A DNA stretch of 64,000 bases from Thermocrinis jamiesonii (GTDB lineage Bacteria > Aquificota > Aquificia > Aquificales > Aquificaceae), in assembly GCF_000702425.1 (NCBI RefSeq), contig NZ_JNIE01000002.1, positions 248,001 through 312,000 on the forward strand, written 5' to 3'. The notes under the pieces are model-generated. The model searched no databases. It worked only from the letters and a program-made list of their open reading frames with translations, and had not been told where the DNA came from. A program made the position numbers and the translations under genes. Shown here piece after piece: positions 1-64,000 of this stretch; position 1 is the stretch's first letter; each line of letters starts with the position of its first letter.

Positions 1-1
1 A

Positions 2-475
2 ACCCTTGCAGAAACAAAAGGAAGCCTAAAAACCATAAACAAGTTTGCTAAATTTTCTCTTTTTATATCGCTTCCTACCACTCTTTTTCTGTTCTTCTTC
101 TCTCACCTTCCAGTGGATATCCTCTTTGGACATGGAAAATTCACCAAAATGGATGTTGGTTTGACAGCTACCGCATTAAAGTATTATTCCCTAAGTCTTT
201 TTTTCTACTTCTTTTGGCAAGTGCTTTATCGCGCCTTTCAGGTTTTAAGTTGGCTCAAACCTGTATTTTTTGTGGCTATAATTGGGGTAATAATCAATGG
301 TCTTGCTAACTATGTTTTTGTGTTGGTCTTCAGGCTCGGAATTGCCGGGATCTGTCTTGGGACCTTTTTGGCTTATGCTTTTATTTCATTGACTTCTTAC
401 CTTTTGCTCTACAGAAGAGAAAAGATAGTTTCTGGTTCTAATAGCACTTCCTCGAGGAATTACAATATAGAATAG
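2..475 (+). CDS. MurJ/MviN-family lipid flippase, C-terminal part
   Basis: The open frame enters from the left edge of the window, so only the C-terminal ~157 residues are present. They are strongly hydrophobic, with about four to five membrane segments. The run around FWQVLYRAFQVL and GVIINGLANYVFV matches the later helices of the MurJ/MviN branch of the MOP exporter superfamily, which flips lipid-linked cell-wall or polysaccharide precursors across the inner membrane. The protein ends with a short charged tail. Because a polysaccharide cluster follows, it could serve either peptidoglycan or the surface polymer; the missing N-terminus prevents a decision. Family assignment is moderately sure, substrate is inference. 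Confidence 0.72.
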   Translation, partial: TLAETKGSLKTINKFAKFSLFISLPTTLFLFFFSHLPVDILFGHGKFTKMDVGLTATALKYYSLSLFFYFFWQVLYRAFQVLSWLKPVFFVAIIGVIINGLANYVFVLVFRLGIAGICLGTFLAYAFISLTSYLLLYRREKIVSGSNSTSSRNYNIE

Positions 476-488
476 ACTTAGAACAAGT

Positions 489-899
489 ATGAGCTTAAAG
501 GATATAGAATTTCTAAAGGAAAAGAGTAGAAAATTTTACGCAAATGCTTTGTATCTTTTTGAGAAAGGAGATTACGACTTATGTGCTTTTAACTTGGAGC
601 AGGCCTGCCAGCTTTTGCTGAAATATCTTATCGCTAAGCGCACTGGTGACTGGCCCAAAACTCATTACTTAGAACAACTTCTTAGAACTTTAAGTGAGGT
701 TTATGAGATTCCAGAAATATACCAATACTATCTTGATAATGAGCTCTTTTTTGACGACTTAACAGATGCATACTTTACTACCCGATATTTTCCTAAGATC
801 TTTACTAAAAGTTTGGCTGAAAAGCTGTTAAAAAGCTTTAAGAATTTTGTAAAATTTTTAGAGAGAGTGCTAAATGAAGAGTTTGAGTTTGATATATAA
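489..899 (+). CDS. HEPN domain protein (toxin of HEPN/MNT pair)
   Basis: A 136-residue all-helical protein of the HEPN family (PF05168-like). The N-terminal half contains the helix pair around FEKGDYDLCAFNLEQACQ, then K-R followed by a THYLEQLL segment, and the C-terminal half has the AYFTTRYF stretch typical of this family. HEPN proteins are commonly RNases or RNase-like toxins. The canonical RX4-6H catalytic spacing is not exact here: the nearest Arg and His (RTGDWPKTH) are separated by seven residues, so activity is uncertain. The gene overlaps the following nucleotidyltransferase gene by 26 bp, the usual arrangement of HepT/MntA (type VII) toxin-antitoxin modules. Confidence 0.78.
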   Translation: MSLKDIEFLKEKSRKFYANALYLFEKGDYDLCAFNLEQACQLLLKYLIAKRTGDWPKTHYLEQLLRTLSEVYEIPEIYQYYLDNELFFDDLTDAYFTTRYFPKIFTKSLAEKLLKSFKNFVKFLERVLNEEFEFDI

Positions 900-1230
900 A
901 AAGTTTTGGGAAGAAAGAAAGGAATACTTTGAAAATTATTTAGAGTGGGCAAAGAGAATAAAAGAAACCACTCGTGAATTGATCGGTGAAGATGTAAAAG
1001 TTATAGTCTTTGGCTCTGTTGTTAGAAAGGACTGGACGCCAGTAAGCGACATAGACGTTTTGATTATTTCAGACAATCTTTCAAAAAATTGGGAGGAAAA
1101 TAGATGGTTAAGAACTGAAATTAAAAAAAGAATAAGTCCCTTTTCTCCTTTTCAGATACACTTAGCAACTACTGAAGAATTTAAAAATTGGTGGAAAAAT
1201 TTTATTAAGGAAGATTATGTTGAGGTGTGA
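874..1230 (+). CDS. MNT-type nucleotidyltransferase (antitoxin partner)
   Basis: A 118-residue minimal nucleotidyltransferase. The polymerase-beta signature is visible: GS at the turn of FGSVVR followed by SDIDVLII, giving the GSx9-10DxD metal-binding motif. In HEPN/MNT pairs this protein neutralises the HEPN partner, in the HepT/MntA case by transferring AMP onto a tyrosine. It starts 26 bp inside the HEPN gene and ends 3 bp before the methyltransferase gene, so all may be cotranscribed. The alternative, a stand-alone aminoglycoside-type nucleotidyltransferase, is unlikely given the small size and partner. Confidence 0.8.
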   Translation: MKSLSLIYKKFWEERKEYFENYLEWAKRIKETTRELIGEDVKVIVFGSVVRKDWTPVSDIDVLIISDNLSKNWEENRWLRTEIKKRISPFSPFQIHLATTEEFKNWWKNFIKEDYVEV

Positions 1231-1233
1231 GGT

Positions 1234-2259
1234 ATGAGTGGTATAATAAGTATCATGAACAACACTCAGTGTCCCATTTGTCTGACAGAGGTAGCAAAAG
1301 AGAACTACAGTGAAACCTACATAAGTCCTTACAACAACCAAGAATACAAGCGTTATGAGTGTCCAAACTGCGATGTTCATTGGTGGGAGCCGTTAAAGAT
1401 TATCCCAGAGTTTTATGAAAGTGAAGTAATTGAAAGTTATATAGCTCTGCATGAAGGAATTGGATTAAGATTAGGACAAAATCACGAAGCTTTTTTTGAG
1501 TATTTTCCGCAGAATATCCGTGGCAGGCTACTTGACGTTGGATGTGGTAATGGTTTGTTTTTAAAACATGCAAAGCAAGCGGGTTTTGAAGTGTGGGGGA
1601 TAGATTTTGACAGAAAGTCTGTAGAAGTCGCAAGGAAAGCATTAAACACAGACACCATCTATGCCATGAGCCTTGAGGAGTTTTACGAGTATGCAAGTAA
1701 AGAAGGGCTTAAGTTTGATGTAATAACCTTCTTTGAAGTCCTTGAGCATCAGGATAAGCCGAGGGAGTTTTTGGAGATGGTTAAGGGGCTTTTAAAGGAA
1801 GGAGGCTACATAGCTGGAAGCGTGCCAAACAGGGAGAGGCTTTTTGCTAAAGATATTGATTGGAAATATTTTCATGGTGATTATCCACCGAATCATTTTC
1901 TCCGTTTTTCAAAGGAATGTTTGGAAAAAGTTTTAAAGCTTTCTGGCTTTTCGGAAGTAAGCGTAAGAAGGTTGGATTTTCCTTTTAAGGAGTTTTTTCC
2001 TTATTTAGAAAAGAGGTTCTTTGGCAACTTATTAGACGGGCTAAAGCATAAGCTTAAGGCTATGGTGGTTGGAAGCGAAAGAAGGGCAAGAGTGTATGCG
2101 GTAGAGGATTTTGACAAAGTATCTGAAAAGAAAGCTCTTGCTACAGTATTGAAAGCATTAAAGCTTGGAAGAAATCTGGTTCTTTTACCTTTAGCTCTCC
2201 TATACTTGGGTAAGCTTAAAGGGAATGGGATGCATCTTTATTTTCAGGCTAAAGGCTAA
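1234..2259 (+). CDS. Zinc-ribbon class I SAM-dependent methyltransferase
   Basis: A 341-residue protein. The N-terminus carries a CPIC...CPNC zinc ribbon (residues ~13-45). This is followed by a Rossmann methyltransferase core with motif I at LLDVGCGNGLFLKHA and the acidic end of strand 2 at GIDFD, then FFEVLEH as motif IV. Members of this class modify sugars during synthesis of O-antigen or capsule, and the gene lies at the start of a polysaccharide cluster. I chose the ATG at 1234 because GAGGTGTGAGGT precedes it; an ATG at 1255 lacks a binding site. The C-terminal ~100 residues include a hydrophobic stretch. The sugar substrate is unknown. Confidence 0.8.
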   Translation: MSGIISIMNNTQCPICLTEVAKENYSETYISPYNNQEYKRYECPNCDVHWWEPLKIIPEFYESEVIESYIALHEGIGLRLGQNHEAFFEYFPQNIRGRLLDVGCGNGLFLKHAKQAGFEVWGIDFDRKSVEVARKALNTDTIYAMSLEEFYEYASKEGLKFDVITFFEVLEHQDKPREFLEMVKGLLKEGGYIAGSVPNRERLFAKDIDWKYFHGDYPPNHFLRFSKECLEKVLKLSGFSEVSVRRLDFPFKEFFPYLEKRFFGNLLDGLKHKLKAMVVGSERRARVYAVEDFDKVSEKKALATVLKALKLGRNLVLLPLALLYLGKLKGNGMHLYFQAKG

Positions 2260-2265
2260 AAAGTC

Positions 2266-3525
2266 ATGAGAAAGCTAATGTTTTTAATACCGCATTTAGG
2301 GAGCGGAGGAGCAGAGAGAGTTTTAAAAAATCTTACAGATGGACTTAGGGATTACGAAAATTACATAGTTCTATTTGAAAATGTTGTTAAGTATAATGTA
2401 AATGGAGAATTAGTAATTCTAAATAGTCCAGCATCAAAAAATCTTGTCAAAAAACTTATCAATCTTCCCATTAGATACTACAAAATAAGAAAGCTAAAAA
2501 AGGAAATAAAACCATATGCAGTAGTGAGCCTGCTTGAGCCTGCCAACTTCTACAACGCCATAACTAAACTCAAAAACCAAAAAGTAATATTATCCCTACG
2601 CTCAAACTATACAATCACCTTTAAAGAAGATCCTTTTTTCGGAGATAAAATAACAAGAAAAATCTTATTTTTTGCCTACAAGCTTGTTTTTAAAATTTTC
2701 TACAACAAAGCAGATTACATAGTTGCAATATCAAAAGGTGTAGCTTTGGATGCGGTAAGAAGTTTTGGGATGAACTCAGAAAAAGTGGTAGTTATTTACA
2801 ATCCTTATCCAATAGAAGACATAGAGGAGTTAGCAAAGGAGGATTTAAGGGAGTGGGAAAGTGTATTTGAAGGTCCAGTAATCATCACCGCTGGCAGACT
2901 AACCAAACCAAAAGGTCAGTGGTATCTTTTAAGAGTTTTTAGGCAGTTAAAAGAAACCCACAAAGATCTAAAGCTTGTCATACTTGGGGAAGGCGAGCTA
3001 AAGGAATACTTAGTAAAGCTTTCGGAAGAGCTTGGGCTAAGGACCTTCGTTTGGGACAGAGATAAGCTTTCCGAAGATTTTGACGTTTATTTTCTTGGCT
3101 TTCAGAAAAATCCCTTTAAGTTTATTGCAAGGTCAAAGCTTTTTGTCTTTCCATCCCTTTGGGAGGGTTTTCCTAACGCTTTAGTTGAAGCTATGGCTTG
3201 TGGTGTGCCGGTTGTTTCTTCTGATTGCAGGAGTGGTCCAAGGGAGATACTGGCACCCAACACTGATGTGGAGTATCAGACTGAAAAGCCAGAGTTTGCA
3301 GAGTATGGTGTGCTTATGCCTGTGTTTGATGTAAAATTTAAATCAGCAAAGAAGCCGTTGGAAGAAAAGGAGAGGATGTGGGTGGAAATTTTAGAAAAGC
3401 TGATAGAGGATGAGGAGCTTAGAAAAGCTTATTCAATCAAGGGGAAACAAAGAGCTGAAGATTTCAGCTTGGAAAAAATTGTGGACAAATGGAAAAGATT
3501 GATAGAAGGAGTTTATAACGCATGA
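2266..3525 (+). CDS. GT4-family glycosyltransferase (copy A)
   Basis: A 419-residue GT-B fold glycosyltransferase. The N-terminal acceptor domain opens with LIPHLGSGGAERVLKNL, typical of GT4 enzymes. The C-terminal nucleotide-sugar domain has AGRLTKPKG, then PSLWEGFPNALVEAMA with the E-x7-E retaining signature, and GVPVVSSDCRSGPREIL. It probably adds one sugar to a lipid-linked polysaccharide intermediate at the cytoplasmic membrane face. The stretch from residue ~176 to ~374 is almost identical to that of a second GT4 gene in the cluster (8624-9835), whereas the N-terminal domains differ. Its stop overlaps the next start in an ATGA. Confidence 0.88.
   Translation: MRKLMFLIPHLGSGGAERVLKNLTDGLRDYENYIVLFENVVKYNVNGELVILNSPASKNLVKKLINLPIRYYKIRKLKKEIKPYAVVSLLEPANFYNAITKLKNQKVILSLRSNYTITFKEDPFFGDKITRKILFFAYKLVFKIFYNKADYIVAISKGVALDAVRSFGMNSEKVVVIYNPYPIEDIEELAKEDLREWESVFEGPVIITAGRLTKPKGQWYLLRVFRQLKETHKDLKLVILGEGELKEYLVKLSEELGLRTFVWDRDKLSEDFDVYFLGFQKNPFKFIARSKLFVFPSLWEGFPNALVEAMACGVPVVSSDCRSGPREILAPNTDVEYQTEKPEFAEYGVLMPVFDVKFKSAKKPLEEKERMWVEILEKLIEDEELRKAYSIKGKQRAEDFSLEKIVDKWKRLIEGVYNA
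2791..3386 (+). repeat. 596-bp direct repeat, copy A (GT4 donor domain)
   Basis: This block matches 9116-9711 without gaps at a constant offset of 6325 bp. I count about 22 mismatches, roughly 96 percent identity. Mismatches are clustered, with perfect runs such as 2881-2980 and 3121-3190. Similarity falls away sharply on both sides. The block encodes the donor-binding domain of two glycosyltransferases. Confidence 0.95.
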
Positions 3526-4478
3526 ATGTAAATCGTAATCCTAAAGTAACAGTTATAATTCCAACAATAGGACGAGATACTTTACCTAAAGCACTGGAAA
3601 GCGTAATTAATCAAACGTATAAAAATTTAGAAATTATAATAACAGACGACACAGAAGAAAGAAAAGCATTTCAGTTAGTTTCTCCATATTTAGAAAAAGA
3701 TAATAGGATTAGATACATAGTTAATACTAAATACAGACATGGACCAGCAGGAAACAAGAACAATGGATTAGACCATATAACTGGTGAATATTTTACAATA
3801 TGCGACGATGATGATACTTTATCTCCAGATGCCATTGAGAGCATGGTTAATATAGCTATTGAAAAGGGTTACATGATTGTTTTGGGAAATTATATTAATC
3901 AATATGGTAAATATACTGGAAAACATTATGGTAAAAATCAAGAAGTAGAATATTCATCCTTTTTATGCAGTGTATTTGACGGGGACTATAGTTTTATAGT
4001 AAGGACTGATCTTTTAGGTAAAGATAGATACTTAGACGAGTGTTGGGGAGGCGAGGGTATATTGTGGTTAAGATTATTCAAAAGAGCTGGGAAAGGTTAT
4101 TACATTCATAGAACTATGGGGAAAGTCAGGGCACAAGGAGAAGATAGTGTTACCAAAAGAGCGGTATTGCCCAATATAGCTTCAAGGCAGGTTTTAACTT
4201 ATGTACACTATATAGACCTTTTTTTTGAAGATTATAAAAAATATTGTCCCAAAAATATTATAAGGTACTCGATCAGTGGTATAACTTTTTCAAATCTATC
4301 TGGAGAAAAAAGGAAAATAATATGGTTTTTGACTAAATCTTTTAAAGCATCAAAGCTATATACTTTCTTATTTGTCATACCTTGGGCTATTTTTTGTTTT
4401 TTAGCACCAAAATATCTACTGCGAAAATTATGGGCAAGTAATATAAAAAACTACCTAAAAAAATTATTCTTTTCTTAA
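3522..4478 (+). CDS. GT2-family glycosyltransferase
   Basis: A 318-residue GT-A fold enzyme. The N-terminus VTVIIPTIGRD leads into ALESVINQTYKNLEIIITDD, the classic GT2 nucleotide-binding region, and the metal-binding acidic cluster is CDDDDTLSPDA near residue 92. The last ~50 residues are hydrophobic and basic and may touch the membrane. It starts in an ATGA overlap with the preceding GT4 gene, so translation is probably coupled. Codon use is more AT-rich than in the flanking GT4 and AsnB genes, with many AAA, ATA and TTA codons, consistent with a separate origin within a polysaccharide cluster. The donor sugar cannot be read from sequence. Confidence 0.87.
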   Translation: MNVNRNPKVTVIIPTIGRDTLPKALESVINQTYKNLEIIITDDTEERKAFQLVSPYLEKDNRIRYIVNTKYRHGPAGNKNNGLDHITGEYFTICDDDDTLSPDAIESMVNIAIEKGYMIVLGNYINQYGKYTGKHYGKNQEVEYSSFLCSVFDGDYSFIVRTDLLGKDRYLDECWGGEGILWLRLFKRAGKGYYIHRTMGKVRAQGEDSVTKRAVLPNIASRQVLTYVHYIDLFFEDYKKYCPKNIIRYSISGITFSNLSGEKRKIIWFLTKSFKASKLYTFLFVIPWAIFCFLAPKYLLRKLWASNIKNYLKKLFFS

Positions 4479-4490
4479 GGAAGGAAAAAG

Positions 4491-5318
4491 ATGAAAATTA
4501 ACACTAATCACCTATTTAGCATTCAGAAGCCGCCTTTTCTATCTAATTGCTTAAGATTTATTGGTAGATTAGTTCCGAATATAAAATATATTAGAGCGAT
4601 ACCCAATAGGATTCTTAAACCTATAAATAGTTTGTTAGGATTTAGAGGCCCATATATAGTTAAAATTGATGAGTTTTATATGTGCTTACTTCCAGAAGAA
4701 TGCGTGGATGGGAATTTATACTTTAGCGCTCATCTATATGACCGCAAGGAGATTTTGTTTCTCTTAAAAAGATTTCCTAAGGATGGAGTTTTAATAGATG
4801 CTGGAGCATACAAAGGTTACTGGTCTTTAAAATTTGCGTGTAGATATCCAAATGCAATGATTTATGCCATTGAACCTAATCCTTATGTATTTGATGTATT
4901 AAAATTTAACATTAAAATCAACGGTTATAAAAATATTGTTCCAATCAATTTGGGATTATCGGATAATGAAGAGGAGCTTTATTTACACTTAAACCTTTCA
5001 GGAAATCTTGGAGGAAGTACTTTTAGAGAAGGAATTATTATTAATGGAGATAAAATTAAAGTAAAAGTGGCTCCATTGCTAAAGATCATCAACGAATTTA
5101 ACATTGAAAAGATAGATATCTTAAAACTTGATATAGAAGGGTTTGAACCCAGGGTGCTCTCAAAATTCTTCTCTCAAGCACCTAAACATTTATATCCAAA
5201 GTATATTGTTTTAGAAATGCATTTTTTTTCTATTACTGATCTTCCTTATGAATTTCAAAAAAATTATAGAGTGGTTTTGAAGGGCAGAGAAAATTGGGTT
5301 TTTCAAAGGAGTTCTTAA
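4491..5318 (+). CDS. FkbM-family methyltransferase
   Basis: A 275-residue SAM-dependent methyltransferase of the FkbM type. Motif I is VLIDAGAYKGYWSLKFA, the strand-2 acidic region is YAIEPNPYVFDVLK, and the diagnostic motif near the C-terminus is ILKLDIEGFEPRVL. FkbM enzymes O-methylate sugars or polyketides; here the target is presumably a hydroxyl of the surface polysaccharide. AAGGAAGG sits 7-14 bp ahead of the ATG. Like the preceding GT2 gene it is strikingly AT-rich. The ~65 residues before the core are basic and unassigned. Confidence 0.83.
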   Translation: MKINTNHLFSIQKPPFLSNCLRFIGRLVPNIKYIRAIPNRILKPINSLLGFRGPYIVKIDEFYMCLLPEECVDGNLYFSAHLYDRKEILFLLKRFPKDGVLIDAGAYKGYWSLKFACRYPNAMIYAIEPNPYVFDVLKFNIKINGYKNIVPINLGLSDNEEELYLHLNLSGNLGGSTFREGIIINGDKIKVKVAPLLKIINEFNIEKIDILKLDIEGFEPRVLSKFFSQAPKHLYPKYIVLEMHFFSITDLPYEFQKNYRVVLKGRENWVFQRSS

Positions 5319-5321
5319 CCC

Positions 5322-7241
5322 ATGTGTCGCATAGTGGGCTTCTTAGACCTTAACTATAAGCAAGATTATCCAATGGATAAAACCATTCTGAATATGCGAG
5401 ATACTCTCACTCACGGTGGTCCAGACGATGCGGGTGTTTATTTAGATAAAGACATACCTTTAGCCTTTGGACACAGGAGACTTTCCATTTTGGACCTTAG
5501 CCCTCTTGGGCGCCAACCTATGGAGTTTGAAAATCTGGTGATTACATACAATGGAGAGGTGTATAACTTCAAGGAAATAAGGCAAGAGCTTGAAAAAGAA
5601 GGATACAAATTTTTCTCAAATTCAGACACTGAAGTAATCTTGAAGGCTTTCCACAGATGGGGTATGCAAGCGGTTCAAAAGTTTAGAGGAATGTTTGCTT
5701 TTGCCCTGTGGGACAAAGAAAAGAAAGAGCTTATTCTTTGTAGAGATAGGGTTGGTGTTAAGCCTCTTTTTTACTACTACAAAAATGGCCTGTTTATGTT
5801 TGCGTCTGAGCTTAAGGCATTTCATAAACACCCAAAGTTTGAAAAGGAGATAGACCCTATAGGCCTATCGCTTTATCTACAGTATGGCTACATTCCTGCA
5901 CCATACACCATATTTAAAAATACCTTCAAACTAAAACCTGCCCATTTTTTGATCGTAAAACCAAATGGAGAGATAGAAGAGATCCCTTACTGGAGCATTG
6001 AAACCTTTTTTAAAGAGGGAAGGTCTAAAAAAGATATTTGGCTAAAGAAGAGAGAAGATGAACTTGCCCAAGAGCTTGAAGACATTCTTACGGAAAGCTT
6101 TAAGCTTAGGCTTGTGTCTGATGTGCCTGTGGGAATGTTTCTCAGCGGTGGCATAGACTCCTCTACCGTTTGTGCCCTTTTGGCAAAGGAAGGAATAAGA
6201 CTAAAGACATTCACCATAGGATTTTACGAGAAAGAATACAACGAGGCAGAATACGCAAAGAAGATTGCAGAGTATCTTGGAACAGAACACACAGAGCTTT
6301 ACTGCACTCCAAAAGAAGCCTTTGAGATTATTCCCAAGCTTCCTGAGATATACGATGAACCGTTTGGAGATTCTTCAGCCATACCGACCTGCCTTGTTTC
6401 TAAGCTTGCAAGGTCCCAGGTAAAAGTTTCTCTTTCCGCAGACGGAGGAGATGAACAGTTTTGCGGATATTCAAATTATTGGCTAATTTCAGACAAAATA
6501 AAAAAACTTTCAAAAATTCCTTTTTCAGGGTTAATATCTAAGCTTCTTGATGTTATCCATCCAGATTTTGCTCAAAAGATCTACAATACTTTAAAACCAA
6601 TACTGCCAAAATACACAAACTTCAGGGACAAGTTTATAAAGCTCAGAAATGTTCTAAAGGTTGGGGATAGCATGGAGATGTATAACCTTGCGGTAAGCTA
6701 TTTTTTGGAAGAGGACCTTAAAGAGCTTGGGCTTAATTCTTACAGAAGATTAACAGACTGGAGCAAAGAGCCAAAACTTGACCTTTTGAGCTCAATGATG
6801 TTAACAGACCTAAAAACTTACCTGCCAGATGATATACTAGTAAAGGTGGATAGAGCAACCATGGCTGTTGCTTTGGAAGGAAGAGAGCCTTTTTTGGACC
6901 ATATGATCTTAGAATGGACCTGCCAATTGCCATCGGAATTCAAATACAAAAACGGAGTCAGCAAATACATCCTTAGAAAGGTTTTGTATAAATATGTTCC
7001 AAGGGAGCTTTTGGATAGACCAAAGCAAGGTTTTGGCGTGCCAATATATGAATGGTTTAAAAGAGATTTGAAGGAGCTATACATAGAATATCTAAGCGAG
7101 CACAGAATAAGATCTGCAGGTATTTTTGATTTTTTAGCAGTAAAAAGACTACTTGACGATTATTTTATGGATAGAGGAGTAAATCACAACAAGCTTTGGC
7201 TTTTGTTCGTGTTTGAATTGTGGAGGGAAAAATGGATTTGA
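5322..7241 (+). CDS. asnB: Glutamine-hydrolysing asparagine synthase-like amidotransferase
   Basis: A 639-residue two-domain enzyme. Cys2 directly after the initiator Met (MCRIVGF) is the Ntn-type glutaminase nucleophile; GHRRLSI and the NGEVYN loop belong to that domain. The synthetase domain has the PP-loop SGGIDSS at about residues 275-281 and SADGGDE further on. The family makes asparagine, but paralogues inside O-antigen clusters amidate uronic acids (for example WbpS in Pseudomonas). Position among glycosyltransferases and upstream of a UDP-sugar dehydrogenase favours that role, though general asparagine synthesis is not excluded. The next gene overlaps its end by 10 bp. Confidence 0.88.
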   Translation: MCRIVGFLDLNYKQDYPMDKTILNMRDTLTHGGPDDAGVYLDKDIPLAFGHRRLSILDLSPLGRQPMEFENLVITYNGEVYNFKEIRQELEKEGYKFFSNSDTEVILKAFHRWGMQAVQKFRGMFAFALWDKEKKELILCRDRVGVKPLFYYYKNGLFMFASELKAFHKHPKFEKEIDPIGLSLYLQYGYIPAPYTIFKNTFKLKPAHFLIVKPNGEIEEIPYWSIETFFKEGRSKKDIWLKKREDELAQELEDILTESFKLRLVSDVPVGMFLSGGIDSSTVCALLAKEGIRLKTFTIGFYEKEYNEAEYAKKIAEYLGTEHTELYCTPKEAFEIIPKLPEIYDEPFGDSSAIPTCLVSKLARSQVKVSLSADGGDEQFCGYSNYWLISDKIKKLSKIPFSGLISKLLDVIHPDFAQKIYNTLKPILPKYTNFRDKFIKLRNVLKVGDSMEMYNLAVSYFLEEDLKELGLNSYRRLTDWSKEPKLDLLSSMMLTDLKTYLPDDILVKVDRATMAVALEGREPFLDHMILEWTCQLPSEFKYKNGVSKYILRKVLYKYVPRELLDRPKQGFGVPIYEWFKRDLKELYIEYLSEHRIRSAGIFDFLAVKRLLDDYFMDRGVNHNKLWLLFVFELWREKWI

Positions 7242-7873
7242 TTTTTATTAAAGGAAAAATTAAAAGATTGATGAAATTAGGTCCTTTTGGAGTTTTTAAA
7301 TGTTTGTATCATAGACATAAGCTAAAGAGATTAGTAGAAAATATAGGTATAGATATTGATCCTTGGCATATACACGGTAATTTCTTTTGCAGATATTACA
7401 AACGAATAGTTGTCAATATTGTAAACTCACTTAAACCAGAAATAGTAGTTGAAGTTGGGTGTGGCATAGGAGAGATTATAAGTAGAGTTAATGCAAGCAC
7501 TAAAATAGGCATAGATATTAACAGCGATTTGATTAAGTTAGCTAAAATTGTTAACGCTGAAGCAGAGTATATAGTTGGTGATTTTTCTACAATTCTTTCT
7601 TTGCCATTTAATAGAATAGATTGCCTACTTACCGTAGGTGTAATCCATGGCATTTCGCAAGATGATTTAAGAAACTACATAAAGTCAATAATTGATAAAA
7701 AGAAAGTTAAATACATACTTACTGATAATTACAAAGAGAGCTATCCATACAAAAATAAAACTTACTCTCATAATTTGGAAAGTTACGATGAGCGCATTAC
7801 GCTCTTAGAGATATTTGACGATGGAGAAGGATATAGAGATTTCTTTCTATGGAGAGTAGATTATGAGCGCTAA
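7232..7873 (+). CDS. Class I SAM-dependent methyltransferase
   Basis: A 213-residue protein with a methyltransferase motif I, VVEVGCGIGEIISRV, and strand-2 acidic region IGIDINSDLIKLAK. The C-terminal half contains CLLTVGVIHGIS in place of a typical motif IV. I prefer the ATG at 7232, which has GGAGGG four bases upstream, over the in-frame GTG at 7220 further inside asnB. It overlaps asnB by 10 bp and the deacetylase gene by 11 bp. Base composition is AT-rich like the FkbM and GT2 genes. Probably modifies a sugar of the surface polymer; the target is unknown. Confidence 0.72.
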   Translation: MDLIFIKGKIKRLMKLGPFGVFKCLYHRHKLKRLVENIGIDIDPWHIHGNFFCRYYKRIVVNIVNSLKPEIVVEVGCGIGEIISRVNASTKIGIDINSDLIKLAKIVNAEAEYIVGDFSTILSLPFNRIDCLLTVGVIHGISQDDLRNYIKSIIDKKKVKYILTDNYKESYPYKNKTYSHNLESYDERITLLEIFDDGEGYRDFFLWRVDYER

Positions 7874-8627
7874 ATACTTAATCAGGCTTGATGATGCTTG
7901 TCCAACTATGGACATAGAGAAGTGGAACCTAATAGAGCAATGCTTGGATAAACATAATCTTAAACCTCTTGTAGCAGTTATTCCTGACTGTAAAGATGAG
8001 AGCTTACACTTTAACGAACCTGTAAAAGACTTTTGGCAGATTGTAAAAAGATGGAAAAGTAAAGGATGGACTATTGGCATGCATGGGTATCAGCATGTCT
8101 ACGTCGAATTGAAAGACAAGAAAAAGTCTTTAGTTCCCATACATAACAGAACTGAGTTTGCAGGCTTGCCCTATGAAGTTCAAAAGGAAAAAATTGAGAA
8201 GGCTTGGAAGATTTTCCTGAGTCAGGGCATTAAGCCAGATGTATGGGTGGCACCAGCACATACTTTTGATTTAAATACTTTAAAAGCTTTGGAAAAAGTT
8301 ACAGAAATAAGAATTGTTTCAGATTGTTTTGCTTTTTATCCATTTAAGTATAATAATTTCTTCTTTGTTCCACAACAGCTGTGGAAATTTATAAGATTTC
8401 CATTCGGTGTATGGACCATCTGCTTACATCCAAATACTATGTCAAAAGATGATTTTAATAAATTGGAGCTTTGGCTTCAAAGTAGCAGGGAACAGTTTGT
8501 AAATTTCTCCCAAGTTGAATTAAAAAACAGAAGTTGGACTGCTTTAGAAAGGTTTATTAACCACAACTTTTGGTTTGACAATAATAAGAAGAACTGGTTT
8601 AAAATTATCAAGCGCGTGATGAAATGA
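7863..8627 (+). CDS. Polysaccharide deacetylase-like protein (NodB/DUF2334 type)
   Basis: A 254-residue protein beginning KYLIRLDDACPTMDIEKW, where the Asp pair matches the first metal/catalytic motif of carbohydrate esterase 4 and DUF2334 proteins. GMHGYQHVY around residue 75 supplies the His residues of motif 2, and WVAPAHTFD a later motif. Such enzymes remove N- or O-acetyl groups from carbohydrates. No signal peptide is evident, so it may act in the cytoplasm on a precursor, as in some O-antigen pathways. It overlaps both neighbours (11 bp and 4 bp). Family is reasonably sure, activity inferred. Confidence 0.72.
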   Translation: MSAKYLIRLDDACPTMDIEKWNLIEQCLDKHNLKPLVAVIPDCKDESLHFNEPVKDFWQIVKRWKSKGWTIGMHGYQHVYVELKDKKKSLVPIHNRTEFAGLPYEVQKEKIEKAWKIFLSQGIKPDVWVAPAHTFDLNTLKALEKVTEIRIVSDCFAFYPFKYNNFFFVPQQLWKFIRFPFGVWTICLHPNTMSKDDFNKLELWLQSSREQFVNFSQVELKNRSWTALERFINHNFWFDNNKKNWFKIIKRVMK

Positions 8628-9835
8628 AAAGTTCCAATAGAAATATTTTCTTTCTTATTAACTCCTTAGCTGGGGGTGGGGCAGAAAAAGTTCTTGTTAG
8701 ACTTCTGCATTATTTAAAGCCAGAGAAATTATTTCTTTTAGAAAAAGATATCGCCTATCAAGTTGAAGAAGAACCTACACTTCTAAGCTCTCATTCAAAG
8801 AACACAAATCCTTTACTTAAGACTTTTTTTATCCCAATCTATGCCTATAGATTAGCAAAAAACATAGGAGAAAATTCCGTGGTAATATCCTTTTTAGAGA
8901 GGGCAAATTTTGTAAATGTCTTTTCTAAGCTATACAAAAAACACAAAGCGGTAATTTCCGTTCGTACGGATCAAGATAAAGGACATGTGGGATTTAGAAA
9001 GTTTAATAAACTGCTTGTTAAACTATTTTATCCAAGAGCAGACCTTTTAATCGCCGTAAGTGAAGGAGTTAAAAAAAGCTTGATATCACTTGGTATAGAA
9101 GAAGGAAAAATAAAAGTTATTTACAATCCTTTTCCGATAGAAAACATAGAGGAGTTAGCAAAGGAGGATTTAGGGGAGTGGGAAAGTGTATTTGAAGGTC
9201 CAGTAATCATCACCGCTGGCAGACTAACCAAACCAAAAGGTCAGTGGTATCTTTTAAGAGTTTTTAGGCAGTTAAAAGAAACCCACAAAGATCTAAAGCT
9301 TGTCATACTTGGAGAGGGTGAGTTAAAGGGATATTTAGTAAAGCTTTCGGAAGAGCTTGGGCTAAGGACCTTTGTTTGGGACAGAGATAAATTTTCTGAA
9401 GATTTTGACGTTTATTTTCTTGGCTTTCAGAGAAACCCCTTTAAGTTTATTGCAAGGTCAAAGCTTTTTGTCTTTCCATCCCTTTGGGAGGGTTTTCCTA
9501 ACGCTTTAGTTGAAGCCATGGCTTGTGGTGTGCCTGTTGTTTCTTCTGATTGCAGGAGTGGTCCAAGGGAGATTTTGGCACCTAACACTGATGTGGAGTA
9601 TCAGACTGAAAAGCCAGAGTTTGCAGAGTATGGTGTGCTTATGCCTGTGTTTGATGTAAAATTTAAATCAGCAAAGGAGCCGTTGGAAGAAAAGGAGAGG
9701 ATGTGGGTGGAGGTACTTGATAGAATGCTTAGGGATGAAAGTTTAAGGATGGAATATTCCACAAAAAGTAAAAAAAGAGCAGAAGATTTTAGGATTGAGA
9801 AGGTTATAGAAAAATGGATGGAGGTGATAGGATGA
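8624..9835 (+). CDS. GT4-family glycosyltransferase (copy B)
   Basis: A 403-residue GT-B glycosyltransferase. The N-terminal domain has INSLAGGGAEKVLVRLL and is only distantly similar to that of copy A at 2266-3525. From about residue 165 to 363 the two proteins are nearly identical, including AGRLTKPKGQW, SLWEGFPNALVEAMA and SDCRSGPREIL. This pattern implies the same nucleotide-sugar donor but different acceptors. It begins in an ATGA overlap with the deacetylase gene and ends in an ATGA overlap with a methyltransferase gene. Confidence 0.88.
   Translation: MKSSNRNIFFLINSLAGGGAEKVLVRLLHYLKPEKLFLLEKDIAYQVEEEPTLLSSHSKNTNPLLKTFFIPIYAYRLAKNIGENSVVISFLERANFVNVFSKLYKKHKAVISVRTDQDKGHVGFRKFNKLLVKLFYPRADLLIAVSEGVKKSLISLGIEEGKIKVIYNPFPIENIEELAKEDLGEWESVFEGPVIITAGRLTKPKGQWYLLRVFRQLKETHKDLKLVILGEGELKGYLVKLSEELGLRTFVWDRDKFSEDFDVYFLGFQRNPFKFIARSKLFVFPSLWEGFPNALVEAMACGVPVVSSDCRSGPREILAPNTDVEYQTEKPEFAEYGVLMPVFDVKFKSAKEPLEEKERMWVEVLDRMLRDESLRMEYSTKSKKRAEDFRIEKVIEKWMEVIG
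9116..9711 (+). repeat. 596-bp direct repeat, copy B (GT4 donor domain)
   Basis: Second copy of the block at 2791-3386, same orientation, no indels and about 96 percent identity by direct comparison. Both ends lie inside coding sequence and the reading frame is preserved. Together the pair marks a recent duplication or gene conversion between two glycosyltransferase genes, and could also recombine to delete the 6.3 kb between them. Confidence 0.95.
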
Positions 9836-10665
9836 AAATAACTTTTTCCTTTGGTAGAAATTGGAAAAACTATGTTAGAACGGTTGACCAAAGAGTTATT
9901 GAAGAGGCAAAGCTGAGTCTTCTGAGATATTTACCAGAAAATGCATACAAGGATAAAACTTTCATAGATGTTGGTTGTGGTTCAGGTTTGTTTTCGTTAG
10001 CAGCCCTTTTATTAGGGTGTAAACAGGTTATCAGCTTTGATTTGGACCCAGAGAGCATAGAAGCTACTAAGTTACTTCAAGAAAAATTTAAGTATCTTAT
10101 ACCTTCCTCATCTAAATGGGATGTATTTTTAGGTAATATTCTTGATGAAGGCTTAGTAAATACTCTCAAGGGACAAGGGGATATAGTATACAGTTGGGGT
10201 GTGTTGCATCATACTGGTAATATGTGGAAAGCTATAGAAAATACATCACATTTAGTAAAAGACCACGGTTATTTAATTATTGCACTATACAATCATGCTC
10301 CCTCATCAGAATTTTGGTTGAAGGTTAAAAAGTTTTACAATGCTAATCCTATAATACAACCAATCTTAATACTTTTATATGGAACCTACGCAAGTTTGGG
10401 ATTTATGATTAGAAGAAGAACACTAAGTTTAAGGAGAGAAAGAGGAATGCATGTTTTTTACGATGCTATTGATTGGTTAGGTGGTTTGCCTTATGAATTT
10501 GCGTGTTTTGACGAAGTAAAAGAATTTGTGGAAAGCTTTGGATTTAGTCTTATAGGAAGCCCTACCAAACTACCCTGTGGCAAAGGTGTTCCCAGCAGTA
10601 TATTTGATAAATTAAGAGCAAAAAATACAGGTTGCAACGAGTTTGTTTTTAAAAAGTCGCTATAG
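9832..10665 (+). CDS. Class I SAM-dependent methyltransferase
   Basis: A 277-residue protein with motif I FIDVGCGSGLFSLAALLLG, strand 2 VISFDLDPESIEATK and motif IV YSWGVLHHTGNMWKAI, a clear Methyltransf_11/23-type core. The C-terminal ~90 residues, with ERGMHVFYDAIDWLGGLPYEFA, are found in methyltransferases of polysaccharide clusters. The ATG at 9832 is preferred over a GTG-like start at 9814: GGAGGTGATAGG lies immediately upstream and the ATGA junction matches neighbouring genes. It is followed after 11 bp by the sugar dehydrogenase gene. Confidence 0.8.
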   Translation: MKITFSFGRNWKNYVRTVDQRVIEEAKLSLLRYLPENAYKDKTFIDVGCGSGLFSLAALLLGCKQVISFDLDPESIEATKLLQEKFKYLIPSSSKWDVFLGNILDEGLVNTLKGQGDIVYSWGVLHHTGNMWKAIENTSHLVKDHGYLIIALYNHAPSSEFWLKVKKFYNANPIIQPILILLYGTYASLGFMIRRRTLSLRRERGMHVFYDAIDWLGGLPYEFACFDEVKEFVESFGFSLIGSPTKLPCGKGVPSSIFDKLRAKNTGCNEFVFKKSL

Positions 10666-10676
10666 TAGGGTGTGCT

Positions 10677-11972
10677 ATGTTTAAAAAGCTAAAAATCTGC
10701 GTAGTAGGACTTGGGTATGTGGGGCTTCCTTTGGCTGTAAGTTTAGCAAGACATTTTAGAGTAATTGGTTTTGACATAAACAAAAAGAGGATAGAGGAGC
10801 TTTTAAGCGGTGTGGATAGAACGGGTGAAGTGGAAGATGCAGAGGATTTAACTCAGGAAAACTTAGAATTTACAAGCGACCCATCTCGCATTGGAGAGTG
10901 CAATTTCATTATCGTGGCTGTGCCTACACCTGTGGATAAGCTAAAAAATCCAGACCTTTCTTTTCTCAAGTCTGCTTCAGAAACCGTGGGTAGGCATATG
11001 AAGCCTGGTAGTGTGGTGGTATACGAGTCCACTGTTTATCCCGGAGCTACAGAGGAGGTGTGTGTGCCAATATTGGAAAAGGAAAGCGGTCTTAAGTGGA
11101 AGAAAGATTTCTTTGTAGGATACTCTCCTGAGAGGGTCAATCCCGGAGACAAAGAGCATACATTAGAAAAAATCGTAAAAGTGGTAGCCGGTGATACTCC
11201 CGAAACCCTTGAGCTTATAGCCGAGGTATACGGAAAGATAATTAAGGCTGGCGTTTATAAAGCCCCAGATATAAGAACCGCAGAAGCGGCAAAGGTTATA
11301 GAAAATATTCAAAGGGATATAAATATAGCCTTGATAAACGAGCTTGCCCTTATATTTCACCGGCTTGGGCTTGACACAAAAGAGGTGCTAAAGGCAGCTG
11401 GAACAAAATGGAACTTTTTGAAGTTTGAACCTGGATTGGTGGGAGGTCATTGCATACCAGTAGATCCATACTATCTTGCTCACAAATCCTTAGAAGTTGG
11501 CTATGTGCCAGAGCTCATACTGGCAGGAAGAAGAATAAATGAATTTATACCAATCTATATAGCTCACGAGCTTGTAAAATACCTTATTAAGACTGGGAAA
11601 AAAGTAAAAGGTGCCAGAGTTTTGGTGCTTGGAGCTTCTTTTAAGGAGAATGTGCCAGATGTAAGAAACAGCAAAGTGTTTGAAATTTTAAAGGAGCTTA
11701 AGGATTTTCAAGTAACCACGATCCTATACGATCCGGTAGCTAACAAAGAGGAGGTGAAGGAAGAGTATGGTGTAGATCTTGAAGAAGACTTTTCGCTTCA
11801 TACACCATACGATGCCATACTGTTTGCAGTTAGACATAAAATATTTTTAGAGAAGTTTAATTTAGAAACTCTAAGAAAGCTTTGCAACGATCCGCCCATA
11901 CTTTTTGATGTGAAGGGGGTCTTTGATAGAGAAGAAGCCCAAAAAATGGGTTTTATATACTGGAGGCTTTGA
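10677..11972 (+). CDS. tviB: UDP-N-acetylhexosamine 6-dehydrogenase (TviB/WbpA type)
   Basis: A 431-residue UDP-sugar 6-dehydrogenase. The NAD-binding motif VVGLGYVGLPLAV is at residues 6-18 and the catalytic Cys is C259 in GGHCIPVDPYYLA. The stretch FDINKKRIEELLSGVDRTGEV fits the TviB/WbpA/WbpO branch, which oxidises UDP-GlcNAc or UDP-GalNAc to the corresponding uronic acid, rather than UDP-glucose dehydrogenase. Combined with the AsnB-like gene this points to a polymer containing HexNAc-uronic acid, possibly amidated. Its TGA overlaps the next ATG (TGATG). Confidence 0.87.
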   Translation: MFKKLKICVVGLGYVGLPLAVSLARHFRVIGFDINKKRIEELLSGVDRTGEVEDAEDLTQENLEFTSDPSRIGECNFIIVAVPTPVDKLKNPDLSFLKSASETVGRHMKPGSVVVYESTVYPGATEEVCVPILEKESGLKWKKDFFVGYSPERVNPGDKEHTLEKIVKVVAGDTPETLELIAEVYGKIIKAGVYKAPDIRTAEAAKVIENIQRDINIALINELALIFHRLGLDTKEVLKAAGTKWNFLKFEPGLVGGHCIPVDPYYLAHKSLEVGYVPELILAGRRINEFIPIYIAHELVKYLIKTGKKVKGARVLVLGASFKENVPDVRNSKVFEILKELKDFQVTTILYDPVANKEEVKEEYGVDLEEDFSLHTPYDAILFAVRHKIFLEKFNLETLRKLCNDPPILFDVKGVFDREEAQKMGFIYWRL

Positions 11973-13396
11973 TGTGGTCTAAATTGATGGAGGGTAAGTT
12001 AAAGTCTATTGATTTTTTGATAGTATGGGTGGTGTTTTACCTTTACTCCCTGTTTGTTGGTTTTTTAGTTCAATTCTTTGTTTTGCCCGTGCTTTTTCCT
12101 TCTGCCCATTGGAAGGATGGTCTAATGGTTGGTGGAGATTGGATATTCTTTCATTCAGAAGCAGTAGAATTGGCAAAGAAAATAGAGCTTGAAGGATGGG
12201 ATGTTTGGAGTTTAAAACCACCACCTTATTATCAATCTATGATAGGGATAACTGCCCTGTTTTATGCATTGACTGGGATACACAAACCTTGGGTTATGTT
12301 GTTTTACAATGCATTTTTACATGCCAGTGCGGGAGTAATGCTTTTTTATCTACTTACGCTTTTCGAAGTTCCAAAAAAGTATGCTCTGATTTTTTCCGCT
12401 TTATTTGTAGTTTCCCCTACATCCCTTACCTGGGTTTCTCAAATTCACAAGGATGGTCTTTATATTTTGGGAATCTACTCTACTTTTCTTGCAATTGCCT
12501 TAGCATTTTCGCAAAAAACCTTCCATAATTTACTTGTAGTATTCTTTGGAATTTTGAGCGGTCTATCGTTTTTTATCGTCGGTAGGGAATACGCTGTAAA
12601 GATCTTTTTTTATTTCCACAGCTTTACAGTTTTAGTGGTCTTTGCTATCATAATTTTTCAACTTATAAAGAAAAACAAAGAAAAAACCTTACAATACTTA
12701 AAAACTCTGTCAGTAGTATTTTTAATTTTTCTTTTCTTTGACTTTTTACAACCACCACAACCACAACCACCACAACCACAACCACCACAACCACAACAAC
12801 CACAACCACCACAACCACAACCACCACAACCACAACAACCACAACAACTACAACAACCACCACCACAACAACCACAACAACTACAACAACTGCAATGGTT
12901 TTGGAACCCTTGGATACCAGATAAAGTGGAATACCTTTTTTACCAGTTAGCTTACTGGAGAAACGAAGTTTGGCCTAAACATCTTTCTGGACATATGGGA
13001 GCTATTGATGAAGATTTAAGATTTTACAGTGTTTGGGATTTTATAGAATATACACCAAGAGCTTTTGTTGTAGGATTGTTTTCCCCTTTCCCAAGTTTTT
13101 GGTTTACAAAGGGCTCTACCACGGGTGGAACTATTGCCAGATACATAACCCCCTTTGAAGCTGTTTATCTTTACATAGCCTGGATACTTTTGCCCTTTGC
13201 CCTTTGGAAGCATAGAGGGAAACCTTGGCTCTGGATTATACTTTTAATCTCTCTTGGTTTTATATGGTTTCACACAGTAGCAGAACCCAACGTAGGTCCC
13301 ATTGTAAGAAAAAGATACGGCTATGTTATGTTTCTTTCCGCTTTAAGCTATAGCGTATTTCTTACAGAGGTTTTTAAAAGGTGGAAAAAATCATAG
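11972..13396 (+). CDS. Polytopic membrane protein with Gln/Pro repeat
   Basis: A 474-residue protein with about nine to ten predicted membrane helices. The first external loop has GGDWIFFHSEAVELAK, and the protein as a whole resembles GT-C-like membrane glycosyltransferases or polymerases of O-antigen clusters, but no family motif is decisive. Between a helix ending FLFFDFL and a segment starting WFWNPWIPDKVEY lies a 49-residue stretch made only of Gln, Pro and a few Leu. Start chosen at the ATG of the TGATG junction; a TTG one codon upstream is less likely. It may act in polymerisation or lipid-linked transfer of the polysaccharide. Confidence 0.72.
   Translation: MWSKLMEGKLKSIDFLIVWVVFYLYSLFVGFLVQFFVLPVLFPSAHWKDGLMVGGDWIFFHSEAVELAKKIELEGWDVWSLKPPPYYQSMIGITALFYALTGIHKPWVMLFYNAFLHASAGVMLFYLLTLFEVPKKYALIFSALFVVSPTSLTWVSQIHKDGLYILGIYSTFLAIALAFSQKTFHNLLVVFFGILSGLSFFIVGREYAVKIFFYFHSFTVLVVFAIIIFQLIKKNKEKTLQYLKTLSVVFLIFLFFDFLQPPQPQPPQPQPPQPQQPQPPQPQPPQPQQPQQLQQPPPQQPQQLQQLQWFWNPWIPDKVEYLFYQLAYWRNEVWPKHLSGHMGAIDEDLRFYSVWDFIEYTPRAFVVGLFSPFPSFWFTKGSTTGGTIARYITPFEAVYLYIAWILLPFALWKHRGKPWLWIILLISLGFIWFHTVAEPNVGPIVRKRYGYVMFLSALSYSVFLTEVFKRWKKS
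12749..12895 (+). repeat. CAA/CCA trinucleotide microsatellite encoding poly(Gln/Pro)
   Basis: 147 bp made almost only of A and C on the plus strand, organised as CAA and CCA codons with a few CTA/CTG. A 15-bp unit coding PPQPQ recurs four times, interspersed with QPQ units. Because units are multiples of three, slippage would change length without breaking the frame. The opposite strand is a G/T-rich run of GG doublets. Confidence 0.93.
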
Positions 13397-14493
13397 TATT
13401 TTCCTCTAACACGGCATTTAGCCTTTACAACTTTAGACTGCATTTGATGAGAGAGTTAAAAAACAAAGGATTTCGTGTAGTAGCGGTATCTCCAAACGAA
13501 AGTGAGTATGCGTCCTTTTTGGCGAAAGAGTTTGAGTTTTACCCAATAAAAAATCTTGACCGTAAAGGTAAAAATCCTTTTAAAGACCTTTTGCTTCTTT
13601 TTGAATATTTAAGACTATACAAAACACTAAAACCACATTTGATAATAAACTTTACCATAAAGCCAAATATCTACAGCTCCATTGCAGGTGGTATTCTGGG
13701 CATTCCATCTATAAGCGTAGTCACTGGTTTAGGGTATGTGTTCATAAGTAAAACATGGCTTACAAACTTAGTAAAGCTATTATACAAAATAGCTTTTAGA
13801 GTCAATAAAATTGTAGTTTTCCAAAATAAGGATGACTTTGAAGAGCTAAAAGGTTTAACTGATAGAAAGGCACACCTAATAAAAAGCTCTGGTGTGGATA
13901 TTGATTACTTTTCTCCTTCTTTTTGCGAAGAAAACAAAAAAGAAAAATTTACCTTCCTTTATGTTGGAAGATTTCTAAAGGATAAGGGACTTTTGGAACT
14001 CGTGAAAGCTTTTGAGAGGTTAAAATCTGAAAATCCAAAAGTTGAACTTTATTTGGTCGGTGATGTGGATGAGGGAAATCCTCGATCTATCAAAAGGGAG
14101 GAGTTAAAGAGCTGGTTAGATAAGGGTTTGGTTAATTGGATAGGCTTTCAAAAAGATGTCAGGCCCTTTTACTGCCTTGCAGATTGCGTAGTTTTGCCTT
14201 CTTACTACAGAGAAGGGATTCCAAGGGTTTTGTTGGAAGCTATGGCTATGGGAAAGCCCATAATCACCACGGACAGTGTTGGGTGCAGGGAAGTGTGTAT
14301 TGATGAGTTTAATGGCTTTTTGGTTGAACCGAGAAATTGGGAAAGTCTTTACGAGGCTATGAAAAGGATGGTTGAGCTTGAAGAAGATAAGAGAAAGTCT
14401 ATGGGGATGAAAGGCAGGCAGATGATTTTGGAAAGGTATGATGTAAAACTTATAGTTGAAAAATACCTCAAGCTGATTGAGTTAGTTGTTTGA
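13381..14493 (+). CDS. GT4-family glycosyltransferase
   Basis: A 370-residue GT-B enzyme. The N-terminus IIVFSSNTAFSLYNFRLHL and FTIKPNIYSSIAGGILGIP match GT4 enzymes acting on undecaprenyl-linked sugars in capsule and O-antigen synthesis. The donor domain shows FLYVGRFLKDKGLLELV and YREGIPRVLLEAMAMGKPIITTD. Translation most likely starts at the GTG at 13381, 16 bp inside the preceding gene, because no other start keeps the conserved N-terminus. It is the last gene of the cluster. It is not a member of the near-identical pair at 2266 and 8624. Confidence 0.86.
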   Translation: MEKIIVFSSNTAFSLYNFRLHLMRELKNKGFRVVAVSPNESEYASFLAKEFEFYPIKNLDRKGKNPFKDLLLLFEYLRLYKTLKPHLIINFTIKPNIYSSIAGGILGIPSISVVTGLGYVFISKTWLTNLVKLLYKIAFRVNKIVVFQNKDDFEELKGLTDRKAHLIKSSGVDIDYFSPSFCEENKKEKFTFLYVGRFLKDKGLLELVKAFERLKSENPKVELYLVGDVDEGNPRSIKREELKSWLDKGLVNWIGFQKDVRPFYCLADCVVLPSYYREGIPRVLLEAMAMGKPIITTDSVGCREVCIDEFNGFLVEPRNWESLYEAMKRMVELEEDKRKSMGMKGRQMILERYDVKLIVEKYLKLIELVV

Positions 14494-14646
14494 TAGAAGT
14501 AGAGGAATACCGCTTCTGCCTTTAGGTTTACAAGGATTTCCTCTATTGCTTTTAGTGTTTTGATCAGCCCAGTTTATAACTGCTAAAAGGTGCCCTAAAT
14601 CCATAGAACTTCTTAACCATTAAGTTCGTCCATGCATAGGGGAAAT
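14494..14646. other. Gap between convergent genes, possible degraded ORF
   Basis: No terminator hairpin or RNA gene is evident. On the minus strand a 40-residue frame (14604 down to 14482) reads MDLGHLLAVINWADQN and then a Gly/Arg/Pro-rich stretch ending LLLSNN; it overlaps the end of the glycosyltransferase gene. It might be a remnant of a lost gene, for instance a transposase N-terminus, but this cannot be shown from sequence alone. Confidence 0.25.
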
Positions 14647-17325
<2,679 letters not shown>

Positions 17326-17339
17326 GATATATATTTTAA

Positions 17340-18458
17340 CTACCGAGTTAGGATATTTTGAATTCTCCTTAGAAGTTCTTCGTGGCTGATGGAAGTCCTA
17401 AAGCCTTCGGGTTTAAAGTGGGTTTGCTTTCCTTCAAAAAGTCTTAGGATCTTGTTCTTTGGTGGAAGGTTTGGTATTTTAAAAGCCTTTGCCAAGGCAG
17501 AAAGAGTGTAAAATCCTACGGACTTTATTTTAGACTCTTCCTTTATGGTTTTTAACACTTTGATCGTTTCTTGAGAAAGTTCCACACTACCCCTAAGAGC
17601 CCAAACCCTTTGTAAAAAGTCCTCATCCCAAAGCTCACCTACCCACAAAGGACCAGCTATCAAAAGTCTATTACCGCAAAAAGGACAGGAACTCCTTATG
17701 CTCTCAATGGATACACTTTCCCTATAAAGGCACTTATCGCAGTAAAGGAGATAGCCAATGTTTTTAACTATCTGATCTGTCCTTTTTGCTCCGATATCCT
17801 TCATTAAGAATACCTTAAAGTGATGCTTGTAGGAGTAGGAAAAGATGGGTCTGAAGGCGTAATCGTGCTTTGCCCCTTCTTCTACGATCTTTTTTATAAG
17901 GATTCTTATGCCCACTTCATGGTAGAATTCACAGTCCAAAAGGGGTTTGCTGGCATACCTTCTTATGCAAGTGTTAGGATATGTCCCAGAAAGCACGGAA
18001 GTATCTGTAGCGGTAACGGAAAGTATGCCTCCCCTTTTTACTGGGAATACCGCAGAATCTAAAAAAGGAATTGAAGAACCGTATGGGTCAATATCCACAT
18101 AATCACAGTTTCTGAGGCGTCTCAGAAGTAGTGAAGCATCTTCTGAGTATATATCCACCTTGCTTGGGTCTATTTGGTTTAACCTTAAGTTCTCCTTAAA
18201 GTTTTCCACAGCCCTTTGACTTATGTCGTTGTATATAACCTTAGAAACTGTGGGTACTTCTAAGAGAAACCTCAAGGCCCTTATCCCACTGGCACCCATA
18301 GGATCGCATACTACCAGATTTTCCCCCTCCATCGCATTTACTATCAGAAGGCTCATGTCCCTGTTTATGACCATAGCCGGGTTGTAAAAAACCGGCATGT
18401 CTGAAGAGACTACTTCAGGCACTTGAACATTCACTATGGCTTTCCCTTCTCTTATCAT
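17340..18458 (-). CDS. trm1: tRNA (guanine26-N2)-dimethyltransferase Trm1
   Basis: A 372-residue Trm1 that forms N2,N2-dimethylguanosine at tRNA position 26. Visible hallmarks: MPVFYNPAMVINRDMSLLIV at the N-terminus, CDPMGASGIRALRFL as SAM motif I, the catalytic DPYGSS in DYVDIDPYGSSIPFLDSAV, and a zinc cluster CDKC...CPFC in the C-terminal half. Trm1 is general in archaea and eukaryotes and rare in bacteria; the Aquifex aeolicus enzyme is characterised and also acts on G27. It overlaps hemE by 4 bp, so it is coexpressed with a haem gene. Confidence 0.93.
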   Translation of the reverse strand: MIREGKAIVNVQVPEVVSSDMPVFYNPAMVINRDMSLLIVNAMEGENLVVCDPMGASGIRALRFLLEVPTVSKVIYNDISQRAVENFKENLRLNQIDPSKVDIYSEDASLLLRRLRNCDYVDIDPYGSSIPFLDSAVFPVKRGGILSVTATDTSVLSGTYPNTCIRRYASKPLLDCEFYHEVGIRILIKKIVEEGAKHDYAFRPIFSYSYKHHFKVFLMKDIGAKRTDQIVKNIGYLLYCDKCLYRESVSIESIRSSCPFCGNRLLIAGPLWVGELWDEDFLQRVWALRGSVELSQETIKVLKTIKEESKIKSVGFYTLSALAKAFKIPNLPPKNKILRLFEGKQTHFKPEGFRTSISHEELLRRIQNILTR

Positions 18459-19456
18459 GCTAATCTGTGTTTTTTAACCGTATCTACAACAAGCTTTACC
18501 TTACTGAGCTCCATATCTGGAGAAAGCCCATGGCCTAAGTTAAATATGTATTTTGTCCTTCTTGGAATTTTTTTCAAAAGCTCCACAACCTTTCTTTGCA
18601 ATACTTCCTCTTCGCAGTATAGCACCGATGGATCAAGATTGCCCTGAAAAGTTCTTGCATCCCTCTCCATCCATCCAAGCATATCTACGGTCCAATCCAC
18701 TGAAAAGGCGGAAACAGGCAGTCCCTTTAGAATTTCCAAATACTCCCCTGACCCTCTATAAAAGTATATCACCGGAACCTTTAGTTCTTGCTTTAATCTT
18801 TGGAAAAAGTCCTTCAAAAGGAGGGCATAGTCTTTAAGGTTTTCGTAAGGTATGTGCATAAGCCAGCTGTCAAAGACTTGCACCAAATCCGCACCTGCTT
18901 TTACCTGTCCCTTAAGGTATTCCACCAAATTATCAGACAGCAAGCTCAGAAATTTACGATACTCCTCTTCCCTTTGCCACATAAATAGCTTTGCCTTTTT
19001 GAAGTCTGTATTACCTTTTCCTTCCACCGTATAGACAAACAAAGTCCAAGGACCTCCACAAAAGCCTATGACTGGCACTTCTTTTTGCACTGCTTTAACA
19101 CCTTTGACTATCTCATTCACAAACTCCGTATCTTTGCTTGTTATCCTTTTAAGCCCATCTACCCTTTGGTCCCACTCCAGCTTTGGACCTTCACCCTCTT
19201 CAAATCTTACCAATATACCCATAGGTTCCAAAGGCACCAAGATATCGGAAAATATGATTATTGCATCAACTCCAAGAAGTTCTAAAGGGAGCAAAGACAC
19301 CTTTACCGCAAGATCTACGTTTTTGCAAAAACTTAAAAAGTCCTTCTCCTTTTCCCTTAGCTGACGGTATTGGGGCATATATCTGCCCGCTTGACGCATA
19401 AGCCAGACAGGAAACCTCTCTATCTTTTCGCCCTCAAGACTCTTTAAAAGAAGCAT
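18455..19456 (-). CDS. hemE: Uroporphyrinogen decarboxylase
   Basis: A 333-residue cytosolic enzyme converting uroporphyrinogen III to coproporphyrinogen III. Signature 1 is RFPVWLMRQAGRYMPQYR at residues 18-35, with the catalytic Arg residues. IIFSDILVPLEPMG carries the key Asp, and the glycine-rich GFCGGPWTLFVYTVEG follows. It ends IFNLGHGLSPD with the conserved His. Length is normal for the family. The start overlaps nothing, but trm1 begins inside its stop. Confidence 0.97.
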   Translation of the reverse strand: MLLLKSLEGEKIERFPVWLMRQAGRYMPQYRQLREKEKDFLSFCKNVDLAVKVSLLPLELLGVDAIIIFSDILVPLEPMGILVRFEEGEGPKLEWDQRVDGLKRITSKDTEFVNEIVKGVKAVQKEVPVIGFCGGPWTLFVYTVEGKGNTDFKKAKLFMWQREEEYRKFLSLLSDNLVEYLKGQVKAGADLVQVFDSWLMHIPYENLKDYALLLKDFFQRLKQELKVPVIYFYRGSGEYLEILKGLPVSAFSVDWTVDMLGWMERDARTFQGNLDPSVLYCEEEVLQRKVVELLKKIPRRTKYIFNLGHGLSPDMELSKVKLVVDTVKKHRLA

Positions 19457-19475
19457 CTTTTTATTTTATTTAATC

Positions 19476-19712
19476 TTATACCTTCCTTTCAAACCTTAGC
19501 CTTTTTGGAAGCTCCTCCAACCAACCAAGGGCTATGACAAAGTTTTTCTCTACAAGCCTTTTAATCTTAGGAAGTTCTTTATGAAGCTCTTCCAGATCCT
19601 CCTTTTCAAGCTTGGGGAGCTCATCTAAAATTTGCTGAAGCTCAGACAATGCTTTTTCAGGATTGAAGGGGTCAGTAAGGAGCTCTTCAAGCTTTCTTAG
19701 CTTTTCTTTCAT
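19476..19712 (-). CDS. Small charged helical protein, 78 aa
   Basis: A short, Leu/Glu/Lys-rich protein with heptad-like spacing ([20 protein letters not shown]), likely an all-helical or coiled-coil peptide. There is no signal peptide. It overlaps the end of lgt by 26 bp and lies 19 bp before hemE on the same strand, so it is cotranscribed. I do not recognise the family. Reality as a gene is supported by operon position and overlap rather than by a motif. Confidence 0.6.
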
Positions 19713-20493
19713 ACTTGAGCACTACCATTAGTATTAGGGAGCTCAACGCCATGAAAATTGACACTATCTGATTCCAAGTAAGTCCTATGGGCTGTATGGG
19801 TGGAGTGACGCCTCTGTAGAATTCCAGGAAAAACCTCAGAGCTCCATAAAGTAGCATGTAAAGTGCAAACAAAAAGCCGTCAAAGGGCTTTCGCTTGCTG
19901 AAAAGAAGCAGTATGAAAAATATAACAAGCAGTCCTAAGAATTCCATAAGCTGTGTGGGATAAAGGGGCATATATGGTGGTGCAACCGCACCTTCTGGAA
20001 ATACCACGTAGAAAAAGGGAAACTTATCTGAAAAGTGTATGCCCGGATTTATGTTTTCTGCCAAAAAGGGTTTGCCATAACAACAGCCCGCAGAGGTGCA
20101 ACCAAGCCTTCCTATGCTATGAGCTATTGCTACCGCTATTACGCTTAGGTCTGCTATCTTCCAGATGGGAAGTTTGTATTTGTATGTGCCTATTAAAACA
20201 CCCACAATGCCCCCTATTAAACCCCCAAAGAAGGTAAGACCTCCCTGCCATATGGCAAAGACATCGGCTATGCTCTTTATTTGCTCCGGATGTTCCATAA
20301 TGTAGGTTATTCTTGAGATAACTATGCCAAAGATCAAAGCCAAAAGCAAAGTATTTTCTATATGATTGACGTTCAGCCCTTCCTTTTTCCCTAATCTCAA
20401 AAGCAGAAAATAAGCCAAAAATACTCCCATTGCTACCAAAACGCCGTAGGTGTATATCTTTATCCCAAAGACTTCAAACAAAACGGGAAACAT
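19687..20493 (-). CDS. lgt: Prolipoprotein diacylglyceryl transferase
   Basis: A 268-residue inner-membrane enzyme with about seven helices that attaches diacylglycerol to the lipobox Cys of prelipoproteins. The Lgt fold is recognisable from [49 protein letters not shown] (the version of the GRxGN signature used by many deep-branching bacteria, with Cys instead of Asn) and the C-terminal RFFLEFYRG. It is directly preceded by a gene for a predicted lipoprotein, with a TAATG junction. Confidence 0.93.
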
Positions 20494-21044
20494 TAAAAGC
20501 TAACCTCCTCTATGTTTATTGTAAAGCTAAGGTCTTCAATGCTTACCTTCACCCTTTTGTAATAGCCTTCTTTAGTTCTAATGCCGTAGTTCAAAGTTAT
20601 AAGCCTTTCCTTTTTCCTGTCCAGTATTTCCACCTTACTTAGATCTCCATCTTTAAAGTAATGCCTTATCATATAATCCCCCACTTCTCTACTTAGGATT
20701 ACTCCTTCAGAAGAGCAGGAAACCTTTTCTTCGCCAGTCAGTAGCGCACCAAAGATTATTCCGTCCGGTCCAAAGGGTAGATCAAAGCATACACTATTAG
20801 CACAAAGGCCCTTTTTGTCAAAGGACAGGCTGGGGATTTTTGGACCTTGAATGGTATATTTGCTGTTGTCCTTTTCCAGTTTAAAAGGTATCTTCAATGC
20901 TCCGTAGGATACATATATAAAGCTTGAATATCTTTTTGGCGCTTTATCTTCTGAGTAGTTCAGCACAACAGTTGGGTCCATTCTGCAGACCATGGGAGCG
21001 CAGGAAAGGACAAAGCACAGAGCCATGGATAAATAGACTTTCAT
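20493..21044 (-). CDS. Predicted lipoprotein, 183 aa
   Basis: The N-terminus has a short hydrophobic signal ending in a lipobox, ALCFVLSC, so processing by signal peptidase II after lipidation at Cys15 is expected. The rest is beta-rich (alternating polar/hydrophobic residues such as [15 protein letters not shown]) and may form an outer-membrane or periplasmic beta domain; the family is not recognised. It overlaps hisD by 4 bp and lgt by 1 bp. The position beside lgt fits a lipoprotein but says nothing of its function. Confidence 0.75.
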
Positions 21045-22324
21045 GGTAATTCTTTTCTGATGCGCACCGCTTCGTAGTGTGCGATTAAGCCCTCTGCCTT
21101 GGCTATATGCTGGGCATGATCTGCTAGTTTCTCAAACCCTTCCTTAGAAACATACATAAAAGAGCTTCTTTTGACAAAGTCATAGACACCAAGGGGAGAA
21201 AAAAATCTTGCGGTGCGCCCTGTCGGAAGTGTGTGGTTTGGTCCCAAAAGGTAGTCTCCCAAAGGTTCGGTGCTGTAGGCACCCAAAAACACAGCTCCCG
21301 CATGTTTTATTTTAGGTAAAAGAGAGAAGGGATCTTTTACCATAAGCTCCAAATGCTCGGGTGCTATATAGTTGGCTACTTCGCAGGCTTGATCAAGGTC
21401 CTCCACCAAAAACACCGTCCCAAACCTTCCTATGGACTTTTGAGCTATGTCCTTTCTTGGAAAGTCCTCCATGATCTGTTTTAGCTTTTCCACAACTTGG
21501 ACTGCATGCTTTTCATCTGTAGTAATCAAAAATGCTCCAGCCAGCTCGTCGTGTTCTGCCTGAGACAGCAAATCCCAAGCTATCCACTTAGGATCTACCG
21601 TTCCATCGGAGATCACGAGCACCTCAGAAGGTCCAGCGATCATGTCTATATCCACCACACCAAAAAGCAGTTTTTTGGCAATGGTAACGTATATGTTGCC
21701 CGGACCCACAATCTTATCAACCTTTGGCAAACTTTCTGTCCCATAAGCAAGGGCTGCTATGGCTTGCGCCCCTCCCACTCTAAAAACTCTGCTTACGCCA
21801 GCTATAAACCCTGCAGCTAAGGTGTATTTGTTAGGCTTGGGAGATACCATAATGATCTCCTTCACTCCAGCTACCACCGCAGGCACAGCATTCATAAGAA
21901 CGGTAGATGGATAGACCGCCTTTCCCCCCGGCACATACAAACCCACCCTCTCCAAAGGAATAACTCTCATCCCAATAAGTATGCCTTCTTCCTCTGTTAT
22001 AAAGGAGTTTTCCAACTGCTTTTCGTGAAATCTCTTTATTCTTTCGTGGGCAATCTCCAAAGCTTGCCTAACTTCAGGCTCAATCTCCTCGTAAGCTTTT
22101 TCAAGCTCTTCGTATGGCACTTCCAAGTCTTCTTCTTTTAGCTCTTCCCCGTCAAACTTTTTGGTGAATTCCAAAAGTGCTTTGTTGCCTTCCTCTTTAA
22201 CCTTCTTTATTATCTCTTTTACAACAGGCTCGTATTCTTCGGTAATGATTTCTCCTCGGGACATTACAAACTTAAGCCTGCTGTTAAACTTCCAAGCGAT
22301 ATTCCTAAGGTCCTCTATGTGCAT
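21041..22324 (-). CDS. hisD: Histidinol dehydrogenase
   Basis: A 427-residue zinc-dependent enzyme of the last two steps of histidine synthesis. Visible: LYVPGGKAVYPSTVLMNAVPA, VGPGNIYVTIAKKLLFG, IDMIAGPSEVLVISD, LLSQAEHDE with a zinc-binding Gln/His pair, GPNHTLPTGRTARFFSPLGV and the terminal AEGLIAHYEAVRIR. Length is normal. It is the first gene of the long minus-strand run and diverges from the AdoMet synthetase gene. No ribosome binding site precedes its ATG. Confidence 0.98.
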   Translation of the reverse strand: MHIEDLRNIAWKFNSRLKFVMSRGEIITEEYEPVVKEIIKKVKEEGNKALLEFTKKFDGEELKEEDLEVPYEELEKAYEEIEPEVRQALEIAHERIKRFHEKQLENSFITEEEGILIGMRVIPLERVGLYVPGGKAVYPSTVLMNAVPAVVAGVKEIIMVSPKPNKYTLAAGFIAGVSRVFRVGGAQAIAALAYGTESLPKVDKIVGPGNIYVTIAKKLLFGVVDIDMIAGPSEVLVISDGTVDPKWIAWDLLSQAEHDELAGAFLITTDEKHAVQVVEKLKQIMEDFPRKDIAQKSIGRFGTVFLVEDLDQACEVANYIAPEHLELMVKDPFSLLPKIKHAGAVFLGAYSTEPLGDYLLGPNHTLPTGRTARFFSPLGVYDFVKRSSFMYVSKEGFEKLADHAQHIAKAEGLIAHYEAVRIRKELP

Positions 22325-22392
22325 AAGCTAATATCTTAATAGATTTTTTCCAATATAATAATAGTTCATCCACAATCTTAGGAGGTAGAGCG

Positions 22393-23598
22393 TTGAAAAA
22401 TATAGTAATCACACCTATGACCTTTGAGCCTGTCTATGCTCAACCGGCGGAAATAGTGGAAAGGAAGGGGATAGGGCATCCGGATACTATATGCGACTAC
22501 TTGGCGGAAAACCTATCTAAGGAACTGTGCAAATGGTATTTAGAAAACTTTGGCGCAGTTATGCATCACAACGTAGATAAGGCTTTGTTAGTTGGAGGGG
22601 TAGCAAACGTGCGCTTTGGTGGAGGGGAAATTGTAGAGCCTATTGAAATACACTTAGTGGGTAGAGCGGTTTTGGAAAAAGACGGAAAAAAGCTTGATAA
22701 TGTGGAGGAGTTTGTAATAAACACCGCAAAGGAGTGGATAGGAAAGCATCTGAGGAATATTGACATAGAAAAACACATAAGAATCTATCCAAAAATAAGG
22801 CCGGGTAGTAAGGATTTGGTTGAACTTTTTGAAAGGTTTCAGAAAAAGGGAGATATTCCCTTAGCAAACGATACATCCTTTGGTGTGGGCTTTGCACCTT
22901 TGGATACCTTAGAAAGGGCAGTTTATGAAACTGAAACCTTTTTAAACTCCGAACAGATGAAAAGCGTTCATCCAGAAATAGGAGAGGATATAAAGGTTAT
23001 GGGGGTCAGAATAGGAGAAAGGATAAGGCTTACGGTTGCGCTTGCTTTTGTAAGCAAATACATAAAGGACATTGACGAATACTTTCAAAGGAAGGAAGAG
23101 ATAATGCGCAAGGTGAAAGCCCATGTTCAGGATGTCATAGGTAAGGAGGTGGAGCTTTTCATAAACACTGCAGACAGCAGGGAAAACGAGAGTGTCTATA
23201 TAACAGTAACGGGGACTTCTGCGGAGCACGGAGACGATGGACAGGTAGGTAGAGGAAACAGGGTCAATGGACTGATTACTCCATACAGGCCTATGAGCTT
23301 GGAGGCAGCAGCGGGCAAAAATCCTATATCCCACATAGGCAAAATTTACAACACAGTGGCAAACAAAATAAGCAAAAGGGTTGTTGAGGAAATTGAAGAG
23401 GTAGAAGAAGCTTACTGTTATATAGTTTCCCAAATTGGGAAGCCAATAAACGAGCCTCAGGTTTTGGATGTAAAGGTAAGGACAAAAAAGGATCTAAAGA
23501 GCATAGAGGAGTTGGCAAAGCGTATAGCCCAAGAAGAGCTAGAGCTTATGCCAGAAGTTTGGAAAGGATTTGTAGAAGGTAAGTATCCCGTCGCTTAG
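22393..23598 (+). CDS. mat: S-adenosylmethionine synthetase, archaeal type
   Basis: A 401-residue enzyme of the archaeal AdoMet synthetase family (AMA), unrelated in length and detail to bacterial MetK. Distinctive stretches are [77 protein letters not shown] and [17 protein letters not shown]. It makes SAM from Met and ATP, which the many methyltransferases and radical-SAM enzymes here need. It starts at a TTG with AGGAGG seven bases upstream; a TATAAT at 22354-22359 is a likely -10. Archaeal-type MAT is known in Aquifex, where it presumably came by transfer. Confidence 0.96.
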
Positions 23599-24092
23599 AG
23601 CTTACTTTTGCACTTTGAACAAAAATCTCTACCCTTCCTATCCACTTCAAAAACCGAATTGGAGAAGTTCATCACACACCCAGGAGTTTTACAATGCAAA
23701 AGGCCAAAGGTATGTCCAAGCTCGTGGTTTATCTCCTTAAACACCCTTTCAAAGAAAATCCTTTCGTCCTTGTGAAAAAGCCTGTGTGTGCTAACAAGGG
23801 CACACCTTCCACCTAACTCGCCAATGCCAAAGACAAAGTTTAAGTTATCTTCGTAGATATCAACGTCAGTTATGCCTATCAGCTTTAGCATGCTTGGTAG
23901 TTCAACAGCCCTCATACGGTCCAAAATTTTGTTAGCTATGAATTGCCCCCTTTTTGGATCGTAAGCATCACGGTAATACACAGGCACATCAGATATTCTT
24001 ACCTCAAAACCAAAAATTTCCTTTATATTCTTTGCACCAGCAAGCAAAAGTCTTTTTTGAACATTCCCTATGGCTATCATATAGATAAACAT
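23595..24092 (-). CDS. amzA: Archaemetzincin zinc protease
   Basis: A 165-residue metzincin-type peptidase. The zinc motif is HELGHTFGLLH, followed by the family-specific Cys-rich tail: CKTPGCVMNFSNS and FCSKCKSKL, in which four Cys bind a second zinc. The AYDPKRGQF block before it is also typical. Function in prokaryotes is unknown. I place the start at the ATG at 24092, in a TGATG overlap with acpS, rather than a TTG at 24104: it aligns with the family N-terminus and matches neighbouring junctions. The stop overlaps the convergent AdoMet synthetase stop in a TTAG. Confidence 0.9.
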   Translation of the reverse strand: MFIYMIAIGNVQKRLLLAGAKNIKEIFGFEVRISDVPVYYRDAYDPKRGQFIANKILDRMRAVELPSMLKLIGITDVDIYEDNLNFVFGIGELGGRCALVSTHRLFHKDERIFFERVFKEINHELGHTFGLLHCKTPGCVMNFSNSVFEVDRKGRDFCSKCKSKL

Positions 24093-24478
24093 CAATACAG
24101 GCAAGGAGTACGTTCAGAAAGAGGGCAAACCTTTAGTATAATTGCAACTGCTACCGAGTATTCTTTTTCGTGTGAGAGGGAGATCAAGAGGTTAAGGTTG
24201 TTTAGCCCTTCCCTTAAGAGTTTAACCTTTGCGGGTTTGCCAAAATCTCCCAGTATTTCTATCTCAGAAAACCTCAGAAGAATGCCAGTATGCTGATAAA
24301 CTGCCTTCAGGACTGCCTCCTTCCCAGCCCATCTGGCAGATAAACAGGCTATGTAGTCTGCCTGAGCTTTGCAGTATTCCAACTCAGAAGGTGTGTATAT
24401 ACGCTTTAAAAACCTCTCTCCAAACTTATCCACCGCATTCTTTATCCTCCTGTTGGAAACAATATCCACCCCTATCAA
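24092..24478 (-). CDS. acpS: Holo-[acyl-carrier-protein] synthase
   Basis: A 128-residue phosphopantetheinyl transferase that activates ACP for fatty acid synthesis. IGVDIVSNRRI holds the metal-binding Asp, and ARWAGKEAVLKA carries the Trp, Lys and Glu of the second motif; SLSHEKEYSVAVAI is the third. The start is a TTG lying directly after the pncB stop (TAGTTG), giving a frame that opens with the conserved IGVDIV. It is between pncB and the archaemetzincin gene, coupled to both. Confidence 0.93.
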   Translation of the reverse strand: MIGVDIVSNRRIKNAVDKFGERFLKRIYTPSELEYCKAQADYIACLSARWAGKEAVLKAVYQHTGILLRFSEIEILGDFGKPAKVKLLREGLNNLNLLISLSHEKEYSVAVAIILKVCPLSERTPCLY

Positions 24479-25732
24479 CTACTCCACCTCTACCCTGTAT
24501 TCTACCTTTTTCAGTTCTTTTAGTTCATCCGGTAGCTGGCTTAACTGCTGAAGGACCCTCTCTCTAATGTCCTTTAACGAAGGCAGTGGAAAGGTTAGCT
24601 TCTTTACCAAACCACCTTCCTCATATCTAATTACCCTGTCGTAGTGAAATTTACCATCCTTGAAGTATCTTAATACCTGTCTTTTGTAGGGAAAGGTTTT
24701 TTTGCCTGGACTTTCTTTAAATTTTGGCTTTCCTTCATACTCCACCAATTTGTAGGCTATGTCCAAGTATGGAGCATCTGAGGATGTCAAAACTTTTGTT
24801 CCGACGCCGAAGGCATCTATCGGCACACCTTCCGAAAGCCACCGCTCTATGTCATACTCATCTACCCCACCGCTGACCAAAATTTTCACATCCTTAAAAC
24901 CTTCCTCGTCTAAAAGTCTTCTAACTTCCCTGCAAAGCTGAGGGATCTCTCCGCTATCTATTCTCACACCCAAAACTTTTATCCCTTCCTTCATAAGCTT
25001 TAAAGCCTTGCGCGCCCCCTCAACCGTATCGTAGGTATCTATCAAAAGAAAAACCTTGTCTGGAAAGCTTTTTGCGAAAGCTCTAAAGGCTTCTTCCTCT
25101 TCATCAAAGACCATTATGTAAGAGTGTGCCATAGTGCCAAAGACCGGTATTCCATAGTGCATACCAGCCTGAAGGTTTGAAGTTCCATTAAAGCCTCCCA
25201 CATAACAAGCCCTTGCACCCAAAAGCCCAGCCATAGGAGAATGGGCCCTTCTTAAACCAAAATCTACCAAAGTCTTACCTTTAGCTGTAAGATAGCTTCT
25301 GACAGCCTTTGACGCTATGACAGTTTCAAAGTGTATGGTGTTAATAACCAGTGTTTCTATAAGTTGGGCTTTGGGGAGGGAGCCTTCTACTTGAACGATG
25401 GGCTCATTTTGAAAAAAGATCGTCCCCTCTTCCATCACATACAGGTCTATGTCCAACTCCAGCTCTCTTAAATAATCCAAAAACCACTCCTTGAATATGC
25501 CTAAGCTTTTTAGATACTTTAACTCTCTGTCTCCGAATTTGTAATTTTCTAAGTTTTTAATTAGCGTTTCAAGACCGCAGGCTACCAAAAAGTTTCTCTC
25601 TTTTGGAAGCTTTCTGACGAAAAGACTAAAGACCGCTTTCCCCGTTTTCCCATGCTCCAAATAACTCTGCGCCATAGTTAGCTCATAAAGATCAGTTACT
25701 AAGGCTGTGCTTTCCATAATTTCTTTGCTCAT
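24479..25732 (-). CDS. pncB: Nicotinate phosphoribosyltransferase
   Basis: A 417-residue enzyme of NAD salvage that joins nicotinate to PRPP. Family stretches: ALVTDLYELTMAQSYL near the N-terminus, FSLFVRKLPKERNFLVACG, DFGLRRAHSPMAGLLGARA, GTSNLQAGMHYGIPVFGTMAH with the conserved catalytic-site His, VRIDSGE and FGVGTKVLTSSDAPYLD. The length and order match the large PncB class. It is first in the pncB-acpS-amzA run and diverges from the ino1 gene. Confidence 0.95.
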   Translation of the reverse strand: MSKEIMESTALVTDLYELTMAQSYLEHGKTGKAVFSLFVRKLPKERNFLVACGLETLIKNLENYKFGDRELKYLKSLGIFKEWFLDYLRELELDIDLYVMEEGTIFFQNEPIVQVEGSLPKAQLIETLVINTIHFETVIASKAVRSYLTAKGKTLVDFGLRRAHSPMAGLLGARACYVGGFNGTSNLQAGMHYGIPVFGTMAHSYIMVFDEEEEAFRAFAKSFPDKVFLLIDTYDTVEGARKALKLMKEGIKVLGVRIDSGEIPQLCREVRRLLDEEGFKDVKILVSGGVDEYDIERWLSEGVPIDAFGVGTKVLTSSDAPYLDIAYKLVEYEGKPKFKESPGKKTFPYKRQVLRYFKDGKFHYDRVIRYEEGGLVKKLTFPLPSLKDIRERVLQQLSQLPDELKELKKVEYRVEVE

Positions 25733-25828
25733 TCAAAAACTGCTTTTGCTAAATTGTAATATAAGTCGGTGGTTTTGTTCAAGAAATTCCCAAGCTATAA
25801 TAGATATTAAGCTTTTCGGAGGATAAAA
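25733..25828. promoter_or_regulatory. Divergent promoter region pncB / ino1
   Basis: For ino1 a TATAAT is at 25796-25801, with a weak TTTTGT 17 bp upstream at 25773-25778, and GGAGGA before the ATG. For pncB the reverse strand has TATATT and TACAAT candidates just upstream. Only the plus-strand -10 is convincing. Confidence 0.45.
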
Positions 25829-26935
25829 ATGGGAAAGAAAATAAGGATTGCTATTGCGGGTGTGGGCAATTGCGCAAGCGCTTTGATTCAGGGAATTCAC
25901 TACTATGAAAAACATCGGACTGATAATGTAAGTGGTTTGATGTTTGAAGATGTTGGAGGATACAAGCCATGGGATATAGAAGTTGTTGCTGCGTGGGACA
26001 TTGACGCAAGAAAGGTTGGAAAGGACATATCCGAAGCCATCTTTGCTCCACCTAATTGCACCACCATATTTGAGTCGGATATTCCAAAAAAGGGTGTGAA
26101 GGTAAGGAAGGGTAAAGTGCTTGATGGTTTTGCCCCACACATGGCTAACTATCCACCAGACCGCACCTTTGTGCTTTCCGATGAAAAGGAAGACGAGCTT
26201 GAGGATGTGGTAAGCGTTCTAAAAGAAACAGAGGCGGATATTCTTATAAACTACGTTCCTGTTGGTTCAGAACAAGCGGCAAGGTTTTACGCAGAAGCTT
26301 GCCTTAGGGCGGGCGTTTCTTTCATAAACGGTATGCCCACCTTTATAGTTTCGGACCCGGAGTGGGCAAAGCGTTTTGAACAAGAGGGAATACCAGTGGT
26401 AGGAGATGACATAAAGTCTCAGGTGGGAGCAACCATAGTCCATAGAACCTTGGTCCAACTTTTCACAGACAGGGGGGTAAAAATAGACAGAACCTACCAG
26501 CTAAACTTCGGTGGAAATACAGACTTTCTCAATATGCTTGAAAGAGAGAGGCTAAAAACTAAGAAGATATCAAAAACTTCTGCAGTAGAATCCCTGCTCC
26601 CTTACGACATAGGGGACGGGAACATACACATAGGACCTTCCGATTGGGTGCCTTGGCTAAAAGACAGAAAGATCGCATACATAAGAATTGAGGGAAGGCT
26701 TTTTGGAGATGTGCCCATGTATTTGGAGTTAAAGCTTGATGTGGAAGATTCACCAAACAGTGGAGGTTCTATGATAGATGCCATAAGGTGTTGTAAGCTT
26801 GCAAGGGATAGAGGCATTGGTGGTCCTCTGTATTCCATAAGCGCTTATACTATGAAACATCCACCCATACAGTATCCTGATTGGCAGGCAAGAAAGATGG
26901 TGGAGGAGTTTATAAGAGGTGAAAGGGAAAGATGA
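25829..26935 (+). CDS. ino1: myo-Inositol-1-phosphate synthase
   Basis: A 368-residue NAD-dependent enzyme turning glucose-6-phosphate into inositol phosphate. The N-terminal Rossmann loop is [20 protein letters not shown]; the conserved blocks [39 protein letters not shown] and [12 protein letters not shown] follow, the last with active-site residues. Its length matches the prokaryotic class rather than the longer eukaryotic one. Products feed inositol phospholipids, known in Aquificales, or di-inositol phosphate solutes. Next gene begins in an ATGA overlap. Confidence 0.94.
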
Positions 26936-28053
26936 AAGAGAGGCTTTTTACACCAGGTCCTGTGGAGATCCCAGAAAGGGTCAGAAGGGTCTTAGGGGAT
27001 CAGATAATCCACCACAGAACGGAGGAATTCAGAAGGTCCTTTTTAGAAGTTAGAGAGCTCTTCAAAAGGTTGGTAGAAGATCTCTCAGAAAACTTTGTCT
27101 TTTTTGCAAGCTCTGGCACCGGTGCTATGGAAGCAAGTATTCTAAACTTCTTTGAGGAAGGAGACAAAGTAATAGTGGTAAATGGTGGAAAGTTTGGGGA
27201 GCGGTGGCTAAATCTGGCAAAGCATTGGGGATTAAACCCTGTGGAGTATAAAGTGGAGTGGGGTAAATCTGCTGATCCGGATAAGGTAAAGGAACTTTTG
27301 GACAAAAATCCAGACTGTAAAGGAGTGCTTTTGCAAATATCAGAAACATCCACAGGTGCCTATCATCCCACGAAGGAAATAGGTTATATATGCAGGGAAA
27401 GGGATGTTTTGTTGGTAGCAGACGCAATAACAGCCCTTGGAGTTTATAAAATTGTGCCCTCTGAATGGGGCATAGACGTTCTCGTAGGAGGTTCCCAAAA
27501 GGGACTACTTTTGCCTCCAGGACTTTCTGTGCTTTGGTTTTCGCAGAGGGCAGAAAGGAGTCTAAAGGAAAGGGCTTTTTATTTCAGTATAAAGAAAGAG
27601 CTCAAAAAACAGCTGGAAGGTCAAACCGCTTGGACACCAGCCATAAGCTTAATACTGGCTATGAAGGAAAGCTTAAGCATGCTTTTGGAAGAGGGGATGG
27701 AAAAGGTTGAAAAAAGACACAGAGCCCTTTCAAGGGCAACTCTCAGCGCTATAAAGGTTTTAGGTTTAAAACAGTTTGCCCAAAACCCATCCATTTCTGT
27801 GTCCGCTATAGCTTCCGAGCAAGCAGAAAATATAAGAAGAGAGCTTTTAAAATACGGCATAAGAACTGCTGGTGGTCAAGATGAGTTAAAAGGAAAGATC
27901 TTTAGAATCTCCCACATGGGAGTGGATCCAAAGGATGGCTTGATGCTTATAGGTATGCTGGAGGTAGTGCTTAAAAAGCTTGGTATTTGCCAAAGATTGG
28001 GAGAGGGTGTAAAAGCATACTCTGAAGTTTTTATAGAAAGTGGGTTATGGTAA
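26932..28053 (+). CDS. Class V aminotransferase (serine/alanine-glyoxylate type)
   Basis: A 373-residue PLP enzyme. The N-terminus [14 protein letters not shown] and [10 protein letters not shown] are hallmarks of the serine-pyruvate/alanine-glyoxylate aminotransferase group. [14 protein letters not shown] binds the cofactor phosphate, [13 protein letters not shown] contains the PLP-ring Asp, and the Schiff-base Lys is in [13 protein letters not shown]. The next gene encodes a phosphoserine phosphatase and overlaps by 7 bp, so the enzyme may act in serine-glycine metabolism, for example serine-glyoxylate exchange. Exact substrates cannot be read. Confidence 0.87.
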
Positions 28054-28682
28054 AGCTATTTTTGGTCAGGCATGCAGAAAGCGAGTGGAACCCCGTAGGT
28101 AGATACCAGGGGCTTTTGGACCCAGAACTTTCCGAAAGGGGAAGAGTACAAGCTAAGCTTTTGGCAAGCGCCTTTGAAAAGGAAAAGATTGACGTTATTT
28201 ATTCTTCCCCCTTAAAAAGGACCTATCAAACCGCTGTAGAGATCGCAAGCAAGCACAATCTGGAAGTGATAAAAGAGAAAAGGATAATAGAGATAGACCA
28301 CGGTGTTTGGTCTGGCATGCTCGTAGATGAAGTAAAAGAAAAGTATCCGGAGGATTTTAGAAGGTGGTTGGAAGAACCGCACAAGGTTAAATTTGAAGGG
28401 GGAGAGTCCTTAGAGGAAGTTCATGAAAGGGTAAGGGAGTTTTTGAAGTTTGTAAAGGAAAACCACCAAAATCAAACAGTAGTGGCGGTTTCTCATACAG
28501 TTCCCATAAGGGCAATGTTGTGCGCCCTTTTGGATATAGATCTGTCTAAGTTTTGGGCCTTTGGTTGTGACAACGCAAGCTATACTTTGGTGCATATGCA
28601 GGAAGAAAGAAATGTTATAGTTAAGCTTAACATAACCTGTCATTTGGGAGAATGGTATGTTGAAGCTCATAGCGCTCTTTAG
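28047..28682 (+). CDS. pspA: Metal-independent phosphoserine phosphatase (PspA type)
   Basis: A 211-residue histidine-phosphatase fold enzyme. The phosphohistidine site is FLVRHAESEWN (His9), with R58 in SSPLKRTYQTA, the acid region IIEIDHGVWSGM (E82, H85) and VAVSHTVPIRAM (His150). From memory the sequence matches closely along its length the characterised Hydrogenobacter thermophilus PspA, a cofactor-independent phosphoserine phosphatase of the serine pathway, including the C-terminal NITCHLGEWYVEAH. It is therefore unlikely to be a phosphoglycerate mutase. It overlaps its neighbours on both sides. Confidence 0.88.
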   Translation: MVKLFLVRHAESEWNPVGRYQGLLDPELSERGRVQAKLLASAFEKEKIDVIYSSPLKRTYQTAVEIASKHNLEVIKEKRIIEIDHGVWSGMLVDEVKEKYPEDFRRWLEEPHKVKFEGGESLEEVHERVREFLKFVKENHQNQTVVAVSHTVPIRAMLCALLDIDLSKFWAFGCDNASYTLVHMQEERNVIVKLNITCHLGEWYVEAHSAL

Positions 28683-31191
28683 CCTTTTTACGTTTCTGTT
28701 TGGCTTTTCGCAAATAAAAAAAGAGTTCGATCTTCAGGTGGAGATAGTCGCAAAGGAACTTGAAGAAAAGCCAAAACTTTATCCACCGGAAAAACTACCT
28801 TTGGAGGAATCCAAGGTTTTAGACCTTTCCCCAAAGCTTTTGCAACCACCCAAAGAGATGGAATTTGTGCCAGTTTTATCCATCAAAGAAGAGGGCTTAA
28901 GTTGTGGAAAACCTAAGGACGCCATAGCCTATAAGAAAGGGGTAGATCACTACCTTGCAGGAAACTTTGACCAAGCGGAGAAAGAGTTGGAAACAATTCT
29001 TGTTATGGGGTCCCCTTACAGACCTATGGCAGAATACGTTTTAGGTTTGATAAAACTAAGACAAGGACAAAAGGCTCAAGCCAAAAACCTTTTTGAAAAC
29101 TCCTGCAAATACTCGCACAGATACAAAAAAGCATCGTGCGAACTCTATTATGCCCTCAGTTTTGAGTTAGAAGGCACAGTTCCAAAAAACCGAGATAAGT
29201 TTTGGAGCGTGGTGTATGAAGTTAGCAAAGGCAATTATAAGGTTCCGTCTTGTGAAGGTGTGGTATTTGGCAAATACTGCGCTTACATAGGGGACTTTGT
29301 AAAGGGTGAAATAAACACAGATTACAAAGACAGCACAAAAATCAGAAAGGCTATCATACTTTTTGAAAGTGGTCAATTGGAAAAAGCCAAGGAAATACTT
29401 AACGAGTATTCAAAACCGGCTAAGCCCTACAGGGATATTGCTCTTTATTATTTGGGACTTATAGCTCTACAAGAAAACGACCCGCAATTAGCATACAGAT
29501 ACGCAAGCTTACTGGAAACCATCAACAAAGACTACGCTTACTCTTTATACTCTTCCATTGCGTCAAAGGGTGTGCTTTGGGCTCGGCTAACCTACGGCAT
29601 AACAAAAAATAAGGCATTTTTAAATGTAGCAGGCATTCTTGCATACAACAACAAAGACTATCAGCTTGCCTTCTCAAACTTTCTGGAAGCTAAAAATTTA
29701 AGGTATGCGGTTTATTCTCTTATCAGAAAAGGAGACTATAAAACCGCCTACAAACTTTTGAAGGAGAAAAAGGAAAAAGACAGGGAAGATTACCTATGGC
29801 TTTTGGAATCTGCCTATTGGGCAGACATACCTGTGGAAGATGTATTAAACTCCATCAAGGATAAGTATGTGGAATTGTATCGGGAATACTTAGGATGGAG
29901 CTATTTTAAAAAGGGAGATTGGTCTTCTGCCCTAAAATACTTTGACAACCCAGAACACAAAGCTTTGTGCTATTTTAACCTTAAGAAATACCAAGAAGTT
30001 TTGAACATCTTACAGAAAGTTTCATCCCGCAAAGCTAACATCCTAAAAGCCAAGTCCGCACTCTTTTTGAACAACCCTTCTTTGGCAAGGAGCTTCCTTT
30101 CTCCAAACTCGGACGAAGAGTTATACCTTCTGGGCATAAGTTTCTTTATGGAGGAAGACTACGACAGAGCTATTGAATATTTTAGTAAAGTTTCAAAGGA
30201 AGGTCCCTTTGGTCCAAAAGCTTGGATGAAAATAGCCGATGCTCTTTACAACTTGGGAAAAGTAGAGGAAGCAAAGGCTACATACTGGAACATCCTAAGA
30301 AGCTTTCCCGACGATCCGATGGCAAGTCAGGCTGTGTTAGCCCTTTTGGAAGTAGGCACTGACCTACCAGATACCAAGAAGGAAGAGCTTATAAGAGAAT
30401 ATCTGACGAAAAATCCAAACACGCCATACGCTAAGGAGCTGAAATATCAATTAGCAGATATCTTGATAAACAGAGGAGAAAAAAAGGAAGCGCAAAAGCT
30501 TTTGGTAGAGCTTTACGAGGAGGGGGGAGATTTAAAATACAAAGCACTACTTAAACTCGCAAGCATTGAGGAAGACAAAAACAACAAGGCGGTGCTTTTG
30601 TATAAGGTTTATAAAGAGGGGAATACGGAAGAATCCACTCAGGCAAGAAAAGAACTGATAGCTTTATACACTCAGCTGGGAGACATGCTAAGCGCTGCGG
30701 AGCTTTTGGAGGGTGGAGACTTCCAGGAAAAGGAAAAAGCCATAGAGCTTTATGTAAAGCTAAGCCAATGGCAAAAAGCTCTGAATCTTTCGAAAGAACT
30801 TATGAAGGTTGGTTTCAGAAGTCAAACCTTTGAGGCCAATCTTATGAAGATCTACCAAAACATAAAGGATGAAAGCTTGCTTGACTACCTGATAGAAAGC
30901 GCAGACATAGATACGTCCGCCAAGGCTAAATTGGAAAAGGCTTTAACTTTAAAGGCTATGAACAGACCAAAGGAAGCTCTTGAGTATTTGGTGGATATAT
31001 CCATCAACCACAAGGGCTCATCTGTCTATAATTTTGCTATAATGGAAGGTGTGCGGTTATTTTTGGACCTTGGCTTGAAGAAAGATGCGAGCTGTTTTCT
31101 GGAGAGGTTTGATTTAAAAAGCTCTTCTGAAGAAGAAAGGATTAAGATTGAGCATTTGAGGGAGAGCCTTCCAAAGTGTGAGGTGAGATGA
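28657..31191 (+). CDS. Exported TPR-repeat protein, 844 aa
   Basis: The N-terminus MLKLIALFSLFTFLFGFS is a signal peptide. Most of the remaining chain is helical tetratricopeptide repeats; clear ones include YLAGNFDQAEKELETILVMG, LYLLGISFFMEEDYDRAIEYF and AWMKIADALYNLGKVEEAKA. TPR proteins of the periplasm act as assembly scaffolds, often with Tol-Pal or Bam systems. It is directly followed, in ATGA overlap, by tolQ- and tolR-like genes, so an envelope role linked to that motor is likely. It starts 26 bp inside pspA. No specific partner can be named. Confidence 0.82.
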   Translation: MLKLIALFSLFTFLFGFSQIKKEFDLQVEIVAKELEEKPKLYPPEKLPLEESKVLDLSPKLLQPPKEMEFVPVLSIKEEGLSCGKPKDAIAYKKGVDHYLAGNFDQAEKELETILVMGSPYRPMAEYVLGLIKLRQGQKAQAKNLFENSCKYSHRYKKASCELYYALSFELEGTVPKNRDKFWSVVYEVSKGNYKVPSCEGVVFGKYCAYIGDFVKGEINTDYKDSTKIRKAIILFESGQLEKAKEILNEYSKPAKPYRDIALYYLGLIALQENDPQLAYRYASLLETINKDYAYSLYSSIASKGVLWARLTYGITKNKAFLNVAGILAYNNKDYQLAFSNFLEAKNLRYAVYSLIRKGDYKTAYKLLKEKKEKDREDYLWLLESAYWADIPVEDVLNSIKDKYVELYREYLGWSYFKKGDWSSALKYFDNPEHKALCYFNLKKYQEVLNILQKVSSRKANILKAKSALFLNNPSLARSFLSPNSDEELYLLGISFFMEEDYDRAIEYFSKVSKEGPFGPKAWMKIADALYNLGKVEEAKATYWNILRSFPDDPMASQAVLALLEVGTDLPDTKKEELIREYLTKNPNTPYAKELKYQLADILINRGEKKEAQKLLVELYEEGGDLKYKALLKLASIEEDKNNKAVLLYKVYKEGNTEESTQARKELIALYTQLGDMLSAAELLEGGDFQEKEKAIELYVKLSQWQKALNLSKELMKVGFRSQTFEANLMKIYQNIKDESLLDYLIESADIDTSAKAKLEKALTLKAMNRPKEALEYLVDISINHKGSSVYNFAIMEGVRLFLDLGLKKDASCFLERFDLKSSSEEERIKIEHLRESLPKCEVR

Positions 31192-31805
31192 TGGAAGAGA
31201 TTGTTCTTCTTTTGAAGGCAGGCGGTTTTGCCATGTATCCCCTTTTGCTTTTATCCATAGTTTCTTGGACTATTGTGGTTGAAAGGCTTATAAACCTGCG
31301 AAGCTCTAACTTTATACCAAAAAACCTCAAAGACATTAAAAATCTAATACTAAACGGGGATTTAGATAGTGCCTACAAGATTCTTTCCTTAGATCATACG
31401 CTCCTTGGCAAAATCCTCCAAAGGTTACTGGAAAACCATGTAAAGCATGGATTATCAAAAAAGGAACTTATGGAGTTGGTAAGGTCAGAAATAGACCTTT
31501 TGGTGTCAAAGGTAGAAAAGAACTTAGCCATACTATCCACAATTGCCAGTTTATCTCCTTTAATAGGTCTTTTTGGCACAATTACGGGTCTTATAAAGGT
31601 ATTTAGATCCTTCTCCTTAAGTCAGTCAGAAACCGCACTAAACCTTCTTTCTGCTGGTATAGGGGAAGCACTGGTGGCAGCGGCCACAGGTCTGGCGGTT
31701 GCTATTCCAGCTCTTTTCTTCTATTGGGTATTTAGAATATGGGGCAATAGCATAATAAACAAGTTAGAAGAGGAAGCAATTGAATTTGTAAGGGGTCTTC
31801 CGTGA
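31188..31805 (+). CDS. TolQ/ExbB/MotA-family proton channel protein
   Basis: A 205-residue inner-membrane protein with three membrane segments: residues ~10-30, and two near the C-terminus around IASLSPLIGLFGTITGLIKVF and GIGEALVAAATGLAVAIPAL. These are the family blocks forming the proton channel that energises outer-membrane processes with a TolR/ExbD partner. The long cytoplasmic loop between helix 1 and 2 is typical. The partner gene follows in a GTGA overlap. TolQ and ExbB cannot be told apart here, but absence of a TonB gene and presence of a TPR protein lean to Tol. Confidence 0.88.
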   Translation: MMEEIVLLLKAGGFAMYPLLLLSIVSWTIVVERLINLRSSNFIPKNLKDIKNLILNGDLDSAYKILSLDHTLLGKILQRLLENHVKHGLSKKELMELVRSEIDLLVSKVEKNLAILSTIASLSPLIGLFGTITGLIKVFRSFSLSQSETALNLLSAGIGEALVAAATGLAVAIPALFFYWVFRIWGNSIINKLEEEAIEFVRGLP

Positions 31806-32197
31806 GAAGAAGAAGGCTTAGCTTTGACGAAAGGGCATACATAGATGTGGTGCCACTTGTGGATACACTTTTGGCGGTTTTTCTCTTCCTTGCAGTGCTT
31901 GCCTTTCAATCTCCCATAACTTTACTTGCAGTTAAACTTCCCCTTGCAAAAGAGGGAGAAAGAAAGGAAACTTCTAAAGTTTTTACTGTTCAGGTATTAA
32001 AAAATGGAGATTACTTAGTAGAGGGTCAAAAAAAGAGCTTGGAAGAGATAGTGCAGGTTTTGAAAGACAAAAAGCCAGAGAGGTTGGTCATACAGGCGGA
32101 TGAGGAAACTCTCCATAAGTTTGTGGTCCAGCTTATAGACACAGCAAAAGCTCAGGAAGTTCAGGAAGTGCTTATAGCAACGAGAAAAAGGCTCTGA
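31802..32197 (+). CDS. TolR/ExbD-family protein
   Basis: A 131-residue protein with a single N-terminal membrane anchor and periplasmic domain. The pattern YIDVVPLVDTLLAVFLFLAV is the ExbD/TolR anchor with the proton-relay Asp in LVDTLL. The C-terminal domain VIQADEETLHKFVVQLIDTAKA follows the family fold. Translation starts at the GTG of a GTGA overlap with the channel gene. No tolA, tolB or pal gene follows; instead a DUF218 gene and murG do. Confidence 0.88.
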   Translation: MRRRRLSFDERAYIDVVPLVDTLLAVFLFLAVLAFQSPITLLAVKLPLAKEGERKETSKVFTVQVLKNGDYLVEGQKKSLEEIVQVLKDKKPERLVIQADEETLHKFVVQLIDTAKAQEVQEVLIATRKRL

Positions 32198-32922
32198 TGT
32201 TTTTCTTTAAAAAGCTCTTATCCTACTTTATCCTTCCACCTGGGATATTTCTGATAGTCTTTTTGGTAATAGCCATCTTAAGTAAAAAGAACAAACCCGT
32301 TAAGATCTTGTCTCTAAGCTCTGCTCTTTTTATCTATATTCTTTCTATAGAGCCAACAAAGGATCTGCTCTATAGGCCCTTGGAAACTGCCTATGCTATA
32401 CCTTCGGAACTAAAGGGAGATGCCATAGTAATTCTGGGGGGCGGAGCGTATAGGACTGGTATTCTTAAAGAGGATTCTACGAAAAGACTTCTTACAGGTT
32501 TTACACTTCACAAGCAAACCGGACTGCCTCTAATCCTCTCTGGTGGCACCTCTGTGAGCGTTCTTCCAGAGGCAGAGATAATGAAGTCTGTGCTTGTTAG
32601 TTTGGGGGTAGACAAAGGTGCCATACATTCAGAGGTAAACAGTAGGGATACGGAGGAAAATGCGATGGAGGTAAAAGCCCTTTGCCAAAGGTTAAAATGT
32701 AAAAGGATTATACTGGTTACCTCCGCTTACCATATGAAAAGGGCTGTAATGTCCTTTGAGAAGGCAGGTTTGGAAGTAATTCCCTATCCTACTGATTTTA
32801 AAAGGGATCTAAGGTATAACCTTTACAGTTTCTTGCCTAAGATGAGTGTAATGGCAGACAGCTACAAAGCCTTGAGGGAGCATTTGGGTTTGATCTGGTA
32901 TTCTTTTAGGTTGGATGGATAA
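32197..32922 (+). CDS. YdcF/ElyC-family (DUF218) envelope protein
   Basis: A 241-residue inner-membrane protein with two N-terminal helices (FILPPGIFLIVFLVIAILS and the following ILSLSSALFIYILSI) and a Rossmann-like DUF218 domain: AIVILGGGAYRTG, LILSGGTS, SRDTEENA and LVTSAYHMKRAVMSFEKAG. E. coli ElyC and SanA of this family affect peptidoglycan or envelope integrity at the level of lipid carriers. Location just before murG supports a cell-envelope role. It overlaps tolR by one base (TGATG) and murG by 8 bp. Confidence 0.85.
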   Translation: MFFFKKLLSYFILPPGIFLIVFLVIAILSKKNKPVKILSLSSALFIYILSIEPTKDLLYRPLETAYAIPSELKGDAIVILGGGAYRTGILKEDSTKRLLTGFTLHKQTGLPLILSGGTSVSVLPEAEIMKSVLVSLGVDKGAIHSEVNSRDTEENAMEVKALCQRLKCKRIILVTSAYHMKRAVMSFEKAGLEVIPYPTDFKRDLRYNLYSFLPKMSVMADSYKALREHLGLIWYSFRLDG

Positions 32923-33985
32923 GAAGTTTTACGTATCCGGTGGAGGAACGGGTGGACATTTTTTCCCAGCACTTGCCTTGGTGGAGTGCCTAACTGAAAA
33001 AGGGCTAAGCTGTGAGTTTTTCGGTGCAGAAAGAGGTATAGAAAAGAAGCTAAGTCATCTTATAAGCGTAGAAAAACGTTTCCTTAATGTTCATCCATTC
33101 TTAGGTAAGTCTTTGAGGGATAAGCTTAGGTCCTTACTTAGCCTGTTTTTTTCTTCCTTAAGACTATACCAAGATCTAAGGAGCAACAGCGTTAGCGTAG
33201 TTTTTGGTGGTTACGCGAGCCTCCCCTTAGGCATTGCCTCTGTTTTAAAGGGAATCCCTCTTTTTTTACACGAGCAGAATTCCATTCCGAGCACTACCAA
33301 CCAAGTTTTAAGCAAGTTTGCAAGGTTGATCTTTTTATCCTTTGAACACTCCAAAAGATTTTTTCCTTCGGAAAAAACGGTGAAAGCGGGCATACCTGTT
33401 AGAAAGTCTTTGTTGGAAGGTTTAAAGCTTTCTCAAAGGGAAGCCAGAGAAAAGCTTAACTTGGAAGATAGGGAAACTCTCCTTGTTATTGGTGGAAGTC
33501 AAGGGGCATCCTTTTTAAACAATTTGGCGGTGGATATTTTCAAAAAAACTGGACTTCAGGGCATACACATAACGGGAGAAAAGGAATACGAAAGTTTAAA
33601 GCGGGCTTATGAGGGTATGCCCGTGCTGGTGCTTCCTTTTACAGAAAGGATGGATTTGATATACAGAGCTTGTAGTATTGCCATAAGTAGGGCTGGTGCA
33701 AGCTCTATTGCTGAGCTTTCTCTTTACGGCGTTCCATCCCTCTTCATTCCGTATCCTTACGCGGTAAAGAACCATCAATATTACAACGCAAAAGAGATAG
33801 AAGAGCTTGGGGGAGGTTTTGTCCTCAGACAAGAGGACGCAGACCTTACAAAAGCGCTAAAGCTTATGGATAAACTATTGTCGGATAGAGAAAAGTTTTC
33901 AAAGGGAATCAGAAGTTTTGCGGAGCCTCAAGCTTGCGAAAAAATCGCCGAGCACATTCAACAGTTCCTTTTGACCTATTCCTAA
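32915..33985 (+). CDS. murG: UDP-N-acetylglucosamine-lipid I GlcNAc transferase
   Basis: A 356-residue GT28 enzyme that converts lipid I to lipid II at the inner membrane. The N-terminal loop SGGGTGGHFFPALAL and the second glycine loop VVFGGYASLPLG are present, as are FLHEQNSIPSTTN and, in the donor domain, VIGGSQGASFLN, ISRAGASSIAELSLYGVPSLFIPYP (read in two parts) and NAKEIEELGG. It is the last gene of the plus-strand run. Its last 87 bp overlap the end of a convergent lipoate-ligase-like gene. Confidence 0.96.
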   Translation: MDKKFYVSGGGTGGHFFPALALVECLTEKGLSCEFFGAERGIEKKLSHLISVEKRFLNVHPFLGKSLRDKLRSLLSLFFSSLRLYQDLRSNSVSVVFGGYASLPLGIASVLKGIPLFLHEQNSIPSTTNQVLSKFARLIFLSFEHSKRFFPSEKTVKAGIPVRKSLLEGLKLSQREAREKLNLEDRETLLVIGGSQGASFLNNLAVDIFKKTGLQGIHITGEKEYESLKRAYEGMPVLVLPFTERMDLIYRACSIAISRAGASSIAELSLYGVPSLFIPYPYAVKNHQYYNAKEIEELGGGFVLRQEDADLTKALKLMDKLLSDREKFSKGIRSFAEPQACEKIAEHIQQFLLTYS

Positions 33986-34537
33986 CTCTTCAAAACTTAT
34001 CAGTCTATCCTTGAGAACCTCCTTTGGCACACCCGTTATTCTTTGAGCAAAATCGTAATCAAATCTTAAAAAAAGGCTTCCGTGTAACAAAAAACTCCTC
34101 TTTAGACCCCTCATAGCGCAGGCTACGATCTTCTTTCCCCCGTAGGTTAATTCACCAAAGGTAGGATGGTAAAAGCAAAAGTATCCATCGTATGCACCGC
34201 TATACTTGGAAATTTCTAATGTTATCCCAAACTTTTCAAGATGTTTCTTTAAAGAGTTCATAAAGCTTAGGTAAATAACTTTGTAATTTTTCCCCCACCT
34301 TTCCTTAAGGTCCGCGACAGAGAAGGATATATCCCATCCGTGCAGTAAGGCACCCCCACCTGTGGGCCTTCTAACCACACAAACGGGAAATTCCCTAAGT
34401 TCTTGAAAAAGCCCAACGCTTACCGTAGGCTCTTTCCAAGCGTAAAGCCTAAAAAGGGGTCCCATACCCTCCTCAGCCTTCAAAAGATTCTGAAAGTCCC
34501 TTTTCATGTTTTCAGTGCCACTTAACACTTCAATCAT
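33899..34537 (-). CDS. Lipoate-protein ligase / octanoyltransferase family protein
   Basis: A 212-residue protein of the BPL_LplA_LipB superfamily. YAWKEPTVSVGLFQ, then VVRRPTGGGALLHGWDISFSV with the RRxxGGGxxxH lipoate/octanoate pocket, and GGKKIVACAMRGLKRSFLLHGS with the catalytic-type Lys. It lacks the LplA C-terminal accessory domain, so LipM-like octanoyl transfer or a two-part ligase is possible. It overlaps bioB by 4 bp (ATGA) and may instead handle biotin-related acyl groups, but the motif favours lipoyl protein modification. The 3' 87 bp lie antisense to murG. Confidence 0.8.
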   Translation of the reverse strand: MIEVLSGTENMKRDFQNLLKAEEGMGPLFRLYAWKEPTVSVGLFQELREFPVCVVRRPTGGGALLHGWDISFSVADLKERWGKNYKVIYLSFMNSLKKHLEKFGITLEISKYSGAYDGYFCFYHPTFGELTYGGKKIVACAMRGLKRSFLLHGSLFLRFDYDFAQRITGVPKEVLKDRLISFEELGIGQKELLNVLGDFFASLRLRKTSDSL

Positions 34538-35538
34538 TCAAAAACCACCTGAAGTTTTTCAAGCTTTAGGTCTTTTAAAAGCTGGTAGTCCTTCTTTATG
34601 TCCCTTCCCGCTCTGGTTAAATAGCCTCCCACCATCATGGCGTTTGCCATAAGAACAGCCATACCGTAAAAGTCCCTCAAAGTTTGTTCCCTTCCTCCAC
34701 ACAGCCTTAGCTCTGCCTTAGGGTTTGTTAGCCTAAACATGGCAATGATCCTCAGTGCTTCTAAGGGTGATACCCCCGGAGCCTTTTCCAGTGGCGTGCC
34801 TTCAATGGGCATTAAAAAGTTCAGAGGGATGGAATCTACTTCAAGCTCTTGGTATGTTAAGGCTAAATCCACTCTGTCTTCGTCCGACTCTCCCATTCCA
34901 AATATACCCCCACAGCAGGTGGATAGTCCCAAAGCCTTTATTCTTTTTATAGTTTCGTATCTTTCTTCCCAACTGTGGGTGCTTACAATCTTTGGGAAAA
35001 AGCTCTTAGAAGCTTCCAGATTGTGATTTACTCTCTTTACTCCAGCTTCCTTTAGTTTTTTGAGGGATTCCTCATCCAAAGTTCCTGCAGACACGCACAC
35101 GTTTATGGGAAGCTTTTCCACTTGCTTTATCCTCTCCACGCTTTGCTTTATTCTTTCCACCTCTTCCTGTGTCGCAGACTTTCCACTCAAAACTACACAG
35201 TATCTGTTAGCCCCAAATTCCACTGCCCTGTAAGCCCCTTCTACTATCTCTTCCTCAGGCACCAGTGGATACACATTGATGGGTGTTTTGTAAAACTTGG
35301 ATTGGGCGCAAAAACTACAGTCTTCAGAACAAGCCCCGCTCTTTGCGTTTATGATGGAACATAGTTCTATTTTGTTTGCCTCATGAAACTTGCTCTTAAC
35401 CTTTTGGGCACAATACACCAGCAAGGCTATGTATTCATCCGGTGTGCGCAAAATTTTTAGGGCTTCCTCTCTACTTAGCTTTTCACCTTCAACAACTTTA
35501 TTGGAAACATCTATCAAAAACTTTTCCCATCTGTCCAT
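34534..35538 (-). CDS. bioB: Biotin synthase
   Basis: A 334-residue radical-SAM enzyme inserting sulfur into dethiobiotin. The SAM-cluster motif CSEDC-SFC is at C70, C74 and C77, followed by the usual VLSGKSATQEEVERIK and GGIFGMGESDEDRVDLAL. The [2Fe-2S] ligands and the Arg near the C-terminus (LRLCGGREQTLRDF) are also present. GGAGGT precedes the ATG. bioD lies 11 kb away; the biotin product serves the biotin-dependent carboxylase encoded at 50966. Confidence 0.96.
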   Translation of the reverse strand: MDRWEKFLIDVSNKVVEGEKLSREEALKILRTPDEYIALLVYCAQKVKSKFHEANKIELCSIINAKSGACSEDCSFCAQSKFYKTPINVYPLVPEEEIVEGAYRAVEFGANRYCVVLSGKSATQEEVERIKQSVERIKQVEKLPINVCVSAGTLDEESLKKLKEAGVKRVNHNLEASKSFFPKIVSTHSWEERYETIKRIKALGLSTCCGGIFGMGESDEDRVDLALTYQELEVDSIPLNFLMPIEGTPLEKAPGVSPLEALRIIAMFRLTNPKAELRLCGGREQTLRDFYGMAVLMANAMMVGGYLTRAGRDIKKDYQLLKDLKLEKLQVVFE

Positions 35539-35573
35539 GACTTACCTCCAGTTGAGTTGGTAAATTTTAAACT

Positions 35574-35786
35574 TTATTCCAACTTCTTCAAGTCCTTTAT
35601 CGCATTCCTAAATCCAGAGATGATGCCTATAAAAAAGAAAAACAGCAATCCAAAAGGAAAGGTCTCTATCTTAAACAACTTTTCCATAAGCCATTTATCA
35701 AAAGCATAGCCCACAAAAAGCCCAGCTATTACACCACCAACTATGTTAAAGCCTATAGTTAAAGCCAAAAAGCTTTTCCCGTTCAT
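35574..35786 (-). CDS. AtpI/AtpZ-like F1Fo assembly protein
   Basis: A 70-residue membrane protein with two helices (ALTIGFNIVGGVIAGLFVGYAF and FGLLFFFFIGIISGFRNAIKDL). The GGVIAGLFVGY...FGxxFFxxGIxxGFRN pattern is that of the small AtpI/AtpZ (ATPase_gene1) family that helps assemble the ATP synthase c-ring or supply Mg2+. No other Fo gene is nearby, in keeping with scattered atp genes. The start codon follows a TAAAAT hexamer by 6 bp and has no ribosome binding site. Probably cotranscribed with bioB 35 bp downstream. Confidence 0.75.
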   Translation of the reverse strand: MNGKSFLALTIGFNIVGGVIAGLFVGYAFDKWLMEKLFKIETFPFGLLFFFFIGIISGFRNAIKDLKKLE

Positions 35787-35800
35787 GTTAAAATTTTAAC
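35787..35800. promoter_or_regulatory. Perfect palindrome between divergent atpI-like and cupin genes
   Basis: GTTAAAATTTTAAC, 14 bp and fully self-complementary, fills nearly the whole 17-bp space between the two start codons. On either strand it offers a TAAAAT -10-like hexamer: 6 nt before the atpI-like ATG and 9 nt before the cupin ATG. Neither gene has a ribosome binding site. This could be a bidirectional leaderless promoter or an operator. Confidence 0.5.
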
Positions 35801-35803
35801 CTT

Positions 35804-36067
35804 ATGGACCCAAAGCCAATAATTGAAGAACTGAAAAGAAAGGGATACAAAAACATATATACTTGGTGTGATCCACCAGGAACATTCTACGATTGGCACA
35901 TGCACAGCGAGGATGAAATAAGAGTGGTCTATAAAGGATCCATAGTAATAGGCACAAAGGAGGGTATTTACGAGTTGAAGGAAGGAGATAGTTTGGAAAT
36001 AAAGGCAGGAACCCTCCATTGGGCTAAGACTGAAAGCGGCGTATGTTACGTTTGCGGTAGCAAATAA
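35804..36067 (+). CDS. Small cupin-domain protein
   Basis: An 87-residue single-domain cupin. WHMHSEDEIRVVYKGSIVI gives cupin motif 1 (HxH, then E) and GDSLEIKAGTLHWAK motif 2 with the last His, so metal binding is likely. Substrate is unknown; small cupins of this form act as dioxygenases, isomerases or sensors. There is one Cys pair near the end (CYVCG). It is divergent from the atpI-like gene and 123 bp before the sulfide dehydrogenase gene; whether they work together is unknown. Confidence 0.78.
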   Translation: MDPKPIIEELKRKGYKNIYTWCDPPGTFYDWHMHSEDEIRVVYKGSIVIGTKEGIYELKEGDSLEIKAGTLHWAKTESGVCYVCGSK

Positions 36068-36132
36068 GTATATGTAAATATTACAAAAAATTCTATATAA
36101 AGCTAACTTATACAGTTTTAAAAACTTTTTAG

Positions 36133-36160
36133 TTGCTTATAAAGAGTTTGAGTTTAAAAT
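36133..36160 (+). promoter_or_regulatory. Promoter of the sulfide dehydrogenase locus
   Basis: TTGCTT at 36133-36138 and TAAAAT at 36155-36160 are separated by 16 bp, in an AT-rich 123-bp leader that holds no gene. GGGAGGT stands ahead of the ATG at 36191. I see no clear operator. Confidence 0.45.
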
Positions 36161-36190
36161 ATCATTTCAACAAAATAGGGAGGTAAAAGC

Positions 36191-37513
36191 ATGAGCGTAA
36201 GCAGAAGGGATCTTTTTAAACTGGCAGGTGTAGGTGCCATAGCGGTTGGTCTATCCTCTAAGCCCACCTTTGCAGCTGCAGAAAAGGTGGGAAAAATGGA
36301 AGCTATGCTTCCGCCACCAAAAGGCAATAGGGTAGTAATATGCGGTGGGGGATGGGCTGGACTTACTGTAGCAAAGTATCTCAAGAAAGAAAACCCCAAC
36401 ATTGATGTGGTCCTTATTGAAAAGAGGCCAAACTTCTTCTCCTGTCCCATATCCAACCCTTGGTTAGCTGGTTTGGTAAGCCTTGACTTTATATCTCATG
36501 ATTACAACCAACCTGCGGCAAAGTATGGTTATAGGTTTATAAACGCTGTGGTTTTGGGAATAGAAAGGGACAGAAAGAGGGTTTATACCAACTACGGTTA
36601 TATAGAATACAACTACTTGGTTTTGGCACCTGGAATAAGGTATAACTACTCCGCTTGGTTTAAGGATGACAAGGAGATGGCAAATTATGCCAGAATCAAC
36701 TATCCGCCCGCTTTCATACCCGGTTCTGAACATTTAGCTCTAAAGAGAAAGATTGAGGAGTTTGAGAAGGGAGACTTTATAATTACAGTTCCACCAGGAG
36801 CCTACAGATGTCCGCCCGCACCTTACGAAAGAGCTTGTATGATAGCGGAAGTGTTCAAAAGAAATAAAGTAAATGGTAGAGTTATAATCCTTGATCCAAA
36901 GCCAGATATAGCGCCAAAGGGTCCTGGATTTAGAGCTGCGTATGAGCAAGTTTATCTTGGTTTAGTGGAGTATGTGCCCAATGCGACCATAAAGGAAGTG
37001 GATCCAGTCAAGAAGGTAATTAAGACCACCGCCGGAGACTTTAAGTTTGATGATGCTAACTTGGTTCCACCCCATCAAGCAGGTAGCCTGGTTTGGATGG
37101 CAGACCTGATAGCAAAGGACAAAGAAGGCAAACCCACAGGATGGGCAGACCAGGATCCATTAACCTTCCAAGCTAAGGCGGACCCCTACGTATTCTTGGT
37201 GGGAGATGTGGTAAGCGGTGTTCCCTATCCAAAGAGCGGACACATGGCAAACTCCCAAGGAAAGATAGTCGCAAAGATAATAGCGGGAAGGATAGCGGGT
37301 AAAGAAGTTAAGCCTACTTTACCGGACAACACATGCTATTCTATGGTAAACGGCAGTCCTCAAGAGGCAATAGTCATTAATGTGACCTACGAATACAACG
37401 AAAAGGAGAAAAAGATAGTTCCAAAGCCAAAAGCTATAAACGAGCGCTCACAGGCGTTGGCGAAAGCCACCTACGAATGGGCAAAGTCTATGTATAGGGA
37501 CATGTTCGCTTAA
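36191..37513 (+). CDS. fccB: Flavocytochrome c sulfide dehydrogenase flavoprotein
   Basis: A 440-residue periplasmic flavoprotein oxidising sulfide. Twin-arginine signal SRRDLFKLAGVGAIA at residues 4-18 ends near FAAA. FAD-binding GGGWAGLTVAKYL starts at residue 52, VFLVGDVV is the second FAD motif, and the FCSD C-terminal flavin-binding domain follows. Cys207 (YRCPPAPYE) and Cys382 (TCYSMV) are 175 apart, the same distance as the redox disulfide Cys pair of Allochromatium FccB. No fccA cytochrome is next to it; a TAT-exported Rieske protein is, and may be the electron acceptor. Confidence 0.9.
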   Translation: MSVSRRDLFKLAGVGAIAVGLSSKPTFAAAEKVGKMEAMLPPPKGNRVVICGGGWAGLTVAKYLKKENPNIDVVLIEKRPNFFSCPISNPWLAGLVSLDFISHDYNQPAAKYGYRFINAVVLGIERDRKRVYTNYGYIEYNYLVLAPGIRYNYSAWFKDDKEMANYARINYPPAFIPGSEHLALKRKIEEFEKGDFIITVPPGAYRCPPAPYERACMIAEVFKRNKVNGRVIILDPKPDIAPKGPGFRAAYEQVYLGLVEYVPNATIKEVDPVKKVIKTTAGDFKFDDANLVPPHQAGSLVWMADLIAKDKEGKPTGWADQDPLTFQAKADPYVFLVGDVVSGVPYPKSGHMANSQGKIVAKIIAGRIAGKEVKPTLPDNTCYSMVNGSPQEAIVINVTYEYNEKEKKIVPKPKAINERSQALAKATYEWAKSMYRDMFA

Positions 37514-37561
37514 TATTCCAAGCCCCCTTTACCGGGGGCACAAAAATATAGAGGAAACATC

Positions 37562-38278
37562 ATGAACAGGCGGAGTTTTATAAAAGCATGCAGTACCATA
37601 GCGGTAGCTTCTATGATAGACCCATCTGTATTTTCTGGGCTTATCTCAGCCCAAGAGGGAATGTTCAAAGCATACAAAAAAGCCATTCTGTTAAAAGAGG
37701 ATGGCTCTCCCCTCACAGAAGAGGACCTAAAACCGCACACAAACTACATATTTTTCTATCCCTACGCAAGCACACCTTGTTATATTATTAATCTTGGAGA
37801 AGAGGTTAAACCTGTGGAGGTTACACTAAGGAACGGTAAGAAATACAACTGGCAAGGTGGGGTGGGAAGCAAAAAAAGTATAGTTGCATACTCTGCTATC
37901 TGTGCCCATCAATGGAGCTATCCAACCAAGAAGTATTCTTTCATAAACTACTATCCTCCAGAAAAGCCCTCTGAGATTACAAAAAAGGCAGGAATAATTC
38001 AATGCTGTGCCCATTTGGCCCTTTATGACCCAAAGGAAGGAGCAAAGGTAATTGATGGTCCAGCAGAGTTTCCGTTAGCCTCTGTGGTTATACAGGAGGA
38101 AGGTGGAAAGTTTTACGCCATAGGCATACTTGGAGTGGATCAATTTGATAAGTTCTTTGATAATTACAAAAGAGAATTGAGAGAAGCTTACGGATCAACT
38201 GCGAAGGCAAAAGAATTAGTGGAGTCGTGCAAAGTGATGGAGGTAAGCAAGTATGTTGGACAAGTCATTTACTGTTAA
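37562..38278 (+). CDS. TAT-exported Rieske [2Fe-2S] protein
   Basis: A 238-residue protein with a twin-arginine leader, NRRSFIKACSTIAVA. The Rieske ligands are C114-A-H116 (SAICAHQW) and C148-C-A-H151 (IIQCCAHLALYD), but 31 residues lie between the two boxes, more than the usual 15 to 17. It lies 48 bp after fccB and is transcribed with it, so it probably handles electrons from sulfide oxidation or links to the bc1-type chain. It has no membrane segment beyond the leader. Homologues beside FCSD in other Aquificales would settle the pairing. Confidence 0.8.
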   Translation: MNRRSFIKACSTIAVASMIDPSVFSGLISAQEGMFKAYKKAILLKEDGSPLTEEDLKPHTNYIFFYPYASTPCYIINLGEEVKPVEVTLRNGKKYNWQGGVGSKKSIVAYSAICAHQWSYPTKKYSFINYYPPEKPSEITKKAGIIQCCAHLALYDPKEGAKVIDGPAEFPLASVVIQEEGGKFYAIGILGVDQFDKFFDNYKRELREAYGSTAKAKELVESCKVMEVSKYVGQVIYC

Positions 38279-38781
38279 CAGAAGGGACCTTATAAAGGGG
38301 ACAGTAGAGGTTTGTGAGAACCACTCATGGAGATTTTAACTACGATTTGGCGTGCATCATTCCACCCATGAAAGCAAGCTCTCTGTTAGAACACATAGGA
38401 CTCTTGAAAAAGGGCGAAAAGTGGGTTGATGTAAATCCTTTGACTTTTGAAACGAAAATACCAAACGTGTTTGTGATAGGGGATGCAGCCCAAAGCTACC
38501 TTCCAAAGAGCGGATATGTGGCCTATTCTGAAGGCAAATTGGTAGCAAAGATAATAAACGCAAGAATAAAAGGTAAAAAGGTTGAAGAAGAGTATATGCA
38601 GATGGTATGCTATGCAACGGTAAGCGATAGAGAAGCTATTATGGTGGAGACGAGCTTTAGGTATGATAACATCAATAAAAGATTTATTCCTTCACACAGA
38701 GAGGACAACAAGAGAAAGGAGACAACGGCCAAAAGATACGAAGAGTGGGCTAAAGGTTTGTGGAGAGAGCTTTTTGGTTAG
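38253..38781 (+). pseudogene. Internally deleted second FCSD flavoprotein gene
   Basis: The first piece starts at ATG 38253, inside the end of the Rieske gene, and reads MLDKSFTVNRRDLIKG, a twin-arginine leader as in fccB, then loses register near 38298-38313. From about 38311 a different frame continues RTTHGDFNYDLACIIPPM and runs to 38781, matching fccB from residue ~277 to its end, including FVIGDAAQ, PKSGYVAYSEGKLVAKII and the late Cys (MVCYATV). About 265 codons carrying the FAD site and first redox Cys are missing. An active product is very unlikely. Confidence 0.82.
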
Positions 38782-38784
38782 GGT

Positions 38785-38988
38785 TTAAAATTCTTTTAGC
38801 ATTCCCTTAACTTTGTCTTCCCAACCTGGATGCACAAAATCTGGCTTTCTTAGACTTCTTTTCCTCTTCTTTGACTTTTTTGTGTTGTAGTGGGCTCCTC
38901 CGGACTTCCACCTTTTTATCTTGCCCGTGGCAGTTATCTTAAACCTCTTCTTTGCGGACCTGTTAGATTTCATCTTCACCTTTGCCAT
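38785..38988 (-). CDS. rpmI: 50S ribosomal protein L35
   Basis: A 67-residue, highly basic protein beginning AKVKMKSNRSAKKRFKIT and containing SGGAHYNTKKSKKRKRSLR, the L35 pattern. It binds 23S rRNA. Usually found as infC-rpmI-rplT; here it stands alone, 22 bp after fliA and on the same strand. It ends 3 bp from the convergent FCSD remnant. Confidence 0.96.
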   Translation of the reverse strand: MAKVKMKSNRSAKKRFKITATGKIKRWKSGGAHYNTKKSKKRKRSLRKPDFVHPGWEDKVKGMLKEF

Positions 38989-39010
38989 CTTCCTTTACCT
39001 CCAAGCTACA

Positions 39011-39700
39011 TTATACCACATCTTTCAACATTTCCCTAAGCTTGTTTATGGCACTCTCCTTTATTTGAGATATTCTGGCAGTAGATACACCTAAAAGCTT
39101 TGCCACCTCTTTGGCTGGAATTTCTTCGTAGAATAGAAGTTGTAGAACAAGCTGTTCCCTTTGTTCCAAGCGTTTTATTGCAGAAATTATCTTTTCCTTT
39201 AGGTCCGCTTCCATTACATTCTCTTCCGGAGATCCTAATTTTGCAGAAAGCACCTCTTCGTAACTTCTTCCTTCCCTGAATATATCATCTAAGGATAGAA
39301 TGTATGATGCGGATATTTTCTGAAGGTCAGAGTAAAAGGTTTCTGGTTTTTCTCCCAAAGCACTTATAAGCTCATCATCCGTGGGCTCTCTACCCAACTC
39401 CTGCGTGAGTCTTTCTAAGGTTTGTTTTATTTCCTTTTCCCTTTTTCTAAGCGACTTACTCCCAAAATCTAAGCTTCGCAAGTAATCGTATATGGCTCCT
39501 TTAATCCTAAGCTTTAAATAGGCCTCTGGATTTTTGGTATTATCCAGCCTTTGGGCAGATTCTAAAACTGCCAGAATACCCTGCCCTATGAGGTCATTTA
39601 CATCAACAGTATCTGGTAAATGCCTGTGTATTCTGTGCGCTAAGGATTTTACCAAAGGCAAATACTTTAATACGAGTTCTTTTTTTATGTCTTTATTCAT
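39011..39700 (-). CDS. fliA: RNA polymerase sigma-28 (FliA/WhiG family)
   Basis: A 229-residue alternative sigma factor. Region 2 includes LVKSLAHRIHRHLPDTVDVNDLIGQGILAVLE with the FliA-specific spacing, then LRIKGAIYDYLRSLDFGSKSLRKR. Region 3 is LERLTQELGREPTDDELISALG, and region 4 has EVAKLLGVSTARISQIKESAINKLR as the HTH. In flagellate bacteria it transcribes late flagellar genes; no flagellar gene is in the window. It precedes rpmI by 22 bp, so the two may be cotranscribed. No ribosome binding site is obvious. Confidence 0.9.
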   Translation of the reverse strand: MNKDIKKELVLKYLPLVKSLAHRIHRHLPDTVDVNDLIGQGILAVLESAQRLDNTKNPEAYLKLRIKGAIYDYLRSLDFGSKSLRKREKEIKQTLERLTQELGREPTDDELISALGEKPETFYSDLQKISASYILSLDDIFREGRSYEEVLSAKLGSPEENVMEADLKEKIISAIKRLEQREQLVLQLLFYEEIPAKEVAKLLGVSTARISQIKESAINKLREMLKDVV

Positions 39701-39782
39701 CTGTTTTTTATTATTTTACATTACAAACATCATAAATTTAACCGCTTGAATTAACATGGTTCTAAGTTTAGAATTCACCTTT

Positions 39783-41783
39783 ATGAAAGCCAGTTTGACT
39801 GTTTCTGGTATGACATGTGCCAACTGTGCGAAGGCCATAGAGCTATCTCTTAAAAGACTTCACGGTGTTTTGGACGTTAAAGTGTCCTTTGAACTTGGTA
39901 GGGTTTGGGTAGAGTTTGACGAGGATATTTTGAGCTTGGAGAGCATAAAAGAAACCATAGAATCTCTTGGCTATCAAGTGGAAAAAGAGAAAATAAAAGA
40001 TTACAGTCTAATCATACTTGCTTTTTGTTGGACAGCAAGTGCGGTAGTAATGTTTCTTATGTTTTTCCAAACAGAATTTAACTATCCTTTACAAGCACTG
40101 CTTTCAACCCTTGTGCAAATAGTTGGGGGATACGGACTTTACAGATCCGCCTATCACTCTTTGAAAGCAAAGATCGGAAACATGGACTTGCTCATATCCC
40201 TTGGAAGCACTGCTGCCCTCTTTTACAGCTATTTAGCCCTTTTAAACATAATACCGGAAGAGCCTCTTTTTGAAACTTCCATGCTACTTATTACCTTTGT
40301 TAGAACTGGAAAATTTTTGGAAGGGAGGGCAAAGAAGAAGGCTACAGAAAGTTTGAGGAAGCTTTTTGGCTTGCAAACTCTTAAAGTGAGGGTGCTAAAA
40401 GAGAAAGAAGAGGAAAAGAGTGTGTATGAAGTGTTTGTAGGGGACAGGATAGTGCTCAGAAGTGGGGACATGATTCCTTTGGACAGCAGGCTCGTGGAAG
40501 GAAAGCTAAGCGTTGATGAGTCAATGATAACCGGAGAAAGTATGCCCGTTGTGAAAGAGGTAGGAGATGAGTTAATCTCTGGTAGTCTTGTGATAAATGG
40601 ATACTGTATTGCGAGAGTAGAAAAGACCTTTTCAAGAAGTTACGCCTCTCTTTTGATAAAGCTCTTGGAAAAGGCCCTTTTGGAAAAACCAAGAATACAC
40701 CGAATAGCGGATAAGGTTTCACATTACTTTGTCCAGTTTGTTATTGGTCTTTCTTTTCTTGTATTTTTGTTTTGGTTTTTGAAAACTGGTGACTTTCAGA
40801 AGGCTATAACCTTTTCCTTAGCGGTTTTGGTAATTTCTTGCCCCTGTGCCTTTGGCATAGCGGTGCCTCTTGCGATAACAGTTGGGTTAAACAGAGCTTA
40901 CAGGAAAGGTGTGCTCATCAAAAAGCCAGAAGCCTTTGAAAAAAGGATAGACATACTTCTTATGGACAAAACCGGAACCATTACCGAAGGGAAACCAAAG
41001 GTAAGCAAAACAAACATTTCCCAAGAGCATTTAGACATTGCATACAGCCTATCTTTAAAGTCTAATCATCCATACTCGGTAGCCATAAGGGAGTATTGTA
41101 AAAGCTTGGGAGCTAAGGAGGTTCCCTTGCAAAACTGCAAAGAAGAAGTGGGCGTGGGGGTCTTGTGTGATGGATACATGCTTGGAAGAGGGGAAGGAGG
41201 AAAAACTGTGTTAGCCAAAGATGGCAAAACCTTAGCGGAATTTCACTTTGAGGAAAACATAAGGGAAGGGGTAAGGGAAGTTTTGGAATTTCTGAAGAAG
41301 AGAAAAATTGAGGTAATTCTGGTAAGTGGGGATGAGGAGGAAAGGGTAAAAAAGGTGTCAGAGCTTCTTGGAATAGAAAAATGGTATGCTAAGATGAAGC
41401 CCGAACAAAAGCTTAGCATACTTTCTGAACTACAAAGCAAGGGATACAAGGTAGGTATGGTGGGAGATGGTATAAACGATGCCCCTGTGCTTGCAAAGGC
41501 TGACCTGTCTTTTGCAATAGGTTCTGGTACAGATGTGGCAAAGTTTTCCACAGACATAGTGCTAAACTCAGGCTTTGTGGGTTTAAAAGAATTTTTTGCA
41601 CTAAGTGAGGTGGTAAGAAAAAGAATAAAGGAAAACCTCCTTTGGGCTTTCGGATACAACATACTGGCTATTCCTATCGCAAGCGGTGTATTTTATCCAC
41701 ACTTTTTTATAAAGCCTGAGTTTGCAGGCTTGCTTATGGCTCTCTCTTCTTTAAGCGTTGTCATAAACTCTCTGCGTAAGTAG
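39783..41783 (+). CDS. copA: Copper-transporting P1B-type ATPase
   Basis: A 666-residue heavy-metal ATPase. The N-terminal HMA domain has GMTCANC (Cys12, Cys15). The core has ITGESMPV, the transmembrane metal motif ISCPCAFGIAVPLA (CPC, as in Cu+ pumps), the phosphorylation site MDKTGTITEG, SNHPYSVAIREY (HP motif) and MVGDGINDAPVLAKAD. It exports Cu+ from the cytoplasm. I start at ATG 39783, directly before the HMA domain; an ATG at 39756 adds nine residues and neither has a good binding site. A permease gene follows after 16 bp. Confidence 0.93.
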   Translation: MKASLTVSGMTCANCAKAIELSLKRLHGVLDVKVSFELGRVWVEFDEDILSLESIKETIESLGYQVEKEKIKDYSLIILAFCWTASAVVMFLMFFQTEFNYPLQALLSTLVQIVGGYGLYRSAYHSLKAKIGNMDLLISLGSTAALFYSYLALLNIIPEEPLFETSMLLITFVRTGKFLEGRAKKKATESLRKLFGLQTLKVRVLKEKEEEKSVYEVFVGDRIVLRSGDMIPLDSRLVEGKLSVDESMITGESMPVVKEVGDELISGSLVINGYCIARVEKTFSRSYASLLIKLLEKALLEKPRIHRIADKVSHYFVQFVIGLSFLVFLFWFLKTGDFQKAITFSLAVLVISCPCAFGIAVPLAITVGLNRAYRKGVLIKKPEAFEKRIDILLMDKTGTITEGKPKVSKTNISQEHLDIAYSLSLKSNHPYSVAIREYCKSLGAKEVPLQNCKEEVGVGVLCDGYMLGRGEGGKTVLAKDGKTLAEFHFEENIREGVREVLEFLKKRKIEVILVSGDEEERVKKVSELLGIEKWYAKMKPEQKLSILSELQSKGYKVGMVGDGINDAPVLAKADLSFAIGSGTDVAKFSTDIVLNSGFVGLKEFFALSEVVRKRIKENLLWAFGYNILAIPIASGVFYPHFFIKPEFAGLLMALSSLSVVINSLRK

Positions 41784-41799
41784 GAATATTATCTTACTT

Positions 41800-42642
41800 A
41801 TGGAACTTTTAAAAAATTTTTACTCCTACTTGGCTGAAATAATCCCCTTTTTCATACTGGCTGTCTTCATAAGTGCCCTACTTAAAACCACAGTAAAACC
41901 TTCTTTGTTTTTGAAGATCCTGTCCAACAGAGTGTATGCTCCCGTATTGACTGCCCTATTGGGTGGAGTTATGCCTTTGTGCTCTTGCTCTATGATACCC
42001 TTGGCAAATTTTATAAACAGCTATTCTAAGGGTTATGGGCCGGTTATTGCCTTTCTTGTAACCGCTCCAACCCTTTCGCCTGTTATATTACTCTTAACTT
42101 ACGGTTTGTTTGGATGGGAGGTGTCCCTTTACAGGCTGTTTGCTTCCCTCTTTTTTGCTCTGTCTTTGGGCTTAATTGCAGATTATGTGCATAAAAAACC
42201 CATAACTTTAAGGCTAAGTAGCCACACTGAAAAACCTAAAAAGATATCTACGTTTTTTGAAGGTTTGAAGGACCAACTACCCGTGGTTAAGTATCTGCTC
42301 ATTGGAATATTCATAGCCTCAATCATGAAAACTTACATACCTCCCCAGCTTACTGCCAGCATCTCCCAAAGTCCGCTTGTTTATCCTCTTATATCCTTAG
42401 TAGCAATACCGATCTACGTGTGCTCTGGAGAGGATGTAGTTTTGGGGAAAGCTATCTTAGATGTAGGATTTACCACAGGCCAAGCTATGACCTTTATGCT
42501 ATCAAGCAGTGGTGTTTGTTTACCAACAATCTTTGCGGTTATGTCTTTTCTCCCAAAGAGAATAGTTGTGCTCTATACCACAGGATGGTTTTTGTTTTCT
42601 ATCGTGACCGGTTTTGCTTACGATATACTTTTCTATAAATAA
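41800..42642 (+). CDS. DUF318/ArsP-family permease
   Basis: A 280-residue membrane protein with about eight helices. The duplicated signature is clear: GGVMPLCSCSMIPLANFI and, in the second half, IYVCSGEDVVLGKAILDVG, with VTAPTLSPVILLL. This is the YraQ/DUF318 permease family, some of whose members (ArsP) export organoarsenicals. Conserved Cys in PLCSCS suggests a thiophilic metal or metalloid. Being 16 bp after copA, it likely shares metal regulation. Substrate not known. Confidence 0.83.
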   Translation: MELLKNFYSYLAEIIPFFILAVFISALLKTTVKPSLFLKILSNRVYAPVLTALLGGVMPLCSCSMIPLANFINSYSKGYGPVIAFLVTAPTLSPVILLLTYGLFGWEVSLYRLFASLFFALSLGLIADYVHKKPITLRLSSHTEKPKKISTFFEGLKDQLPVVKYLLIGIFIASIMKTYIPPQLTASISQSPLVYPLISLVAIPIYVCSGEDVVLGKAILDVGFTTGQAMTFMLSSSGVCLPTIFAVMSFLPKRIVVLYTTGWFLFSIVTGFAYDILFYK

Positions 42643-42670
42643 GCATTAAAATACTTAAAAGGAGGGAACA

Positions 42671-43024
42671 ATGGACAGATATTCACAAGTTCTTCAGGAG
42701 CTAATAAGAAACACGGGGCTTGAAGGTGCTTCCTTAGTTTCCGCAGACGGTTTGCCTATATCTTCAGTTCTAAAACCTGGTATGGAAGAAGATAGGATAG
42801 CTGCTATGAGCGCCGCTATTCTATCCTTAGGTGAAAGGGTGGCAGAAGAGCTGGCTAAGGGACATCTTGAGCAGATAACCATAAAGGGGCAGAATGGGTA
42901 TGTAATAATGACCGGAGTTGGTTCAGATGCGGTTATGGTGGTGTTAGCGGACAATAATGCTAAATTGGGGCTTTTGTTAATGGAAATAAAAAAAGCTCAA
43001 GAAAAAATAAAAGCCTTGCTATAA
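42671..43024 (+). CDS. Roadblock/LC7 domain protein
   Basis: A 117-residue single-domain Roadblock/LC7 protein, the fold of MglB and CvnB. The pattern LEGASLVSADGLPISSVL, then DRIAAMSAAILSLGERVAEEL and the amphipathic LADNNAKLGLLLMEIKKA is characteristic. Roadblock dimers bind Ras-like GTPases, often as GTPase-activating proteins. A DUF4388 gene and a GTPase gene follow within 12 bp and by overlap. GGAGGG stands before the ATG. It is likely the regulator of the GTPase. Confidence 0.9.
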   Translation: MDRYSQVLQELIRNTGLEGASLVSADGLPISSVLKPGMEEDRIAAMSAAILSLGERVAEELAKGHLEQITIKGQNGYVIMTGVGSDAVMVVLADNNAKLGLLLMEIKKAQEKIKALL

Positions 43025-43036
43025 GTTTGATGGGTA

Positions 43037-43732
43037 ATGGCCCTAACCGGAGATCTAAGCACTTTTAACTTTGTGGATATATTCCAAATCATTGGAAGAG
43101 ATAAAAAGAGTGGTATTCTTTTCGTAGAATGGAAAGACCTAACCTGTGCATATTACGTAAAGGACGGTGAGTTTATCTTTTCCAGACCTGTGGATAAGGT
43201 TTACAGAGTATATGCAGACAAAGACTTTGACCTATTGCTGAACAAACTGCGTATGGGTCCAGAAAGCTTACCCAGGACTGTGGAGCGGTTCTTAATATCC
43301 AGGCTTGGTATGAAAGAAGGTATATTTTCTTTTACACCGGGATTTATAAAGTATGGCTCGGACTATCCTGTTGAGTATCCTATAGAACACCTTATTGTTC
43401 TTGCCTCTAGGCATCTGGCTCCGCAGGAGGTTCAACGTAAAATATCTGACGACATGCTGCTTTTTGAAAGGATCCCGGGCACAGAGGAGATTCTGTCTAA
43501 GGCTAAAATAAACAAGTTTGAAGAGCGCGTTCTTTCGCTCGTAAACGGTAATAAAACTGTTTTCGAAATAAGACAATCCGCAGGGTTGGAAAGTTTGGTG
43601 GTAGATAGAGCTTTGTATGCTTTTCTAGCCCTTGGTCTTATAAGGCGTAAGAAAAAAGAAGTTAAGCCAAAACAGGCTAACATAACCCTTGAGCTTCTCA
43701 CAAAAATAATAGAGAGAATAAAGGGCTTGTGA
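43037..43732 (+). CDS. DUF4388 domain protein
   Basis: A 231-residue cytosolic protein. The N-terminal ~100 residues are a DUF4388/PATAN domain: LTGDLSTFNFVDIFQIIGRDKKSGILFVE and ACYYVKDGEFIFS-like strand (actually CAYYVKDGEFIFS). The C-terminal part, EERVLSLVNGNKTVFEIRQ and LVVDRALYAFLALGLIRRK, looks like a winged-helix domain. PATAN proteins take part in signalling and response-regulator outputs. The gene lies between the roadblock and GTPase genes and overlaps the latter, replacing the winged-helix DUF742 (CvnC) of actinobacterial conservons. Function unproven. Confidence 0.83.
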   Translation: MALTGDLSTFNFVDIFQIIGRDKKSGILFVEWKDLTCAYYVKDGEFIFSRPVDKVYRVYADKDFDLLLNKLRMGPESLPRTVERFLISRLGMKEGIFSFTPGFIKYGSDYPVEYPIEHLIVLASRHLAPQEVQRKISDDMLLFERIPGTEEILSKAKINKFEERVLSLVNGNKTVFEIRQSAGLESLVVDRALYAFLALGLIRRKKKEVKPKQANITLELLTKIIERIKGL

Positions 43733-44280
43733 TGAAGACAATAAAGAAGATAAAAATAGTTGTAGCTGGGCCTTTTGCCGCAGGAAAAACTCAGTTTATA
43801 AACACAGTAAGTGAGATAAAGACTGTAAAGACTGAAAGAAGGACCCAGCAACCAAGTGAGAAGTCTGTTAAGGATTATACTACAGTTGCGATGGACTTTG
43901 GTAAAATACGCATAGATGATGAGCACGAACTGTATCTTTTTGGAACGCCTGGTCAATTCAGATTTGACTTTATGTGGGAGATCTTAGGGGAAGGAGCACT
44001 TGGAATAATTATCTTAGTGGACAGCACAGATCCGTCTACGTTCCACGAAGCTAGAAAAATAATAAACTTCTTCCAGTCCAGGTTTCCCGTGCCTATGGTT
44101 GTAGGAGCTAACAAGCAGGATCTACCCAACGCCTGGAGCCCAAGGGATGTTATGATCGCATTGGACATAAGCGAAGAAGAAGGCATTCCCGTTATTCCCG
44201 TATCGGCTATAGATAAAGAAAGCGTAAAAAAGGCTCTTTTAACTTTGCTTGAAATAGTTAAATCTAATTTGACTAGTTAG
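43732..44280 (+). CDS. Small GTPase, CvnD/MglA-like
   Basis: A 182-residue GTP-binding protein. The P-loop is GPFAAGKT at residues 13-20, followed by VSEIKTVKTERRTQ and YTTVAMDFGKI (switch 1 region), LYLFGTPGQFRFDFMW (switch 2) and GANKQDLP (base recognition). The order and the FGTPGQ...FMW block match CvnD proteins of Streptomyces conservons more than MglA. It starts in a TGATG overlap with the DUF4388 gene; a GTG one codon earlier is less likely. Its stop directly abuts the convergent argC stop. Confidence 0.88.
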   Translation: MKTIKKIKIVVAGPFAAGKTQFINTVSEIKTVKTERRTQQPSEKSVKDYTTVAMDFGKIRIDDEHELYLFGTPGQFRFDFMWEILGEGALGIIILVDSTDPSTFHEARKIINFFQSRFPVPMVVGANKQDLPNAWSPRDVMIALDISEEEGIPVIPVSAIDKESVKKALLTLLEIVKSNLTS

Positions 44281-45300
44281 TTATGGAAAATTTGGCATTG
44301 AGTCTAAGGCTATATCCTCCTCCAAGCCCATCATGATGTTAAAGTTTTGCACCGCTTGTGATGATGCACCTTTACCCAAATTGTCTATAACGGATATAAC
44401 CTGCAGACAGTTAGACCTACTGTCCCAGATTGGGTGTATAAGACATAGGTTTGTGCCCAAGACATACTTTATATGAGGGGGTTCAGAAACTATCTTTACA
44501 AACTTTTCATCCTTATACACTTCTGTGTAGAGTTCTTTTGGTTCAACCTTCTCACAAAAGATAGAGATACTCGATAGCATTCCTCTTGAGACGGGTACAA
44601 CTACGGGAGAGAACCTTAAAAAGATACTTACTCCCCCAATTTCCTGAATCACGGCTTCCATTTCTGGCACGTGTCGGTGCTTGTGTAAAGAGTAAGCAAA
44701 AAAATCGCCAAACATTTCGGGAAAGTGAAAATGCTGAACTGGTTTTCTTCCAGCACCAGAGACACCAGAAAGGGACGTAACAACTACTTTTTCAACCTTT
44801 ATCTTCTCCTTGAGGAGGGGATACAGTGCCAACAGAACAGAGGTAGGATAACATCCAGGATTTGCTATTAGCTGAGCGTCTTTTATAAGTTTTCTGTATA
44901 TTTCTGGCAGTCCATACACAGCTTTTTTCAAAATATCCGGATATCCATGCTCAAAGCCATAGTATTCTGGATATATTTCCGGGCGCTTTACTCTATAAGC
45001 ACCCGAGAGGTCTATAACCTTTTTACCTTGATTTAAAAGCTTTGGCACAAGTTCAAGGGAATTTTCGTGTGGCAAACATAGAAAAGCCAAGTCGTATTCT
45101 TCTTCAACATCTTGAGTAAGCACTAAATTACCTAAGGATTCTTCAAAAAAAGGAAAGACCTCTGCTATTTTCTTTCCTGCGTGAGAGTGGGAGGTAAGGG
45201 CAACTATCTTTACCTTCGGATGCCTAAGAAGAATCTTTATTAGCTCTATACCGGTGTATCCGGTAGCTCCATAGACCGCAACCCTTATCTCTTGCTCCAT
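44281..45300 (-). CDS. argC: N-acetyl-gamma-glutamyl-phosphate reductase
   Basis: A 339-residue NADPH-dependent enzyme of arginine synthesis. Cofactor loop VAVYGATGYTGIELI at residues 7-21, catalytic Cys in LIANPGCYPTSVLLAL, and the second-domain block SLSGVSGAGRKPVQHFHF. Length is normal for the class. It overlaps rpsI by 16 bp, so arginine synthesis is tied to a ribosomal protein transcript. The C-terminus ends exactly where the convergent GTPase gene ends. Confidence 0.97.
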   Translation of the reverse strand: MEQEIRVAVYGATGYTGIELIKILLRHPKVKIVALTSHSHAGKKIAEVFPFFEESLGNLVLTQDVEEEYDLAFLCLPHENSLELVPKLLNQGKKVIDLSGAYRVKRPEIYPEYYGFEHGYPDILKKAVYGLPEIYRKLIKDAQLIANPGCYPTSVLLALYPLLKEKIKVEKVVVTSLSGVSGAGRKPVQHFHFPEMFGDFFAYSLHKHRHVPEMEAVIQEIGGVSIFLRFSPVVVPVSRGMLSSISIFCEKVEPKELYTEVYKDEKFVKIVSEPPHIKYVLGTNLCLIHPIWDSRSNCLQVISVIDNLGKGASSQAVQNFNIMMGLEEDIALDSMPNFP

Positions 45301-45725
45301 CTATATCCTTTTCTTGCTTTCATCAAGCCATACTTCTTGCGTTCTTTTTCCCTTGCATCTCTTGTTAAGAGACCAGCTTTCTTAAGCGTTTGCCTCAACT
45401 CTGGATTGTATTTTAGAATAGCTTTGGCTATACCATACATTATGGCTTCAGCTTGAGAGGATATACCACCGCCTTCTACCGTAGCGTATATACCAAACTT
45501 TCCTTCAAGACCCGTAAGTCTTAAAGGATACAGCACTTTGTAGTATAGGGTCTCCCTTTGAACGTAGTCTTTCAAATAGAATTCCTTTTGACTGTTTTTT
45601 GCCTTTACTATCTGTTTGTCTGTGTCCTTTACCAACCAAACCCTTGCAATGCTTTCTTTCCTTCTTCCTGTGCCGTAAAAAGAGTTGTCAGGAGTTATTT
45701 TAAAGTCTTTTAACTGCCTTATCAT
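45285..45725 (-). CDS. rpsI: 30S ribosomal protein S9
   Basis: A 146-residue S9. [16 protein letters not shown] is the S9 N-terminal signature, then [21 protein letters not shown], and the basic tail ends in GYRWSKR, the residues that reach the P-site tRNA (usually xFSKR). About 15 residues longer at the N-terminus than the E. coli protein. It overlaps rplM by 4 bp, the normal rplM-rpsI pair. Confidence 0.97.
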
Positions 45726-46156
45726 CCTTCAACCTCCAACTTTTGCGGTTTTTGAGCTTGGTATGGATGATCGGGTCCTATGACTATCTTTAGTCTTTTG
45801 AGCATCCTATGTCCAAGTTTGTTTTTTGGTAACATTCTTTTAACCGCCAACCTGATAACTTCCTCTGGTTTGTTTTCCAGCATCCATTTCAAGGTCCTTA
45901 CTTTATGCCCCCCAGGGTAGTTGGTGTGAAAGTTATACACCTTCTTTTCCAGCTTATTCCCAGTAACTCTAATCTTTTCTGCATTTACAACTACCACAAA
46001 ATCCCCGCAATCTACGTCCGGTTGGTAGTAGGGCTTGTGCTTCCCTATCAAGATCTTTGCAATCTGGCTCGCAAGCCTACCCAATATTTTTCCTTCTGCA
46101 TCCACAACCCACCAATTCCGCACCACATCTTCAGGTCTTATCCTGTATGTCTTCAT
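45722..46156 (-). CDS. rplM: 50S ribosomal protein L13
   Basis: A 144-residue L13: [23 protein letters not shown] at the N-terminus, then [29 protein letters not shown] and [13 protein letters not shown] use the ATG at 46156 because GAGAGGTGAG lies at the right distance; a GTG at 46165 would overlap that site. The ~110 bp upstream hold no gene; a TAAAAT hexamer there (minus strand) may be the -10 for this rplM-rpsI-argC run. Confidence 0.97.
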
Positions 46157-46267
46157 TTTTCTCACCTCTCAAATTGGATTTTAAAAGTTATATTTTACCA
46201 CAAAAACCTTCTTTGGTAGAGGTTAGGGACGTTAATAAGCTAAGCCAACTCAACGCTTTAATTTAGA

Positions 46268-46930
46268 CTAAAGATTAGTTGCAAGGGTAACAAGCTTTTC
46301 TCTGACAGAGCGGTCAAGAACTAAACCTTCCACTTTGGGAACTTTGATAGGTTTTATACCGGTTAGCTCTTCCACTATAATGGGGTTAGTTCTTTCGGAC
46401 ACATCCCTACCTTCAAAACCGTTCATCACAATACCCAAAACATTTAAGCCTTTGCTTATCGCATAGAAGTAAGTAAGATAAGTGTGATTTATGGTGCCAA
46501 GGCCTGCACGGGAAACTATTATTATGTCAAGCCCCCAATCCTTAGCTAAATCCGCGTAGTTATAATCCCTCTTTATGGGCACAGCTATACCACCAGCACC
46601 TTCCACCACCAAAAAATCATACCTTTCCAAAAGTTTTAAATATTGTTCTTTCAAAGCATCTAAGGAAAAGTCCTTACCCTCCTCCAGTATGCCGGCGTAG
46701 GGGGAAAGGGGCAAGCTGTATCTTATGGGAACCGCTTCCTCCAAATCCTGGCCGGTAATACTGCACAAAAGAGAACCATCTGCAGGCACATCCTTTACAT
46801 CCGTCTCCACAGGCTTAAAATAACCTACCCTAATACCCATTTCTTTTAGCGTAAGCACGATGTTGTAAGATATAAAGGTTTTTCCCACTCCGGTGTCTGT
46901 GGCGGTAATCAGCACGCTCTTCCTTTTCAT
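46268..46930 (-). CDS. bioD: Dethiobiotin synthetase
   Basis: A 220-residue ATP-dependent enzyme forming the ureido ring of dethiobiotin, the step before BioB. The P-loop is TATDTGVGKTFIS at residues 9-21; YFKPVETD holds the substrate Lys, and VVEGAGGIAVPI the second catalytic block. It overlaps sppA by 4 bp, and no other biotin gene is adjacent. bioB lies at 34534-35538, so biotin genes are dispersed. Confidence 0.95.
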   Translation of the reverse strand: MKRKSVLITATDTGVGKTFISYNIVLTLKEMGIRVGYFKPVETDVKDVPADGSLLCSITGQDLEEAVPIRYSLPLSPYAGILEEGKDFSLDALKEQYLKLLERYDFLVVEGAGGIAVPIKRDYNYADLAKDWGLDIIIVSRAGLGTINHTYLTYFYAISKGLNVLGIVMNGFEGRDVSERTNPIIVEELTGIKPIKVPKVEGLVLDRSVREKLVTLATNL

Positions 46931-47769
46931 TGGAGAATGTAGTAGATCATCAGAGGAGACTGAGATTCAAATTCTAAGCTTAGGCGATTTTCAAAGAGTC
47001 TCCTTAAAAGGCTTTTGGACTCTTCTATGTAAAATATCCTTGGCTTTTCAATCTTTGCCAAAGCTTGCGCTTTGTCTATGGCATCTTGCAATCCTCCTAT
47101 TCCATCCACCAGCCTTAGGTTATAAGCATCCTCTCCGTTAAAGACTCTACCGTCTGCAACTTCCCTCAGTTTGGAGGGGTCAATTTCTTTCCTGTACTTT
47201 AGTATAGCCTGTATAAACTGCTCGTAGGCTTTGTTTATAAGTGCCTGAAGGTATGCTATTTCTTCTTCTGTCAGCTCTTTTGTGGGAGATAGGGTATCTT
47301 TGAACTTTCCCGTTTTTATGGATGTGGTTTTTATTCCTAACTTGCTGAGCAAGTCCTTTAAACTGGTGTGCTGAACTATAACGCCTATGCTTCCAGTTAT
47401 GGTGCCGGGGTTAGCATAGATGTAGTCTCCTACCATTGATATGTAAAAGCATCCAGAGGCACACACGTTTCCCATAGAGACCACTACGGGTTTGCCCGTT
47501 TCTTTGAAGCGTTCCAGCGCTCTGTATATTTCTTGGGAAGCGCCCACTGAACCGCCCGGACTTTCTGCTCTGATTACTAAGGCTTTAACACTTTTATCTT
47601 TTCTTAAAGCTTCCAGCTTACGAACTATAGGTTCCGCATTTAAAATTATCCCATCTATCCTTAAGATGGCTATTCTGTCTCCTACGGGTATGCGAGAAAA
47701 TAAGTTTGCTAAAAGGCCAAGCATCAGTAGCATTATAAGAACAATAAAAAACCGCTTAAACCATTTCAT
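46927..47769 (-). CDS. sppA: Signal peptide peptidase SppA (short form)
   Basis: A 280-residue membrane-anchored serine protease. One N-terminal helix (FFIVLIMLLMLGLLANLF) is followed by the ClpP-like fold: RAESPGGSVGASQEIYRAL, VVSMGNVCASGCFYISMVGD (catalytic Ser) and TITGSIGVIVQ. It digests cleaved signal peptides. Short SppA of this type has one protease domain instead of the tandem found in E. coli. It is divergent from uvrC with 22 bp between starts and has no ribosome binding site. Confidence 0.93.
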   Translation of the reverse strand: MKWFKRFFIVLIMLLMLGLLANLFSRIPVGDRIAILRIDGIILNAEPIVRKLEALRKDKSVKALVIRAESPGGSVGASQEIYRALERFKETGKPVVVSMGNVCASGCFYISMVGDYIYANPGTITGSIGVIVQHTSLKDLLSKLGIKTTSIKTGKFKDTLSPTKELTEEEIAYLQALINKAYEQFIQAILKYRKEIDPSKLREVADGRVFNGEDAYNLRLVDGIGGLQDAIDKAQALAKIEKPRIFYIEESKSLLRRLFENRLSLEFESQSPLMIYYILQ

Positions 47770-47791
47770 TTGCGTAATATATTATAAAGCT
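47770..47791. promoter_or_regulatory. Divergent sppA / uvrC start region
   Basis: TATTAT at 47780-47785 is 6 nt before the uvrC ATG, and on the other strand TATATT is 6 nt before the sppA ATG, with TATAAT 11 nt before it. Neither start has a Shine-Dalgarno sequence. -35 boxes would fall in the facing gene and are not distinct. A bidirectional leaderless promoter is plausible. Confidence 0.4.
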
Positions 47792-50835
<3,044 letters not shown>

Positions 50836-50930
50836 TTACCTCCTTATGAGTGAATTTTTCTATAGAATTTAAAACGAAGGTTGGCATACTGTATGATGAA
50901 AATTAGTTTTTGGCTTGGCTTTTTCGCAGA

Positions 50931-50958
50931 TTGGTCTGAGGCTCTGAGGCCTTAAAAT
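50931..50958 (+). promoter_or_regulatory. Promoter of the biotin carboxylase gene with tandem repeat
   Basis: TTGGTC (50931-50936) and TAAAAT (50953-50958) are 16 bp apart, and the -10 ends 7 nt before the ATG, so the mRNA may be leaderless. The 8-bp sequence TCTGAGGC occurs twice in tandem (50935-50942 and 50943-50950), filling the spacer, a possible operator. Confidence 0.5.
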
Positions 50959-50965
50959 ATTTTTT

Positions 50966-52393
50966 ATGTTTAAAAAGATTTTAGTTGCAAACAGAGGGGA
51001 AGTAGCGCTCAGAATAATAAGGGCTTGTGAGGAGCTCGGAATAAAGAGCGTCGCTATCTATTCAGAGGCAGATGCCAGGTCTTTGTATGTAAAGAAAGCA
51101 GACGAAGCATACCTCATACCCGGTGATCCTGTAAAAGCTTACCTGGACTACAAAAGAATAGTGGATCTTGCTAAATCAGTTGGGGCAGACGCCATACATC
51201 CGGGATATGGATTTCTTGCTGAAAACGCAGACTTTGCAAGATACTGCAGGAAAAAGGGAATAACCTTTATAGGTCCTTCACCGGAACACATAGAGCTATT
51301 TGGAGATAAAGTGAAGGCTAAGCAGAAGATGGCTGAACTGGGCATACCCATCATACCAGGTTCTCCAGAACCACTAAGAAACTACGAGGATGCCCTGCAC
51401 TACGCAAGAGAAATAGGATTTCCTGTGATCTTGAAATCCGCCTACGGAGGAGGTGGTAGGGGAATGAGGGTGGTTAGGTCTGCAGAAGAGCTTCCCAGAC
51501 TTTTTGAATCTGGATACAGAGAGGCGGAAACCTTTTTCGGAAAAGGTGATTTATTTGTAGAAAAATACCTGGAAAATCCAAAACATATAGAAGTGCAAAT
51601 ACTGGGAGACAAGTATGGTAACGTGGTGCATTTGGGAGAAAGGGATTGTTCAGTGCAGAGAAAGCACCAAAAGATCATAGAGATTACTCCCTGTCCCGTT
51701 TTGCCAAACCACATAAGGAACAAGATGTTGGGTCTTTCTGTAAGGGCAATGATGCATGTGGGATACGAAAGTGCAGGAACTCTTGAATTTCTTGTTGATC
51801 TAAAGACAGGCGAGTTTTACTTTATAGAGATGAACACAAGACTTCAGGTAGAGCACACCATAACTGAAATGGTTTCTGGAATAGACATAGTGGAGACTAT
51901 GATAAGGATAGCCATGGGTGAGCCCCTTCCCTTCACTCAGAACGAGATAACTTTCAGAGGTTATGCCATTGAGTTTAGGATAAACGCAGAAGACCCAAGA
52001 AAAAATTTCGCTCCTGCTCCAGGAAAGATTACTGCCTATTACTCTCCTGGTGGTCCAGGAGTTAGAATGGATGCGGGCGTTTACAAAGACTACGTAATTC
52101 CTCCTTATTATGATTCTATGATAGCAAAGCTTAGTGTGTGGGCTTTGACTTGGGAGAGGGTGTTGGCAAGGGCTAAAAGGGCTATAGACGAGTTTATTAT
52201 AAGGGGGATTCCAACAAATATCCCCCTTCACAGGGAAATCATCAGGGACCCAGACTTTAGAAGTGGATACTTTGGTATAAAGTTTTTAGAAGAAAAACTA
52301 CCAACTTACGATTTTGAGATAGAAGGTAAGGCCGATCCAGAAAGCATAGCTTTGGCTATATCAACAGCCATAGCTGCCTATTACGGACTATAG
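50966..52393 (+). CDS. Biotin carboxylase subunit (pyruvate carboxylase A / CfiB type)
   Basis: A 475-residue ATP-grasp biotin carboxylase. ILVANRGEVALRIIRAC, HPGYGFLAENADFA, the glycine-rich loop YGGGGRGMRVV, GERDCSVQRKHQKIIE and EMNTRLQVEHTITEMV are complete. It is longer than typical AccC, and its end, AISTAIAAYYGL, resembles the A subunits of two-subunit pyruvate carboxylase and of the 2-oxoglutarate carboxylase of H. thermophilus (CfiB). It differs enough from CfiB as I recall it to be a paralogue, perhaps pyruvate carboxylase. The biotinylated B subunit is not here. Its 3' end overlaps a convergent lipoprotein gene by 13 bp. Confidence 0.85.
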   Translation: MFKKILVANRGEVALRIIRACEELGIKSVAIYSEADARSLYVKKADEAYLIPGDPVKAYLDYKRIVDLAKSVGADAIHPGYGFLAENADFARYCRKKGITFIGPSPEHIELFGDKVKAKQKMAELGIPIIPGSPEPLRNYEDALHYAREIGFPVILKSAYGGGGRGMRVVRSAEELPRLFESGYREAETFFGKGDLFVEKYLENPKHIEVQILGDKYGNVVHLGERDCSVQRKHQKIIEITPCPVLPNHIRNKMLGLSVRAMMHVGYESAGTLEFLVDLKTGEFYFIEMNTRLQVEHTITEMVSGIDIVETMIRIAMGEPLPFTQNEITFRGYAIEFRINAEDPRKNFAPAPGKITAYYSPGGPGVRMDAGVYKDYVIPPYYDSMIAKLSVWALTWERVLARAKRAIDEFIIRGIPTNIPLHREIIRDPDFRSGYFGIKFLEEKLPTYDFEIEGKADPESIALAISTAIAAYYGL

Positions 52394-53151
52394 GATAGGC
52401 TAACGCCGTCACTTTCCTTTCCGTAAATGCTTCTGACTTTTACCTTGTAAGTAACCTTTTTATCTTTTCTCTTTAGCTCAAATATGTGGGTCCTTGTAGT
52501 TCCAATCTCTCTGTCATCTTCAAGCACTACAAATTCTTTAAAGAAATTGTCCGGTTCGTAGGACCATATGAGGTATAGCTTGTCTCCAAAAACTCTATAA
52601 TCCAATCTTTCCACTTCTTTTATAGGTGGATGAGGGAGGGCTTCTACGCAAAACTCGGTAGGTTCTGAATAAGCATTTTGCCTTTTACCCACCACAAGAT
52701 AACATCTTTTGATATAATCTCTGTTGAGCTCAAGCCCATCTACCGCTTTCTTTCCGGTCCATGGGTTTAGTCTTTCTCCCTCTAACTCATAAACTTCGTA
52801 AGTGTCAAAACCTTTTAGGTTTAGCCTTACTCTGTTTTCGTAATAAGTTAAATCTAAGCTAACCCTTTCCTCTGTAAGTCCTCCAACGCACTCCGTCCTT
52901 TCCTTACCTTCTATCCTTTTGACCGCAAAGCAAAAAGGTTGAGCTTGCTCTCTAAGCCAGTAGTTTTCTATTTTAATAAATCCCTCCGGAACAACCTCTC
53001 CCTCTAAGCTTCTAAGAAACACCTTACTGCCTATACGCTTTAGTTCTACCACCGGACTTTCTAAGGGTTTTGTATTTGCCTTTATTCCGCAAGAATAAGT
53101 CAGCACAAAGGCTAAAAAAGAGCTAAGCTTTAGAAAATTAATCGCTTTCAA
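52381..53151 (-). CDS. Predicted lipoprotein with fibronectin-like repeats
   Basis: A 256-residue protein with a lipoprotein signal, FLAFVLTYSC, lipidated Cys near residue 21. The mature part looks beta-rich; the C-terminal half resembles fibronectin type III strands (LYLIWSYEPDNFFKEFVVLEDD, YKVKVRSIYGKES). Several Cys occur in pairs. Family not recognised. It overlaps the DUF3501 gene by 14 bp on the same strand. Confidence 0.7.
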   Translation of the reverse strand: MKAINFLKLSSFLAFVLTYSCGIKANTKPLESPVVELKRIGSKVFLRSLEGEVVPEGFIKIENYWLREQAQPFCFAVKRIEGKERTECVGGLTEERVSLDLTYYENRVRLNLKGFDTYEVYELEGERLNPWTGKKAVDGLELNRDYIKRCYLVVGKRQNAYSEPTEFCVEALPHPPIKEVERLDYRVFGDKLYLIWSYEPDNFFKEFVVLEDDREIGTTRTHIFELKRKDKKVTYKVKVRSIYGKESDGVSLSYSP

Positions 53152-53725
53152 GGTCTTTTATAAGCTCTTTTTTTACTTCCTCTGGCACATCCACAATAGC
53201 TTTATAGTTGGGATGGTTTATTTCTATCTTTACAGGTGAATTAATAAAGGCCTCCACCTGCTCTGGAGTAAGCGGTAATTTTAGAAAATGCACCACTGCT
53301 GCTTTGCCATACTGATAATCTTTTTGACTTCTTTCGTCAGCGATGGCTCTTACGCTGTATTTGTTGCCTATATGGAACCACAGGTGGTCGTGAATACCCA
53401 CAAGTTGGGGTAATAATCTCTTCCTCTCCTGCTCATCGGGGATTTCTATAAACATAGTTATGGAAAGCTCGTTTTTGTCCGGTATTAGTTCGTTGTAAAT
53501 GTCTATCTCTTGGTTTATTTCTTCTTCCTTTACCATTCTTTCAGCCCTTATCATCTCCTGAATTTGAAACCATACGGTTTCTCTGTTTTCAAAAACTAAA
53601 TGAACTAAATCTCCAACAAAAACCCTCCTGTTTTTCTTAAGCTCTATTATTTCTTTCCGTTTTTGTTCCCGGACTTTCTCGTATTCGTAAATGTTTAGAA
53701 TTTCGCTTCTTTCTATCTTTTTCAT
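53138..53725 (-). CDS. DUF3501 family protein
   Basis: A 195-residue protein matching DUF3501: the N-terminus IERSEILNIYEYEKVREQKR, VGDLVHLVFENRETVWFQIQEMIRAER in the centre and HDHLWFHIGNKYSVRAIADE later. The function is unknown, but the family is regularly encoded beside rubrerythrin, which is also the case here (60 bp upstream), suggesting a role in oxidative-stress or iron chemistry. The Fe-S oxidoreductase commonly third in such clusters is absent; a lipoprotein gene follows instead. Confidence 0.82.
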   Translation of the reverse strand: MKKIERSEILNIYEYEKVREQKRKEIIELKKNRRVFVGDLVHLVFENRETVWFQIQEMIRAERMVKEEEINQEIDIYNELIPDKNELSITMFIEIPDEQERKRLLPQLVGIHDHLWFHIGNKYSVRAIADERSQKDYQYGKAAVVHFLKLPLTPEQVEAFINSPVKIEINHPNYKAIVDVPEEVKKELIKDLESD

Positions 53726-53756
53726 GTTCCGCTCCTTATTTTTTTTTTATTTTCCA

Positions 53757-53773
53757 CCCCGCGGTTAGCGGGG
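53757..53773. other. GC-rich hairpin between rubrerythrin and DUF3501 genes
   Basis: CCCCGC, five-base loop, GCGGGG: a perfect 6-bp stem standing out in AT-rich DNA. In the direction of transcription (minus) it is followed by an A-rich tract, not a U tract, so it is not a standard terminator. It may stabilise the rubrerythrin mRNA or partly block read-through. Confidence 0.5.
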
Positions 53774-53785
53774 CGCGGAAGGTTT

Positions 53786-54217
53786 TCAGGCTTTTAGGCT
53801 TTCTAAAGCCTTTTGGAACCTTCCTGCGTGGGACTTCTCAGCCCTTGCAAGGGTCTCAAACCACTCAGCTATGTCGTCAAAGCCTTCTTCCCTTGCTATC
53901 CTTGCAAATCCCGGATACATCTCAGTGTACTCGTAGGTTTCTCCTGCTATGGCAGCTTCCAAGTTCTTTTCCATGGTTCCTATGGGCTTTCCTGTGGCTG
54001 GGTCTCCACCGCCGTACTTTTCCAAGAACTCCAAGTGTCCAAAGGCGTGTCCGGTTTCACCTTCTGCGGTTTCTCTGAACACGTTGGCTATGTCTGGGTA
54101 CCCTTCTATGTCTGCCTTTCTGGCAAAGTAAAGGTACCTTCTGTTGGCTTGAGACTCGCCTGCAAAGGCTTCCTTGAGGCATTCCAAAGTTTTGGTGCCT
54201 ACCAAGCTCTTGCTCAT
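53786..54217 (-). CDS. rbr: Rubrerythrin (no rubredoxin domain)
   Basis: A 143-residue ferritin-like diiron protein. Metal ligands are visible in [42 protein letters not shown] and [13 protein letters not shown]. It lacks the C-terminal rubredoxin (CxxC pairs) of classical rubrerythrin, so it belongs to the erythrin/sulerythrin class. It reduces peroxide and protects against oxygen. The promoter is consensus-like (see 54254-54282) and the ribosome binding site AAGGAGGT is strong, indicating high expression. Confidence 0.93.
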
Positions 54218-54253
54218 GGCTCTTACCTCCTTATAAGGTTTTAGTTAATAGAT

Positions 54254-54282
54254 ATTATATGCAAATTTTTCTCATTTGTCAA
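54254..54282 (-). promoter_or_regulatory. Consensus housekeeping promoter of rubrerythrin
   Basis: On the minus strand TTGACA (54282-54277) and TATAAT (54259-54254) are both perfect, spaced by 17 bp. This is the best sigma-70-type promoter in the window. The rubrerythrin start is about 37 bp downstream, after AAGGAGGT. Confidence 0.85.
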
Positions 54283-54288
54283 GGGGGT

Positions 54289-54316
54289 TTGGGAACGTCC
54301 CGATGGTTGCTATAAT
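54289..54316 (+). promoter_or_regulatory. Promoter of queA
   Basis: TTGGGA (54289-54294), 16-bp spacer and TATAAT (54311-54316), followed by AAAGGAGT and the ATG at 54340. It is divergent from, and only a few bases away from, the rubrerythrin promoter. Confidence 0.6.
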
Positions 54317-54339
54317 ATCTTTAAACCTCAGAAAGGAGT

Positions 54340-55337
54340 ATGTGCGCAGAAGAGCAAGGTCTAACTTTGAACGAGTTTGACTACCATCTTCCAAAAGAGC
54401 TCATAGCTCAGTATCCAACTATTCCAAGACACAACGCAAGGCTTATGGTGTTGAACAGGAAGGATAGGTCCATAAGGCACGATGTATTTTGGAACCTACC
54501 GGATTACTTAAAAAAAGGTGACCTTTTGGTTTTTAACAACTCAAAGGTTTTGCCTGCAAGGCTCTATGGAAGGAAACCAACAGGCGGTAAAGTGGAGATC
54601 CTTCTTACGGACTACATAGAAAAGCACGTATGGTATGCCTTGGTGGGAGGGAAAAACATAAAGAGCGGTTTAAAAATATTCATCGGAGAAGACTTGCAAG
54701 TGGAGATCTTAGAGCACATAGAAGGTGGAAAGTTTAAAGTTTATCTCCATTCTCAGGATCCTCTAAAAGCTTTGGACAAATGGGGAAAAATCCCAATACC
54801 ACCATACTTAGAAAGAGAGGAAGAAGAGATAGATAGGGTTTATTACCAAACAGTGTTTGCAAAGGAGGAAGGCTCTGTAGCTTCCCCTACAGCATCCTTA
54901 CACTTTTCGGAGGAACTTTTGGAAAAACTTCAGAATAGGGGCATAAACATAGCCTTTATAACTCTTCATGTATCTTACGGCACCTTTAAGCCTGTAAAAA
55001 CCCAAAGGATAGAAGAGCATAAGGTAGATCCAGAGTATATAAAGGTTCCCGAGGAAACGGTAAAGCTCATAAAGGAAACCAAAGAACGGGGTAATAGGGT
55101 CGTTGCGGTAGGCACCACTGTGGTAAGAGCTTTGGAGACAAAACCCTTTGAACCTTACGAAGGTTGGACCGAGCTTTACATATACCCAGGGTATGAGTTT
55201 AAGGTGGTGGATGCCCTGATCACAAACTTTCACCTTCCAAAATCTTCCCTTTTGTTTTTGGTATGCGCCTTTGGTGGAAAGGACTTTATAATGGAGGCTT
55301 ACCAAATAGCAGTAAGGGAAAGATACAGGTTTTACAG

Positions 55338-55365
<28 letters not shown>
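54340..55365 (+). CDS. queA: tRNA preQ1(34) S-adenosylmethionine ribosyltransferase-isomerase
   Basis: A 341-residue enzyme that uses the ribosyl part of SAM to make epoxyqueuosine in tRNA. Family blocks: FDYHLPKELIAQYP near the N-terminus, GDLLVFNNSKVLPARLYG, YLEREEEEIDRVYYQTVFA, ASPTASLHFSEELLE, and FITLHVSYGTFKPV. The C-terminal ITNFHLPKSSLLFLVCAF is also diagnostic. Its last 28 bp overlap the end of a convergent membrane glycosyltransferase gene. Confidence 0.96.
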
Positions 55366-58835
<3,470 letters not shown>

Positions 58836-58846
<11 letters not shown>

Positions 58847-59870
58847 AGCGATGATTCTTATGATCCTTGGGGCTTTGTCCGCTCTCTTTATAATTCTCAT
58901 ACACGACAAAATTATCTTAGATCCGGGGTCCTTTTCTTATCTTATTGCCATAACCCGCATCCCTGCTTTCTTTCTGTTTGCAAGTACTGTGCTTGCCCCG
59001 CTTCTTGTAGGTCCTCACCTTATTAAAAGGACATTTTACTATACCGCCCTCTTTGTTGTCCCTTCTTTGATCCCACAAGCTTTTCACATACTTTCCTTTG
59101 TGTTCTTCCCTGACTTTATAACACCAAATCATAGAGATAAGGTCTTTTGGCTACACATAATCTTTGTAGCATACACACTGCTTGGCATAACTTTTGGAAT
59201 ATTCCACAAAAGAGGCACCGCTCCATACCCTAAGTTTTTTGCTTTGCTTCTTTCTTCTCTTGCGGTTTCCTTTTTTATAGTGCTTTACTACCCGTTGCTT
59301 CCAAAGACTTACATAAAAGGTGTAGGATCAACTATTTTTTCCGATGTGCTTTGGGCTGGTCTTTCTCTTTGGAACTTTTGGCTTCTTTACCTTATATTAA
59401 AGAAAAAGGTTTATGGAGAGAAGGTAAGCAAATACGTAAGCTTAGGGATGTTCTTTTATGGCATTGGCAGTGTCCTTCCCATCTTTTACACACACTTCAG
59501 GGACATAATTTTGGTAGCTGTTTCCTTTTACAGGGTTTTGGCTTATGCACTGTTTGCCTATGGTGTTATCAAGGTAGAAATTGTGGATGTAAGCAAAGAT
59601 ATATTAAGGCGATCAAGGCTTTTTTTGATCTCTTTGGCAAAAGCTGTGCCCAGATGGGAGAGTGATGTACTAAAGGTTGCGCTGGGCAATTCCTTTGAAG
59701 AGGGTTACATAAAAAGCTTGTGCATATACGACCTAAAAACTAAGGAGCTGAGGGCATACTTTTATGGGCTAAAGGAAAGGGAGGAGGACCTAAAACCGCC
59801 TGAGGACTGGGATAAGCTTTCAGAAAAAAAAAATGGGCTTTACCAAGGATGGACGGCGCTTTCGTGTTGA
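58836..59870 (+). CDS. Membrane sensor half, probably fused to GGDEF-EAL by frameshift
   Basis: A 344-residue frame with about eight membrane helices (residues ~5-245), then a cytoplasmic linker beginning RRSRLFLISLAKAVPRWE and a partial GAF-like domain (IKSLCIYDLKTKELRAYFYG). It runs through an A10 tract and stops 12 codons later. The next frame (+1 relative) continues the domain directly and carries GGDEF and EAL. The natural protein is probably one polypeptide of ~970 residues; slippage, frameshifting or a homopolymer sequencing error would join the halves. As a free protein this half would be an orphan sensor. Confidence 0.7.
59824..59833 (+). other. A10 slippage site between sensor and GGDEF-EAL frames
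   Basis: Ten consecutive A residues read GAA AAA AAA AAT in the upstream frame. Losing one A or gaining two joins the upstream frame to the downstream one. The downstream ATG lies at the end of the tract and has no ribosome binding site. Such tracts are known to cause polymerase slippage. Confidence 0.7.
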
Positions 59871-61743
59871 AGAGGGTTATCTATTGCTCAGCAGGGTTCA
59901 TACGGACATAGACAATCCCCTAATAATTACCCACATAATGAACATAGAAAGCCATCTCTTTTCCTATTTCCTACAGCACAAAAACTATGAGGAGCTACTC
60001 AAAGAGAAATTAAGGGAAATTGAGATACTACAGGCTATGCTTGAAACTTCCGAATATGTAGTTCAAGCATACAATAACATAGAGACCTTTTCAAAGCAAG
60101 TGCTGGATAGGTTGGACCAAGTCCTCCGTATGGACGGTAGCTTATTTTACATGCTTGATAAAAACGCAGAAAAGGTGGAAAAACTCGTCATCTCCTCTAT
60201 GTTTTTAAAGAACTTTAGGGAGGAAGACCCTAAATTGCTCCTTGCTGAGGTTCGAGCTAACCCAAACATTTTTGATACAAAAAATAACCTTTGTTTTGCC
60301 AAGTTTGAGTATGGTCAGTATCAAGTTGGAGTTGTGGGCGTTAGGCTAAAGGAACCCTTTGATAAGGGAGACCTTGCTTTCTTCAAAACTATTTCCAACC
60401 AACTGTTCCACGTAATAAGATTGATGAAGATTATAGAGGATTTACAAAATGCCCAATTTAGCATTAAGTTTCTCTCCGAGTATGACCCACTTACTATGCT
60501 GTATAACAGAAGAACCTTTGAAAGGTATCTTAAAGATAACATCCAAATAGTCTCGAGGACTGGTTCCTTGCTTTCCATGGTGCTCATAGACATTGACAAT
60601 TTCAAGCTTATAAACGACGTTTATGGACACCAAACTGCAGACATGGTCTTAAAGGAGCTAAGCGAAAGATTGAAAAGGAGCGTCAGGAAGATGGATATAC
60701 CCGCAAGGTTTGGGGGAGATGAGTTTGCAGTGCTTTTGCCATACATTTCAAAGGATACCGCCCATGCTATAGCACAAAGACTTATAAGCAAACTCTCCTC
60801 CGAGCCCCTGAAGATAGAAGACAGAAACATTTCTTTAAGCGTAAGTGCGGTTGTAGTATCTTACCCCCAAGACGGAACCAGCGCAGAGGAGCTTATAACC
60901 TATGCGGAGTACTTAATGAGGGAAGTAAAAAGGAAAGGAAAAGGTATAATTCTAAGCTCAGGTGATATTCCTCACAAGTTCTCTGTGGTAAAGGAGCTCG
61001 AAAGGTCCCTTGTGGAAAGTATAGAAAAGTCCTCTGTCATACCCTACTATCACGAGATCATAGACCTCAGAAGGATGTCTGTCTTTGGTTTTGAGGTGCT
61101 TATGAGGATAAAGTTTAACGGTAGGATTTTGAGTACGGGAGAATTTGTGGATGTGGCAGAAAGGCTCGGTGTCATGCCAAAGCTTGACCTTTTGCTTATG
61201 GAAAAGGTTTTTGAAAGTTATAAATTTTTTGGAAACCAGTATAACATTTTCATATTTATTAACATGGTGCCAGACAACGCCACAGTGGAGTTTGCGGAGA
61301 AGGTCAGAGCCCTTGCGGATAAGTATTCTGTTCCCATCAGCAATATTGTATTTGAGATTACAGAAAGAAAAGCCATTGAAGATATTATGCAAGTTGCCGA
61401 CTTTGTTAGGGAATTAAAAAAGGAGGGTTTTCGTTTTGCCATAGACGACTTTGGCTCTGGTTATTCCTCCTTTTATTACCTGAAATACCTGCCCACAGAC
61501 TTTTTGAAAATTGAAGGTGAGTTCATAAGACATCTTACCCACTCACGCACAGACAGAATCTTCATCAAAGGCATTGTGAATGTGGCAAAGGAAATGGGGA
61601 TCAAAGTCGTTGCGGAATTTGTAGAAAACGATGAGGTCTTGGAGGTAGTTAAGGAGTTGGACATAGACTACGCACAGGGTTATTACTTTGGAAAGCCAGA
61701 ACCTTTGGAAGAAAAGCTCAAGAAACTTTCTTCCAAAGAATAA
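59833..61743 (+). CDS. Diguanylate cyclase/phosphodiesterase (GGDEF-EAL)
   Basis: A 636-residue frame. It begins inside a GAF-like region with a coiled linker, followed by a second GAF-like segment (~residues 80-200), then a GGDEF domain with intact RFGGDEFAVLLP (~residue 294) and the RxxD inhibitory site RKMD five residues before. The EAL domain has EVLMR in place of EALLR, FEITER, IDDFGSGYSSF, and YAQGYYFGKP, so most catalytic residues are kept. It makes or degrades cyclic di-GMP. Probably the C-terminal part of a longer protein starting at 58836. Overlaps a convergent gene by 26 bp. Confidence 0.86.
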   Translation: MGFTKDGRRFRVEEGYLLLSRVHTDIDNPLIITHIMNIESHLFSYFLQHKNYEELLKEKLREIEILQAMLETSEYVVQAYNNIETFSKQVLDRLDQVLRMDGSLFYMLDKNAEKVEKLVISSMFLKNFREEDPKLLLAEVRANPNIFDTKNNLCFAKFEYGQYQVGVVGVRLKEPFDKGDLAFFKTISNQLFHVIRLMKIIEDLQNAQFSIKFLSEYDPLTMLYNRRTFERYLKDNIQIVSRTGSLLSMVLIDIDNFKLINDVYGHQTADMVLKELSERLKRSVRKMDIPARFGGDEFAVLLPYISKDTAHAIAQRLISKLSSEPLKIEDRNISLSVSAVVVSYPQDGTSAEELITYAEYLMREVKRKGKGIILSSGDIPHKFSVVKELERSLVESIEKSSVIPYYHEIIDLRRMSVFGFEVLMRIKFNGRILSTGEFVDVAERLGVMPKLDLLLMEKVFESYKFFGNQYNIFIFINMVPDNATVEFAEKVRALADKYSVPISNIVFEITERKAIEDIMQVADFVRELKKEGFRFAIDDFGSGYSSFYYLKYLPTDFLKIEGEFIRHLTHSRTDRIFIKGIVNVAKEMGIKVVAEFVENDEVLEVVKELDIDYAQGYYFGKPEPLEEKLKKLSSKE

Positions 61744-62344
61744 GTCCGAGGGCCTGGAAAGAAGAATTTAAAAGAAGGGAAAAGACACATACCCAAAGGG
61801 TAGCATTATACCAGAATTTCATAGGATAAACCCTGAGTAGCATGTCCTGGTCAAAAAACCTCCATGAATGTGGGTCAAAAAAGAAGTTGTGGAAAACCTC
61901 AAAGAGTAAGTCGTAGTTTAAAAGAGAAAACACCAGAACGAAAATTACCAAAATCTCCGTAAGAAGCGCGCCAGAAAAGAGGACAAGCCCCATTTTCTTT
62001 TTATCCCTTAGGCTGAAAAAAAGGAAAAGCCAAAGGGGAAGACCAAAGTAAAGAACCTTGAATATCACAGAAAGCAGTCTCTTAACATCCTGCATGTGCT
62101 TTATTTCCTTCTCCCTAAATAGTCCAGAGCTTATAAACTCTTCCATACCTTTATCGGAAAGAACGGACCTAAGCCCCAGCTTGGCTATTTCAAGTCTTCT
62201 TTCTTGGTCCATCCCCCATCTGTCTGGTGGAAGGTTTCCAAACCTGTAGTTTAGCTCTACAAAAAACTCAGTAAAGGCAAGCCTGACGCACAAAAAGATT
62301 AAAAGAAAGGGAAAGAAAAAGGACAGAGCTATTACTCTCTTCAT
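61718..62344 (-). CDS. DUF1461/TIGR01906 membrane protein, Lit-like
   Basis: A 208-residue protein with four helices: N-terminal, ~residues 90-112, 120-143 and C-terminal. After helix 3 it has FEVFHNFFFDPHSWRFF, then VYPMKFWYNATLW. This FHxxFF...W...P.xFW pattern is that of DUF1461 proteins such as Lit, the lipoprotein intramolecular transacylase, whose catalytic His is in this loop (His152 here). Lit makes lyso-form lipoproteins in low-GC Gram-positives. Whether this homologue does the same in a diderm is not known. Overlaps the cytochrome gene by 4 bp. Confidence 0.68.
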   Translation of the reverse strand: MKRVIALSFFFPFLLIFLCVRLAFTEFFVELNYRFGNLPPDRWGMDQERRLEIAKLGLRSVLSDKGMEEFISSGLFREKEIKHMQDVKRLLSVIFKVLYFGLPLWLFLFFSLRDKKKMGLVLFSGALLTEILVIFVLVFSLLNYDLLFEVFHNFFFDPHSWRFFDQDMLLRVYPMKFWYNATLWVCVFSLLLNSSFQALGLILWKKVS

Positions 62345-63309
62345 TTGTAGCCTTTTATTTGAGTTTGTCCAGCATGGCAGGCTACACAGGACTTTTCGTT
62401 CCCTACTACCTTTACCAAACCAAAGGCTTCTGCTATTCTTTGATGCTTTGCGTGTATTTCTTCCACAGGCTTAAACTTTCTTACCTGAGGTATGCCTATG
62501 CCTTGGTGACACTGATAACAGGTGAACATAGCCTCTTTCCAAAGTTCTACCGCTTTATCCTTGTTTCTTTCTTCCAGTGCCTTTGGTAGCTCTACGTAAA
62601 GAATGGCGTTTCTTTTCTTGACTACAGCCTTTAGCTCATCAGGCCATTGGGCTATCATAGGTCCAGCCAAAGCCATGTTTTTGCCACAGGCAGAAAGCCC
62701 CATGGGACTCCTAACAAGCCTTAGAGCAGTATCAAATTCTCCCTTTTCTATGTGGCCTCTAAGGGCTACAAAGGAAAAGAAAGTCCTGTATGCTCCAGCT
62801 TTGAAGTTTAGTCTAACGTCCGCAAGGTATTTGATAGCCTGCAGGACCTGTTCTTTATTTTGCCCACCCACTATCAACATTTTCTTTTCGTCTTTTTCCA
62901 CTAACTTTATGGTTGGCTTTTCAAAGCTAAGCCCAAGCTCTTTAACTATGTCGTTGTTTGTTCCAACCACTATGATGTTCTTCCACTGCACGTTTTTTAG
63001 CTGTTTGTCGCTTACCAAAAGAGGTGGAATTTTGGACTGCTTTACCTCTTCCGCCCCAAAGCCTATGTCCTCTACCCATTGACCAAGATAAAAGGCTATT
63101 TTCCCTGCTTGAGCTACCACATCTGTGTCTTCATTCACTCCATATACAATCAGCACGTTTGGAACTGCTACATCTTTTAGCATTGCAGGGGTGCCAGTCC
63201 ATACTTCCGAATAGCTCACGTAAGGGAAAATCCTATCCGCAAACTTTGGTTCAATAACAGGTTGGGCAAAGGCTGGAACCATAGGTAAAAGGATCAAAAA
63301 CCTCCTCAT
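62341..63309 (-). CDS. Exported diheme c-type cytochrome
   Basis: A 322-residue protein with signal peptide RRFLILLPMVPAFAQ. The N-terminal ~170 residues form an alpha/beta domain (VLIVYGVNEDTDVVAQAGKI, NIIVVGTNNDIVKELG) resembling S-layer-associated or cellulose-synthase-B-like domains. The C-terminal part has two heme motifs, CYQCH and CVACH, and a long helical segment between the domains. It is periplasmic and could carry electrons in sulfur or hydrogen oxidation; the partner is unknown. GGGAGGT precedes the ATG. Cotranscribed with the Lit-like gene. Confidence 0.82.
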   Translation of the reverse strand: MRRFLILLPMVPAFAQPVIEPKFADRIFPYVSYSEVWTGTPAMLKDVAVPNVLIVYGVNEDTDVVAQAGKIAFYLGQWVEDIGFGAEEVKQSKIPPLLVSDKQLKNVQWKNIIVVGTNNDIVKELGLSFEKPTIKLVEKDEKKMLIVGGQNKEQVLQAIKYLADVRLNFKAGAYRTFFSFVALRGHIEKGEFDTALRLVRSPMGLSACGKNMALAGPMIAQWPDELKAVVKKRNAILYVELPKALEERNKDKAVELWKEAMFTCYQCHQGIGIPQVRKFKPVEEIHAKHQRIAEAFGLVKVVGNEKSCVACHAGQTQIKGYK

Positions 63310-63332
63310 AGCTTAACCTCCCCCCTTGTATT

Positions 63333-63860
63333 TTAATTGCCATTTAAGTATTCTTCAACTTTTTTCCACTGGCTCCAACCTTTAACATAGACGTCCTCTA
63401 TTTTTTTAATGTTTAGCTTTCTAAGTTTTTTGTATTCTGCTAAGTCTTCTAAAAATCTCCTTAAGTGCTCTTCTGTGTCAAAGTAGAGTAAGTCTTTTCC
63501 TTCTCTGGCTACGCAGTATTGATCTTCTTTTTTTACAAAACCCATACAAACTGGACACCTAACCTTTTCTGGTGGTTTGGGAAGTCTCCGCCTCTCTTCC
63601 CTCTTTTCCATAAAGGCGTGGAAAGCCAAAGCTAATATAAACACAGCAAAAACACCCTCTATCGCAAAGGACTGAAGGGCAGAAATCCTTCCGCTCAAAA
63701 AACCAAACAAAGAAAAAAGAATGCCAGAGGTGGTGATTCCTGCGGTAATGAACACGTATTTAAGAGCTATACCTTTGAAGATAAAAAGGATTACCATAAG
63801 AAAACCAAAGACCTCAAAGAGCCTTGAAGCAAATATCAAAAGATGACCGACTTCACTCAT
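63333..63860 (-). CDS. Membrane protein with Cys-rich YHS/NosL-like tail, 175 aa
   Basis: Three membrane segments in the first ~85 residues, then a cytoplasmic-looking tail. The tail has CPVCMGFVKKEDQYC and LLYFDTEEHLRRFLEDL, the pattern of small metal-binding domains of the YHS/TRASH/NosL kind (CxxC, then a YF...HxxxFL stretch). I do not recognise the full-length family. It sits 23 bp before the cytochrome gene and overlaps the upstream gene in an ATGA, so it belongs to the same operon and may serve metal or redox handling. Confidence 0.65.
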   Translation of the reverse strand: MSEVGHLLIFASRLFEVFGFLMVILFIFKGIALKYVFITAGITTSGILFSLFGFLSGRISALQSFAIEGVFAVFILALAFHAFMEKREERRRLPKPPEKVRCPVCMGFVKKEDQYCVAREGKDLLYFDTEEHLRRFLEDLAEYKKLRKLNIKKIEDVYVKGWSQWKKVEEYLNGN

Positions 63861-64000
63861 CGGTTTTCCTTTGGTAGTTCTGTAGGCTTAAATAAAGGAA
63901 GTTTTCTTATATTTTTGAGCCTGTACATGAAATACTCCCTATTTTTCTCTGAAAGAGCCATACCAAGAAGTCCAGTTAGAAAACTGGCAAGAACAAAAAG
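63857..64000 (-). CDS. Membrane protein, C-terminal fragment
   Basis: The last 47 codons of a minus-strand gene that begins beyond the right edge. It reads a hydrophobic segment (LFVLASFLTGLLGMALS) and then a basic tail ending PTELPKENR. The TGA stop overlaps the ATG of the following gene. Too little is present for a family call; it is likely part of the same operon as the cytochrome. Confidence 0.6.
   Translation of the reverse strand, partial: LFVLASFLTGLLGMALSEKNREYFMYRLKNIRKLPLFKPTELPKENR

Follow-up and report, generated by a model that had tools for sequence, protein, structure and literature searches.

Behind an intact gene for a flavocytochrome c sulfide dehydrogenase (FCSD) flavoprotein (FCSD1) and an intact Rieske protein gene of the hot-spring bacterium Thermocrinis jamiesonii lies a segment of DNA that carries the beginning and the C-terminal third of a second FCSD gene (FCSD2) and abuts the gene for ribosomal protein L35 (Table 1). 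The question raised by this locus is whether the segment represents a gene in decay, a shortened gene still in use or an error of the assembly. The DNA analysed, hereafter the window, is a stretch of 64,000 nucleotides (contig NZ_JNIE01000002.1, positions 248,001 to 312,000), and all positions below are numbered from its first base; T. jamiesonii is genome G000 among those compared.

Table 1. Features of the FCSD1-Rieske-FCSD2 region in the window
Feature	Position	Strand	Basis
FCSD1 (FccB1/DhsU1 type, intact, Tat start, 440 aa)	36191..37513	+	ORF; Pfam
Rieske protein gene (periplasmic-type, intact, 238 aa)	37562..38278	+	ORF, NCBIfam, structure match
FCSD2 N-terminal piece, RR motif, ends at junction	38253..38305	+	alignment; start register as in intact orthologues
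FCSD2 C-terminal third	38306..38781	+	ORF, Pfam, alignment to relatives
rpmI (ribosomal protein L35), convergent neighbour on 3' side of remnant	38785..38988	-	Pfam Ribosomal_L35p 81 bits

The FCSD1 protein matches the Pfam families FCSD_central (101 bits) and FCSD-flav_bind (40 bits), and its nearest solved structures are 5n1t, 1fcd and 3vrd. No gene for the cytochrome FccA was seen beside FCSD1 in the ORF list, its place being taken by the Rieske protein gene. The translated product of the latter matches no Pfam family at E 0.01, and its closest NCBIfam models, SoxL2 (91.8 bits) and the arsenite oxidase small subunit, both score below their curated cut-offs. It furthermore resembles the soxF Rieske protein (1jm1), and the C114-H116...C148-C149-H151 residues are conserved. 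A search of the T. jamiesonii genome yielded no second, intact copy of FCSD2. The sole other relative encoded there is an SQR-like flavoprotein (L003:1495-2784; G000:C2 near 354930), for which the best NCBIfam model is the type III SQR, with a score of 98 bits that falls far under the cut-off of 525.

The 5' part of FCSD2, MLDKSFTVNRRDLIKG, begins at ATG 38253, still within the Rieske gene, whose stop is at 38276-38278, as the sequence-only reading had described. Its frame reads MLDKSFTVNRRDLIKGTVEVCENHSWRF, 28 codons in all, and ends at a stop at 38337-38339, being out of register past the junction. The twin-arginine (RR) motif sits just 3' of the Rieske stop in this frame ending at 38339, and the Tat signal peptide is not in frame with the remaining enzyme part of FCSD2. 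The C-terminal frame is closed at the junction by TAG 38305-38307 and open from GTG 38314 to 38781, comprising 155 codons with zero stops. Its product retains the C-terminal domain (27.2 bits to Pfam FCSD-flav_bind, just above the cut-off of 26), aligns with the FCSD structure 5n1t from residue 271 and shares up to 86% identity with the closest near-full-length orthologue. The sequence-only reading had assigned this part to the C-terminal third of FccB, in agreement with its alignment to FCSD1 residues 275-439 at 42% identity.

Alignment to a genome of the same genus (G004) and one of the same family (G016) places a single gap after base 38305, within the interval of about 38298-38313 in which an out-of-frame fusion had been proposed. 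The gap stands opposite 735 bases in G004, one of which is an extra A in an A8 run, and 728 bases in G016. The deletion thus measures 728-734 nt (2 mod 3), corresponding to 243-245 codons and a change of frame, somewhat less than the initial estimate of about 265 codons. The remnant lacks the FAD-binding Rossmann motif (GGGYGG), which is present as VGGGYGG in G004 and G016. Two cysteines that intact FCSD2 shares with 3vrd and 5n1t, those in FFMSCPMSN and YRCPPAPYERA, have likewise been deleted, and of the three FCSD cysteines only the C-terminal one (MVCYATV) is kept; in the passages on these residues in PMC3504083, the FCSD cysteines are assigned to covalent FAD attachment and an active-site disulfide. 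Relative to the intact orthologues, the reading frame is broken, as in a pseudogene. No direct repeat occurs at the junction, where the ends share at most 2-3 bases as judged from the relatives rather than from the ancestor's own sequence, and a repeat-mediated deletion was dismissed on that ground.

The sequence-only reading had offered a collapsed repeat as an alternative to a deletion. The T. jamiesonii assembly is a short-read draft of 1,315,625 bases in 10 contigs, with the operon on contig 2, and one expected gene is missing from it according to its own authors (PMC5073254), such that 0.73 kb might have been left out by the assembler, or FCSD1 and FCSD2 merged into one. This explanation is, however, very improbable. 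In the genome the 171-nt junction is found a single time, as are its 20-mers in the window, and FCSD1 and the remnant have no identical stretch longer than 13 nt. Had FCSD1 been collapsed onto FCSD2, the intervening Rieske gene would have gone as well, and the 2.7 Gbp of Illumina reads reported (PMC5073254) correspond, by our arithmetic, to about 2050-fold coverage of 1.3 Mb. Different lesions of FCSD2 are also found in other genomes of the genus.

To place these lesions in context, the DNA behind the Rieske gene was read, up to the contig limits, in all 61 of the 112 Aquificales genomes in which this gene was detected (E 1e-10). A full-length FCSD2 is present in 33 of the 61, including G048, where it is cut by a contig end. 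Remnants are found in five (G000, G001, G002, G067 and G045), G004 carries a frameshift only, and the gene is absent from sixteen. Six could not be judged, namely G020, in which the whole operon has decayed, and G043, G046, G052, G071 and G079, where contigs end; in G043 and G052 a piece of FCSD2 lies on another contig. The G067 copy carries an in-frame TGA besides several lesions, while that of G045 shows repeated frameshifts. All 33 intact FCSD2 genes have their start within the Rieske gene's 3' end, in a common register. For 32 of them the alignment begins at -22, counted from the Rieske end, and for the remaining one (G009) the register is unchanged. An overlapping start kept in one register across two families suggests translational coupling. 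The ancestral FCSD-Rieske-FCSD order, proposed from the T. jamiesonii sequence alone, with a full-length third gene in relatives named as its check, is therefore supported by the 33 genomes, and the occurrence of FCSD2 at one register in two families (f1 and f3) points to an old three-gene operon.

At least ten changes of FCSD2 state are required on a tree of the Rieske protein (55 rows, 54 counted), and at least eight on a tree of RpoB (50 rows, 46 counted), or nine when G004 is set as present (47 counted), in trees that do not distinguish gain from loss. G004 was left out of the Rieske-tree count and of the first RpoB count because its frameshifts may be sequencing errors. Of the 55 genomes with a state, eight are missing from the RpoB tree, five for want of a match (G001, G010, G045, G047 and G057) and three with partial matches (G055, G056 and G109), while G005, G006 and G020 were added to it with no counted state. 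FCSD2 has been lost many times independently, in T. jamiesonii among others. An association of these losses with the loss of SoxB was considered and rejected, given that SoxB is present, whole or partial, in nearly every operon-bearing genome (87 of the 112 genomes of the order have a match).

Several other arrangements were encountered in the course of this survey. The decayed operon of G020 (L201) consists of FCSD1 in several pieces and a Rieske fragment only, FCSD2 being absent. In G038 (L227) the opposite loss is seen, with FCSD1 in two pieces (residues 1-279 and 253-440) and FCSD2 intact. G057 (L084) and G048 (L085) harbor a four-gene version, in which tandem FCSD1-type genes, about 60% and 47% identical to T. 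jamiesonii FCSD1, are followed by the Rieske gene and FCSD2. Among records L102-L146, the Rieske protein gene adjoins an FCSD gene in many Campylobacterota, while in Burkholderiales-type records such as Hydrogenophaga (L135, L137) it stands without FCSD within the flanks examined; no full-length FCSD2 was seen in the flanks of any of these loci.

Within Thermocrinis, an uninterrupted FCSD2 is present in none of the seven genomes. The nearly full-length gene of G004 is interrupted by one frameshift, in the A8 run, and the Rieske gene of this metagenome-assembled genome (MAG) has a further one in an A7 run; both may be sequencing errors. G001 and G002, the latter of which we take to be T. ruber, have in common a gap of 81 bases and the replacement of the ATG by ACG, together with separate second gaps of about 1.0 kb. 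No FCSD2 lies between the Rieske gene and rpmI in G003, and no Rieske gene was found in G005 (87% complete) and G006 (70% complete). Judged from these sequences, the T. jamiesonii deletion is independent of those in G001 and G002, since the breakpoints differ and G004 branches with the latter two. The differences among the FCSD2 tails of G001, G002 and G004 are mostly at third codon positions, which suggests that the loss is young there also. In G001 (L036/L067) FCSD1 is furthermore split over two frames and the Rieske gene contains an in-frame TAG; the whole operon may be failing, or these may be errors of the MAG.

The last FCSD2 codons are retained in G000, G001, G002 and G067. With its 5' end inside the Rieske gene and its 3' end abutting rpmI, FCSD2 would be expected to tolerate deletions only between these two boundaries, which may account for the position of those that survive. 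A terminator as the cause of tail retention was also considered and dropped, as none was found at the FCSD2 3' end in a scan of 36000-39200, which yielded 2 terminator-like sites against 3.1 expected. The same interval contains 3 promoter-like sites against 6.1 expected, with no promoter signal within the remnant.

The age of the T. jamiesonii lesion was approached through the substitutions in the remnant. Its dN to G004 is 0.075, compared to 0.093 for FCSD1 and 0.117 for the Rieske gene, with silent sites saturated; the remnant rows of G002 and G003, which matched FCSD1 (35-40% identity), were left out of this comparison. On the T. jamiesonii branch the remnant has accumulated 7 amino-acid and 29 silent changes, and FCSD1 and the Rieske gene together 37 and 81, such that no excess of amino-acid change indicative of relaxed selection was detected on the remnant branch (Fisher p 0.21), as expected if the lesion is young. 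Pseudogenes usually bear such a sign of relaxation, and its lack counts to some extent against this status for the remnant. For dating, the branch dS was assumed to be about half of the pairwise values (0.6 to 1.2), and the 26.5 pairwise differences were halved and rounded up to give 14 replacements on this branch. Under these assumptions, so few replacements would be improbable (P about 0.03-0.04) had the frame evolved neutrally for longer than about 10% to 5% of the branch. Provided that it has been neutral ever since the deletion, this event falls in roughly the final 5-10% of the branch. The 155 codons without a stop, the low dN against saturated dS and the lack of excess amino-acid change are thus in keeping with the recent deletion first proposed from the little-decayed appearance of both parts.

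The same data could be read as a sign that the short frame is still under selection, encoding a C-terminal FCSD domain that would lack FAD and stay in the cytoplasm; its translation would start at GTG 38314, possibly through re-initiation once the 28-codon frame has been read. The open frame and its low dN are compatible with such a small protein, as are the overlap of the 28-codon upstream frame with GTG 38314 and the AGAGG that precedes this codon. However, the protein would have neither a signal peptide nor the nucleotide-binding motif and only one of the three cysteines, and recent loss explains the conservation of the frame equally well. The 112 genomes of the order were furthermore searched for the identical short form, the finding that had been named in advance as speaking against a deletion, and none of the relatives has it. 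For that reason a young deletion is far more likely than continued selection, and we regard a functional short protein as having very little chance of being correct.

The FCSD2 remnant is thus very probably a young pseudogene, produced by one out-of-frame deletion in a former FCSD1-Rieske-FCSD2 operon. The ancestral operon would have comprised FCSD1, the Rieske protein gene and FCSD2, an arrangement of the DhsU1-Rieske-DhsU2 type, from which a single deletion of the size given above, with a few bases of end homology at most, would have removed the end of the signal peptide, the FAD-binding part and the central domain. The 5' end of FCSD2 would have survived by virtue of its location inside the Rieske gene, with rpmI bounding the 3' end. 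The enzyme could presumably no longer be made, leaving FCSD1, the Rieske protein and the SQR-like protein as candidates for sulfide oxidation, and FCSD2 would appear to be dispensable in this strain. The use of thiosulfate as sole donor by T. jamiesonii (PMC5073254) fits a lapsed need for one sulfide enzyme, but does not prove it.

The loss of FCSD2 here is an ordinary case of gene decay, of interest chiefly as a natural experiment in which the loss of a candidate second sulfide dehydrogenase beside a Rieske protein has been caught early. As the gene has been lost many times, close pairs of relatives with and without FCSD2 exist, and its predicted function could be tested through their use of sulfide and thiosulfate. 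Given the lack of an uninterrupted gene in the seven Thermocrinis genomes and the several young, independent lesions, it is conceivable, if rather doubtful, that FCSD2 is not redundant but niche-dependent, with its loss favoured in some terrestrial hot-spring lineages. Counts of FCSD genes derived from short matches would overstate the sulfide-oxidation capacity of Thermocrinis. No published account of this FCSD2 loss was found in searches of the open-licence PubMed Central literature.

The three-gene layout itself has already been published. In the sections of PMC3504083 that concern it, a large sausage-shaped Sulfurihydrogenibium relative is described with a dhsU1-Rieske-dhsU2 cluster, which has the same gene order as T. 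jamiesonii, with the Rieske gene between two sulfide dehydrogenase genes. There, the cluster is preceded by a flavocytochrome gene and followed by sox genes, and dhsU1 and dhsU2 are each described as a gene, whereas in T. jamiesonii the counterpart of dhsU2 is destroyed, and the convergent rpmI, not sox genes, comes next. According to the same sections, recombinant DhsU1 oxidised sulfide, while DhsU2 could not be expressed in E. coli; sulfide dehydrogenase activity is thus reported there for DhsU1 of another organism only and is predicted, by analogy, for the T. jamiesonii operon. Both dhsU genes were among the RT-PCR targets of a follow-up study, in the relevant part of which the in situ expression of sulfide-oxidation genes is reported (PMC4912159). 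FCSD1 and the intact orthologues of FCSD2 can be aligned for most of their length with the FccB proteins of known structure (1fcd, 3vrd and 5n1t), those of FCSD2 including the cysteines, whereas the T. jamiesonii remnant retains only the last third. Its nearest counterparts are the remnants of G001, G002, G067 and G045, which represent the same gene, broken or for the most part deleted behind a recognisable operon, but by other lesions.
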